Shown here one piece after another: positions 1-64,000 of a stretch of DNA of 64,000 nt; positions within the stretch are counted from its first letter, which is position 1, and each line of letters opens with the position of its first letter. Both the position numbers and the translations under genes were made by a program. Source of the DNA: Beroe forskalii. Lineage: Eukaryota > Ctenophora > Nuda > Beroida > Beroidae. Under the pieces are notes generated by a model. That model had not been told where the DNA came from and did not search any database. It saw nothing but the letters and a program-made list of their open reading frames with translations. The DNA lies in assembly GCA_011033025.1 (NCBI GenBank), contig WFMF01000078.1, positions 435,001 through 499,000 of the forward strand, given 5' to 3'.

Positions 1-319
1 TGCTCATTGGAAATTCAGTGGCCTAGTCACATGACTAAAATTTCTGTTGGTTAACTAGAAATGCATCATAAATAGCATTTTAAGAATTAAAAAATATGCA
101 GGTCTTGGTTTTTGACAGCACATGAACTGTTCAAATTTTCAAGTTCATGGGTTCTTCAGGTAATGCACAAAGTTTAAGTCAATTGATATGACCAGCCAAT
201 TTACAATGAGTCTAGTATACTAGAGTAGTACTAGGAAATATAGTTTATCAACTAACACTAGTTGTTTAGTTGATTATAGAACTTTGAAGGATCCCTCAAT
301 GAAATAAGTAAAGGCATAC

Positions 320-916
320 CTTTTATTATGAAAGATATCATCTGAATCTTCTTCCTGTACTTGAACTTCATTGAAGTTCTCTTCATCTGAAATATTCATC
401 AATGATCAATGAACTTATCAATATTAATCAATGAATGAATGAATGTAATATAAGATATCTCACTTGCCAGCAAGCTTTCTACAACTTCAAATATAATGTT
501 TTACAGCACAAAAATTAAAATAATCACATGTAATCATTTGTAAATAACTTATGTCAAAATTCAGTATATAACATTAGCAAGGATATAAATATGTCAAAAT
601 CATGTAATCAGACTACCATTAAGTCTTTTTTCTAGTACAATGGAATCTTGTTTTGGTACAGTTTCACAGCTTAGTGGACAGTGGTATAAAGTACATTCCA
701 GAGTTCCAAATACTGCCATGTCACAATTATTATCACAACAACAGCTTCTACACTCATCTTCAGATTGAGCAGTGAAATTTGACAAAACTTTAGAATTGTC
801 ATTATTCTGGATGATTTTATTGGCATAGAAACCATTAATCTCTGACAATCTTGTGATTCCTGTTGAGTAGAACTAAATAATAAAAGAGCTGCAAGCCATT
901 GCCACACATGTACCAT
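320..916 (-). pseudogene. Frameshifted MANSC-domain gene copy (exons 1-2)
   Basis: This is the inverted copy of the gene at 18,280-19,402. The exon 1 equivalent is 617-916, with its ATG at 916 and the same GT donor. The exon 2 equivalent is 320-386, with intact AG and GT sites. One C is missing in the run just after the conserved LMVS residues, which shifts the frame before the cysteine-rich domain. A small in-frame deletion also removes part of the segment between two of the MANSC cysteines. The exon for the membrane segment would lie left of base 1, so its presence is unknown. As written, the copy cannot make the intact protein. The single-base loss could also be a sequencing error. Confidence 0.75.
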
Positions 917-1218
917 GCTTCTGCTGAAAGTATGACAGTACAAAAGTATTATAAGATAAATTGCAGGCCTTAAATACTTAATAGGCCCTTAAGGACAAAT
1001 CTGACTTCCAATTATCTTCCAAATGGCCAGTTATAAAAAAAAGGCTGACTAACTGACAAATACAGTTATGAAATACATACATCTGTATGAAATTTGTGTC
1101 TTGATATTGCATATATTGATCTAAATCATGAGATTGGAATCATATTAGGCAATGCTATGATAAGCAATCAATATCAACACATAAAGGACTTTTTTCATAA
1201 CATGTATTTGCAAGGCTT

Positions 1219-1368
1219 AGGTGGTTTCATCGTTCCGCGTCGATCAAATGGACTGATCAAATGAACAACGCGCATAATACACTTTTACGAAAACTTCCGC
1301 GCAAAAAGCGATTATGTGCGTTTTTCATTTGATCAGTTCATTTGATCGACGCGGAATGATGCAGGTGC
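1219..1368. mobile_element. 150-bp MITE, left arm only
   Basis: Long imperfect terminal inverted repeats, about 48 bp each, share TTCCGCGTCGATCAAATG at both ends, with a short GC-rich centre. CTT flanks both sides (1,216-1,218 and 1,369-1,371), a 3-bp target duplication. The opposite arm near 17,910 reads straight through this site with no insertion, which confirms the boundaries. There is no coding capacity. The superfamily is not assigned; a 3-bp duplication is compatible with PIF/Harbinger. Confidence 0.8.
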
Positions 1369-1604
1369 CTTATCTTCAACTCTTTATCTTGAACCCAACA
1401 TTGCTCTAGGATTCAATTCTTATATTAACGAAGTGAAGTGCTAGGTGAGGACATCTGAGGGGTTTGTCACCCTCTAAACAGCATATGATAAAACTCATGG
1501 AGTACAAAATATAAGCATAAGTGATCGTTTTGAAGTGTCAAATACTTATCATATAACATATAAAGATACAATATACACAACAAGTGTCAAATACAATTGA
1601 GTTC

Positions 1605-1632
1605 AAATAGAAATAGAAATAGAAATAGAAAT
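1605..1632. repeat. AAATAG microsatellite
   Basis: Tandem AAATAG units. The mirrored copy near 16,990-17,020 on the right arm has a different unit count. Confidence 0.8.
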
Positions 1633-1959
1633 AAATTATGGTATTAAACCATCACGCTTCCTTTCATTATATCAAAACATTAGCTTCCACTAAAAAACAC
1701 ACTTTTTAACCCAGGTGTCCAATTATTCAATTTTCAAGAACATTTAAAAATCAAATAACAGAATTGTTTGAAGTGATTGATCATTGATGCAGTGAAACAC
1801 AAATCTCAAAAATGATATCAAACCCACACACTATGTATACCACTAATCGACTGTCAGTTTTGAAATTAAATATTTCTTCTTCAGGATCTCCACATAGTGT
1901 AACACAACATTCTCAGTTAGTTAATTTAATATGTGTTGTGTTGTAAGTTTAAATAACAG

Positions 1960-2440
1960 AATTTTTGAATTAAAAAGAAATCTTTCTTCAAGACATCAAT
2001 CTGCAAGACTTTTCTCCAACTCCGTACTTGAACACCAACATGATCCCTTTCGGTAATCCAATGTGGAGAGCAGCAGGATCCAAGTGAGTCACACCAAGAT
2101 GAGTGGTGTGCAGGCATCTTCAGTCCAATACCTACCTCAGCTTTCGGGTGTTTAAATTGCAAAGAGCTTTTTTTATGAGGTAGGCCCCCCAGCAGTCATC
2201 CCTGGTACCAGGGTATAGCACCATCAAGTGCAGTGACCACCTGCCTGAATGAAACTGAAACTTGCTCTTTGGTCTTTGTTTGTACTCCAAGCATCAAGAA
2301 ATTAAGCAAAACACTCAGCGAAGAGAAGTAGAGGACCGGTGGATGGATCCGGGTTATTTGTGTCCTTTTACGTTGCACATTAATAAAAATTAATGAGAAG
2401 TGGCATGCATCCTGATCCAATACTTCATCTTGAGAGATGA
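1960..2440 (-). repeat. Repeat unit shared with 13,205-14,099
   Basis: This is the reverse complement of the about 390-bp unit that occurs twice in tandem at 13.2-14.1 kb, plus the short motif ending in GATGAAGTATTGGATCAGGA. The same short motif recurs near 4,400 and 10,750, so it behaves as a junction sequence reused around the inverted duplication. Short open frames in it are repeat-derived and no protein is recognised. Confidence 0.7.
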
Positions 2441-3083
2441 AGTATTCAACAAGGTAAGTATAAAGTGATTGTCGATTGAAATGTACAACAACAAAATAGA
2501 AAGGCTATTTCCGTGTAAGTGTGTAACGCCGTAACGGACGCAAATGTTTCGGCAAATTGCGGGCGGTGTCGTTTGTTTAGAATGTAAAGATTAAAGAAGG
2601 GAAACATGATTCAAACAAGCGAAATTTCACCAACGACCAACGTGTACAACAAGTATACAAAACACCAAAACAAGAAACGTTAACGCAAAAGCAAAAGAAT
2701 AAAGTTGTATATGCTCGTGTATCGTTATTTATACAAGTCGTGAGGGTAAGTGGTCCTTGTGGCACGTGCGTGCGCGGCTCATATAACGACTGCTGAGTAT
2801 ACATAAACTCATGAAATCAAAACAAGATAACATGATAATGTATACACTGATGTATCGTAATGGAGTGAGAGAAAGTGGTCTTCAGGTTTTACTGGCACGT
2901 GCGTGCGCGGCTCATATAACGACTAAAGTGGACACATGAAACGAAAAAAAGATAACGTAATATTATGTAAACAGCGGTGTATCGCAAGGGAGTGAGAGCA
3001 TTAACTAAAACTATAAAAAGTCAGATTTAAATGATTTTACATAGTAAATAAATACGAATCAGAAAATTCTAAAGTTTTGAGTT
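2441..3083. other. No gene seen
   Basis: AT-rich sequence found only in the left arm. Two similar stretches (about 2,735-2,840 and 2,870-3,000) share GGCACGTGCGTGCGCGGCTC followed by similar flanks, so a diverged local tandem duplication is present. No coding region was recognised. Confidence 0.5.
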
Positions 3084-3188
3084 TTTTGGGGTGTGATAAT
3101 TTTTGGAAGGGTGTGTTAACTGTCCTTTTAGGGGTGTGATAACTGTACAGTTATCACACACTTGGAAAAATTATCACACCCCAAAATT
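3084..3188. mobile_element. Small palindromic MITE
   Basis: Arms of about 25 bp (GGGGTGTGATAATTTTT and its complement near 3,165-3,185) flank a perfect 26-bp palindrome at 3,134-3,159. The whole unit can fold into one long stem. It is absent from the corresponding part of the right arm. No coding capacity. Confidence 0.65.
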
Positions 3189-3278
3189 TCGAAAATTTTA
3201 AAATCTTATGAAACTTATTAATTGACCCTTAAAATTCATTTTTGAATCCGTTATATAACAAAAATTATCGGAGCAAGA

Positions 3279-3302
3279 ATTATATAACGATCGTTATATA
3301 AT
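3279..3302. repeat. Perfect 24-bp palindrome
   Basis: Self-complementary sequence centred on CGATCG with ATTATATAA arms. A related ATATAAC motif lies just upstream at 3,250-3,270, so this may be another small foldback element. Confidence 0.6.
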
Positions 3303-3772
3303 AAAGAATTACACTATTGCACCTATAAAAAGAAAAAACAACATAACAAGCTTTACAATCAATAACTAATATTTAGTCCTTTTCTTTTAGCTACATATTA
3401 AAAATAAATCCTCATTAAAAAATCATACTTAATATTTGCGACAGGTGAATCATCACAAAAATATATGTCTCACCAAGGTTAAAGATCTCATCAGGTCGAC
3501 ATGTAAAAAGCACCAACAGGCAACAGTCTTATCGATACATGATCAATATCATTTTAAAGATTAAATTTGTGAGCTCCGAATATTAAACTGAAAACATAAA
3601 ACAGTGTACTGTTTGAAGCATGTTTGGGTTATTTAAAGAGTCAAGGCAAGGAATTTTATGTAACTTATAATGAACTTTAATGTATTTCAAATTGGTGATT
3701 AATAATAAATTTCTCTTCCTTAAATTTATTTTCCTCATTTGCACCTGGAGTTATAATATCCTAAATTTTTGT

Positions 3773-4110
3773 TGCTAAACACGTATATCCCTGTCTGCGT
3801 TGCGCGGCGCGTACACACACCTATTATACTATGCGGGTTTAGAAAAACGTGCGGGTGGCCTGCGCTAATTATAAATAGGAACGACGGGTGTTGCTAGACA
3901 CGTATATCCCTGTCTGCGTTGCGCGGCGCGCGCGTACACACACCTATGCGGGTGCCGCGCGCGTAGAATAGGGCGATGGTTAAGTTTAGGCAACATGAAG
4001 CTGAAGTTTGTGTGCGCCTTATGAATAGTGACTCATTGTTTGGTATGTCTCCCATATTTCCTAAGCTTGCTAAACACTTGCTAAACACGTATATCCCTGT
4101 CTGCGTCTGA
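3773..4110. repeat. GC-rich repeat cluster, left arm
   Basis: Three copies of the complement of GGGATATACGTGTTTAGC are followed by TGTCTGCGTTGCGCGGCGCG and CACACACCTATGCGGG. It is the mirror of the larger cluster at 11,690-12,545 and related to 57,190-58,170. GC-rich islands in AT-rich DNA, with repeated ends and no coding sequence, suggest a non-autonomous mobile repeat. Confidence 0.7.
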
Positions 4111-4747
4111 ATTTTTGGTGTTTTCTTGCGAGATGCAAAAAAGCAAGGCCTATTTCAAATTACTTGTGTTTTTTGAGTTTGTGTGTCCAATGGATTATCA
4201 TGCAGGAAATGCTGTAAAAATGTGAAAATCTGGGATGGAAGATTCAGCAGATTGTCCAATGAATCATTGACAGTTTTATGAAATTAGTGTTGATGTAATG
4301 TAATATCAAAATATTTCAGAAGAAATGCCAGTGGCTAAAGAGAAAACTGAAGTGTTTCTTTTTAATTCAAATATGTTTTAACCCTGATTTTCAGGAGAAG
4401 CGTCTCTCAAGATGAAGTATTGGATCAGGATAATAATCTTACTACTTATAATTCTTCCTCATATATAAATATGTAAATATATAAATATATATCTGTCTGT
4501 CCAGTTTATGATTTCTGTCTGTCCGGTGGCTTATATATAGCCACAGATTTTTCTGACACCACTCAGTACCCAGTCAAGCATACCGATGATAGGAATGTTC
4601 ATACGAAAGTACCAGTGACGTTTGACACCACCAGACCGTATATAGACATCACTAAGAGGAGTAGGCACACCCGATTAAAATATGACCTCATTACAGTACT
4701 GTACGAATTGCTGAAGCGAATGGTGAACGGTGGCCGGAGGCCACGGG

Positions 4748-4983
4748 TGATATTTTAGTTTTGATGGTGGACCAATAAAACACAGTGGTAGTGTATTGAA
4801 AAAGGTATAGAACCAAAACCCCATCAAACAGAGTATAACTTATGACATTCCCTGGAAAGGAATATATTTAAATATCATATAAAGCATTATAAGACAAAGT
4901 AGTAAATGTTATAAATCAATCAATAATCATTTCAAGGATGTTATCAAGAAATATATAAATTGAAGGAATATTCAATATTAACA
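4748..4983 (-). repeat. Copia 3' LTR
   Basis: 236 bp with TG...CA ends, preceded on the minus strand by a purine-rich tract. It differs by one base from the 5' LTR, so the insertion is recent. Confidence 0.92.
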
Positions 4984-5000
4984 ATCTCCCTCTGTCTTCT
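4984..5000 (-). promoter_or_regulatory. Polypurine tract of Copia element
   Basis: On the minus strand AGAAGACAGAGGGAGA lies directly before the 3' LTR, the expected place for plus-strand DNA priming. Confidence 0.75.
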
Positions 5001-5251
5001 AAAAATATTAGAATCTTCAAATTCAACAAGATTATGAAATTTAAAAATATGTTCTATTTGAACATGCAAATTATAAAATTCATCCACTCTTATTAAAACA
5101 CGCAATATATGTATATATGTAAGATGAATAAATAAGTATCAAACAATCTGGTTATCTTTATTTCTTTTTATAAATTGGTGTGGTATTACATAACAATTCA
5201 ATCTCATATCATAATATCATTGGTTATTACACTTATCAATATTGCAATAAA

Positions 5252-5806
5252 TTATTTCCACAATACTGATAATAGTTCTTGACACAATTTTCCTTTTGAC
5301 AGCACATTTCGCATAAGCATTGATGAGGCTCCAGCTTTTGTCATGCAATCCGCAATCTGAAGATTTGCAGGAACCCATTTGAACATCACTTCATTTTGAG
5401 AGAACCTTTGGCGTAGTATTGCCATAGGTATTCGCAGTCCTTTATCCTCAAGTGTATTGGATGTTCTCACTGCATCAAACAATGATTTGCAATCAGTGCA
5501 GCAGAATATTTTCAGTGATACTAATAACAGCTCTTTCAGTTGGGATACTATGAGGTCAGCAGAGTCAAGTCCTTCTATTAGAGCCCAACTTTCTGCTGCA
5601 AGAGTGCTTTTGCATGCCTTTTTTATTTTACGGCTTTGCCACGACAATGGGCAACAACATCCCAACTTGTCAGCAATGAATACAATATAGGCACCTTGTG
5701 ACATCCCATCTGATAAGTTGGCAAAGGATGCATCACTGAATACTATAATAGCACAATCTTTCAGGATAAGACAAGGGAATTTGACAATCATGGGGTTCTG
5801 TTGCAT
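5252..5806 (-). CDS. Copia RNase H domain (remnant of Pol)
   Basis: The open frame of 184 codons has Ty1/Copia RNase H features in order: FSDASFANLS with the first catalytic Asp, STLAAESWAL with the catalytic Glu, CCTDCKSLFDAV with the next Asp, and near the end the VPANLQIADCMTK segment typical of Copia Pol C termini. It would normally be the last part of a long Gag-Pol polyprotein. Here it follows a deletion that removed protease, integrase and reverse transcriptase. The first codons are remnants of the connection region and no independent start is supported. Confidence 0.8.
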   Translation of the reverse strand: MQQNPMIVKFPCLILKDCAIIVFSDASFANLSDGMSQGAYIVFIADKLGCCCPLSWQSRKIKKACKSTLAAESWALIEGLDSADLIVSQLKELLLVSLKIFCCTDCKSLFDAVRTSNTLEDKGLRIPMAILRQRFSQNEVMFKWVPANLQIADCMTKAGASSMLMRNVLSKGKLCQELLSVLWK

Positions 5807-5811
5807 GAATT

Positions 5812-6180
5812 TTATGGTTTTATTTGCCAGCTTGAGCTCCTTGATGGTTCCAGTGCCTCATATAGAACTGATTCTTCCACAATTGGCGAAATCATGAGGG
5901 TTATGTATGCTTCTCCTGCTTGTTCATCTGCATCTGTAACTGGATTCTCTTCATTCTGGGTAAGATACTGATTGCCATAACGAAAAGGACACTCAGCTTT
6001 GAAATGACCTACTTGGTGACAATTGAAGCATTTGAATTTGGCACCATCACTTGAACTTGGGCTTCTTGAGTAAGGGCTTCTCTTCCTCCTCTTGGGGAAT
6101 TTCACTTTGACTAGGGCTGCCCCTTCCTCGGTTATATGGTTGATGATACTGTTTGCTGCTTTGTGATCTGATAGGCCCAT
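5812..6180 (-). pseudogene. Copia Gag C-terminal part with zinc knuckle
   Basis: The frame contains CFNCHQVGHFKAEC, a CCHC zinc knuckle of nucleocapsid type, preceded by a Lys/Arg/Ser-rich stretch. It continues the Gag reading frame of 6,369-6,899 after one or more frame disruptions between 6,181 and 6,368. It ends at the deletion junction before the RNase H frame. Nucleic-acid binding and packaging of element RNA is the family role. Confidence 0.75.
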
Positions 6181-6368
6181 ATGATCCAGAACTGTTTCCT
6201 CTATATGGTCTTTTGTGAGAAGCTAGGTGACATTCTTCTGGTTCAGACTTAATCTCAATGTTTCACTATTGACTTGATCTAAACCTGATTTGTTGATCTG
6301 TACTGCGAAAATTTTACCCAATGTTGCTGCCATTTCTACATAAGTTAATTGCTTCACTGTAGCTAAAG

Positions 6369-6899
6369 CTAAATCAACTTTTCACTTGAGAGATTAGCAC
6401 TATTCAGCAATCTGTATGCAAGTACCTCTTCAGGCAGTTTCATATCATACTTAAGTAGCTCATCATACAGCTTCTGAAAATTTGACAGATATGCTTTCAG
6501 GTTCATGTCTGAGGGACGCTCATATTTTTCGAATTTACAATACACACGATATGCACTATGGGAACTGTCTTCTTTATAAATGCTATCAAGTTTTTCAATG
6601 ACCTTTTCAAGACCATCATTTGATGTCAAAACAGTCTTTCCAAGTGCTCTCACATGGTTTTTAACAGTCCCCTCTGGAAGCTGTAATAACAATGCTGTTG
6701 CTCTCTTATTCCTCTTCAATGTTGTGAATTCGTTCCAGAGATCAATGTCAAGTCGCCAATCCTCATAGTTCTGACCTTCTCTGTAGGCTGGGGCTTTGGT
6801 GTTCACACTTCCTTTAACATCGCTTTCTTCATTACTACCACTACCACTTGCAGAATTCCCTGCCTCTGATTCACTGCTTTTATCATTCTCTGCTACCAT
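6369..6899 (-). CDS. Copia Gag N-terminal domain
   Basis: A 176-codon frame opens with ATG at 6,899. After an acidic Ser-rich leader it contains the Copia Gag pattern with AYREGQNYEDWRLDIDLW, a helix-rich body, and CKFEKYERPSDMNLKAYLSN. The ATG uses the last base of the 5' LTR, and the next codons lie on the tRNA primer-binding site, so there is essentially no 5' leader after the LTR. The frame stops near 6,369 while homologous coding sequence continues in other frames, so the gag gene is already broken in this copy. Confidence 0.8.
   Translation of the reverse strand: MVAENDKSSESEAGNSASGSGSNEESDVKGSVNTKAPAYREGQNYEDWRLDIDLWNEFTTLKRNKRATALLLQLPEGTVKNHVRALGKTVLTSNDGLEKVIEKLDSIYKEDSSHSAYRVYCKFEKYERPSDMNLKAYLSNFQKLYDELLKYDMKLPEEVLAYRLLNSANLSSEKLI
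6888..6898 (-). promoter_or_regulatory. Primer-binding site for initiator tRNA-Met
   Basis: On the minus strand the 5' LTR is followed immediately by TGGTAGCAGAG. This is the complement of the 3' end of animal initiator tRNA-Met, including CCA. It overlaps the first codons of Gag. Confidence 0.85.
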
Positions 6900-7134
6900 G
6901 ATATTTTAGTTTTGATGGTGGACCAATAAAACACAGTGGTAGTGTATTGAAAAAGGTATAGAACCAAAACCCCAACAAACAGAGTATAACTTATGACATT
7001 CCCTGGAAAGGAATATATTTAAATATCATATAAAGCATTATAAGACAAAGTAGTAAATGTTATAAATCAATCAATAATCATTTCAAGGATGTTATCAAGA
7101 AATATATAAATTGAAGGAATATTCAATATTAACA
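6899..7134 (-). repeat. Copia 5' LTR
   Basis: 236 bp, TG...CA, the partner of 4,748-4,983. It is followed by the primer-binding site, which sets the orientation of the element. Confidence 0.92.
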
Positions 7135-7198
7135 ACGGGCCCTGCTAGTAATAATAATAATTGCAATTTAAGTACACCTAGCAAGAACCACCCCAGGA

Positions 7199-8852
7199 GT
7201 GTCAGAATTGTTGAACCGCTTGGAATACCACATAAAGGATGTTTTTATCCCTGTTCTTATTGGAAAACTACATGTCTCTGAGCAGCTGAGAAAGATATTT
7301 GCCCTACCTGCAAGGATGGGTGGTCTCAGCATAGCTAACATTTGTCAAACTGCTGAGTTGGAATATGGAAATTCCATCCTTGCTACTGAAGATCTGACAA
7401 ATGCCATATACAACCAAGAGAGCTCATTCAATGTAGATGACACCAAGCAGAGTGGTATAATAAATCAAATCAAGAAGAACAGACAAGACTTCTATGATGA
7501 ATATAAAAGTGAACTGGAGAAGGAGCTCAGTCCTCTAGTACAGCGTCAACTGGAATTACTCTCAGAGAAGGGGGCTTCATCATGGTTAACATCACTACCC
7601 TTGAAAGAATATGGGTTTTTGTTGAATAAGCAGGAATTCCAAGATGCAATCAGTCTAAGGTATAATCTGACTCTCAGCTCACTAAACAGACCTAAACTAT
7701 GTGTATGTGGGGCACCAAGCACAATAAACCATTGTCTAACATGCAAGCTTGGTGGCTACATCTCACTAAGACATGACTCACTGAAATGCACCATTGCAAA
7801 GTTGATTGAACAGGTGTGCAAAGATACAGTATTGGAACCAAGCCTGATACCTGTAACCACTGAGCAGCTGCAAAGTGGGACAGATGTTAGTGATGGGGCT
7901 AGGCTAGACGTGAGTACTAGAGGTTTCTGGACGCCTTTGGATAGAGCATTTACAGATATAAGGGTACTACACCCAGTGGAATTTTTTTGAAAATTGGCTG
8001 GGAATCTGTAAATTAGAGTAAAAAGTGGCTTTTTCAGCTTGGGGTAAAGACCAGCTGGTTTTGGCATGTTTTCACTGAAGTGACCGAAATTTTGAAAAAT
8101 AGGCTCGATTTCTAGCAGGAGAAACAATAGGAACGTGCAATAGTGCTTTTCAGTGAATATGATAATGATTTTTAAATGTTTATGAAGGCCATTTAGATAT
8201 TTTTCATTAAAATTTTTGACCAAAGTCAAACACAAGGAAATATCGCGGCTGGTTTGGGAATGCGGTGGCTGGGTTGGGAATGCGGCACGGCTGGTTTGGG
8301 AATGTGATGGCTGGTTTGGGAATGCGGTGGGAATCCAGCGGCTGGATCCGGATTGGGCACCGGGAAAGGTCGATTAGGGTACTCAACTCTATGAATTTCA
8401 TGATTTTGAGTATATTATGTATGAAACGTATCCAGAGAAGCCTATTTCGTTCGAATTTAAGCTTTTTTAAAATTTATTGTTTGGAAATTTGACTGGGAAT
8501 GTGATTCCCATATTCCCCATGTTGTGCCACTGGGGTACTACACCCACAAGCTCAATCCAATGCGAACACAAGCCTTTTCCAGATGTATAAGAGACATGAG
8601 GCTGAGAAGAAGAACAAATACAATGATAGAGTGATTCAGATTGAAAAGGCTACATTCACACCACTAGTTTTCAGCACAACTGGTGGGATGGGCAACGAGG
8701 CAGCAAGGTTTCTGAAGAACCTGGCTGTGAAACTCAGTAATAAATCGGGACAATCATACAGTAATACTGTTACCTTCCTAGATTCGACCTTCTTAAGACA
8801 TATGTCATTTCACTTCGAGGTTATAGGGGTAAGCCATGGCCATGAGCCATAA
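7199..8852 (+). pseudogene. Retroelement ORF C-terminal part, split by insertion
   Basis: The frame 7,199-7,973 resumes at 8,545 after a 571-bp offset. It matches a C-terminal region I know from reverse-transcriptase-like proteins of many marine invertebrates. Markers in order: LPARMGGLSIANI, ASSWLTSLPLKEYGFLLNKQ, a CxC...HCLTC zinc-binding cluster, LGGYISLRHDSL, GARLDVSTRGFW, RAFTDIRVLHP, then KATFTPLVFSTTGGMGNEAA. The spacing of the acidic residues around GARLD and TDIRV recalls a PD-(D/E)XK nuclease core, but that is inference. The reverse transcriptase itself is absent. The last about 20 codons appear frame-shifted. No ATG is supported; it is an internal fragment of a larger element ORF. 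Confidence 0.7.
7974..8532. mobile_element. 559-bp insertion inside retroelement ORF
   Basis: The ends are CAGTGG and CCACTG, and the flanks are the direct repeat GGGTACTACACC (7,962-7,973 and 8,533-8,544; matching continues two bases more). Removing the element plus one repeat rejoins the interrupted reading frame, which proves the boundaries. Inside, 8,247-8,345 is a minisatellite of about 20-bp units reading GGCTGGTTTGGGAATGCGG. The termini resemble hAT elements, but a 12-bp target duplication is long for that group, so the class is left open. Confidence 0.8.
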
Positions 8853-9358
8853 CAGCAGGAATGGAGACACTGGACCTCAATCTTATAACAAACGCAGAGT
8901 ATTAGCTGAACTTGGATCTAGTGTCAGCCAACAAGAATCATTAGTCAGCATGGAATTATGAACATCTTTTGAACTCTTAAGTTTTATGGTGCCAGCAGTT
9001 CTTTTAACGTAAGTTCATACATATTGTTTTTTCTTTTCATACAGTGGGCTGTAGACACAGCAAATTTTTTCGCATGATTCACCAATGGTAACATTTTTCT
9101 TGTTTGTATGTTCATGTGAATCTGACCGTTTTTGGCATTTTCATTCCTTATTGGGGCTTTTTTAATGACAGGGATTGTTTTTTTTTGAACACTTGGATAA
9201 TTTATAATGATCAGGACTTATAATATATTTTATTTTACTTTTTAAACTTGAATTATATTGATGATGCTTTGTGAAATTGTGATACACTATTGGTGATGCA
9301 CCTCTAGTGCTTTCTCAGAATATATTAATAATATTTCATTCTCTTCGGAGATTTTCAA
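8853..9358 (+). repeat. 3' tail of retroelement, second copy at 47.4-47.7 kb
   Basis: Non-coding sequence after the retroelement ORF. About 9,000-9,358 is repeated in reverse complement at about 47,387-47,745, so this tail belongs to a dispersed family. The shared part ends near ATTCTCTTCGGAGATTTT. Confidence 0.7.
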
Positions 9359-9362
9359 AAAA

Positions 9363-10404
9363 AATTTAAGTACACCGCTATTAAGAAAAACTTATACTCA
9401 GCAGTGTAGTCTTAGTCTTAGTAGAAAGGCCAAGGTCGGTTTAATCGACCAGGCCGGTGACAGCCATGCTGAGCATAGAGACTATCCCTAATACGCTAGG
9501 CCAAGGGTGTGAACTCCTGGGTGGTTTTTAGGCCACCCGACTGCCGAAATAGAGAATTGAAATACAGAATTGAAATAGACACATAAAATCTTTTAGGAAT
9601 AGGTAAGATAAGTCGTATAAAAACTTGTCATAATATGTTAGTGTATAGAGATAATTGAATTAAAGTGGTTTGAGAGTTGAATGGTTGGATTGATAATGTT
9701 TAGTTTGTTTTCAAATGCTCTCAAAGAGCGGGCGGTCCAGCCTGGTTCTGACATGTACCAGAATGTGTGAATGACAATGCGGTCTTAGCTCGGGCTAAGC
9801 AACAGTATATAACATGGTTAAATTATATTCTTGTGTTTAAGAAAAGAAAACTTAAATGACGTTGTCAAGAAGCTAACATTGAGGCAATATCGAAAAATTA
9901 TGAACGTACACCATTTTAAGTCGTTTATACTGAATATAATTTAACCATCTTATATACTTTTGCTTAGCCTGAGCTAAGACTGCATTGTCATTCACACATT
10001 CTGGTACACATGTCAGAACCGCCAGGCTGACCGCCCGCTCCTTGAGAGCATTTGAAAACAAACTAAACATTATCAATCCAACCATTCAACTCTCAAACCA
10101 CTGTTAATTCAATTATCTCTATACACTAACATATTATGACAAGTTTTTATACGACTTATCTTACCTATTCCTAAAAGATTTTATGTGTCTATTTCAATTC
10201 TGTATTTCAATTCTCTATTTCGGCAGTCGGGTGGCCTAAAAACCACCCAGGAGTTCACACCCTTGGCCTAGCGTATTAGGGATAGTCTCTATGCTCAGCA
10301 TGGCTGCCACCGGCCTGGTCGATTAAACCGACCTTGGCCTTTCTACTAATACTAAGACTACACTGCTGAGTATAAGTTTTTCTTAATAGCGGTGTACTTA
10401 AATT
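9363..10404. repeat. Inner inverted repeat (about 475-bp arms)
   Basis: Arms 9,363-9,835 and 9,925-10,404 are reverse complements with few differences around an unpaired loop of about 90 bp. The outer edge joins the arm sequence of the giant duplication at the GCTAGTAATAATAATAATTG motif. A minus-strand frame of 92 codons (10,276-10,554) runs from the duplication arm into this repeat, but no family is recognised in it. Confidence 0.85.
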
Positions 10405-10857
10405 GCAATTATTATTATTACTAGCAGGGCCCGTGGCCTCCGGCCACCGTTCACCATTCGCTTCAGCAATTCGTACAGTACTGTAGTTCTTATCAGTAAT
10501 GAGGTCATATTTTAATCGGGTGTGCCTACTCCTCTTAGTGGTGTCAAACATCACTGGTACTTTCGTATGAACATTCCTATCATTGGTATGCTTGACTGGG
10601 TACTGAGTGGTGTCAGAAAAATCTGTGGCTATATATAAGCCACCGGACAGGCAGAAATCATAAACTGGACAGACAGATATATATATATATATATGTATTT
10701 ATATATTTATATATGAGGAAGAATTATAAGTAGTAAGATTATTATCCTGATCCAATACTTCATCTTGAGAGACGCTTCTCCTGAAAATCAGGGTTAAAAC
10801 ATATTTGAATTAAAAAGAAACTCTTCAGTTTTCTCTTTAGCCACTGGCATTTCTTCT

Positions 10858-11322
10858 AATAATAATAATAATAAAAGGGTAATGGTATTTAACCATCACA
10901 ATTAACATAAGCAATATATAAATAACAATGGTAACTTTCTTACGCACCATTTAACTCAGGTGCCCATTAAACATAATTGAAAAATCATTCATAAATATTT
11001 AATAAATAAAATAAGGTGATAAATGATCAACTGTGATAAATAAGTTACTGTGATAATGTGGTTTACTTGTTAATAAGTTAGATTTATGAAACCGACATGA
11101 AAAATAAAATGTAAGAATTATCTGATTAAAAATACCAACATACTGGCACCAATTGTCAGGCGTTGCCTGACCCCCTCGCGCGCGCGAAGCGCGCGCGCCA
11201 CGACTCGCAGAGTCTGACGACGTCAGACAAGGCACCAATTCAACAGCAAAAATAACAAAGTTTAAATATAAAAACGTATTGGAATTAAGAATAGATGTTG
11301 ATTCCTTTCTTCTTCTGAAATA
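10858..11322 (-). mobile_element. Retroposon-like insertion with (ATT)n tail
   Basis: The opposite arm near 4,320 reads continuously across this position, so these about 465 bp are an insertion. Read on the minus strand it ends in an (ATT)n microsatellite, as SINE or LINE 3' tails do, and TTCTTCT occurs at both flanks. No coding frame is recognised. A 76-bp hairpin element is nested inside at 11,155-11,230. Confidence 0.6.
11155..11230. mobile_element. 76-bp multi-hairpin mini-element
   Basis: Exact 10-bp direct repeats GGCACCAATT flank it (11,145-11,154 and 11,231-11,240). The interior is almost entirely a chain of short hairpins: TCAGGC-GTT-GCCTGA, an alternating CG stem closed by GAA, GACTC-GCA-GAGTC, and GTCTGAC-GAC-GTCAGAC. 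All four loops are three bases beginning with G. It has no coding capacity. A 29-bp relative with its own 10-bp flanking repeats is at 11,613-11,641, and a reverse-orientation relative is at 62,232-62,302. Confidence 0.75.
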
Positions 11323-11612
11323 TTTTGATATTACATTACTAATTTCATAAAACTGTCAATGATTCATTGGACAATCTGCTGAATCTTCCATCCCAGATTT
11401 TCACATTTTTACAGCATTTCCTGCATGATAATCCATTGGACACACAAACTCAAAAAACACAAGTAATTTGAAATAGTCCTTGCTTTTTTGCATCTCGCAA
11501 GAAAACACCAAAAATTCATAATGAATGGTGCATTAAGATTCCCTTAACCGGGCCCCTGGTTTCGCATATTTGCACAGGGAGTGCGCGGCGCGGCAAGCCC
11601 TTGGTTGCAGTT
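11323..11612. other. Arm sequence, no gene seen
   Basis: Mirror of about 4,120-4,320 followed by a right-arm-specific GC-rich stretch. No gene recognised. Confidence 0.5.
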
Positions 11613-11641
11613 GTCAGGCGTTGCCTGACCCCGTCAGACAA
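11613..11641. mobile_element. 29-bp minimal relative of the hairpin mini-element
   Basis: Exact 10-bp direct repeats GGTTGCAGTT flank it (11,603-11,612 and 11,642-11,651). It consists of the first hairpin of the 76-bp element plus its last bases, GTCAGACAA, so the middle hairpins are missing. Confidence 0.7.
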
Positions 11642-11689
11642 GGTTGCAGTTGATCTAACCAGATGGCAGATGCTCATGCGTAATTGCTA

Positions 11690-12545
11690 AACACGTATAT
11701 CCCTGTTATTGGCTCGCGCGGCGCGCTTCCTCAGGGTCGACGGACGTTGCCCCGTCTATTTCTTCTGACTGGATGGCTGGGCGAGGTTGCAAAGTGACGT
11801 CCAAATGTGGAACGTTGCGCCGCGTGCGAGGGTAGGGTAACATCCTACGACCTCAGGGAAACTAAACGGGTATCTCTCCCATATAAACGGCTCTGACTCT
11901 CTGAGTGACGTCACAGATCTAAACGTCAATTTTTCTGTATCCTAAACCTAACCATTGCTAAACACGTATATCCCTGTCTGCGTTGCGCGGCGTGCTTCCT
12001 CAGGGTAGTGCGGCGCGCGTACGCACACCTATGCGGGCTTAGGAATTCCTAAGCCCGCATAGGTGTGTGTACGTGTACGCGCGCGGCGCTACCCTATGCG
12101 CAACGCAGACAGGGATATACGTGTTTAGCTTCCTAAGCCCGCATAGGTGTGCGTACGCGCGCAGCGCTACCCTACGGCCGGTAGCGCGCCGCGCAACGCA
12201 GACAGGGATATACGTGTTTAGCAAGTGTTTAGCAAGCTTAGGAAATATGGGAGACATACCAAACAATGAGTCACTATTCATAAGGCGCGCACAAACTTCA
12301 GCTTCATGTTGCCTAAAATTAACCATCGCCCTATTCTACGCGCGCGGCACCCGCATAGGTGGGTGTACGCGCGCGCCGCGCAACGCAGACAGGGATATAC
12401 GTGTTTAGCTACACCCGTCGTTCCTATTTATAATAAGCGCAGGCCACCCGCGCGTTTTTCTAAACCCGCATAGTATAATAGGTGTGTGTACGCGCCGCGA
12501 AACGCAGACAGGGATATACGTGTTTAGCAACAAAAATTTAGGATA
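11690..12545. repeat. GC-rich palindromic repeat cluster, right arm
   Basis: Multiple units in both orientations are bounded by CCTAAGCCCGCATAGGTG on one side and GGGATATACGTGTTTAGC on the other, with GCGC-rich centres. It also holds a block with GTGACGTCCAAATGTGGAAC and GGGTAACATCCTACGA that recurs twice at 57.2-57.8 kb, and a TGACGTCACAGATCTAAACG block found inverted at 58.1 kb. The open frames here are repeat artefacts. Confidence 0.75.
12024..12067. repeat. Perfect 44-bp palindrome
   Basis: The centre is GGAATTCC with arms reading outward through the CTAAGCCCGCATAGGTGTG unit end. It is a head-to-head junction of two GC-rich repeat units. Confidence 0.85.
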
Positions 12546-12574
12546 TTATAACTCCAGGTGCAAATGAGGAAAAT

Positions 12575-12790
12575 AAATTTAAGGAAGAGAAATTTATTAT
12601 TAATCACCAATTTGAAATACATTAAAGTTCATTATAAGTTACATAAAATTCCTTGCCTTGACTCTTTAAATAACCCAAACATGCTTCAAACAGTACACTG
12701 TTTTATGTTTTCAGTTTAATATTCGGAGCTCACAAATTTAATCTTTAAAATGATATTGATCATGTATCAATTAGACTGTTGGTGCTTTTT
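12575..12790. repeat. Dispersed repeat, also at 3.55-3.72 and 45.2-45.5 kb
   Basis: Mirrored in the left arm at about 3,555-3,720. A more diverged direct copy is in intron 1 of CHMP5 (about 45,225-45,490), sharing TTACATAAAATT, CAAACAGTACACT and TTTAAAATGATAT in the same order. Confidence 0.65.
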
Positions 12791-13204
12791 ACATGTCGAC
12801 CTGATGAGATCTTTAACCTTGGTGAGACATATATTTTTGTGATGATTCACCTGTCGCAAATATTAAGTATGATTTTTTAATGAGGATTTATTTTTAAAAT
12901 GTAGCTAAAAGAAAAGGAATAAATATTAGTTATTGATTGTAAAGCTTGTTATGTTGTTTTTACTTTTTATAGGTGCAATAGTGTAATTCTTTATTACTCA
13001 ACTGCTTAAATTATTTGATAATTTATAATTGACAGAAGTTACCTTTAATCACACTGTGTATGTATATTTTGGTTTTTGATGTTTTATTTATTTTCATGGA
13101 TATCACAAGGTCTGCATGAAGTTTTTTGCTTTCTATCCAGTTTAAATTGTTATTTCACTACTATCTCATAAAACTATCAACAGTTCTAGATTAATTCTGT
13201 TATT

Positions 13205-14099
13205 ATCCACCGGTCCTCTACTTCTCTTCACTAAGTGTTTTGCTTAATTTCTTGATGCTTGGAGTACAGACAAAGACCAAAGAGCAATTTTCAGTTTCAT
13301 TCAGTCAGGTGGCCACTGCTCTTGACAGTGCTATACCCTGGTACCAGTGAGCCAGTGGGTGACTGCTGGGGGCCTTCCTCATTAAAAGCTCTTGTAAGTT
13401 AAACACCCCGAAAGCTGAGGTAGGTATTGGACTGATGATGCCTGCACACCAGTACACCACTCATCTTGGTGTGACTCACTTAGATCCGACTGCTCTCCAC
13501 ATTGCATTACCTAACGGGATCATGTTGGTGTTCAAGTACAGAGTTGGAGGAAAGTCTTGTGGTTTGATGTCTTTAAGAAAGATTTCTTTTTAATTCAAAA
13601 TGTTTTAACCTGATTTTCAGGAGAAGCATCTCTCAAGATGAAGTATTGGATCAGGATGCATGCCACTTCTCATTAATTTTATTAATGTGCAACGTAAAAG
13701 GACACAAATAACCCGGATCCATCCACCGGTCCTCTACTTCTCTTCACTAAGTGTTTTGCTTAATTTCTTGATGCTTGGAGTACAAACAAAGACCAAAGAG
13801 CAAGTTTCAGTTTCATTCAGGCAGGTGGTCACTGCACTTGACGGTGCTATACCCTGGTACCAGGGGATGACTGCTGGGGGGCCTACCTCATAAAAAGCTC
13901 TTGCAATTTAAACACCCCGAAAGCTGAGGTAGGTATTGGACTGAAGATGCCTGCACACCACTCATCTTGGTGTGACTCACTTGGATCCTGCTGCTCTCCA
14001 CATTGGATTACCGAAAGGGATCATGTTGGTGTTCAAGTACGGAGTTGGAGAAAAGTCTTGCAGATTGATGTCTTGAAGAAAGATTTCTTTTTAATTCAA
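13205..14099 (+). repeat. 516-bp-period tandem duplication
   Basis: Two diverged copies begin at ATCCACCGGTCCTCTACTTC (13,205 and 13,721) and run about 390 bp each. Both include GTTTTGCTTAATTTCTTGAT and a segment ending GAAAGATTTCTTTTTAATTC. One inverted copy is at 1,960-2,352. No protein is recognised in the short frames. Confidence 0.75.
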
Positions 14100-14224
14100 A
14101 AATTCTGTTATTTGATTTTTAAATGTTCTTGAAAATTGAATAATTGGACACCTAGGTTAAAAAGTGTGTTTTTTAGTGGAAGCTAATGTTTTGATATAAT
14201 GAAAGGAAGCGTGATGGTTTAATA

Positions 14225-16817
14225 CTATTATTACCCTGCAGTGTAATTACTTTTCGAATTTTTGAGCAATATTAATCATGTAATATCACCGTACCCAGCA
14301 GTTGAATTACTGTCAAGTGTGTAATTACTATACCTCAACTGTTGAATTACTATTCAAGTGTTGAATTACTATTCCCAGCTGCTGAATTACTACTGTTGAA
14401 TTACTACCAATTTTCTGAAACGGCCATTCGCACGATTCTAACCTATTTGCTATCTCTGTGTGGATGTAAATAGGAGAATAATAAACTCCCCATGATATCT
14501 GTTATCGCACTTTTCATATAAAAAACGATTCGATATAATCTATTCTTAACTGTATATACTGTAAAACAAGATAAAATAGCGATAAGGAGCACAAAATGTT
14601 CGGTACCGAAATATGTTATATTCTTCATGGCACATTCGGTAGCACAAGATAAAAGTAAATATGAGCACAATGTATAAAATACGATATATCTAAACGATTT
14701 TATAGGGCAACACAAGATAAAGATAAAATAGTTAGAAGGAACACTATCGTATACACCTAAATGGCGCCACCCAGACGGGCTTGATAACTCCATCTGTGTT
14801 TCAATGTTTATTTATCTAGTCTTAAAGATATAACGCAGACTTGTGGCGCCATATATATAGGGTTTATTGCTCCGTTTTATCAAATTCAACTACATTATTT
14901 CTGTGCCCCGTCATTTCTATCTGTCAGTGTTCGTTACTTATAATAGATCGGGATGAAGATTATGATTATGGCACAAAACTTATTGTTCAACTGAGGAGTA
15001 CATACATACATTTTGATGCACTCTAAAGATTTAGCTGACTACATTCACATGTGATCGTGTTTTTCTTTAAGGGCAGATTCTATACGAGATCTGCATAAGA
15101 TTGTAGCTCTCGAGTCAGTTGTATGGTGGCTCAAACCCGCCACCAGAAAAAAATGAAAAAATTTTTCAAATTAAAAAATAATTTTAAAAATCGTTTAAAA
15201 TATTTTTTAATTTTTAATTTTGTTTCTAAAAATTTTTAAATTTTTTTTAAAAATTTTGAAAAAATTTTGAAAAAAATTTTAAAATTAAAAATCATAAGCT
15301 CAAACCCGCCACGAAAACTAAAACTGAAAAATGAAAATCGTTTTTATTCAAATCACGTACGAACTTTTGTGCGCCGCGCAAAATTTTAAAAATTAATTTG
15401 AAAAACGAAATCTTCATCTTGAAACATCGCGAAACGCGTTTGGCGTTCGCGCGTTACGTTAAGTTCATAATGTTGTTAGCAAAATGTTATGAGCAGCAGC
15501 CAAATTCAAGTCCAAACGGCAAAGCTCTCGACCAGTCCATCAACCTTTCCTAGCCGATGTTACCCCTTTTATTCCCACTCCACTGGGCCAGAGCTGGGCT
15601 ATCTGTAATCTTTCAGTGTCATTCTTCTCAATGGGCGGGGCTGTTGCAGTCACCTTATTTCTCAATATGCATCACAGGACAGAGCCGCCTGTTGTTACCC
15701 AGGCCACAACAGAGACGCCTGCCATTCTCCTCAATTATGTAGAATTGATTAGAATGACAGGCGATCAGCAGGCGGCCCAGCCCATTGACTCATTGAATAG
15801 AATGACAGGGGGTCCATCCTCTGAGAATGATGTCATGCTACAACAGCCATTGAAGGAACTACAGGCAGCTCCACCCATTTGGAGGAATGTGATGAAGCCC
15901 CGCCCATTGAGAAGAATAAGAGGACAATCAAACTGTTTAGGAGTTTAGTACCTTCAATGGATAGGGCCATCAGTCATTCTTATCAATGGGCGGGGATGCC
16001 TGTCATCCATAATTGAGTAGAAAGGCTGATGGACTGGTCGAGAACTTTACGGTTGGGACGTGAATTTGGCTGCTGCTCATATCATTTTGCTTACTTATAC
16101 ATTATGAACTTAACGTAACGCGCGAACGCCAAACGCGTTATTCATGATGTTTCATGATGAAGCGATTTCGTTTTTCAAATTAATTTTAAAAAAAGTTCGT
16201 ACGTGATTTGAATAAAAACGATTTTCATTTTCAGTTTTAGTTTTCGTGGCGGGTTTAAGCCATGATTTTTAATTTTAAATTTTTTTTGAAATTTTTTTTG
16301 AAATTTTTTTTAAAAAAATTTAAAAAAAAAATTTAAAACAAAATTTAAAATCAAAAAAAAATTTTTTTAATTTTTTTTTTAATTTGAAAAAAATTTTCAT
16401 TTTTTTCTGGTGGCGGGTTTGAGCCACCATACAGTTGTTATTAATGTTTCTGTTGTGAATTGTTTTGTTTTCGATTGAGTACTTAAGTTTCATGGTTCAT
16501 TTGTTTAAGGCAATGAAAGATCAAAACAAAATTTTTGTTAAGTACATATAGTTATACATACACTACGTCATACACTAACAGTATGTATCAATGCTGGGCG
16601 CTGATTGTATCATTTGGACTTTTGAACTTATTCGCTGAATTGACCCCGATACGATGATGATGTGATTCTGACTTTTACAAATCACTGGCAAATTTGTCCA
16701 AAATTCTCGCCTGTTTCAATTATGAAATTGTGTACCCATTATTCATAAAACATTGAGTGCGAATACTTAAGTTTCAAACCGTCTACTTTGATTGATGCGT
16801 ATATGGCAGGGTAATAA
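14225..16817. mobile_element. Composite insertion with TATTATTACCCTGC ends
   Basis: The left arm is continuous across this position (near 1,635), so the block is inserted. TATTATTACCCTGC at the left end has its complement near 16,803-16,817. Inside the left end (14,240-14,410) is a degenerate minisatellite of TTGAATTACTAT units, and a 1,310-bp foldback is nested at 15,122-16,431. No transposase is seen, so it is non-autonomous. Confidence 0.6.
15122..16431. mobile_element. 1,310-bp foldback element with 6-bp target duplication
   Basis: The ends are TATGGTGGCTCAAACCCGCC and its exact complement. The flanks are CAGTTG on both sides (15,116-15,121 and 16,432-16,437). Arms of about 430 bp are AT-rich with long A/T runs. 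The centre (15,570-16,010) has short repeats around TCAATGGGCGGGG and AGAATGACAGG in both orientations. A 110-codon frame (15,616-15,948) spans these repeats and is not convincing as a gene. The class is not assigned; 6-bp duplications are known for Maverick and Dada elements, but no protein supports either. Confidence 0.8.
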
Positions 16818-16818
16818 T

Positions 16819-16987
16819 ACAGTAAATACACACTTGGGTGTGTCAATTACCATCATAATTGCACTTGCAAGCTCGTGCAATTACTCCAATAAATGCACTC
16901 GCAAGCTCGTACATTTATTGCATGAATTCCACTCGCAAGCTCGTGGAATTAATGTGGTAATTACACACCCAAGTGTGTATTTACCGT
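16819..16987. mobile_element. MITE carrying three hairpins with the same loop
   Basis: Terminal inverted repeats of about 32 bp (GTAAATACACACTTGGGTGT at both ends) enclose three consecutive hairpins. The loop CGCAAGCTC is shared, with one base change in the first copy. The stems differ: AATTGCAC/GTGCAATT at 16,857-16,882, CAATAAATG/CATTTATTG at about 16,888-16,920, and AATTCCAC/GTGGAATT at about 16,921-16,954. It is adjacent to the composite insertion and absent from the left arm. Confidence 0.8.
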
Positions 16988-17070
16988 ATATAATTTATTT
17001 CTATTTCTATTTCTATTTGAACTCAATTGTATTTGACACTTGTTGTGTATATTGTATCTTTATATGTTAT

Positions 17071-17732
17071 ACTAGCAGACCTGGTGGGCACTGGGCCTGC
17101 AATTACATTGCTCACTCGGCTCAGACTAAGCGCAAAATCAAATTCATAATTTTACGCCGCGCATTTCGTCTTGTAAGTTCGTAACTATATCTGAAATAAC
17201 TTTGCGACGCGCGCAGAGTTTCTGCGTTGCGCGCAACATTAAAATGCGCGCGCGTCGTGTTCTGTTAGTTCAACAATTTTGTTTTCCCTTACGTTTACGT
17301 GAAGTGTTCTGAATCGAAATTCGTGAACTTCTCATTACTTTTGAAACACGCCGAGACGTAGGAACATCGTTCGATGCGAATTTATTTCATCGGTTGAACT
17401 CTACTGCTTAGATATTTTTTTGTAATAACTTCCTACTTTTCTAAACTTCCGATAACTGTCGTACAAAATATTCCTACATGCCTCATGAACTACAAATTTA
17501 AAAACATCAACATTAAAAAGCAACATCTCGACATCTTAAATCACTAACGTTATAGTAACACTACTTTACGAACTACTTTATGTTGCACGTGCCTAAATAT
17601 CCAACTCCATAGCAACAGCACCTCATTTCTCCCATTTGCATTCGTTTCTCTTGATATTTTCTTGGCAAGCTCAAATTTAAACTGTGCGCCCGCACAGACA
17701 TTATTCACGTGCTCTTACGAAATTATATATAA
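17071..17732. mobile_element. Right-arm insertion related to 38.57-39.27 kb
   Basis: The left arm near 1,548 is continuous, so these about 660 bp are inserted. A diverged relative lies at about 38,570-39,270 in reverse orientation, sharing the segment with TTTGAGCTTGCCAAGA and ATATCAAGAGAAA and an outer end near TACTAGCAGACC. Termini are not precisely defined. No coding frame. Confidence 0.55.
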
Positions 17733-18279
17733 GATGATAAGTATTTGACACTTCAAAACGATCACTTATGCTTATATTTTGTACTCCATGAGTTTTATCA
17801 TATGCTGTTTAGAGGGTGACAAACCCCTCAGATGTCCTCACCTAGCACTTCACTTCGTTAATATAAGAATTGAATCCTAGAGCAATGTTGGGTTCAAGAT
17901 AAAGAGTTGAAGATAAGCCTTGCAAATACATGTTATGAAAAAAGTCCTTTATGTGTTGATATTAGAGAAACAAAATTTTAGAGAAACAAAATTTATTTTT
18001 TATCAACATTTTCAATACATAATAAAAATTGCTTATCATAGCATTGCCTAATATGATTCCAATCTCATGATTTAGATCAATATATGCAATATCAAGACAC
18101 AAATTTCATACAGATGTATGTATTTCATAACTGTATTTGTCAGTTAGTCAGCCTTTTTTTTATAACTGGCCATTTGGAAGATAATTGGAAGTCAGATTTG
18201 TCCTTAAGGGCCTATTAAGTATTTAAGGCCTGCAATTTATCTTATAATACTTTTGTACTGTCATACTTTGAGCAGAAGC

Positions 18280-19402
18280 ATGGTACATGTGTGGCAATGG
18301 CTTGCAGCTCTTTTATTATTTAGTTCTACTCAACAGGAATCACAAGATTGTCAGAGATTAATGGTTTCCTATGCCAATAAAATCATCCAGAATAATGACA
18401 ATTCTAAAGTTTTGTCAAATTTCACTGCTCAATCTGAAGATGAGTGTAGAAGCTACTGTTGTAATGATAATAATTGTGACATGGCAGTATTTGGAACTCT
18501 GGAATGTACTTTATACCACTGTCCACTAAGCTGTGAAACTGTACCAAAACAAGATTCCATTGTACTAGAAAAAAGACTTAATGGTAGTCTGATTACATGA
18601 TTTTGACATATTTATATCCTTGCTAATGTTATATACTGAATTTTGACATAAGTTATTTACAAATGATTACATGTGATTATTTTAATTTTTGTACTGTAAA
18701 ACATTATATTTGAAGTTGTAGAAAGCTTGCTGGCAAGTGAGATATCTTATATTACATTCATTCATTCATTGATTAATATTGATAAGTTCATTGATCATCA
18801 TTGATGAATATTTCAGATGAAGAGAACTTCAATGAAGTTCAAGTACAGGAAGAAGATTCAGATGATATCTTTCATAATAAAAGGTATGCCTTTACTTATT
18901 TCATTGAGGGATCCTTCAAAGTTCTATAATCAACTAAACAACTAGTGTTAGTTGATAAACTATATTTCCTAGTACTCTAGTATACTAGACTCATTGTAAA
19001 TTGGCTGGTCATATCAATTGACTTAAACTTTGTGCATTACCTGAAGAACCCATGAACTTGAAAATTTGAACAGTTCATGTGCTGTCAAAACCAAGACCTG
19101 CATATTTTTTTAATTCTTAAAATGCTATTTATGATGCATTTCTAGTTAACCAACAGAAATTTTAGTCATGTGACTAGGCCACTGAATTTCCAATGAGCAG
19201 AGTAGTCTTCATTTGATAAATTTATTTGTTTCTTTTCAGTACATCCCATTTGGTTTCAAAAGGGACTGCCATTGCTCTTCTGGTTGTTGGGTGTGTGGTG
19301 TTCATCATTGTCATTGCAATAATTACTATGAAGTGTGTTGAGTGGTCCCCCAGGAGGAGATACAACAGGATAGACTTTCTCATGAATGATATGGACCATT
19401 GA
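18280..19402 (+). CDS. MANSC-domain single-pass membrane protein
   Basis: Three exons join in frame: 18,280-18,583, 18,817-18,883 and 19,240-19,402, all with GT-AG introns. The ATG at 18,280 is chosen because it starts a good signal peptide (VWQWLAALLLFSS). The mature part has the MANSC cysteine pattern, with DCQRL, then DECRSYCCNDNNCDMAVF, then ECTLYHCPLSC. Exon 2 encodes an acidic linker (EEDSDD). Exon 3 encodes one hydrophobic helix (IALLVVGCVVFIIVIAII) and a short tail with RRRYNR. MANSC domains occur in animal cell-surface proteins such as MANSC1 and KIAA0319; this protein lacks PKD or LDL-receptor repeats and is short (about 178 aa). Ligand unknown. A broken inverted copy is at 320-916. 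Confidence 0.8.
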
Positions 19403-20431
19403 AAGTCCAGATTGTTGTCATCACTGAATGACAGTATTGCTAACTCGAAGTTGATGCTAAGATCAAATGAACTAGAATTTGAACTTGACTAGGTCTGAAC
19501 ATTTATTTTAGGGTCACAGACTACAGAGGGGTTTTCTAGATCATAGACTCAATAGTAGCAGTGTGAAAATACTAATAAAGAATGTATGTTGCACTTAATG
19601 ATCTTGATAAACATGAATCTTACATGGCATCTAATACTGAACAAATATGCAAGTACTTTACTTATAACTGACATGACTTAGTATTTAACTGTTATAAGTG
19701 CTTGATGGATTGAAGATATTAAGATATCATTGTTGAAGTTTCAATGTGTTATACCTCTACTTCCAATTCAACAAATTATATCTATACTTTGTGTATTAGT
19801 AATCTGCCAGCCAGTTGACATCACCAAGCACTGCTGCAAGCTGCCAAAGATGACAAAACTGGCTGATTATTAATGTATCACTATTAATTTGTAAAATGGT
19901 ATATTTTATCTGATCATTATTCTTCACATTTTGTTCATCTTATTGCATAGTCATTGGATCTAAATTGGATGTAAATGTGTTTGTTAGTTGTTACCTACTT
20001 TTTCTTGTTTGTTTTTGAATTGAGTTGAATTTGTTGCTATTAAATTGTCTGTTATATTAAGTTATGAGAGAGATGTGGGCCTTCTCACGCCATAATTAAG
20101 TAATCATGTAAAATGTTTGGGTGGTAATGCCAAGAATCAAGATTGCAATAATTGATAACAGTGGATTAGTCACCAGAAAAATATCTTTCACAATCAGTTT
20201 GATAACCATATGAATCAACCCCACAGCTCTCTCGAATTAGTAAATTATTGGAAAACACATTTAATTGTTGATTATTAACATTTTATTGATTTGGAAATTT
20301 TACTTGCTATTTGAGTAAATAGAGGTTATGAATTAGGTACAGTTTAATAACTAATTACTAACTTTAATGAAAACAATTCTTTATTGCTTGAAAACTTGTT
20401 GATTATAAAACTATTCATTTGTTAATTTATT
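19403..20431 (+). other. 3' flank of MANSC gene, no gene seen
   Basis: AT-rich sequence with several AATAAA-like signals. No coding region recognised. Confidence 0.5.
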
Positions 20432-21708
20432 ATATTTATGAAAACAAAGAGTTTATTTTTTTGATCTCCATTAATACAAATCACATTTCAAACACACACA
20501 AACACAAATGATTTTTGACGTCCGAATCAAAATACTTGTGATTTGAACTAAGATTTTAATTACAGTTCATTATATTTTATCATCTGCATTGAATACCTAG
20601 TATGCAAAATCATTATACTATTATAGACATCACTATATTGATATTAGAGACCATTTATTATATACTCATGTAGCACTTTTGCTTTGCTGACCATTTTGCA
20701 GGAAAAAAAGAAGATTCTATCAATTACTAGTTTATTGTTAAATAGTGGTCTCATTAACTTTATAGTAGTTCATAACATCAGACGTAATCATTTGTTGACC
20801 CATGTTACTGGGTCAGAAAAGCAAGCCAAAAAACAAAATGGTATAGAATTCTCTTCAAAGCAGTTGTGATCTACGAGGCATAAATGTTACCATTAATACC
20901 ATCATTTCAGCATACTGAGTGAGTATCATACAGTATGAGTTACACAACTGTTTAGAGTTTTCTATGTAGTTTGGAGCCTTGTGAGGCAATTCAGGCCTTT
21001 GTGAAACTGACTAGTAACTCTAGCATCCTTTTGCTGCATCTGTTTGTAATGTTCTAATGATACCTACATTATTACCTGCAGAGCTAGTCAGTTTCAAATA
21101 CAGATGCACCCTGAGTGGCAGACCAGTTATCGTGGCTGGAGAAAGGATGCAGTGGCTATTCGCTTCATAGCACCCCTTGGGACCACCTGGTCCACCACTT
21201 GGGGTCAAATATTCCTCGACAAAAATATGATGGTAAATACCAACAACATAATATATAGAATTGTAGCTTGTATGACATGATAATTTAGTAACATCACTTG
21301 AAATCAATGGTCTGAGGATTTATTGTCATACAAAGGTTTAAGGATTTGGGACTAAGGCCTGATGCATCATGCATAGACTTACATTAGAACATATAAGTCA
21401 GTGACATCCAAAAAGTCGCCAAATAAAATTGGTGTGTCGCATTTTGTATTATGTACAAGACAAGTTTTTCACTAACTTAACAACCTACTTCATTTCACCC
21501 ATGGGTCTCGGCTCAAGGATGTCTCTAAGATTGACTGACTGAAGTGGACAAACAGACAAACGAACAAAATATGAATATTGAACACACTCACAACCCGAGT
21601 CGTGGTTAACCGTTTCCATTTTTATAATTTCGGTAATGGGAAAATTCCCATCGTTAAAGTGTGAACACAACCGTTGGTCCCGTTATCACTTTCCACTATA
21701 TACTCTCA

Positions 21709-24700
21709 TCATGGTTCCACCGTGCAAAATTCTGTAAAATTGCTATTAAGCCAGTTTTCTGAACCTGACTTTTGTGTTTCTAGGAGAGATTTCTTAAGGA
21801 CAGATTTTATCAAATTTTCATCACTATCAAGGCCAAAATTCTCAAGTCTTGGAAGTTTCCTAAAACAATTCCAGAGCCATGGTGCCCTATATGAAAAATA
21901 GATAGATGGCTCTGGTGTCAGGAACCTGTTGCCACTGCGCTTTGATATGTTGAGGGTCTGATAGATAGGCTTGGGCTCCTTAGACTGAACTATTTTCACA
22001 AGTTCCATGATACTTCTTAGTCGATATAAATTTTGTACTGTTAATAAGTTTTCATGGGTGAAAAGAGGCTTAGACGATTCTCTACAGAAAAATTCTTTGC
22101 CAAGTTTTTGCTTATCGATTGGACGAGCTCTTACACAGGTGCGAAATTTCTCTAGAAACAAGTTAGTATCACCGAACATTATTCGTATGCATTTCTTTTG
22201 GGTACGGAAAACAGGGTCTAAGTTACTTATAGCAACCCCACCCCATACAGAGATAGCATAGCTTAGATGCGATTCGAAGAGTGAATGATAAATTTGTTTA
22301 TGCAGTTTAGCTGGTAGACAGTTCACAATCCGGTATAGTCTGCCACATGCACTTTTTAGAGTCTTGTTCAGCTTTGCAATGTGTGGTTTCCATGACAAAT
22401 CTTCATCTAGTAACACTCCTAGAATTTAGCCTCATTAACTTTCTTAATTATTTTTCCATAAACAGATATTTGAAGGTTGTCAGGAATGGAACTACGCAAA
22501 TTTTTTCTTACCAGGCCCAAAAAGCATGTAACAACATTTCTTAGTATTTATATGTAAAAGGTTAGATTCCATATACTCTGATACTTTTGACAGAACTAAG
22601 TTAGCATTTGAGTAGGCCTCTTCTATGTTGTTCCCAGTAACAAATATGTTAGTATCATCAGCGAATAAAATAAATTGGCCATTTTCAGAACAGTTACAAA
22701 TGTCATTAATGTATAATATAAAAAGCAGTGGACCCAGTACTGAGCCCTGAGGCACCCCAAATCGCACATTGAGAGTTTCAGACTTTTCATCTAGTACATT
22801 AACTAGTTGGCTTCTACCAGAAAGGTAACTTCTAATAAGGCTCAATGCCTTTCCACAAACTCCATAGTTATTCAGCTTACAGGCCAGTATTTCGTGATCT
22901 ATAGTATCAAATGCTTTACTCAGGTCAATGAAGATCCCCAGAGTATACTTTTTTGACTTAATTTGCTCTTCTATATAGGTTACTGAGTAGTTTAGAGCAT
23001 GGTTTGTTGAGTGTCCCTTCCTGAAACCGTACTGGTTATCATAGATAATTTCATTGTCCTCAAAAAATTGGTACATTCTGTTGAAGATTACCTTCTCAAA
23101 TATTTTACCAAAGATTGGTAAAGTAGAAACAGGTCTATAGTTCTCTAATAGTTCCTCATTTTCTTTTTTTGTAGATAGGTGTAATTCTGCCGGTTTTAAG
23201 TTCAGCTGGAAAGTATCCTTCAACCATACATTTGTTGTACAAGATTGATAGAATTGGTGCAGTTATTTTAGAAGTTAATTTGATCACATGGATCGGTATA
23301 TCGCTGGATTTTCCTAGTTTAAGTTCGTCAATTATATTCTCTATTTCCTCTTCATTACACTCCCTTAGGTTAAGTTTATCAGTCAGTTTATGATGTAGGA
23401 AGTCTTTATAACTTAATAGATTATTTATTCTGATGCCATTATCGTCAATATAAGCTTTATTTAGTGAGGGAGCTAATGAAACGAAGTATTTATTGAATTC
23501 ATTGGCAATTACTCTTCTATCTGTAATACGTTTATTGTTTATAAGAAAGTTTGCCTTAACATGAGATTTATCTTTACCTCGCACACTGTTAATAATTTTC
23601 CAGAGCTTCCGACTATCTCCTGCACATTCATCTACTTTGGAGCCCAAATATGTGGCTTTCCGTTGATTAATTAAGAACTTTAGCTTCTTTCTGTATTCAG
23701 AAAATTTAGTATATTTTGCATTTGTATCTGCACAATAATAACAGACACAATTATTACGATCAGTCTTTTTGATAAATCTGTTAACACAAACTTTCTTATT
23801 TGCAGATTCCCATAAATTGAATAATTTGTCTTTGTTTCTTATAGAAGCAACTAATCCTGGTGTAATCCATGGATTGTTAACTATGGTACGCTTAGACTGC
23901 TTAGGTTTATCAAGTTTACATGATTGGTCTAATTTGGTTTGGAAGATATGAGCAAATTCGGTGAAATTATTCGGAGGTTTGTCATTTAGTTCTTCTTTCA
24001 GTTCATTTCCAAATTTCTCAACGTTAGAAGTACAGTAATCATAATATTGCACATGCGTACATTTTGGCATACAATGTGGTAGTATCCCTTCACAGATTTG
24101 AAACAATGCCATGTGGTGAGAGATATGAAGTCTAAGAGTACCTGATAATGTAGTATGTTCGGGACTGTTGGTGAAGATGTTGTCAATACATGATTTCTTA
24201 CAGCCTGGTTTTTCATGGGTGTGTGTAGATATAAGAGGATACATTCCTAGGGCAAGGGTGCAGTCCTCAAGGAGTTGAGTTTCTCTCGAGTTGTCCCTGT
24301 GCAAATCTATGTTGAAATCACCAATAATATGTACTGACTTTTTGGGCAAATGTGCAATTATTTCATTTAGTTCACTTATAGCGTCACCTAGAACACCACT
24401 AGGGGGACGGTAAACTACACCAACTGTGGACAGCTCATTACCCTTGTTTATGGTTACAAAAAGAGTTTCAAGGTTTTCACTAGTTGATGAAGCTGTCTGA
24501 TTAATTACAGCATTGAGCGAGTTACTTACATAGAGACAAACACCAGTACCCTTCGACTTACCTTCAATAACTTCCTGATAATGTGGTGTATATCCGGGTA
24601 AATTGTATACAGCACTTTCATCTACACTGGTATTAGTTTCTGCTAACCCTATAACAGAAAATTTCAGTTTCATACGATGGATCTGGGTAGAAAATAAATC

Positions 24701-25084
24701 AAAGTTGGTTTTATTGCCATCTATGTTTTGAAAAAGCATGCTACCATTCAACTCAAGGTTTTTATTGTAGATAGAGTTGAATTTATCGATATCATATGCT
24801 GTGCAGTTCTCTAGTATATTAGAAAGCCTTTCCTCAAACTCATCATTATCGTCAGCATCAGGCTCCTGAGTAGATTTAAAGGGATTATACTTGGTCTCAA
24901 TATCTGCCTTACATTCATAACAGTACGAGTTTCTGTTTACAATTTCCCCTTTGGATTTTCTGAAACAGTTTTGATGAAAGATTTTATTGCAGTGGAAGCA
25001 TTCATATACATTTTGACCAACGTTTATGTTCTTCACACAATGGTTACATTGTTCTCTGATGTATTGATTGAATTTTGGTTTCAA
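21709..25084 (-). pseudogene. LINE ORF2: zinc finger, APE endonuclease, reverse transcriptase (frameshifted)
   Basis: The N-terminal part has a Cys-rich finger (CNHC, CFHC, HQNC, CYEC) of PHD/RING-like spacing. Then comes an APE-type endonuclease with NIDG, GLAETN, VYRPPSG, GDFNID, CIDNIFTN and SHH. After a long linker follows the reverse transcriptase: [59 protein letters not shown] and FADDTNIFV. The frame is broken near 23,160 (longer T run), 22,420 (missing base) and 22,505 (extra base) compared with copy 2, so this copy is dead. No in-frame ATG precedes the zinc finger: the frame opens one base before the ORF1 stop, so a -1 shift or non-AUG start would be needed. Confidence 0.85.
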
Positions 25085-26307
25085 CGCCTTAGAGCATTAC
25101 CCATGGAACTGGATGATGCTACTACACTTGAATAAGCACGACCATCGACTCGGTTTGATGAGGGGTTCCTGGCTTGGCGTCTACTGAAGACAGCCTGCTT
25201 AATAAATCCCGCAAGCTTTCTGACCCCGAAGAGGTTGAGATGCAGCATGTCTGGTCGGTTGTTCCGGTCAACCTGTCTTGACAGATCTCTGGATAGAAGA
25301 CCGTTTCCATTTCCATCCAAAAAGCTATCAAAACCTCCCACATGCTGCACCCCCAAGTCTCCATGAATCAGTTTCTGAAATATAAGCTTGTTGAAGTATA
25401 GAGCCCCTTTATTAATTTCGTGACATTTAGTGGGAAGAATAGGACATACGAAAATTTTACACTTAGGGTTTAGTCTACGAATTTCTGATAGTTTTTTGAC
25501 ATACTCCTGATAAATCATTTCAACATCATTTGGGCCATTTACACTAGGTAATTTAACATTGTTTGTGCCACACATGACGACGATGTTTTTATAAGCACAG
25601 CAATCTGATGCTTTTATGGATTCTATTGTGGGAGCCCAAAAACGCTTTCCTGGCATCATCTCTCCGAATGTCTTCCTCTTGTCATTCCCGAAATGCAGAG
25701 ATCCAGTGTTGCTGTCACCAATCAAACATGTAGAATTCTTATTCCACTTACTAACTGATCTAAAAGTGAGACTATAACGAGTGCCAGTTACATTCTCTGT
25801 TTTGATCTCATGAGAGAAAAAATCCTGAGATTTGCGACTCATTCTATAGAGGGAACTGTGTGGACATGTGATGGTTGAGTCAGGCTGATTACCATTAGGT
25901 AACTTTTGGTAAAAGTCCACTTTACACTCACTTCCTAATGACAAAGTGAATATTTGGGATTCTGGGTGTATTGACTCTTCATCATCAGAATGCCTCGGCA
26001 GAAAGGAGGAATCACCACTGTATTTATTTATCAGTATGGAGTTGATTTCTGGATGAGGCCTGTTATACTTTACACTGTCTGGATATTGTTGGAAGTAGAT
26101 GTCCTTCTGCAGATTATTGATTTGTTCAAGCAGTGATTTAAGTTGATCTGGAACTGCTTGAACTTCTTCAGGTGCCCTTGAGCCAGTGTATTTGTACTGT
26201 GCTCCAAATGCAGTTACTGAGTGCCCATTCTCATTTTTGAAATCTAGAGTGTCCAGAAAAGCAGTAATACCATCAGAAGATTCAACACTTATGAAGTTCT
26301 CTGTCAT
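25081..26307 (-). CDS. LINE ORF1: AlkB-like dioxygenase fused to SGNH hydrolase
   Basis: The frame reads 421 codons from a non-ATG at 26,346; the first ATG is at 26,307 and is used here. Numbering from 26,346: residues about 50-200 match AlkB-type 2OG-Fe(II) oxygenases, with NKYSGDSSFLPRHSDDE giving HxD at H119/D121, a distal His candidate at H179, and RYSLTFR (190-196) as the 2-oxoglutarate-binding signature. Residues about 205-385 match SGNH/GDSL esterases: LIGDSN with the nucleophile Ser, VMCGTNN as block III, and DMLH (366-369) as the Asp-His block. SGNH esterase domains are known in CR1 ORF1. AlkB is best known from DNA/RNA demethylases and plant flexiviruses. All key residues are present. 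It precedes ORF2 with a one-base overlap of frames. Confidence 0.85.
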   Translation of the reverse strand: MTENFISVESSDGITAFLDTLDFKNENGHSVTAFGAQYKYTGSRAPEEVQAVPDQLKSLLEQINNLQKDIYFQQYPDSVKYNRPHPEINSILINKYSGDSSFLPRHSDDEESIHPESQIFTLSLGSECKVDFYQKLPNGNQPDSTITCPHSSLYRMSRKSQDFFSHEIKTENVTGTRYSLTFRSVSKWNKNSTCLIGDSNTGSLHFGNDKRKTFGEMMPGKRFWAPTIESIKASDCCAYKNIVVMCGTNNVKLPSVNGPNDVEMIYQEYVKKLSEIRRLNPKCKIFVCPILPTKCHEINKGALYFNKLIFQKLIHGDLGVQHVGGFDSFLDGNGNGLLSRDLSRQVDRNNRPDMLHLNLFGVRKLAGFIKQAVFSRRQARNPSSNRVDGRAYSSVVASSSSMGNALRR

Positions 26308-26400
26308 ATCAGCAATGGCATGTTGATTATGAGGAGGGCATTCCACAGATATCGAAGTGGGAGGATCTGTAGAAATTGAGGGAAGTGTCTGTATTGGAAT

Positions 26401-28561
26401 CTAATGTGTCCTTGTTTGATGCAATTGATGATTTGATGCTTATGTAATAAATAATACTTATCGGACCTATTTATTTTCCTTGTCAACAATCGCACTTTGA
26501 TTTGTGAATGACTTGATTCAGTTCTAAAGATTCAAATATACGAAATCGTCCTCAGAAATGGTTGCTCAAATGCTCACTGCATGTTAATGATGATAATGGT
26601 TCTATCCGTAAAACGTTAATTCAGGTTAATTATGATTTTCATATTTTGATTTTCTAATGTAGGATATGTCCAGTCTTTTTTATGTACAGTAACGCATCGA
26701 TGATAAACCACTTTTATTTCGTAATCTCATTTCAAAAAACATACCTTTTCACAATGTACATTTCGAATTTACACATATCATTCGATTGTAAATTACTGTA
26801 ACATCTAAACCTTCCAGGGTGTTCTTTTGTACGCTGAAAAAATGCCTCCTTTGTCAGACTTGTTGAATGATGACTTATTTAAAGGCTTCAGGCGAGAAAG
26901 CGAATTTCTCAGAATATTGTTGGCATTTCAAAAATACCACATCCATTCCATTCGGTTTGTTGTCGAAGATTTTAGTCGACTAGCATCTTTAGACCTTGAT
27001 TAATGTTTCAAATAGCTATCAAAATGTTCTCTTTCTGTCCCTATTACATTATTCAAACTGAACGTACTGCTTAGGGTATTTTACAGAAAAGCTTTAGATC
27101 GCTTGGAGTCTGTTTAAATGTTGTTGAATTATGTACTTATAATTGTTCTCCATTATAAATACCCATGAATAATTATGCTGAGCTTTATAGCGCAGGTGCT
27201 TCCTGTTAGGATGAAGTTATTTTTACTGCTAGAGAAAGACTTTTAATGCATGCTAATTCTCTTCTGCAGTTATGTCTGGCTCAGTTGAATTTCCACAGCC
27301 CAGTTAAATGTAATATAGCACGTTCCGTCCTTGATATTTCTCTCCGCCCAGCTCCAGCTAATTTTCTATTTTCTCCCTAAACCTGATTCATAAGGTTTGT
27401 ACTTTATTATTGGTACCTTGGCGCTGCGTCATTTCAAAAGGTGTTTCAATGTTGACTCAAACCACCTAAACGTTGTAACTATCTATAGTAACTCATAATA
27501 TATTGCAGTGATTTATCAATCTTTGGTAACACACCTGATAATATTGAATAAAATTGAACCTTTAAAGTAGGCGAACTTGTCTTAAATTGTATTTGTATCA
27601 GTGGCGCCTAATAAACCATAATAAATAACATTGAATCGGGAGATAGCAAAGAAGCAACCTTGCTGTCATTTTGGAATTGCATTTGTTTGATTTTTAAGCT
27701 TTCACCAAAGGATAATTATGATGCAATTGCAAACTAAGTGTTGCAGTAATGCAGTAGGTACATCCTTCATACTTCTAGGAACTGTTGTTGTCGGTTTGAA
27801 GCCTTTTATCAACGTTCACGTGAAGAATGATAATAGTATTTTAAAAACTGAATGACTACCAACTTCTTTAAACACACAGTAACTCAGTGAGACGATTGCA
27901 ATACACAAAGCAGGTACCATATATTTGAATCACTGTACTCTATAATGGGTAGGTTATCAAAACGCTGCCGGCTCTGAACATGGCTGGCACTGGTGCATGA
28001 GATCCTGTACTAGTTAAGCCAACTAGAGGGCCTCTTTAACATAACATCAAACAGAGCAGTGTAGTAAGTGTTGATAGAGTACGAGCAGGCTCAGTGCTAT
28101 TTCTGTGAGACTCGGTAGAAGGGCAGCTAGTAGCATAATATTATACCGGATTCCTGGTTATCAACTTATTGCCGTGAGGGTTTGTATACACGCTGGCTTT
28201 TCATCACCTGTCTAACGCATATAACGCGGCTGGAGCCTTGCGTTGTCTTTCCCAAAGCACTCAAAGCCCTGGGTGTGTATTATATTCTTACACTCACCTC
28301 TCTCTCTCTCGCCATATCCCAGTCCTCGCTTCTGGCGAATAGAAGCGTTCGTGACTGACGAGTTTTAGTTGTATAGCAGTAGGTGCATATTTAGGATATT
28401 TTATTTCACTTCGCTTTCTCAGGCTTTAGAAGTTTAGAGATTTGCCTTTTTGACGTCACCTCTTTGCTCTCTAGTTCATTTCCTGGCTACAACTCCTTGG
28501 GTGATTGGAGGATCATGTGAATAGCTCCCCCTCTCTCACACGCTGTCATTATACCAACAAC
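26401..28561. other. Intergenic, no gene seen
   Basis: Presumed 5' flank of the ERI-like gene. A CT-rich tract lies at about 28,290-28,315. No coding region or confident element recognised. Confidence 0.4.
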
Positions 28562-31500
28562 ATGTCTTACGGTCCGAGAAAGATTCTAGAATACGACTAC
28601 TACCTGGTGTGCTCCTTCGAGTTTACCTGCGATGGGAAGAGGTCTCTCGAGCCCCAGGAGATGATAGAGTTCTGTGTGCTCAAGATAGACGCTAAGAAGT
28701 TCACAACTGAAGACAAGTGAGTTATTACACTAAACTGCTTACATTATGTAACCTCTCAAACCCATCAGTGAGCGCGGTTACGCGTGATCATTGGTCAAGC
28801 CTATATGGGAATAGCAATGGAATAGTAATGGACTTATTTAAAGTGAAGTATAATTATCACTCCAGTGTTTGATCAACATTATACTGTTATGCAGACTGAA
28901 CTTTGAATCAATAACGATTGTATTCATCTGGGGGTCGATTCCTCAACGAAATTTAAGTCAAAAACTGACTTGAGTAAAACTTTAAATGGAAATTTTCACT
29001 TAAATTTTGACTAAATAAGTCCGTTTTTTTGACTTAATCCGATATCGGAAAGGAACCCATGTATTTATTGCTTCATTGGATCTTCGGGTCTGATTAGTTG
29101 AATGAGTTGTTCTATGTCAGAACCGATTCCAGAAAGGAGTATAACTCTTTCCTTTCCTGAGGATGGAGCTGTCCTAAAATACTAAAATGTGAAATGTTGG
29201 TAAACGATTTAGAATCGGTCCGTAAGATCATCATATGGTCTTTAAATACAACACACTTCATCATTCTACTAAAATACACAACGCAGCAAAGGCAGCCCTG
29301 AGATCATCATGTCTGTATCGGATTTAAACATTGCGATCGTTAGGCTTTGCACTTTTGCAATTCGTATAAAATCATGCTGATTATTTAACGAGCATGTTCC
29401 TTGGCGACTTACTCGCCAATTGCTGGAGGTTCCAAGAACTTTCTACATTGCCTATTTCCAGACAAAGCTCTCTTGAATTTCGTCAAATGTGAAAAATTTT
29501 GAAATGAAAGAGGCAGGGTAATAAAATTACGTGGATTTTCATTTCACATAGTACGAAGAAGGTATAATTACTGAAATTTACTCCAAGAGCTAATTGAAGT
29601 GCATTTACTGAGCTTTGCAAAATATTTTAACTGCAATGCTTTAGTTGCCTAATAGCCCTAATTAAAATTCAATTGAATTTTAATACCAGAAGATATTATG
29701 GACGTTATATCTGAGCGCACAGGGAAGCCGTAGAACATGAAATTCATTATAACGATCTGTCAACCCCATGTTACGATTTAGCTTGTATTCTCTGCCGAGT
29801 GGATTTGTCATCACTAGACATACTGCTGAACACTGGTACTTGAACCATGAATACGGACGCTGCGGCAATATACCGAGTGACATCGCATCTAACTCTGATT
29901 CATTAGTTAATTTGTCACGTGGACAGATCCTGATTTTAGTTTTCCGGAGAAATATTGGACGAAATTTTGTGTCTTATTTATGAAGTTCCACCTACCTCCT
30001 TTTCTACCTTCTGAAGAAAAATAGTTAGTAGACTCTGCAATTTAGATTTACGAATAACTGACTTGATCTGGAAAGGTGCTGTAAAAACGTATAACTCAAG
30101 TTAGTGAACACATACCATACATGCACGTACTGGGCTATAATGTGTTGTGTCTTCGTGACAGCAGCTGCAAATTGGTTCTTGTCTACCACAGAAACTAGTT
30201 CTACGTTAGCTAGACAGGAACTGTGACAGAATTAGGAATATTTTAACATTTTATGCCGCATATTTCTCGTGACGCTTACAATAATATTTTCTATTATTAG
30301 AGTGGTATACAAGACTGAATTTAAGCATGCTTAGCTGTACTTAGCTGTACTTATACTTACCCAGCACTTAAACTAACCCAGTCATTCACTTCGGCACAGG
30401 TACTATACAATAAAACCATGGGTAATAAGTGTTATGATGGCCAATACTAGGGCCATTCTGGAATTCCTATCATTAGACGTGTACTAAAGAAAGGACATAA
30501 GACAGCACTAAAGACTGGAGTGTCCCACTGCCCTTGTCACCTGCTCTGAGTACTATCAATATCCAATGGCCACTAAGACCAGCATCTGCTATCAACTCAT
30601 CAATGTCCAGTGTCCAGTAATTCAGTATCCGCTATCGATAATCAGTATCCTAGTATCCAGTGTTCGGTACCCGCTCTCAATGTCCAGTGTTCAGTAGATT
30701 CCAATATTTCTACAGTTAGCACTGATCCAGCAACCTCCAAGTCACACAGAGCGCGCGTGGCACAGTTGCCCAAGGAATATTGTAATTGCCACCAGATTTA
30801 CACGTCATCCCAAGCACTTACCAGATCGTCTCACGACGGCTCCACACACACGCCATGTTTCCTGTACAGCTAGTGGATGGTGAAGGGTGACGTCATTATC
30901 AGGGGTTAAAGTGGTGTTTCTATGACTCCTAACCGCCTGCTCCCCTCACGAGGATTGGAAATACTGTCTGCTACGTATTTATGCCCATAGCTGATAGGTG
31001 TGGTCAGCCTAAGACCGATCTTTAACTCATTATACCGGCTTCATTACTCCATAATATAATACGCCCGTTTAAAATGAGCGGATAACTTTTAACTTACACA
31101 AAACGCACTGCCTGTTTAATGACCTGAAGGGCAATCAGAAGCGTTTCATTTAATTAAAGATATACCAAGTCACATCTTTACGAATGCTGTGTATTATCTA
31201 GGTTTGATGAAAAATTTTTGAAAAAATGGTTCATTCAAAAACTCTAATGCCTCTCAACTTCCTTAGTTGAGTGGGTTTTCAAGTGGTTAGTAACTTATTG
31301 ATTTCTCAATTCACATGACTACTTGAAGACTAGAGAAGAATGGTCTCTCGGTTGAAATAAACTGCGTAAAACTTTCGCTTCCTAGGTAAATTAGGCATTC
31401 CCAGAAGGTTGGAATACGGTATACCCACAGTAGTGTTGATAGAAAATTTTGTAGTAAGTCTTACAAATTGAAATTACATATTCGGAAACAAGTTAACACC

Positions 31501-34500
31501 TATAATATTGTACATCGTTTTGCTTGACTTGGCGAATGGATAATGACAATTCACACTTTCCACCAGGCGTCAATACGGATATGGAGAAATTATATGTTGC
31601 ATATTTTATCCCCACTTCCTGACAACTTGAAAACACTGATGAGTCCAATTTATTGCTTTATAATTTTATAGGACTGTACTTCTCAATTTCATTGATAAGT
31701 TTCCACTATTGCCTAACACTGATTCACAAAGCCTAAACCTAATTGCCGTTTATAAAGATATCGGCCGCAATTGTCAAGCTTTTCTATTGAGTGAGTGGAC
31801 AGCTAATTGAAGAAACCCAACTCTTACCATATTGTTGAGCTTTCATGGGTTCGGGAATCGTGAACTTTAATTAGTAAACTTACTGTAGCTTCTCAGAGAA
31901 TATTTCCTGAGTCCTCATGTCGTTTCTTCGGAAAATTTCATAATGTGTGTTGTGGAACCAAACTGCCTTCATTACCATAAGATTATAAAACCTGTTGAAA
32001 TAAACGAAAAGCAACATGCTGTGATATATTAAAATAAATGTCTCCAGTCGCGATAATACGAATTGGCAGACTTCTATTCGCGACAAAGTAAAACCTGAGG
32101 GGTTTCTTTAGTCAGGCACTCAGAGAATAAACACGTTTACCTTGCACATGAGCCTTATGATCTTATGGGATGAAAAATAATTATAATCGCTAGATCATTC
32201 CGATCTTGGGACATTTTCCTTTCTTTATAAGAGGAAATGTAGACTGTAAAATATATTTATGCTATCTTCTGGTCTCTATGCCATCGCTAGATACATAGCA
32301 GATTCTATGTTCACTAATTCACTTTTTACTCTCAGGTGTACTCTGAACTCCTCTCTCACACTTTTCACTGTCAGGTTCTACTCGTACGTGAAGCCGCAGC
32401 ATGAGATAAACGCTACTCTCAGCACCTTCTGCAAGATGCTCACCTGTATCAGTGACAGGAAACTAGCCAATGCTCCCAGCCTCGAGACACTCCTCCTTGA
32501 CTTTGATGGGTGGCTGTGGAGACAGGGACTTCATCAGACCAGGTTATTGTCAAGCAATTATAGTTATAAAGTGCAGTTGATACAGAGAACCAATCAAGTA
32601 GTAGACCAACTAATTACAAGCACAGATTCTGGTACAGTATGATTAGCACCTCAAACAACCTGGATCTTGGAACTGTGTCACCTATCAAATGATACTTCAC
32701 CACAGTATCATGTCCCATTTGATGCTTTGTGCAACTAGACGTCAAATATCATTCCACCTTATTTTCCAGGTACATATTCCTACCCCACACCCACTTTGAC
32801 CTCTCAGGTACATATTCGTACCCCACACCCACTTTGACCCCATTTGCCAGGTACATATTCGTGCCCCACACCCACTTTGACCCCATTTTCCAGGTACATA
32901 TTCGTGCCCCACACCCACTTTGAACCCATTTTCCAGGTACATATTCGTACTTCACACCCACTTTGACCCCACTTTCCAGGTACATATTCGTGCCCCACAC
33001 CCATTTTGACCTACAACACATGCTCCCTGCTCAGTGCAAAGCTATGGGGTACCACTGCCCCAACTACTTCTTTACTTGGATCCATCTGGAGGAAATGTTC
33101 AAAGCACACGAGAAAAAACAGAACACCAACAAACGTATCAACACAGGAATTTTAATTCATTATACCATTATAGTAAACCAGTAGTCAGTACTAACCTTAA
33201 ACTAGTAGAGTACTAGGTAACGTGGGTCATCCCCAAAAAAGTCAAAATCGCCAAATATGGGCTTATGGGGGTTCGAAGGGGGGATTGAAGGGACGAATAA
33301 CGATTTCCAATGTGATAATGTAAACATGTAATTCTAATTTTTATTCCTTAATTTTGGCCTATAAATCATGCCTGAGCCAAATTTGCTTGTAGAGCATCAA
33401 AGTATCAAGAAATCATGCAAAAAGCGAAGCAGTATTCCGGATGACCGAATGTGCTGGATTTGATTTGAAGTTCTCAAAATCACTTCAGCAGAGAGTGTAC
33501 CTGGCTGTGACTTTTTCCTCAGAAATTGCAATATCCTCCCTCTACCTAGTTCCACAGAGTAGTGATGATTCATCTTATTCTGGGATGACGACGCTGCTGT
33601 TCGCGATATAATGACCATTTCTAACCAGCTCTAACCTTGGAGTGTTTCCTGTTTCTCATGTACAGGATAATAGGACGATGATAACGCCTAATTACTTAAG
33701 TGGAGAGAGTCGGGTGTGCTGCAATGTCACTGGTACCAGCTACATTATTGGGAGTGGCATGGGTTGGCCGTGGAGTTTCTGGGATGTCTACCAGTAGAGT
33801 GTACCAAAGTACTAAAAGTAACCAAGAACAGTGAAGCAAAGAAGCAACAAATTGTGTTGTGATAGTCATTAGGTACCGTAAGCATACTGCACACTTGTAC
33901 TTAATTTCTAAAAATCTTAATTTCTGCTTAAATTTCTACAACTAAGGTACCTGCCTAGCTCTAGTAAGAACCAACGTTCAGCTCAGAAAATCAGTTGGTT
34001 GATACTAAACACCGTATCCCTATCCCTATTCCTGTGAGGTTTTACGCATGTAAATTTACATTTATAGAAAAATAAAATTGGAGGGTAAAAAGAGAGGCAC
34101 AATCGAAGTAGGTACCGACCCTGCGCCAGCTTTAATTATTTAGAAATTTGGCTTTAGTTAATACAACTTACCGTGTTAGCATGTACTCATGTAAGATGTA
34201 CACATTATTTGGTATTCAGTATAAGAGAAGGGCATAGATCAGAACAGCAACGCCACGAAGACGCCACGGTAGCGCCACGGTGGCGCCACGGTAACGCCAC
34301 GGTGACGCCACGGTGACGCCACGAGGACGCCACTGCGGCGCCACGGTGAAGCCACGAAGACGCCACGATGAAGCCACGAAGACGCCACGGTGACGCCACG
34401 GTAGTGCCACTGTGAAGCCACGAGGACGCCACGAGGAAGCCACCTAGGCGCCGGGGCAGTGCCATGGTGAAGCCACCGTGATGCCACGAGAAGGCCACTG

Positions 34501-37500
34501 TGACGCTGGCCTGGAAACGCCACGAGAAAGCCACGGTAAAGCCACCGTGAAGCCACGACAGCGCCACTGTTGTGCCAGGGATAATTTCGATAAGATAATT
34601 TAGACAATCATATACACGCATATATACACGCACTCATAATAATTTATTCATTAATAATGAATCATTGACAGTTTATAATGTATAATATCATTAAATGCAA
34701 ACATATCTGAATAGCTGATCATAGGTGGAAAAACACTGATGACTAAAGTTTTGCTTGTTCAAAGGCGTCTTGTAGTTGCTCTCCTGGTACTGTTGGAGGG
34801 CACTGCGTCATCCTGGGCCGAACTGCTTCCTGCGACCTCTCGTAGGGGATCGAACTCTGCATGGAATCTCATTCGGCCAACTGTCTGCAGTACCTGCTTG
34901 ACGTCGGAATCCTGCCACAGTACAGAAGATGCCCTACATGCACGGACTACATGACCTTCAGAAAGGGGAGCGTCTTGGAGAACAGCAAGATATCCAGCTC
35001 CACGCTGATAGAGATCCTCAATGAGTTCAGCAGAGAATCTTCCGCCAGAGAAGCCGCAAGTTCTTTGGGGGTTGCTGTGAACACCGTGCGTCACTTCTAC
35101 ACAGAGATCAGAGAGCGGATGGCATCAGATGTACAGACTTCTACTCAGCTGGGTGGGCCTGGAGAGACAGTTGAAATTGACGAAGCGAAGTTCGGCAAGC
35201 GGAAAAATAATGTCGGGAGACTTGTTGAGGGGAGCTGGGTTCTCGGAGGAGTTCAACGTGAATCAGATGATTGCTTCATGGAGGTGTGTCCTAACAACTC
35301 CAGATCAGCGGCAACACTCATTCCCATCATACAGAAATACGTGCTTCCTGGGACAACCATTGTCACAGACCTGTGGAAGGGATACTACAACCTGTCACAG
35401 TACGGCTACGTTCAATGACGTTTCAATCAATGGGGTCACATCATGGCTCACAACTCGCCCACAATAGGTAGATCATATACCATGACTCACATATCAATGT
35501 TTCATGACACCCATGTCGACCTTGAGATCCGGTAAGGTGACGGGTCAGATGATGAAACAGCATCGAAATTATCCCGGCACAACAGTGGCGCTGTCGTGGC
35601 TTCACGGTGGCTCTACCGTGGCTTTCTCGTGGCGTTTCCAGGCCAGCGTCCCCGTGGCGTCCCCGTGGCATCACGGTGGCTTCACCATGGCACTGCCCCG
35701 GCGCCTAGGTGGCTTCCTCGTGGCGTCCTCGTGGCTTCACAGTGGCACTACCGTGGCGTCACCGTGGCGTCTTCGTTGCTTCATCGTGGCGTCTTCGTGG
35801 CTTCACCGTGGCGCCGCAGTGGCGTCCTCGTGGCGTCACCGTGGCGTCACCGTGGCGCCACCGCGGCGCCACCGCGGCGCCACCGCGGCGTTGCTGTTCT
35901 GATCTATGCCCTAAGAGAATAATGCATCAAGACCCACATTCCACACTGCTCCTCTTCAGAACACCAACAAACCAGCAGTTAAGCAGATCAGGCGACGCAG
36001 CTCTGTGGGCATGCTCCAGACTCTGGGACTGCAGCAGGAGGGCCGAGCTCACTCAGCCGTAAGTAGAGTGAAGACTTGCTAAGAGTTAATGTCTACTGAG
36101 CTCACTCAGCCGTAAGTAGAATCAAGACTTACTAAGTTACTGTCCACCGAGCTCACACAGCCGTAAATAGAATCAACTAATCTAGGCTTGCTGAGTTAAT
36201 GCCTACCGAGCTCACTCAGCCGTAAGTAAGATCAAGACTGTCTACCAAGGACACTCAGCCGTAAGTAGAATCAAGACTTTCTAAGTTACTGTCCACCGAG
36301 CTCACTCAGCCGTAAGTAGAATCAAGATGTTACTGAATAGTGAATACTGACTTGCTGAGTTATTATTTATTGGACTTGTCTAGACATTGCCTAACTTGGA
36401 ACTTCAATACTTGGTTTAGCGTTTAGAAGAAGTGATATGAATTACCAGAAGCTGTCAATAATTAATGCGGTGCGTTTTCAATTTCTGGTCAACCGATTAA
36501 ACTTCAAGAAACTAAGAAATCATGAGATTTGTAAATTTTGCCATTTTCCAAGACTTTATTATTGACTTATTGATGCATTGCCAAGTTGTAGTATGTATAT
36601 TGCAATATTAGAGACACATAAGATTTTAAGCGATTTTTAAACTCCAGTTTTATGCACATCCCAATGTCCAATTTTCATGAAAACTTGAAAATATCGTGCA
36701 CAGTTGTGATGACGTAACGTGAATTGCCAAAAAGTTAAACCAAGGCTCATTTTATCCCAATTTTATGGGAAGCTCAATTTTCGCAACTTCGTCCTATGCG
36801 TCTCTACCACAACAGGAAGACAACTGCAAGAACACGGTGAACATGATGAAGAGCATGTCTGAGAAGGGAGTTGACTTCACTGCCAAGGTATGGCAGACCT
36901 TCATGTCCCGCAAGAAGAACGGAGACCAGATAGACGAGGAGGATGAGGATTACGATGAGGAAGAGGAATTGGAGGATTTGGAGGTGAGTTTGGGAGGTGA
37001 TTGATGTGATGAGGGGGGTGGGGGGGTGGAGCAGGTTGGGAGGGGATGACAAGGAAAGGAGGAAGAGGAATTGGAGGATTTGGAGGTGAGTTAGGGGTGT
37101 CATTGCTGTGTAAGGGGGAAGGGGCTGAGGATAGGGGACAAAGAGTACGATGATACTTCTGATGAAGTACAGGAAGTTGCCTAGGGAAGGAAGTTCCTTA
37201 TTAAGTTATTATACTTAACTGAAAGTGATGAATATGAAAATAAAACCACTTTCAAGTATCGACCTGCTGACCACTGTCTTTCTAAAACCTAAACTATCAT
37301 GTATGACTTTTGACACTGTCAATTGAAATAGCCCCTTTTTATTCCACTGACCACTTCACCACTATTACCCACTCCTCTATCCCAGGAGGACAAGACGATG
37401 GCGCTGGTGAGGCGAGTGAGCACCATGTCCATGGGGGGAGGGAGTGGTAGGAACACTCCCGACGTACCACTCCCTGGTGGCAGAACCACTCCCGGGGCGG

Positions 37501-37691
37501 GGGGTAGGACCACGCCTGGCAGACAACTCAGCCACCCCTCCTTCGCTTCCATGGTCGACAAGATCATGGCTAGCCAGAATAACAAGCCCGCACGACCTGT
37601 GCCAACCAGGCGAATCAGTCAGCCTGCAAACTTTGCTTCTCTTGTTGATAAGTTGATGGAACAAAACAAGAATGCTTTGCCAGCCAAATGA
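28562..37691 (+). CDS. ERI/3'hExo-family DEDDh exonuclease-like gene
   Basis: Six exons are proposed: 28,562-28,716, 32,375-32,542, 32,980-33,134, 35,976-36,058, 36,816-36,983 and 37,386-37,691. All phases agree, giving 344 aa. The fold follows ERI1/ERI2/ERI3-type 3'-5' exoribonucleases: ILEYDYYLVCSFEFTC, EMIEFCVLKI, FYSYVKPQ, FDLQHMLPAQC, WIHLEEMF, GMLQTLGLQQEGRAHSAEDN. D118, H185 and D189 are kept, but the first Asp of the DFE motif is Ser (S18-F-E20), so catalysis may be impaired. The tail is acidic, then has two GGRTTPG copies and two FAS(M/L)VDK(I/L)M motifs. Family role: trimming of small, histone or ribosomal RNA. The exon 4 start is the least certain junction. Confidence 0.82.
28717..32335 (+). 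other. Intron 1 of ERI-like gene
   Basis: A 3.6-kb intron without a recognised gene. About 28,930-29,080 has inverted AAATTTAAGTCAAAA-like segments resembling a MITE. At 30,580-30,710 there are loose repeats of CCAGTGTTCAGTA type. Nothing else is supported. Confidence 0.5.
32336..32375 (+). promoter_or_regulatory. Duplicated 3' splice site of intron 1
   Basis: Two similar acceptors, CTCAG|GTGTACTC and GTCAG|GTTCTACTC, lie 39 bp apart (exon starts 32,336 and 32,375). Flanks are alike on both sides, so this looks like a diverged tandem duplication. Use of the upstream site keeps the frame and adds 13 residues. Confidence 0.65.
32759..33000 (+). repeat. Six tandem 3' splice sites at exon 3
   Basis: A 43-bp unit (the first is 38 bp) repeats with AG acceptors before 32,770, 32,808, 32,851, 32,894, 32,937 and 32,980. 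Each unit holds a short pyrimidine stretch, CCAG, then GTACATATTCG and CACACCCACTTTGA, which is the start of exon 3. Only the last copy continues into exon 3 coding sequence. One unit shifts the frame; three units would restore it. Confidence 0.9.
33120..33134 (+). repeat. End of exon 3, repeated before exon 4
   Basis: CAGAACACCAACAAAC at 33,119-33,134 recurs exactly at 35,957-35,972. In the second position it lies just upstream of a CAGCAG acceptor. The two copies bracket intron 3. Confidence 0.85.
33135..34221 (+). other. Intron 3 of ERI-like gene before the Merlin element
   Basis: AT-rich intron sequence. No gene or confident element recognised. Confidence 0.4.
34230..35911 (+). mobile_element. 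Merlin DNA transposon with 11-bp-repeat arms
   Basis: The ends are GGGCATAGATCAGAACAGCA and its complement, flanked by the 8-bp target duplication TAAGAGAA (34,222-34,229 and 35,912-35,919). Merlin elements make 8-9-bp duplications and encode an IS1016/IS1595-type DDE transposase, which is found inside. Each terminal arm (about 34,230-34,590 and 35,565-35,911) is mostly an array of about 30 units of 11 bp reading GCCACGGTGAC, in the same variant order in both arms. It sits in intron 3 of the ERI-like gene. Confidence 0.88.
34861..35418 (+). pseudogene. Merlin transposase, C-terminally truncated
   Basis: A 185-codon frame starts at a real ATG. It has a zinc-ribbon-like CPTC, a helix-turn-helix-like stretch (AREAASSLGVAVNTVRHFY), then VEIDEAKFGKRK with the first catalytic Asp (D107), GSWVLGGVQR, and TIVTDLWKGYYNL with the second Asp (D170). 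The frame stops 15 residues later, before the segment that holds the third catalytic Glu in IS1595/Merlin transposases; that segment is not visible in the following sequence in any frame. Full family members are near 300 aa. It is therefore predicted inactive. The family catalyses cut-and-paste transposition. Confidence 0.82.
36044..36330 (+). repeat. Six tandem 5' splice sites after exon 4
   Basis: The exon 4 end ACTCAGCC|GTAAGT recurs with GT at 36,059, 36,112, 36,163, 36,222, 36,261 and 36,312, in units of 39-59 bp containing GAGCTCACTCAGCCGTAAGT and AATCAAGACTT. Five of the six donors read GTAAGT and one GTAAAT. The first is taken as the real exon end because it keeps the ERI motif HSAED when joined to exon 5. 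Confidence 0.88.
36957..37092 (+). repeat. Duplicated 5' splice site after exon 5
   Basis: An exact 34-bp copy of the exon 5 end plus donor (36,957-36,990) recurs at 37,059-37,092, so two GGAG|GTGAGTT donors lie 102 bp apart. Extension to the second donor would meet a TGA, so only the first gives a full protein. A 27-nt in-frame microexon between AAAG and the second donor is conceivable, but its acceptor is poor. Confidence 0.85.
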
Positions 37692-40231
37692 AGACTTAAA
37701 GGAAAGATTCAATGCCTGAACCAATGTGGTTGTTTGTGTAGCATTTGATTTGATGTTTGAAGACTCTTTAGAATTTAGACTTGAAACAAGACACGTACTG
37801 GTCTTTATCATGCTCACTGTTCAGTATGTATAGGATGATAGGGCAAGTTTCACATGCTCTGGATGGTGGCTGAAACTTCAAAACAAAGCTTGTTTGTTGA
37901 AAACATTACTTCAAGATGCTCGTATGGTCCATTGTCTCTCAAGCCAGTCGAAGTTCCCGTGTCCAATTCAATTCCATAAATTTCACAACTCCGTGAAAAC
38001 TGATAGAAATAAGTTGTTAGTTTCTAGAAAGGATCAGACACATAATATTCAAATTATTCTCAAGATTCCAAACCTCAATGAAAGCGGCCATTGGATGAGC
38101 ATGCTGTTGCATCAAGAAGGGTGTCATAAAGAATTTAGAAATCCTTACTTTCATGACTTTGTGAACAGTTTTTGGGATAATATCTTTTTACTTTACTTTG
38201 CTTGTGGGATTTTTATTTCTAAAAGCTAGATTTTAAAGCACTTTTATATACCCTTTTATACCCTCGTATAGATGTAACTTGCATAGCTTTTTTACTTTTT
38301 GTGTCGATCAGTGATTGAGACGATTGACAATCATTCTGTGGTATAGGCAACTCTTAGCATATTTTGTTATGATAGTGTGATGGAAAATTGCTCTATGTTT
38401 ATGCCTGTGGTTTATTTTTATGATATTATGTATGCGACGTGATAAAATTGTAGAATTGAACGTTCAATTTATACATTTTATGCCACTTTCAGGTGTTTCA
38501 CTTTCATTTTCTTTGAATCGTCATTTTTCTGGATAATAATCCTCCTATCCTGTCAACTTCCTATCTTTAATATAAAATGAATTCACACGTGAATAATGTT
38601 TGTGCCGCCGTATACAATTAAATTTGAGCTTGCCAAGATGATATCAAGAGAAAAGAAGGCTAAGCTGGGCTAAGTCGCGCCGTTGCTATGGATACAGATA
38701 TTCTGCACGTGCAGATTATGATCAGTTCTATGCGAGTACTTTCTGATACGTTGTTGATTGCTGCGTTTTAGCGTTTGAACGAACGACGTGTTTACTGTTT
38801 TCATTTGAAATTCAAGATCTGGAAATAGAGAACGGGTATGGCTTGCATCGTGGAGGCTATTTCCGTTAGCATCTCTTCATAAATCAATGACAGACGTTGG
38901 TCGATTTAAATCAATGCTGAGTTGATGGTTAACGGAAAATGTGAATTTACACCAATTTAAGATTGAACAAAATCAAAATCAAATTGAATCGAATTTGGGT
39001 ATAGCAAATTGCGCTTTTGAACACTGCTCTTGGCGTAAATCAATGCTTTGATTCAACGTTCAGTATGAGGTACGATACTCGGTTTTAATTTTCAGATTTA
39101 AGTTCATCATACAAGAACCAAATTATAATGATCAAAACTTTTGGTCCAGCATAACTGAAAGTAGCCTAGGAATAATGGTAAATTCTGCTCCTTCATAAAA
39201 TTTTTGAGAGCTTATTATTTGGTCCTGTATCATCTGGCAGGCCAAACGGGCCTTTCTAGTAATTTATAATTATTTTTCTGTCACATTTCCACTGATATTC
39301 ATGCCTTCATGATACGAATTAAACTTTCTTGCTGTGTTAGATTCAAAAATCGTTTTGACCTCTACTTTAAGCTTCATTCAAGAGTCGATCACATTCCCGA
39401 ACGATATGATTTCTTGTATTGTGGTTGCACAGTTGTGCACATAGTTAGGATTTCTGAGCTATTATTAGAGTATTTGTTCTCAAATATGAAGCTGAACTTT
39501 ATATGAACGTAATTACAATTGTACAATGTACGCTAATACTAAAGTTGAACACTATTATAATGGCTCTCTAATATTGGGTGTTCTTGCCCTCTTAAACAGC
39601 ACTGTACATACCTAGGTACTGTAAATTTAAAGAAGTAAAGAAATTCGTATATGAAGAATAAAGTACTTATTACAATAAAACATTTAAATTCCTTCTAGAA
39701 ATACAGAAACTCAATGTCTTAATAATAGTGAAATTATGATAATTATCCTAGCGGCGTCTCTCCATCTAGAAGGACAAAATGACCAGCCAGTCCCAATAAC
39801 CACTCTTATTTGTCGCTCCGTAGCTCTTGCCTGTCACTTGCTGACCACGCAACAATCATTGTGGCAGTGTTATTGGTCGTGTAACATCGTGTCGTGCCTT
39901 CGGCACTCCACTCTTTTACACGACCACTAACTACTCATATTATATTGTTGCTATTTTAAGACCCTTCCCTTTTCCCCCTATTATAGAATGTACATTGGGT
40001 TAGAGTGGGCTACTTTGGAAACTTATCACATCTGATTCGAGCATGGATACAATACACAAAATATATACCTAACTACCAAATCCTATTATCCCTATACCCC
40101 AGGGCGCATGCATTTGGCAGCCAGTAGAGACTGACGTCATTATCATGGTTTAAAGTGGTGAACTGATGACATCGAAACACCTGCTCATCGAGCACAGCAC
40201 ACATCTATTGAGTTATTAAGAGCCCATAATA

Positions 40232-40271
<40 letters not shown>

Positions 40272-41836
40272 TCCAAATCCCTTGTATGTTTCCTTTGAGT
40301 CAGATCACAGTTCTATCATAGGTGGTTTGATGATGCCTTCACCCACTGCGGGGGTAACCCAATACCCAACTTTTTCCCTTCATACGGACTCTAATCGCAT
40401 TACCTGCTGCTGGCTACTCAACGAGCAAAGCTCTACAAGACAAAGGATAGTTATACGTCGGTTTCTTTTTCGCCTTGTGTTATCAGCTATTTTGGTGTGC
40501 GCTGGTTTTTGCTTGTACTGTGCAACATCTGTAATTGGCTTTATATTATATCTCTTGCATGAATGAACCGTTTAATTAACTCACTTCAATAAATCTTCAT
40601 GTAACATTACGTGACGAACATTGTTATTAAGTCATTAGTTATTTGACGTAATATGTCGCAGGAAAGTTTTTAGAAATGTTGTACTGGTTCTTTTAACTTT
40701 TTAAAATTGACCCTCGACATCCCATAATCCTATATTTGGCCAAAACATTTAAGTTTTGAAACCCGCTCCGGCCATCACCCCACCCTCAAGATTGTTTGTG
40801 ATTGAACTGGATTTTGTTCCTTTAGCAAGTTCCTTTATTCTCCCTATAATCACGTGCTATGAACGTATGGCTGCATAGGTTTTATTGCTTTGTTCTTTGG
40901 TGACTTTTTACCCTGTCTGTTTTATTAACCAGTAATTAATCACTTTAGATCAACAAGAATTGCTCTCGTATTTTCGTTTTCAAGTATTTTAATTTTGTCA
41001 TCTCACACTCTCGCACCCTGGTGACCGATCCAAAACTGAGAATAAATATGAAACAATGAAAACCATGTTATCACTGATATTTGATACGCACGTGCATTCT
41101 GCCTGTTTGAACGCCTTTCATCGCACACAAGTATCTTGATTAGTTTCTTGTTGGTAACCAGTTTTATCCGACGACCCAAGCTTCTATAAAAATTTTTATT
41201 TGTTTAATTTTGAGATTTGGTTGTTAATTCGAGGTTTGGCAACGGATGCTGGCTCTGAACGTATCATACAATCTCTGCTCTAGAATTTGAAGTTTTGAAA
41301 GGGTAGGTATATAATTATGTCTGCCATGAACTGCACCATTGCTGACATGGTCATGTCCACCTTTGGTTCTTGTGAATGTAAGGCTGACGTCTGATCTCTG
41401 ACTTCCTCCAGACTGGCAAATTACCAATACAAACACCGAACAAGAACATTTTCGTAATATTGCTAAATTTGGAAAATTTCGAACTTACGTTGAACCAGAT
41501 GGAATTTGCAAATTCCTATGCACGTCCTTCATGTGTTCCCTATCAATAGCCTATGGCACAATATTGGCTGAATGAAAAGTGAAACCTCACTTTAAGTCGT
41601 CAAGTCACGATCTCTTGATTCTTGAATCTTGAAGTTGAACTGCAAGAGTTCTCTTTAAGGAGCACTGATCGTTTGGAACCAATTTGACTGATATCAAGTC
41701 ACTTTATTCAACCATTCAATCCATCACGCAATTTCCTTTGACCCACGAACTTATCCAACCATCACTTCATTAATAAATTATTCTATGATCAATCAAACAA
41801 GTTTTACACGTCAATTATTCTTCTTTCCTTTCTTAG
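37692..41836. other. 3' region of ERI-like gene and intergenic DNA, no gene seen
   Basis: A 111-codon frame at 37,894-38,229 lies in the likely 3' UTR and is not recognised. About 38,570-39,270 is a diverged copy of the insertion at 17,071-17,732. No other feature is supported apart from the TG microsatellite. Confidence 0.5.
40235..40270. repeat. TG microsatellite
   Basis: Eighteen uninterrupted TG units. Confidence 0.95.
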
Positions 41837-41837
41837 G

Positions 41838-42280
41838 ATGCGCTCCCAGGGACAGCTTGTGAGCAGTGACAAGGTTTAGCCCTCAAGAGATGCTCCGAGT
41901 CCATTGGGGATTTCAGCGCCAGGCTGTACAGCCTGCTCTCTCAGTCAGAAGACAACATATTCTTTTCGCCCCTCAGCATCGCTGCATGTCTGCAGATGGT
42001 CCATCACGGAGCTAAGGGTAGCACTAAACGTCAGATTGGGAGGTCATGGGAATCCTGGGCATCAATGACGCGGACATCCTATCATTTTACCATAATCTTA
42101 TAAAAACTCTAAACAAGAAGGAAGATGAATTCACCAAATTGGCAGTTGCAAATCGGGTATGGATCAAGGATAATTTCGAGGTTTAAAGAGTTACAAGAAG
42201 GACCTGCAGGAAGAACTGCATGCCGACATTATCAGTAATCCTTTCACGGACCCCAACAAGTTGCTGATGAAGTGAATGGG
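41838..42280 (+). pseudogene. Serpin N-terminal exon, frame-disrupted
   Basis: An acceptor TCTTAG precedes an ATG at 41,838. The sequence across frames is clearly a serpin N terminus: DFSARLYSLLSQ, DNIFFSPLSIAACLQMVHHGAKGST, LGINDADILSFYHNLIKTL, FTKLAVANRVWI, and LHADIISNPFTDPN. It stops at the abrupt start of the low-quality block at 42,285, so the rest of the protein, including the reactive loop, is absent. Four positions each appear to lack one base (near 41,876, 42,040, 42,184 and 42,262). The pattern of single-base losses in a good homologue next to poor sequence suggests sequencing error more than true decay. Serpins inhibit serine or cysteine proteases by a conformational trap. Confidence 0.78.
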
Positions 42281-42284
42281 TGGG

Positions 42285-44330
42285 TTGCTGTTTTTTAAAA
42301 AAAAAAAATTTTGTTGGCCCAAAGGGGGGAAAAGCCAAAAAAAGGAAAACCATTGGGTTGGTTTTCTAAAAAACCCTTTGGTCGAGGATTTGAAAAAAAA
42401 ATTTTTCAAAAGCAAGGCCCCCATTTGGTTTTTTTAAATTTTTTGGAAACAAACAAAGCCCCAAAAGGTTGGGGAGAAAATTTTAGTCAACAAATCGTAA
42501 TTAATTATTCTAAATAAAACAAAGAGATTTTAAAAATCTTTATAAAATTCAATGGCACCAGAATATTTTTACTTTTAAAAAATTTTTTAAAAATTACATA
42601 AACAATAAAAATAAAAATAAATAAATTTCAAAAATTTTGAAATCAATGTGGGAATTTAATTTTAATTAAATTTTTGAATCATAATAAAATCCCATGAAAA
42701 TTTTTTTCATAATAAACCCATATTTATTTTCTCTTTTAAGTTTTTAAAACAGAATTCTAAAAATTAATCCCCATTTCATTTTAGGTGCTAAATTTTAATA
42801 AAATTAAAATTTAAATTGAAAAGGGTAAAATTTACCAAAATAACCACGAACCCTTTAATTTTTTCCCTTAAGGAATCTATTAATCTAAAAATTTTTAATT
42901 TTGGGTTAACAGAAAATTTTTTAGCCCAGTATTTTATGCTTGTTTTTATAAAATACCTAAATTTAGAATCAAAAGTTATCAAAATAGAAACTTATGTAAA
43001 AAACCTTAAAAAAGGTGATTTTATTAAATTAATTTTATCATTTAATGAAATTAAAGAAACCTTCAACTCAAACATTGATTTTTAGTATTTCTATCTTTGT
43101 ACAAAAGGTAAAAAAAGGCATAATGAGAATTTTTTTTCATTTCATTGTAAAGACTGTGTCGACAATATAAATGAATAATTTATCATATTCTAAAAAATTT
43201 TCAAGTCTTCCCAACTACAATTTTTTTTTTAGTGCTTCAATTTCCAATTCAGTATAAAATTTTTTTTTGTCTGGTGATTTTGGAAAAGCTAAAAACAAAT
43301 CATTAATTATAAAATCCACCCATGTTCCAATGCCTCAATTAAATCTTTCTGTACTGAACTTAAGTCTTATTGAATTTGGATGCAGACTAAAAGGCATCTG
43401 ACTACAAGTGGGTCATGAATATTTCAGGGTTCTGGGGCTATTGCTATGATAGGGCAGGAATTCAGACTCTGTCTTTATGTAACTGGGATCACTCCTTATT
43501 ACTACCTCCAGGAATGGTAGTGAAATTCAGCAGCTTCATCAAATGCTCATGTCATCATCAAACAGCATCTCATCTCCTAGTGCATCTAACTCCGCTTCAA
43601 GGTCGGCATCATCAATTTCAGGCATTCCATACTGCCGACCTGCAGAGTTGTTAATCAAATAATGGATTGTCTAATTCAAACTAGTAACATCATAATACTA
43701 AATTCAAAACCAGATTCTGCAAAATGATAACAATTATATCTAGTTATATAAATAATAAGAATGAACTTATATTCCGCTAAAACATGATTGAGCAAGCTCT
43801 AAGTAACAAAGTATATATGTTTAATATGAACGAGGGAGAGCCACTTTTGTCCGATTTACCCCCCCTCGTCATCAATTTAAAGTTGCATTTGTTACAATGT
43901 AATGTAATCATTTAAAAACCCCTCCCCCCCGGTGATATAAAAATTTATTGAAAGACCCCCTTGAAATATATTTTGAACTTATTTTGGGGTCTCTCAGGCA
44001 AAATAAAATTTAAAAGGAGACTTTCTTGGATAAAAAAGAAATCATTCAAAATTCAAATCAGTGGAAAGGGGGTCTCATTCTAATCATAACACTAAATTAA
44101 TTAAAACAGTGAAAAATTAAATTTTTTTAAAAGTTTTATAAATTTTGGATTTTTGATGGTTTTAATAAAACCAAACAAATTAAAAACCCCTTATTTCCTG
44201 GTTTTATTAGCCTCCCCCATCTATAATTATTAAATTTTTATTTTACTTTCTTCTTTTCTTTTACTTTTCCCCTGTTTATCCAATGTTTTTTGTGTCCCGG
44301 GTTGGGGAAAAAAATCTATAACAATCAGGT
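42285..44330. other. Homopolymer-inflated, probably low-quality sequence
   Basis: From 42,285 the text changes abruptly to swollen runs (A12, GGGGGG, TTTTTTTT, CCCCCCC) and very AT-rich stretches. A 90-codon AT-rich frame at 42,816-43,085 has no recognised homologue. The block interrupts both the serpin and the 3' part of CHMP5. It looks like error-prone gap fill or a poorly polished contig join. Confidence 0.65.
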
Positions 44331-46547
44331 TTCTTTTAAATATTATATCAATTAATGAATTGTCAATATATCAACAACCAGCACCAATCTATATTGGGTG
44401 GGTGACATCTCATCTCACGACATTTCATCACTCAGGACACTATTTCCCGTCCTGGCCCAAACCATACCCCTAACCCAAACCCCTAACCCTATGCTTAAAC
44501 CTAGCCTGGCCTTCTTAAGCCTAACTGACCTAGCCAGACCCTTACTTTGCATAGAGCTGACATATTGCAGAGATGAAATTAATCCTGTTTAATGAAGTGT
44601 CCTGAGATTAAATGTCCATTCCCCTCTATATTTACAAATTCAAAGTGTTTGTAAGCTCTAAAGTTATCTAAAGTTATTGAGGATACTTTTGAGCAATCTT
44701 TACATATCATTTTGGCAAAGTAATATGTTACAAAAATATTTCGCATATTTTTGCAGACCACTCGATTGACCAGAGGCCTTGATAAAGACTTTGATTTCCT
44801 CAGCGCTTCAACTTTCTATTTAAATCCTGTCAAAGGGACACAATTTTACCTCTTCATCGAGTCCTTTTTAAATTGGAGCAGTCATGCACACATATGGGTA
44901 ACTAATATGTTACAAATAGGTAGTTAATGTTTTCAAAATAAACCTTCAACATTTGAGTAGTAATTAGTCTGTTCCATGTTGAATGACTGGTTTCTAAGGC
45001 CTTCCAACTGGTTTTCATATTGCCTCTTTTGCTTGAGAACTCTCATGGCTTTTTGCTTGACCATGTTTTTACTTGGACCATCCCTCATCTTTTTCATTTG
45101 ATCAGAATATCTCTTCAATTCAATCTGAAAATAAATCACCAAGATTTAAGCATGGTTCAAGATGCAATTAAAATCATCGATTGTGGTTGACTTAATGAAT
45201 CTATTTGTGGACACTATTTGTATCAAGAAAAAGAAATTTTTAGGAAAAGAAATTTATTTTTAATCTACAATTTGGAATACAATGAAAATAAGTTACATAA
45301 AATTTCCTCACCCTTGACCCTTTGAATAACCCAAAATGCTTTAAACAGTACACTACTTCATGTTTTCAGTTTTAATGTTTGATGCTCACAAATTAAATCT
45401 TCTTTAAAATGATATCGTTTATGTATTAATTAGGGAAAAAAATATTGTGCTGGTGCTTCTTGCATGTGGACCTGATAGCAGCTTAATAGTGTAATCTAGG
45501 CTAGCATGATTGCAATTATTAAATTAACCGTAAATTCTAGAATGATACTGGATTGTGCTGTAAAAAGTAATTTCAACTCAATTCAGTGAAAAAAGCATCC
45601 CTAATAACAAATTAAGTGAATATAAATGAATACATAAAAATAGCTTATTATTATACTGTTGAACTTGATTGCTTATAGCATTGACTGAGGGGGGCTCCAT
45701 AGTGAGGAAAACAAGAAAATTTGAGGAAAACAAGAAAATTTATTTTACACAAACAACATAAATATAAATATTAATTGTCAGAGATAGAGATGGTTCCAAA
45801 AAACTCAGGGCAGATGAGCACCTTGCAATCAGTGCCGATCAGCGCTGATCAGCGCCGACCCACCACCGATCAGCACTGATCGGCGCTGATCAGCGCTGAT
45901 CAGCGCCGATCAGCGCCTACCAAAACACCTGCACAAGAGCCCCCGAAAACTCCATCGGCACCCATCAGCGCTGATCAGCACCGACCAGCGCTGCCAGCGC
46001 CGATCGCCAATTCACCAAACCCGCACTGATATGGACATTCTGGCACGTTTCCCTCAAAATATAATTGCGGCTGCAGCCCTGGGTGTCGTTGAGACATCGA
46101 TCAATTTACCAAAGTTAGATTAAGGAAGTGGTAGAGGATGGGCATGAAAATGCAAAAATGGATTCAAATCAGAACTTCTTTACACCACTGATTTACTGCT
46201 AATTTCGATAATACAACATTGAAAATGATTATATTATCTCTTGTCTTCAGAAAACTCCATTTGGTGATAAGCACCTTGATTTGATTATAATTAGTAGCGT
46301 TGTTAAGTTTAAAATTACTACATGGATTCTTCTTTGTTCTACAAAGAAGAAGACTATATGGATTTATTAGTATATCAACATAGGAACAGATGAATAATGT
46401 TTAAATATAATTTAAATACAATTTACTCACATCAAGTTTTTGAATCTTCTTCTCAACACTATCACCTCGGCTGTCTAAGTTGGCTATGCTATCTGTTAGA
46501 TTAGGGGCAGGGCCTTTTGGCCGAGCATTTCCAAATAACCTGTTCAT
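43500..46547 (-). CDS. CHMP5: CHMP5, ESCRT-III subunit (incomplete)
   Basis: Exon 1 (46,431-46,547) encodes [20 protein letters not shown] and the next 19 residues, almost as in animal CHMP5. Exon 2 (44,944-45,124) encodes [31 protein letters not shown] and SFNMEQTNY, the basic helical core. A 3' exon starting at 43,640 encodes [20 protein letters not shown]. Phases of exons 1 and 2 agree. The middle segment (the VDAMK...DQIEDLQDQLEDM region) and the C terminus are not found, and the frame shifts after residues DDDMS in the 3' exon. Both defects fall in or next to the poor-quality block. CHMP5 works in endosomal ESCRT-III disassembly with VTA1 and VPS4. No paralogue signature suggests another CHMP. 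Confidence 0.85.
45225..45490. repeat. Diverged dispersed repeat in CHMP5 intron 1
   Basis: Same family as 12,575-12,790 and 3,555-3,720, with many substitutions. Confidence 0.6.
45827..46008. repeat. GATC/AGCGCT palindromic short satellite in CHMP5 intron 1
   Basis: Ten-base units GATCAGCGCT with variants (GATCAGCGCC, GATCAGCACT) alternate in near-palindromic runs, broken by a less repetitive patch at about 45,918-45,960. GC-rich inside an AT-rich intron. Confidence 0.8.
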
Positions 46548-47386
46548 TCTTTTTATTCACTAGGGAACACCATTTTTAGCTTGTTAGTCAAAAACATAGT
46601 TGGGTTGTGACATAAGATTGAGTTATAACAAAGCAATTAATAAATAATAAGTCTAATATTTTCCTAATTGCATGCCCAATGCACAAATATATTTTACCAA
46701 AACGTTATCAAGCTGAATCAACGAACAAATAAAATGTTAGTAGATGACCCATTAGAATGTAACCATTCAAAATTCAACCTTAAGAATTTTAATGAAAATT
46801 AAAGAGCTGAGCATTTTAACTCATTGAGAAACCCTTATGAATAAACTATTTGACTTGATCCTTATTCTTTTTATCATTCATCAAGTTAGGCCACATGAAG
46901 CTTTGAATCTCTTGAACAGTTCATAGAATAATGACAAAATTAAATTCCTGAAACTAACACATTCCATTCTGTGATTGCAGCAATGGGTGCCTGCCTGCAT
47001 CCAATCCCACAACACAGTTTCAATTGCATGTGCCACAGTGTATGTTAGCCATCATAGCACAATATCATTTTGAGTGTCTCATTATGCTCTGTTTGGATCT
47101 ATCCAGACTCTGAAGAAGGAATCTCAGCTTGAATCCCATCACTATGGTGTTCTAAAAGGGCCAAATTGAAAATAGTCATATGGTGTATTTGATACCTATC
47201 CCATATCTATTTTTCATTTGGCCCTTTTAAAACAGTGCATGTGTTCCAAAAGGGCCAAATTGGCCCCTATGGAACAGCCTGTGTTCCAAAAGAACCAAAG
47301 AGGCCCTTTTAGAATAGCTTTGTGTTCTAGACAGGCCAAATGCACAAACATGCCGAGTTTTTCAAGTGTTCTTGATGTGCATAGTT
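46548..47386. other. Upstream of CHMP5, no gene seen
   Basis: No coding region recognised. At 47,215-47,340 there are loose repeats of CCAAAAGGGCCAAAT type. Confidence 0.45.
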
Positions 47387-47745
47387 TGAAAAATCTCCGA
47401 AGAGAATGAAATAATATAAATATATTCTGAGAAAGCACTAGAGGTGCATCACCAATAGTGTATCACAATTTCACAAAGCATCATCAATATAATTTAAGCT
47501 TAAAAAGTAAAATAAAAATATATTATAAGTCCTGATCATTACAAATTAACCAACAAAAAACAAACCCTGTCTTATTAAAAATGCCCTAATAAGGAATGAA
47601 AAGGCCAAAAACGGTCAGATTCACATGAACAAATGAACAAGAAAAATGTTATCATTGGTGAATCATGCAAAAAAAATTGCTGTGTCTACAGCCCACTGTA
47701 TGAAAAGAAAAAACAATATGTATGAACTTTCGTTAAAAGAACAGC
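47387..47745 (-). repeat. Second copy of retroelement 3' tail
   Basis: Reverse complement of about 9,000-9,358, without its ORF. A 5'-truncated insertion is likely. Confidence 0.7.
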
Positions 47746-47913
47746 TATACACGAGTTTGTAAGCCATCTAAATGAGCTATGAAAACATTGTTTATGTAAA
47801 CATTGTTTTCGGTATATTTTACCCCCAGTGACAGAATACCTCTTGTGGGTCGTCGAGCGCAGATTTTCACTGCTCAATTTGGTCGCCACCGTTTCAAGAA
47901 TTTTTTATCCGTC

Positions 47914-48560
47914 GAAAAATTTCATGGTATTTCCCATCTGAATATGCCTCTAAGATCAATTTGGTAATGTATAATTTGATCACAACAGCCCGCCGCAGGC
48001 GAAAAATTTTAGGGTATTTCCTATCTGAATCTGCTTCTGTGATGAATTTGGTAATGTATAATTCGATCACAACAGACCGCCGCAGCGAAAAATTTTCTTG
48101 TATGTCCATCTGAATATGCTTCTGAGATGAATTTGGTAACATTGTATAATTCGATTTCGATCACAACAGACCGCCGCAGCGAAAAATTTTCATGGTATTT
48201 CCATCTGAATATGCCTCTAAGATCAATTTGGTAATGTATAATTTGATCACAACAGCCCGCCGCAGGCGAAAATTTGTAGGGTATTTCTTATCTGAATCTG
48301 CTTCTGAGATGAATTTGGTAAAGTATAATTCGATCACAACAGACTGCCGCAGCGAAAAATTTTCATGGTATTTCCATTTGAATATGCCTCTAAGATCAAT
48401 TTGGTAATGTATAATTTGATCACAACAGCTTGCCGCAGGCGAAAAATTTCATGGGTTTTCCCATCTGAATCTGCTTATAAGATCAATTTTGTAATGTATC
48501 ATTTGATCACAACAGACCGCCGCAGCGAAAAATTTTATGGTATTTCCCATCTAACATTAG
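47914..48560. repeat. 87-bp tandem array, about 7 copies
   Basis: Units run from GCGAAAAATTT through ATCTGAATATGC, AATTTGGTAATGTATAAT and GATCACAACAG to CCGCCGCAG. Two unit types roughly alternate (AATATGCCTCTAAGATCAA and AATCTGCTTCTGAGATGAA), so the higher-order period is about 174 bp. Because 87 is divisible by three, open frames run through it; they are not considered genes. Confidence 0.85.
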
Positions 48561-49262
48561 GACGTTTATCTTCCAGAGAAAAAAAGAATTTGGAAGAAAT
48601 ATCGATCAGACGAGGTGTTAGAGCCAAAACTTACTTTTTCAAAAACTTAATACTTCCTTGTGTTTCAACAGTTGGTTGGCATTACTTAATTATTTAAGCA
48701 TGTTTAGAACATTCGAAAAACATTCATCTTCCCAAGGAAAAAAGAATTTTGAAAAAATATCAATCAGACGCAATGTTTCAGCCGAAAGTCAGCTTTTAGA
48801 AACTAAACATTTCCTTGTGTTTCAATCGCTTTTCATTGCTACTCAGCGTCTGAAGCATTTCATGGATTATTTATCAACATGAGAAAAAAATAATTTAATA
48901 AATATATCGACCAGGTGCAATGTTATAGCCAAAACTAGATTTTTTCATAAACTGAATATTTCCTTGTGTTTAAACAGCTCGTTATTAATAATCGACACAT
49001 TTAAGCATGTTTAGAATCTTAGCAAAACAAACATCTACCAGAGGGAAAAAGAATTTTGAAAAAATATTGCTCAGACGCAACGTTATAGCTAAAACATGGA
49101 TTTTTGTAAACTAAATATTTGCTTGTGTTTCAACAGTTTGTTATTAATAATAAACATATTCAACCATATTTAGAATCTTCGTAAATCATTCATCTACCAG
49201 AGGAAAAAAGAATTTTGAAAAAATATCGATCCGTTCTCAAGTTATAGTCAAAACAGTGTACA
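48561..49262. repeat. About 155-bp tandem array, 4-5 copies
   Basis: Each copy holds AAAAAGAATTTTGAAAAAAT, a short variable part with GTTATAGCCAAAAC, then TTTCCTTGTGTTTCAACAG and TTTAAGCATGTTTAGAA. Copies begin near 48,570, 48,730, 48,878, 49,030 and 49,190. Confidence 0.75.
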
Positions 49263-49943
49263 CAGTGAATATTGTAAGTATTTATTTGCCGGCGACCACA
49301 CCATCGAGCGTAGCCCTGACGACCAGCGAGCGTAGGATGAGATTTTACCTGTAATTGTATTGTGGTCGTCGAGCATGGCGACCAACACCAGCGAGCGTAG
49401 CTTTTTCAGCTTTTTTTTGACGACCAGCACATTTTAGAGCTGCGTGTGCCTTTATCATTTGGACTAAAATTTGAACGAGACTACTTTGAAGTTTACCTAC
49501 GTGCTCAAATATTTCAAATAATTAACGTATGGTTAATACAAGTTTATTTCAAACGCAAGCAAATATCCCACGCATTATTATAGATGTTTTGAGTACGTTA
49601 TCACAAGTTTCGCGGTCCAATACAGCTGCGAGGGCTTGAGGCAGTCATCGTAAATGTACTACTGACTTTTGTCAGGATGATTCTTACTCTTCACGACATA
49701 ATTAAAGCTGTACAATTGTCAAACACAATGAAATACTTAGTTATTATAAGTCACGGTTATAATTTGGCGGCTTTTGAACAGTATCGTAAGTAATCAATTC
49801 GTTTATGCTAATTTCATTGGGAATTTCAATGCTAATTTCAATGAAAATTCGGTCGTTTGGACGTTTGGGTCGCCACTAACGTGGCTGTTGGTTGTCGAGC
49901 GACGCTCTCTCGCTCGCTAGGGTTCTGTCACTGGGATTTTACC

Positions 49944-50366
49944 CTTATCAAAGGAAATTAAAAAATTCCAAATTGTCACAATGCATCAACATTCCATTCC
50001 CTGCCTAAGCCCGCATAGATGTGTGTACGCGCTGCGCGAGCCACAGTGCCACACAGGGATATAGGTATTTAAAAAAAACAATTTAAAACAATTTTTAAAA
50101 CAATTCTAATTTTATTAAATTTATAGTTCACACTCACACTCTATAACAATATAGCTATAAACTGATCTATATACAATCCTGTTCAGATATATAAGCAATA
50201 TTTGTACTTATACTTATTCACCCACTTATAATTATAAGATAATTTGTTGAGAAAACTGTGAATTTACTGTATAGTTTACCGTATAATTTACTGTATAATT
50301 TCCTGTATAAAGCATAGCGAAGTACCATAAATTTTGATGACATGCCAAGTGGCACAAGTAGAGAAT
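49944..50366. other. No gene seen; one GC-rich repeat fragment
   Basis: At about 50,007-50,072 there is a degraded unit of the GC-rich family (CTAAGCCCGCATAGATGTGT through CAGGGATATAGG). The rest is AT-rich without recognised content. Confidence 0.5.
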
Positions 50367-53300
50367 GAAAACAAAGAGTTTATGAAAACAAAGAGTTTAT
50401 TTTGATCTCCATTAATACAAATCACATTTCAAACACACACACAAACACAAATGATTTTTGACGTCCGAATCACAATACTTGTAATTTGAACTAAGATTTT
50501 AATTACAGTTCATTATATTTTATCATCTGCATTGAATACCTAGTATGCAAAATCATTATACTATTATAGTCATCACTATATTGATATTAGAGACCATTTA
50601 GTTCACAGGAATATACTCATGTAGCACGCTTTGCTGACCATTTTTGCAGGAAAAAAGAAGATTCTATCATTTATTAGTGTATTGTGTTAAATAGTGGTCT
50701 CATTAACTTTATAGTAGTTCATAACATCAGACGTAATCATTTGTTGACCCATGTTACTGGGTCAGAAAAGCAAGCCAAAAAACAAAATGGTATAGAATTT
50801 TCTTCAAAGCAGTTGTGATCTACGAGGCATAAATGTTAGGTACCATTAATACCATCATTTCAGCATACTGAGTGAGTATCATACAGTATGAGTTACACAG
50901 CTGTTTAAGAGCTTTCTATGTAGTTTGGAGCCTTGTGAGGCAATTCAGGCCTTTGTGAAACTGACTAGTAACTCTAGCATCCTTTTGCTGCATCTGTTTG
51001 TAATGTTCTAATGATACCTACATTATTACCTGCAGAGCTAGTCAGTTTCAGATACAGATGCACCCTGAGTGGCAGACCAGTTATCGTGGCTGGAGAAAGG
51101 ATGCAGTGGCTATTTGCTTCATAGCACCCCTTGGGACCACCTGGTCCACCACTTGGGGTCAAATATTCTCGACAAAAATATGATGGTAAATACCAACAAC
51201 ATAATATATAGAATTGTAACTTGTATGACATGATAATTTAGTAACATCACTTGAAATCAATGGTCTGAGGATTTATTGTCATACAAAGGTTTAAGGATTT
51301 GGGACTAAGGCCTGATGCATCATGCATAGACTTACATTAGAACATATAAGTCAGTGACATCCAAAAAGTCGCCAAATAGAATTGGTGTGTCGCATTTTGT
51401 ATTATGTACAAGACAAGTTTTTCACTAACTTAACAACCTACTTCATTTCACCCATGGGTCTCGGCTCAAGGATGTCTCTAAGATTGACTGACTGAAGTAG
51501 ACAAACAGACAAACGAACAAAATATGAATATTGAACACACTCACAACCCGAGTCGTGGTTAACCGTTTCCATTTTTATAATTTCGGTAATGGGAAAAATT
51601 CCCATCGTTAAAGTGTGAACACAACCGTTGGTCCCGTTATCACTTTCCACTATATACTCTCATCATGGTTCCACCGTGCAAAATTCTGTAAAATTGCTAT
51701 TAAGCCAGTTTTCTGAACCTGACTTTTGTGTTTCTAGGAGAGATTTCTTAAGGACAGATTTTATCAAATTTTCATCACTATCAAGGCCAAAATTCTCAAG
51801 TTTTGGAAGTTTACTAAAACAATTCCAGAGCCATGGTGCCCTATATGAAAAATAGATAGATGGCTCTGGTGTCAGGAACCTGTTGCCACTGCGCTTTGAT
51901 ATGTTGAGGGTCTGATAGATAGGCTTGGGCTCCTTAGACTGAACTATTTTCACAAGTTCCATGATACTTCTTAGTCGATATAAATTTTGTACTGTTAATA
52001 AGTTTTCATGGGTGAAAAGAGGCTTAGACGATTCTCTACAGAAAAATTCTTTGCCAAGTTTTTGCTTATCGATTGGACGAGCTCTTACACAGGTGCGAAA
52101 TTTCTCTAGAAACAAGTTAGTATCACCGAACATTATTCGTATGTATGCATTTCTTTTAGTACGGAAAACAGGGTCTAAGTTACTTATAGCAACCCCACCC
52201 CATACAGAGATAGCATAGCTTAGATGCGATTCGAAGAGTGAATGATAAATTTGTTTATGCAGTTTAGCTGGTAGACAGTTCACAATCCGGTATAGTCTGC
52301 CACATGCACTTTTTAGAGTCTTGTTCAGCTTTGCAATGTGTGGTTTCCATGACAAATCTTCATCTAGTAACACTCCTAGGAATTTAGCCTCATTAACTTT
52401 CTTAATTATTTTTCCATAAACAGATAGTTGAAGGTTGTCAGGAATGGAACTACGCAAATTTTTCTTACCAGGCCCAAAAAGCATGTAACAACATTTCTTA
52501 GTATTTATATGTAAAAGGTTAGATTCCATATACTCTGATACTTTTGACAGAACTAAGTTAGCATTTGAGTAGGCCTCTTCTATGTTGTTCCTGGTAACAA
52601 ATATGTTAGTATCATCAGCGAATAAAATAAATTGGCCATTTTCAGAACAGTTACAAATGTCATTAATGTATAATATAAAAAGCAGTGGACCCAGTACTGA
52701 GCCCTGAGGCACCCCAAATCGCACATTAAGAGTTTCAGACTTTTCATCTAGTACATTAACTAGTTGGCTTCTACCAGAAAGGTAACTTCTAATAAGGCTC
52801 AATGCCTTTCCACAAACGCCGTAGTGATTCAGCTTACAGGCCAGTATTTCGTGATCTATAGTATCAAATGCTTTACTCAGGTCAATGAAGATCCCCAGAG
52901 TATACTTTTTTGACTTAATTTGCTTTTCTATATAGGTTACTGAGTAGTTTAGAGCATGGTTTGTTGAGTGTCCCTTCCTGAAACCGTACTGGTTATTATA
53001 AATAATTTCATTGTCCTCAAAAAATTGGTACATTCTGTTGAAGATTACCTTCTCAAAAATTTTCCCAAAAATTGGTAAGGTAGAAACAGGTCTATAGTTT
53101 TCAAATAGTTCTTCATTATCTTTTTTGTAGATAGGTGTAATTCTGCCGGTTTTAAGTTCAGCTGGAAAGTATCCTTCAACCATACATTTGTTGTACAAGA
53201 TTGATAGAGTTGGTGCAGTTATTTTAGAAGTTAATTTGATCACATGGATCGGTATATCGCTGGATTTTCCTAGTTTAAGTTCGTCAATTATATTCTCTAT

Positions 53301-54770
53301 TTCCTCTTCATTACACTCCCTTAGGTTAAGTTTATCAGTCAGTTTATGATGTAGGAAGTCTTTATAACTTAATAGATTATTTATCCTGATGCCATTATCG
53401 TCAATATTAGCTTTATTTAGTGAGGGAGCTAATGAAACGAAGTATTTATTGAATTCATTGGCAATTACTCTTCTATCTGTAATACGTTTATTGTTTATAA
53501 GAAAGTTTGCCTTAACATGAGATTTATCTTTACCTCGCACACTGTTAATAATTTTCCACAGCTTCCGACTATCTCCTGCACATTCATCTACTTTGGAGCC
53601 CAAATATGTGGCTTTCCGTTGATTAATTAAGAACTTTAGCTTCTTTCTGTATTCAGAAAATTTAAGATATTTTGCATTTGTATCTGCACAATAATAACAG
53701 ACACAGTTATTACGATCAGTCTTTTTGATAAATCTGTTAACACAAACTTTCTTTTTTGCAGATTCCCATAAATTGAATAATTTGTCTTTGTTTCTTATAG
53801 AAGCAACTAATCCTGGTGTAATCCATGGATTGTTAACTATGGTACGCTTAGACTGCTTAGGTTTATCAAGTTTACATGATCGGTCTAATTTGGTTTGGAA
53901 GATATGAGCAAATTCGGTGAAATTATTCGGAGGTTTGTCATTTAGTTCTTCTTTCAGTTCATTTCCAAATTTCTCAACGTTAGAAGTACAGTAATCATAA
54001 TATTGCACATGCGTACATTTTGGCATACAATGTGGTAGTATCCCTTCACAGATTTGAAACAATGCCATGTGGTGAGAGATATGAAGTCTAAGAGTACCTG
54101 ATAATGTAGTATGTTCGGGACTGTTGGTGAAGATATTGTCAATACATGATTTCTTACAGCCTGGTTTTTCATGGGTGTGTGTAGATATGAGAGGATACAT
54201 TCCTAGGGCAAGGGTGCATTCCTCAAGGAGTTGAGTTTCTCTCGAGTTGTCCCTGTGCAAATCTATGTTGAAATCACCAATAATATGTACTGACTTTTTG
54301 GGCAAATGTGCAATTATTTCATTTAGTTCACTTATAGCGTCACCTAGAACACCACTAGGGGGACGGTAAACTACACCTACTGTGGACAGCTCATTACCCT
54401 TGTTTATGGTTACAAAAAGAGTTTCAAGGTTTTCACTAGTTGATGAAGCTGTCTGATTAATTACAGCATTGAGAGAGTTACTAACATAGAGACAAACACC
54501 AGTACCCTTCGACTTACCTTCAATGACTTCCTGATAGTATGGTGTATATCCAGGTAAATTGTACACAGCACTTTCATCTACACTAGTGTTAGTTTCTGCT
54601 AACCCTATAACAGAAAATTTAAGTTTCATACGATGGATCTGGGTAGAAAATAAATCGAAGTTGGTTTTATTGCCATCTATGTTTTGAAAAAGCATGCTAC
54701 CATTCAACTCAAGGTCTTTATTGTAGATAGAGTTGAATTTATCGATATCATATGCTGTGCAGTTCTCTAG
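50367..54770 (-). mobile_element. 5'-truncated copy 2 of the AlkB-bearing LINE family
   Basis: Nearly identical to 20,432-24,810 including the 3' region. Similarity stops at about 54,770, inside the start of the endonuclease, so ORF1 and the zinc finger are missing. The 3' end carries two direct copies of the 17-bp unit AAAACAAAGAGTTTATG where copy 1 has one, like a short-repeat LINE tail. High identity between copies implies recent movement. Confidence 0.88.
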
Positions 54771-54839
54771 TGAAAGAGATAAGGAAAAAACTAATAAGCC
54801 ACCAGATGCATCTGCCGTCCCATGTTTACATAAAACCAT
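51663..54839 (-). CDS. Open LINE ORF2: endonuclease plus reverse transcriptase
   Basis: An uninterrupted frame of 1,058 codons. The first about 25 codons, including the ATG at 54,839, come from flanking DNA and not from the element; LINE sequence starts at ENCTAYDIDKF. APE endonuclease motifs AETN, YRPPSG, GDFNID (about residue 188) and SHH, and reverse-transcriptase motifs NYRPVSTLP (about 580), [23 protein letters not shown] and FADDTN (about 740) are intact. The C-terminal part after the RT shows no second nuclease. It could supply reverse transcriptase if transcribed, but this copy lacks its own 5' region. Confidence 0.88.
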   Translation of the reverse strand: MVLCKHGTADASGGLLVFSLSLSLENCTAYDIDKFNSIYNKDLELNGSMLFQNIDGNKTNFDLFSTQIHRMKLKFSVIGLAETNTSVDESAVYNLPGYTPYYQEVIEGKSKGTGVCLYVSNSLNAVINQTASSTSENLETLFVTINKGNELSTVGVVYRPPSGVLGDAISELNEIIAHLPKKSVHIIGDFNIDLHRDNSRETQLLEECTLALGMYPLISTHTHEKPGCKKSCIDNIFTNSPEHTTLSGTLRLHISHHMALFQICEGILPHCMPKCTHVQYYDYCTSNVEKFGNELKEELNDKPPNNFTEFAHIFQTKLDRSCKLDKPKQSKRTIVNNPWITPGLVASIRNKDKLFNLWESAKKKVCVNRFIKKTDRNNCVCYYCADTNAKYLKFSEYRKKLKFLINQRKATYLGSKVDECAGDSRKLWKIINSVRGKDKSHVKANFLINNKRITDRRVIANEFNKYFVSLAPSLNKANIDDNGIRINNLLSYKDFLHHKLTDKLNLRECNEEEIENIIDELKLGKSSDIPIHVIKLTSKITAPTLSILYNKCMVEGYFPAELKTGRITPIYKKDNEELFENYRPVSTLPIFGKIFEKVIFNRMYQFFEDNEIIYNNQYGFRKGHSTNHALNYSVTYIEKQIKSKKYTLGIFIDLSKAFDTIDHEILACKLNHYGVCGKALSLIRSYLSGRSQLVNVLDEKSETLNVRFGVPQGSVLGPLLFILYINDICNCSENGQFILFADDTNIFVTRNNIEEAYSNANLVLSKVSEYMESNLLHINTKKCCYMLFGPGKKNLRSSIPDNLQLSVYGKIIKKVNEAKFLGVLLDEDLSWKPHIAKLNKTLKSACGRLYRIVNCLPAKLHKQIYHSLFESHLSYAISVWGGVAISNLDPVFRTKRNAYIRIMFGDTNLFLEKFRTCVRARPIDKQKLGKEFFCRESSKPLFTHENLLTVQNLYRLRSIMELVKIVQSKEPKPIYQTLNISKRSGNRFLTPEPSIYFSYRAPWLWNCFSKLPKLENFGLDSDENLIKSVLKKSLLETQKSGSENWLNSNFTEFCTVEP

Positions 54840-55165
54840 TCATACAAGATCTGGAGTCATATTTTACGATTGATTGAAAACCCTCCGTGGAGGGGTGCCG
54901 CTTTTATGGGCAGAAAATAAATAAATATAATTAGTAACATTAATATGAAAAGACCCTCTGCAGGGCACTGTACACCAATTAAGAGAAAAAATGTGATTTA
55001 AACTCTACTCAAACAAACAATAGTGTCTAAACGCTCGTGAGGACTACCAAGTCCTGTATACTAACATGTAGAAACTAGTAAATCATCAGGAATCATGCAC
55101 AACCACACTAAAAATCATAATATCGCACTGACTAAGTCTCCACCTGAATATCACAGTAAACACAA
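54840..55165. other. No gene seen between LINE pieces
   Basis: AT-rich flank of copy 2. No recognised content. Confidence 0.4.
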
Positions 55166-55169
55166 GTCA

Positions 55170-55990
55170 CTATGTAGCACTCCTTGGAACACTACACACT
55201 TTACCGTTCCTGATAAAGTGTCTTTTCTCCTTTTCCTCCTCCGACAACCGCTTCACCTCCTTCACCAGCTCCCTCCGCTGCTCCCTCTCCTCCGGCGACC
55301 TGTCTGGGTTGACATACACTTTCTTGTACTTCTCAAGCAGACAGAGCTTTCGGGACTTGACCAAGATCTGCTCAGCAACGGTCGATGACGCTGTTGTGAC
55401 TTTAACTGGTCTCGTGACTCCGCCAGGCTTCTTCTGTCCAACACGGCAGGATTCAATGCGGGGCTTCTCTCCCATGGACTGGAACATCTCTTCGACCTTG
55501 GTAGCCAGCTCCTCGTCTTTCTCTTCTTCGAGGCCAAAAATCATGACGTTCTTGGCGCGGTCCTCTCCTTTGCACTACGCCCTGTACCACTTTCTTCAAC
55601 ACTGTCTGGCTGACTGGTTTCTCCTTCACGTTACCTTGTACAGCTGCTTATAAGACTTGAACTCCTCTTTCACAGTGCTCGCCACTGACGTCTGAACCGT
55701 GGAATCTTGACCCCTTCCAGCTGCTCATCCTTCACTGATATCAGTTCTGACTGGAGTTTGATGATAGTCTTTTGAGCATCAATCAACCGCTGCAACACTG
55801 TGGGAGGTGGTCTTGTAATCCGTCATGTGCCGCATACGAGACTGCTGATCAAGCACACGGGATTCAATGAACAACACTGCTGTCTCTGGCCCCTCCCCGA
55901 TTCAATATGATAGCCGTAGTCAGCTGTCCCGTGCTGGTAATCCTTAGTCCATTGAACGCTTTATCGAGGAATGAAACACAATTATTCTTT
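55170..55990 (-). pseudogene. LINE ORF1 (RRM-like RNA-binding protein) remnant
   Basis: The 124-codon frame 55,170-55,544 reads MIFGLEEEKDEELATKVEEM, then ESCRVGQKKPGG, RPVKVTTASS and VYVNPDRSPEER, and ends HFIRNGKV. This is the ORF1 C-terminal half found in many invertebrate LINEs of the CR1/L2/Rex type. Upstream to about 55,990 a coiled-coil-like stretch (LQRLIDAQKTIIKLQSEL) follows in other frames, so at least one frameshift separates them. It is a different family from the AlkB-type ORF1. Role: RNA binding and nucleic-acid chaperone. Confidence 0.7.
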
Positions 55991-56209
55991 ACCAATTCTT
56001 GCATTTCTTTGTGCTGGGCATCTTTTGTACTTGTACACATAGCAACACAGTAACGGTGTAAACCTTGCTGCTATATCAAACGTGCTGATAAGCGTACTGA
56101 TAAGAGAGCACTAATAAGCAACGAATGAAAAAGTGATATACTGCAACCTTCTTTTATGAGTTATAGCACTAATAAGTAGGCAATAGTACTGTTATATGTG
56201 AGCTTTGCA

Positions 56210-57130
56210 GAATATCCTGTGATTGTTAATCGAATCGGCTATTCATAAAAGTATCATTTGGCTATATGCTAAGACGTTAATGTATATGAGAAATAGCAGT
56301 GGACCTAACACTGATCCCTGGGGTACCCCATCAACAACACTAAGATAGTCAGAAACAACTTCACCATTAAAAACGCATTGTAGTTGGTTAGAAAGATAAC
56401 TTTAAGTAGGTTATGCGATACCACGAATCTATAATGTTCTAGTTTATCAAGTAAAATAGAATGCTTCACTGTACGAAAGTTTTTAAAGTCTAGAAAACCC
56501 CAAAGACTGTAAGTCTTGCTGTTTAGGCCGTTAATGATTTGTGTTATGGCAGTATTGAGGGCATGAATTGTAGAATGTCGTTTACGGGAACTGAACTGTT
56601 TATGGTACAGGACCTGTGTTTATCTAAAAACGATGTCAATCGACCATGAATCAGCTTTTCAAAAATCTTAGAGAACACTGGAAGGAGAGATATAGGTCTA
56701 TAGTTACTACTCTGCCCTACTTACGAAGTAGGGGAATAACACAAGCAATTTTCAAAACATCTGGAAATACACCCGAATACATACAGTTATTATATAACAC
56801 AGCTAGTTTGGGCGAAATAATTTGACGAAAGATTTTCAAAACTTGTGGAAAAAAGTCTGAGGATTTATTAGGTTGAGATTTCTATTACACCTATTTCATC
56901 AAGAACAGTGTGTTTTCTACTCGGTTCTCGAAAACCTTGAAGTCTCAAACTGTATCTGGTTTACAACTATTAAGATTATTTATATTGACGAAAAGTGGTT
57001 AAATTTTTCAACAATTATTCTTCTATCGTAAATAATTTCTTGATTAAAATTTATGAATTTAGGGAAAGATAAAGATTTCTTTTAGCAATCCAATATTCCC
57101 TAAAAGCCTGTTTAGGTGCCTGGTATTTAC
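56210..57130 (-). pseudogene. Decayed LINE reverse transcriptase
   Basis: Minus-strand sequence near 56,280-56,330 encodes [22 protein letters not shown] residues interrupted by shifts. Upstream stretches resemble RT linker and thumb segments with many stops. The order relative to the ORF1 remnant at 55.2-56.0 kb is wrong for a single element on this strand, so these are separate insertions. Confidence 0.6.
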
Positions 57131-57189
57131 TGGTAAACGTTTAAAAGGCATGAGTATCTTTGAGGAACAAAAACAAATAAAAAACACAG

Positions 57190-58170
57190 CATTGCGAGTT
57201 CCATCCAGTCAGAAGACTGAGACGGGCAACGTCCGTCGAAGGAAGCGTTGCGTGAAGCGCGCGCATGTAGAAAATACACGTTTGTCAGGCTCTGCTCTTC
57301 CTAAGCCCGGGCCGCATTCGACGGGCGATGTCCGTCCCTTTCTTCTGACTTGTTGTTGGACAACAAGGCGCAAAGTGACGTCCAAATGTGGAACGTTGCG
57401 CCGCGCGCGCGAGGGTATGGTAACATCCTACGAGGGCCGCATGAGTGTCACTGTCACGTCTGTTCACGCCTTGATGGATTTCTCTCATCTGCACCCCTAG
57501 CGCGCAACACTCGGAAGTTTGGAGGGTCGTGTTGCATTGTCTGGCGTTGACAGACCCATGACTCGAGAATCAGCGCCGCGCGCGCGGCGCTGATTCTCAT
57601 CGAGCTGACGCCAGCCGCTTCGCTTGTAGGATGTTACCCTACCCTCCGCCGCGCACGCAAGGTTTTCCGCGGGGTCGTAGTATGCAACACGACCCTCCTC
57701 GACGGGCGATGTCCGTCCCTTTCTTCTGACTTGTTGTTGGACAAGGCGGAAGGCGCAAAGTGACGTCCAAATGTGGAACGTTGCGCTGCGCGCGCGAGGG
57801 TAGGGTAACATCCTACGAGACCCTCCAAATTTCCGAGTGTTGCGCGCTAGGGATGGGTGAAATCCATCTATGCGCGCAGGGATGGGAGAAATCCATCAAC
57901 CGCTTCGCTTGCTATAGCTAAACACGTATATCCCTGTCTGCGTTGCCAGTTGCGCGGCGCGCTTCCTCAGAACAGGGTAGCGCGTACGCACACCTATGCG
58001 GGCTTAGGAACCGCTTCGCGGCTGGCGTCAGCGGGTCATACATCGTACGACAAATGGCTAGTCTCCCATGTAAACGGGAGCCTTCATTTGCATTAGGTTT
58101 AGGATACAGAAAAATTGACGTTTAGATCTGTGACGTCACTCAGAGCCGTTTATATGGGAGAGATACCCGA
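57190..58170. repeat. GC-rich palindromic repeat cluster
   Basis: The block containing GACGGGCGATGTCCGTCCCT, GTGACGTCCAAATGTGGAAC and GGTAACATCCTACGAG occurs twice directly (57,310-57,440 and 57,700-57,820). One GGGATATACGTGTTTAGC-type unit, in the complementary orientation, is at 57,917-57,950. The TGACGTCA segment at 58,085-58,140 is the inverse of 11,900-11,945. Frames here overlap on both strands and are repeat artefacts. Confidence 0.75.
57565..57598. repeat. Perfect 34-bp GC-rich palindrome
   Basis: GAGAATCAGCGCCGCGC followed by its exact complement. Imperfect flanks (CTGGCGTTGAC and CTGACGCCAG) extend the stem, and TTGTCTGGCGTT at its left edge recalls the hairpin mini-elements at 11.2 kb. 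Confidence 0.85.
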
Positions 58171-59085
58171 CAAATGATTACGTTTGATTACACTTACAGG
58201 GAGGGGTTTGGTGGTTGATTACGTAATCAAAATTATCCTATTTTCGACACAATTTTTGAAATTTTTTGCCACAAATTCTCGGTATTCTAATAGCAAAATT
58301 TTCAGAAAACCAACTCAAAAGCACCATTTTTTCATTTTCTACTCAATTATGTGGGGGAGTTTAAGCCATGATTACGTAATATTCTCTTCAAGAGAGGGGG
58401 GTTGGGCTTTGATTACGTTAGAAATTGACTACGAGGGGAAGGGAGGGGGGTTTTAAATAGTCAAAAATTGATTACGTAATATGTGATTGTGAACGATCCC
58501 TTATCTTGATTTTCAAATTCATTCAATTTCAAGAGACCTTGTTTTAAATTAAACTGCCCTTTCGACCAAAGTATGGTTTCCTGAGTAAAACCAAGATTGA
58601 ATTTAGAATTAACTAATTTAGTAAAAATGAATAGTGATGAAAATTGTCATTTCACAGAATACACTGACACTAGTGTTAAAACATGTTACGTATGATTTAA
58701 TCACTTGGTATTAAAACTGATAATTAAGAAGATTTAATTTCGTATACAATTAAAAATGATACATCTGTAAGCTCATAGTCATTACACATCTCCAATGCCA
58801 GATGTTCTATAAAGCTGAGTGCAACCGGAGGTCAAGAGAACAAGTGTAACCTGATACGGTGTGTACTGACTTCAGACTGTACACCTTTGAGAGAAGGAAC
58901 TAGAAATTTCGCGTTTGGTTTTGCTTCGTTAAATTAATCGCCACTGCCTTTTTAATTCGCATTCTTTCGTTGCACTTTTGGTTTCTCTCATACTGTATCA
59001 GCAATTAAAACGTTCTAGCTACCTACAAATTTGATACAGAAACTGCGTGTGCATCCCTCTCAGTCTCATTTTCAGTCTCGAGAAT
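58171..59085. other. Upstream of Rab gene, no other gene seen
   Basis: At 58,170-58,490 GATTACGT repeats several times with G-rich stretches, possibly a decayed element. The rest is the presumed promoter region of the Rab gene. Confidence 0.4.
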
Positions 59086-59832
59086 ATGGCGGAGTACCTG
59101 TACAAAGTAATCGTAATCGGGGACAACTTCGTGGGCAAAGTCTCGCTCCTCAACCGGTACGTGAACAACCGGTACGTAGAGAACTGCAAGAAGACAATAG
59201 GGGTGGACTACCTGCTGAAAGTGATCCACCACGACGAGTGTACGCTCCGCATTCAGTTCTGGGACATATGCGGCCAGGAGCACACCAAACAACTCTCCAG
59301 GAGCTACTACAAGGACGCCAGTGCGTGTGTCATTGTGTTCGATCTGACTAATAGGAACTCCTTTAACTCGATCAGGCAGTGGAAGGAGGAGGTGGATAAT
59401 AAGCTGGGGCAGATACCCACTCTGATACTGGCTAACAAGTTCGATCTGATTGTGTCCCCAGACAACCCCCATTCGTCCTGCATAGACGACATGGACCTGG
59501 AATCTTTGAAGGATTCTATACACGCTACTGACTGCTACCAGGTAAAAACAGGGAGAGTTGGGATTTCAATGAATTTCTCTTTGCATTTGTGAAAAATAAA
59601 TATTGTGCAAAGAATTTGAAATAGAAAATAGCTTTGTATGCCGATTTTAATGAATTTCAAAACACAGGTGAGTGCCAAGACCGGTCACCAAGTACACAAA
59701 AGTATGAAGCTACTTGGGAAGATTCTGCTGGGAATCTCCAAACCGAAGCCGACCCCGCCCCGTGACGTAGTCGACCCCAGTGATACCAGCAACGCTAACG
59801 AAGTAACGGCGTCATCCTCATGTTGTAATTGA
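59086..59832 (+). CDS. Rab-family small GTPase (Rab32/38-like)
   Basis: Two exons (59,086-59,541 and 59,668-59,832), phase 0, give 206 aa. G boxes in order: P-loop GDNFVGKVS (12-20), switch I T37 in KKTIGVDY, WDICGQE (59-65), NKFD (117-120), and VSAK (153-156). The C terminus CCN gives a dicysteine prenylation signal. IGVDYLLKVI and the length suggest the Rab32/38/29 branch, which acts on lysosome-related organelles and mitochondria-linked traffic; that placement is inference. The P-loop residue after GK, normally Ser or Thr and a magnesium ligand, is Val (V19), and WDxAGQE has Cys for Ala. Nucleotide handling may be altered. Confidence 0.88.
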
Positions 59833-62231
59833 CGGTGACAATGTTAAAATTAGGGAATTCCAAGAGAAGGATAAATTATGATCCTTATTTTCAAAATTTC
59901 TTGTTCTGGTTGATGTCCATAAACAATGAATAACGCCAAGCCACCTGTGATGAATTGAACCTATATGCAAATTGTAAGCCGAAAAACATTGCGGTTAGGT
60001 ACTAGGTATTGTACTGTCAACTGGGCACTGTACAGCTACCAGGGTTATTACTATTTGAATTATCGTTTACAACTTGCCCTGAACATCAGCATTACAGCAG
60101 GAACAGTATGATCTGCGATTAATATTTGACATTCCAGGAATGATTTTATTGACCAATGATCACAAATGATTTAGCAGCATGGCAGGACATTGCCCATTGG
60201 ACAATGTTCATTATTCAAGGCACATCCACATATAAACTATACAGGCTTCAGTAAAAACAAGAATTGCGCCTGCCGGCGTATTTTTTGTTCCCGTTGTTTT
60301 GTATACAGGCGCTTAATTTCCTGTTCCCTGGGGATGGTATTAAAACACGCCGTCATTCAATCTACGGCCGTTTTCCGTCTTATTTACTGACATGATGAGT
60401 TGATGATAAAGCTAAAAAGCATAAAGGTGACCTTCCAAATCATTTAACTGAAATAATTTTTCGTGAAAAAACGCATCTCCTATCAAGTGTCACAACTCAC
60501 ATAGCAATAGTAACATCATTGATGATTGAATCAACTTGATAAATATTCTTCGTTATGCGGGCGCTATAATGCTATATATATTTCCCTCTCATACAAGTTA
60601 GAATTAACGCGCGCTATTCTAAATATCACGTGGGCGATTTCGTTCCACGTGCCAAATGATCGCGCGCGCGTTCCCGCCGTTTCGTAGAACTCTTTCAAGA
60701 TTCGTTTAGTTGCGCGCCGTTCAGAGTGTCATAACTATGATAACCATTTTCGTTACGCGTTACATTTTCCTTTGTGTTGCGTTGCAGTATCAAACCATTG
60801 CAATCTTCGCTATTATTGTACCCCGCCTTGATATTTTCAAGACTGAGATAAATAATATGATAACTGACCAAAATAAGTGATTCAGATATCATAATTATCA
60901 ATCTTGAACCGAGACAAACTCTCATGTCTTACTTTCCTTTGGTCAATTCTTAATATCATTCATAACTGATTTCACTGATACAGCCCATTGTAAGTTGCCA
61001 GCTATGAGCTACTTAAAGAAGGCCAAATGACTATGTGATTGTTCAAATCCAATCAATTATTTGATTAATATCGTGAAAATTGGTAAAGTTTTGATTTAAT
61101 GCAATTAAAGAATTGTTGAGTTTTAGAAAAAGAATTAATTTCAACATCAGAATGAACAGAGCATTGAACTCATATACCTACAAAGCTAGCTGCAGCCCAC
61201 AATGCAAAGGATGCCACTACACTAAACTACTCTGACGCGAGTGATATTATAAAGGAGCAGTTGGATGCTTGAAAAAGTGACATACCACCACCACGGATCG
61301 CATACGACCAAATTTGGTCGCGCGCAGCACCACCACCTATTTCAGATTTAACAGTACGCGTAAAGGTAGTATACACACAACCCCCACAAAACACGATCTC
61401 TGCTAACCTTTTCTCAATGCCTTTTTGTAAAACAAAAACGCGATTGGGAACAGGAAAAAATTAATGAGATTGATTCCTATTATCTCATGTGATTCAAATT
61501 TGAAGATTAATCTTTTAAAAATAAGTTCAAGAAATTCTTACATTCTTCACATACGCAGAGTTTTTCATTGCGTTAAAAATAATATCTAAATCTTTCAATC
61601 ATTTGATAACATAGCGATGAGCAACATTACTTTTCTCACGAGACGATAACATTATATGATAACTTATCGATGGAATCAATGGAATCACCCAATCGCTCTT
61701 TCCCCTCTATTGCTTCATGCTGGTTCCCTATTGGCTGTTCTCTATTATCCTGCTATTTCTCTACGCTGGTTGGATATTCAAAACGCGAAATTTAGTAATG
61801 AGTAGCTCGGATTTGAAATTCACGAAGATATGTTATTTGCGATCTATATTAAGAACTGGTGATATTTTTATTCCGAGGAAGCAGGCCCTGGGACTCGAAC
61901 GAAAAGGAAGGACAAATCTACGTGATATAACTTGCGGTCTCTTAAATTCTCTCCATGAGTAGATCGACGAGAAAAGGAAAAGGGTCAAATATCATCGTAA
62001 TATTTCGTATAAAAGTATGGGTCCCCCGCTTCATTTCCAATTCTTGCTTCCATACTGACTCTTCCTGCACCGTCATAAAACCATGGCAACTCTATTTCTC
62101 TCCTCCTCATGGGACTTTCTGGGACATCGGCAAAAGCTAAAAATTTGTTGCATGAATATTACCTGATGTTGGCTTATCATTTTTTAGGATCATTGACGTC
62201 GTCAGACCCATTATTCAAAATTTAAATTTAT
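59833..62231. other. Intergenic, no gene seen
   Basis: No homologue recognised in the short frames. At 60,605-60,680 there is a GC-rich patch with repeated CACGTG and CGCGCG. Confidence 0.4.
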
Positions 62232-62302
62232 TACGTCACGACTCTGCGAGTCAGCGCACTTCGCGCGCGAGAAGATCAGGCAACGCCGCGCGCCTGACAA
62301 CG
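62232..62302 (-). mobile_element. Third copy of the multi-hairpin mini-element
   Basis: Read on the minus strand it gives TCAGGC...GCCTGA, GCGCGC-GAA-GTGCGC and GACTC-GCA-GAGTC in the same order as 11,155-11,230, with an extra GCGCGCGGC in the first hairpin. Flanking duplications are not clear here. Confidence 0.65.
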
Positions 62303-62356
62303 TCCTTCATGATTGACACCCGAAAATTCCCTCATCCTCACAAGCTATAAATCTTT

Positions 62357-62396
62357 TTAAGATGTTAAGATGTTAAGATGTTAAGATGTTAAGATG
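62357..62396. repeat. TTAAGATG microsatellite, five units
   Basis: Five exact 8-bp units followed by a T run. Confidence 0.95.
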
Positions 62397-63124
62397 TTTT
62401 TTTTTTTTTAGGCTGAGTCTTACAATTTTTTCACTGTGAAGTGTGATGAATTACTGATTAATCTCCAAAAGGAATTTTCGTATCTTATATATGCATTTTT
62501 ATATCATATTGAATATTGGTACCAGCATCATTAAGATAATCTGTTCTATTGACCATGATTTACTTATTTCTATTTATTACTAAGTGAATAAAATTTTGTG
62601 AGCTATAATTATTAAATTCTTGTTTTATCAAATTCTTGTTATTACTAAAACATTCAAATATCATGTGATTGTCTTCAGCTGATGATGAGAGATGGAAGCA
62701 TGCTTATCTCTCAATATTGCAGATGGAAATCAACAATTTCTTTGATTCTGTCCCCAAAAGTATAGTATTCCAAAGTTTACACACTATTCATAGTATTATT
62801 CAGAGTCACAGCCTGATTTATATTTACAGTCAACTTGATATCTTGTCTGGACCAGATGGAACTCTATATTTCCTACACTGGATAAAAACGTTAATGGACT
62901 TAATTTCCTTGATGAACTTGGAACTTCTGATACTAACACACTACATCTTGTGGTTGGGAGAGTGTTGGGCACCCATCAAATGCTAATGCCCCTCAACATG
63001 GTCACAAGTCTGTGTTCCACAGTATTAGCACATTACAACATATCCTGTTCATGGAGGGGTTTCTGGTAGATGGTAGTGATGGCTGCTTGTCCTGTCAGGT
63101 CCTGGTCAGGGCATTATCGAAGTT
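62397..63124. other. No confident gene
   Basis: Possibly the decayed upstream part of the retroelement that follows. No motif is certain. Confidence 0.35.
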
Positions 63125-63236
63125 GCCCAACACAGTGGAACTCCACTAGCAAGTTAGTGGAATTCCACTATCGACTTAGTAGACTTCTATTAACTGATAG
63201 TGGACTTCCATTGAGAGATAGTAGACTTCCAGTGAG
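63125..63236. repeat. Array of short palindromes (AGTGGAATTCCACT type)
   Basis: About five successive near-palindromes of 14-16 bp spaced about 22 bp: GTGGAACTCCAC, AGTGGAATTCCACT, TAGTAGACTTCTATTA, TAGTGGACTTCCATTGA, TAGTAGACTTCCAGTGA. Each is centred on TT or CT between GGA and TCC-like halves. Confidence 0.65.
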
Positions 63237-63239
63237 TGT

Positions 63240-64000
63240 CAAAATGCAAGAACTGAAGCAAGAAAAGCGCAAAGAAAACTGGCAAAAGATCCATCTGATT
63301 CAGAACTTGGCAAGTTATATGGTGAAAAATGCATTGACAAGTCAATCAAGACCAGGAATAGATATTATGATGGGAAGTTGGCAGCAGCTAAAAATGATCC
63401 TAAGAAAACATATAGGATTATAAATCACCTTCTTGATAGAGAATTTGGAGCGAACAAACTTCCTAATGAATCTGAGGATAGTATTATTGCCCAAAAATTC
63501 AGTTCATTTTTCAATGAGAAAGTCCATTCAATTTATAGCAATATTGATATTAAGAACCAAGAAACGTCCATCAGCCAACCTGTGTTTGCTCAATGTGGAT
63601 CTGATGTCATAAGTCTGTCATGCTTTAAAGAAGTATCAATTGAAGAGCTTATGGACCTTGCTTTGAATCTTCCTGATAAGTCTTGTCCCTTAGATGCTAT
63701 GCCCATCAATCTGTTCAAGGAATCTCTCCCAGAGTTGATACATGTGCTTCACTATATTGTTAATGAATCTCTTAGAACAGGACAATTTCCTACAGCTTTC
63801 AGAACAGCAGTTGTGAGGCCAGGACTGAAAAAACCTAATTTTGATTCAGATGTCCTTAACAACTATCGACCTATTAGTAATTTATCCTATGTCTCTAAAT
63901 TGATAGAAAAGTAGTACATAAGCAGCTTGTTGATCACATTGAAAGTCAAGGACTATTTGCTGAAATGCAGTCAGGGTATCGTAAACACCATAGCTGTGAA
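63240..64000 (+). pseudogene. Decayed LINE ORF2, running off the window
   Basis: In pieces of different frame: ELKQEKR, KDPSDSELGKLYGEK, then an open stretch 63,378-63,914 with AAAKNDPKKTYRIINHLLDR, KFSSFFNEKV, PLDAMPINLFKE and NNYRPISNLSYVSKLIEK. A missing base at about 63,911 shifts the frame, after which QLVDHIESQGL and QSGYRKHHSCE continue to base 64,000. This is the linker and first RT motifs of a LINE. The palm with FxDD lies beyond the window. It differs from the AlkB-bearing family. Confidence 0.8.

Follow-up and report, generated by a model that had tools for sequence, protein, structure and literature searches.

Repeated splice boundaries in an ERI-like gene are best read as tolerated boundary minisatellites

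RESULTS

The ERI-like gene and its relatives

The window (the whole 64-kb stretch of DNA that was analysed) sits at 435001-499000 of its contig, in a 216-Mb genome assembly of 1134 contigs. On its plus strand, at 28562..37691, reading frame and GT-AG sites give an ERI-like (RNase_T) gene with six coding exons (28562-28716, 32375-32542, 32980-33134, 35976-36058, 36816-36983 and 37386-37691, the last including the stop) and a predicted product of 344 aa. The protein has an RNase_T domain (PF00929, E 1.9e-14 in a profile search) and its nearest solved structure is ERI1 exoribonuclease 3; judged by sequence, the gene is kin of an RNA-trimming enzyme. Four relatives were found (P0001-P0004), the best of which, P0001, shows 79% identity over 100% of the query. 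Their alignment is gapless at the intron 1, 2 and 4 junctions, and the intron 5 junction is aligned as well, with a one-residue gap close by in P0002. Splice-site scores quoted for this gene come from a simple consensus of our own rather than from a trained model.

Boundary arrays in four introns

Repeated splice boundaries are found at the acceptors of introns 1 and 2 and at the donors of introns 4 and 5, i.e. at both 3′ and 5′ boundaries, and the copies carry AG/GT splice signals. As a threshold for tandem duplication we required at least 22 matching bases in 28-base windows within 320 bp. Introns 2, 4 and 5, whose repeat units straddle exon and intron, are strong cases (27, 26 and 25 identical of 28 bases, respectively).

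The acceptor array of intron 2 (32761..33011, plus strand) has six copies in units of 38 and 43 bp, the sixth being the exon start. Each carries CAG|GT together with some exon sequence and reads CAG|GTACATATTC, with first exon bases at 32770, 32808, 32851, 32894, 32937 and 32980; the 35-base cores are identical between copies at 31-34 positions. The donor array of intron 4 (36043..36327, plus strand) also has six copies, spaced 39-59 bp apart, with the end of the exon as its first copy. Its donors lie after 36058, 36111, 36162, 36221, 36260 and 36311, the third being GTAAAT instead of GTAAGT, and 27-33 of 38 bases are identical between copies. Since the copies within these two arrays differ, the arrays have a history. 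The donor of intron 5 lies in an exact 34-bp repeat on the plus strand, the first copy at 36957..36990 (donor after 36983) and the second at 37059..37092 (donor after 37085), where splicing would bring a premature stop. In intron 1, part of which is a dispersed repeat, two similar acceptor copies stand 39 bp apart (32320..32376, plus strand; acceptors after 32335 and after 32374). The likeness at -39 covers 15 of 18 bases and is weak over a longer span (17 of 28). Among 59 modelled myosin acceptors put through the 18-base comparison, none exceeded 13 matches except three rows from two arrays.

The earlier note had listed two similar acceptors in intron 1, six acceptors in 38-43-bp units in intron 2, six donors in intron 4 and two donors within exact 34-bp repeats in intron 5. 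All of these are present as it placed them, those of intron 1 as a weak case. Its wider statement, that every intron has a duplicated boundary, holds for four of the five, for intron 1 weakly; intron 3 has another kind of repeat.

Arrays of this type are hard to assemble, and according to the available part of the lancelet globin report a comparable structure in BflGb6 was seemingly aberrant in a draft assembly (PMC3087553). Misassembled repeats are nevertheless a very improbable explanation here, as the substitutions between copies speak against it and several independent arrays would need to be wrong.

Intron 3 and its nested transposon

Intron 3 (2841 bp) is bracketed by the 16-bp sequence CAGAACACCAACAAAC on the plus strand, once as the end of exon 3 (33119..33134) and again, 2838 bp further on, at the 3′ end of the intron (35957..35972). 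The exact copy of the exon end reported earlier is thus real, but it duplicates no splice site, because GTATC (the donor) comes after the first copy and CAGCAG after the second. The second copy continues in frame as NTNKPAVKQ, and all four relatives have KPAVKQ (P0001, P0002) or KPAKKQ (P0003, P0004) at this junction. All in-frame GT-AG choices that we tested lose a residue kept by the four relatives, leaving KP-VKQ or K-LKQ; these sites score poorly by our consensus, and their use removes either one residue or two, the latter along with one substitution.

Of the intron, 1682 bp (34230..35911, no strand assigned) are a nested DNA transposon of IS1595/Merlin type with PF12762 and with inverted ends made of 11-bp tandem repeats; Merlin is the family name that we take to apply. 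An 8-bp target duplication of the element, TAAGAGAA, flanks it at 34222-34229 and 35912-35919. This duplication falls within intron 3 and excludes the element as maker of the intron. When the transposon is removed, the rest of intron 3 matches, in a genome search that ignores common words, itself and two further stretches, 126 and 151 bases long, that are 71-72% identical. With no other close copy in that search, a high-copy element is unsupported as the identity of the intron.

The two ends of intron 3 have 16 bases in common, and the maximum among 1980 mismatched donor/acceptor pairs is 12. AGGT is absent from the 16 bp and the intron spans 2.8 kb, which an insertion or a templated repair explains better than a duplicated exon segment would. 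Most likely the repeat records a separate event, in which an insertion or a repair left a short target duplication. We tentatively entertain a more specific version, possible though not favoured, in which intron 3 is a recent gain, created when an insertion duplicated 16 bp of coding DNA, the 3′ splice signal being formed jointly by the insert (pyrimidines) and the duplicate (CAG). The excess of shared end bases over any mismatched pair argues for it, as do the common reading frame of the two copies, the run of the second into sequence kept in four relatives, and the poor in-frame splice sites with their lost residue or residues. Against it, the search for close copies of the remaining intron (common words ignored) found no source element, and at an old intron templated repair, or a boundary copy that had become fused, would leave the same picture. 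A recent gain of intron 3 would be compatible with tolerated minisatellites in introns 1, 2, 4 and 5.

Predicted effects of the extra splice sites

A reading-frame check of each site shows that in introns 2, 4 and 5 the full protein is obtained only from the copy adjoining the intact exon. All five upstream acceptors of intron 2, all five extra downstream donors of intron 4 and the single extra donor of intron 5 would lead to premature stops or frameshifts. The upstream acceptor of intron 1 would add 13 in-frame codons, and in the protein alignment this insert is absent from all four relatives.

Such effects could be taken to mean that the arrays are under selection as switches of splicing, whether alternative or unproductive: the extra sites of introns 2, 4 and 5 make early stops, as in poison-exon control, and the alternative acceptor of intron 1 offers an in-frame choice of 13 residues. 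We regard this as improbable, since early stops are also what chance alone yields, the four relatives have the plain intron 1 junction product, and unrelated myosin genes hold similar arrays (see below).

The intron 2 copies have a further property. Each reads CAG|GTACAT, and GTACAT scores 1.6 by our consensus, versus 0.7 for the original GTTATT donor. Splicing to an upstream copy would join exon 2 to GTACAT, so that a new donor arises (CAGACCAG|GTACAT); splicing once more, now to the last copy, could restore the normal message. As an AG|GT mis-splice would remake a donor and may be spliced again, tolerance of AG|GT acceptor arrays could be explained in this way. It should be noted, however, that the scheme does not apply to donor arrays, nor does it cover the acceptor arrays of the myosin genes, which have AG|TT in the copies of one and AG|GC in those of the other.

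Genome background and myosin genes

Local tandem duplication at our threshold covers 4.4% of window positions, versus 0.0% in one Markov shuffle, and 12.7% of positions in a 200-kb stretch elsewhere in the genome. Exact donor-like nonamers in that 200-kb stretch are no commoner than decoys of the same composition, a comparison with too little power to be used; exon candidates there came from a coding-potential scan, and no introns were counted from them. The two donor-like sites within its duplications look like repeat sequence rather than splice sites.

For a comparison of real boundaries we used the myosin head family, which has 78 matches on 11 contigs, and took loci from five contigs. (Wnt exons have 11 matches in the genome, on six contigs.) A purpose-written spliced aligner reported 59 myosin introns, and 40 with flanking exon parts of at least 30 nt and a GT donor were kept; one more was added by joining two dropped rows that had been split within an array, which gives 41 introns and 82 boundaries. 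Three of the 82 boundaries, all acceptors, reach the threshold. The acceptor in locus L039 is repeated about eight times in 34-bp units (exon TTCAACTCG) and that in L042 is present in three copies (exon GCTAAGAAC). The third, acceptor 1396 of L039/L040, belongs to a duplicated and probably alternative exon and not to an array. Below the threshold, one donor of L043 shows a 22-bp duplication (18 of 28), while a second L043 donor is probably a chance match. Thus three of the five myosin loci have repeat-bearing boundaries, two acceptors and one weaker donor, and beyond the window the claim that the pattern is special to the ERI-like gene does not survive.

Are these boundaries preferred targets? 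In the 40 myosin introns, 241 of 2329 interior windows hold a duplication at this threshold (neighbouring windows are correlated), and exon interiors do so at 93 of 6820 positions. When the 82 boundaries are rotated along their loci, 4.6 matches are expected, against three observed. Taken together, tandem duplications are no commoner at myosin boundaries than in their surroundings. As boundaries resemble their surroundings and exons are poor in duplications, the pattern is that expected if duplications arise without regard to position and coding sequence then sheds them. The interior background is uneven (184 of 982, 44 of 252 and 5 of 64 windows in three genes). It is low in L042 and L043 (6 of 666 and 2 of 365), yet in each of them one of the few arrays is at a boundary; because arrays are so few, this excess is non-significant (in L042 it is reached by 0.137 of rotations).

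How unusual is the ERI-like gene?

With three of ten boundaries at the threshold the ERI-like gene exceeds the myosin rate of 3/82 (Fisher p 0.016), and the same holds when one weak case is added per side (4/10 versus 4/82, p 0.004). How surprising this is depends on the background chosen: the chance of at least three in ten is 0.005, 0.008, 0.075 and 0.12 at rates of 0.037, 0.044, 0.103 and 0.127, respectively. Rotation within the gene gives 1.08 expected versus three observed, a number reached by 0.082 of rotations; without the nested transposon the expectation is 0.68 and the fraction 0.018. The excess over background is therefore mild, and it concerns a gene picked after the fact. At such rates many among thousands of genes would presumably show a similar excess by chance. 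The earlier argument that five of five introns is unlikely by chance thus keeps some ground, the gene being somewhat above the myosin rate, and loses the rest to a genome rich in local tandem repeats and to the similar myosin arrays. The excess over the myosin rate and the rotation results leave room for a local or gene-specific cause, which is possible but not needed.

Comparison of intron ends

The earlier note proposed that the introns arose or were remodelled by tandem duplication of AGGT-type exon segments, as in the Rogers model, which requires donor and acceptor to lie within copies of one exon segment. The units of intron 2 do have CAG|GT, and a candidate branch sequence lies within them. 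A second point in favour comes from the L039/L040 myosin locus, where an intron at 11558-12572 (oriented coordinates) has TCATTAG|GTG at each end and the C1 myosin has no intron at that place. This intron is mostly filled by a 16-bp minisatellite, and we treat it as a lead and not as proof, because 5 of 1980 mismatched pairs share at least 10 bases and 45 introns were examined. In the ERI-like gene itself, each array sits at one intron end only, and the 16-bp repeat of intron 3 lacks AGGT. The donor and acceptor 50-base windows of introns 1, 2, 4 and 5 share at most 6 consecutive bases, well within the range of the 1980 mismatched pairs, and on this ground an AGGT origin is unsupported for these four. 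We consider birth or remodelling of the introns by this route unlikely. What does stand of the proposal is tandem duplication across boundaries, and therefore remodelling of intron ends.

DISCUSSION

We think it likely that the repeats of introns 1, 2, 4 and 5 are boundary minisatellites of the mirage type, i.e. chance tandem duplications over existing boundaries, grown by slippage or unequal exchange and nearly neutral. Direct observation covers the repeats and how they are spaced, the reading frames, the background of tandem duplication in the genome, and the similar myosin arrays. In a genome with frequent local tandem duplication, short duplications would have chanced to span splice boundaries that already existed. 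We infer that the arrays then enlarged and diverged via slippage or unequal exchange, that splicing is still served by the copy adjoining the intact exon (the last acceptor or the first donor), and that, because splicing works with this copy, the arrays persist as nearly neutral sequence. Like mirages, the repeats have units that span the exon-intron boundary (strongly in introns 2, 4 and 5, weakly in intron 1), hold splice signals in their copies, and recur in several genes of the genome. The P0001-P0004 proteins show plain junctions at introns 1, 2 and 4.

A more active role can be imagined, in which boundary minisatellites are a stage of intron remodelling: AG|GT mis-splices would be re-spliced and arrays would grow into new intron ends or introns, with the L039/L040 TCATTAG|GTG intron and intron 3 of the ERI-like gene as products. 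We judge this rather unlikely. The ERI boundary repeats are best read as tolerated repeat noise and not as proof of intron birth, and they carry a warning that repeats at intron ends do not, by themselves, prove that an intron was born there.

Several known systems resemble parts of what we describe. For intron 3 alone, introners offer a likeness in the direct repeats at both ends and in a 3′ splice site that would be composed of insert and duplicate. In some introner families the target duplications are 3-9 bp (PMC9860276, in the portion available), versus 16 bp at intron 3, and intron 3 has no other close copy in a search that ignores common words. New introns made by tandem duplication include, according to excerpts of one report (PMC4974935), cases in vertebrate ATP2A1, in fission yeast with 24-bp repeats and in potato RdRp. 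The potato duplication has two copies and also lies across an intron-exon boundary, like the arrays here. As far as those excerpts allow a comparison, the ERI-like gene differs from all three in that no new intron is seen and every array stands at one intron end.

The closest parallel is with lancelets, whose genes were earlier reported to show the peculiarity of which the ERI arrays are a further case. The accessible sections of two papers (PMC3087553, PMC3902484) report mirages in Adh3, in the globins BflGb6 and BflGb9 and in troponin C, and similar imperfect repeats in PGBD5; the BflGb6 mirage has 6 and 3 copies in two haplotypes. To the extent of these sections, the anatomy is the same as that of our boundary arrays. 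The lancelet spacings given there are 150-160 bp in BflGb6, 157 bp in BflGb9 and 10-72 bp in Adh3, against 38-59 bp in the multi-copy arrays here and 102 bp in intron 5, and our case also differs from those described in having four boundaries affected within one gene. That mirages might make introns was already proposed in the lancelet globin paper (PMC3087553), in the part available. The multi-copy boundary minisatellites that we found in such partial sources come from lancelets, with a two-copy boundary-spanning case in potato (PMC4974935). The 11 Wnt exon matches of the present genome are a low number for a lancelet; they speak against a lancelet host and suggest an animal whose Wnt set is small. 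Arrays in several genes of an apparently different animal suggest that any genome with frequent tandem duplication would acquire them, and this genome offers a place to ask whether boundary minisatellites ever turn into introns.

Catalytic residues of the ERI-like protein

Aligning the ERI-like protein, the product of the RNase_T gene, with its four relatives showed that two of the five expected exonuclease catalytic residues are missing in it and in all of the relatives (4/4). The changes lie at residues 18–20 and 185–190 of the protein (window 28562–36983): across all five proteins the DFE position reads SFE or AFE and the HxxxxD position reads HxxxxN. We take the DFE and HxxxxD residues to be catalytic in exonucleases of this type, so the protein, judged by its sequence, may be an inactive RNA-binding relative.

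Repeated elements in the window

Intron 3 of the same gene houses an IS1595/Merlin-type transposon (34230–35911), with a match to PF12762 and inverted ends that are composed of 11-bp tandem repeats and are 70% alike over 340 bases. Its transposase frame has 190 aa and matches the profile in part only. Intron 1 contains a dispersed repeat (28922–29062) for which a genome search returned dozens of matches at 70–84%, often on both strands. A putative non-LTR retrotransposon is present in two minus-strand copies, at 21709–25096 and 51663–54839; they are similar as judged by eye, and the second has a 1058-aa open frame.

Myosin locus L039/L040

In the myosin gene L039/L040 (oriented coordinates) the exon IQYFA...NDNSSRFGKF occurs in two tandem versions, each open (1397–1592 and 1651–1876), a candidate mutually exclusive pair. 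Most of the intron at 11558–12572 is a 16-bp minisatellite, and TCATTAG|GTG is present at either end, making this intron a candidate for gain by duplication.
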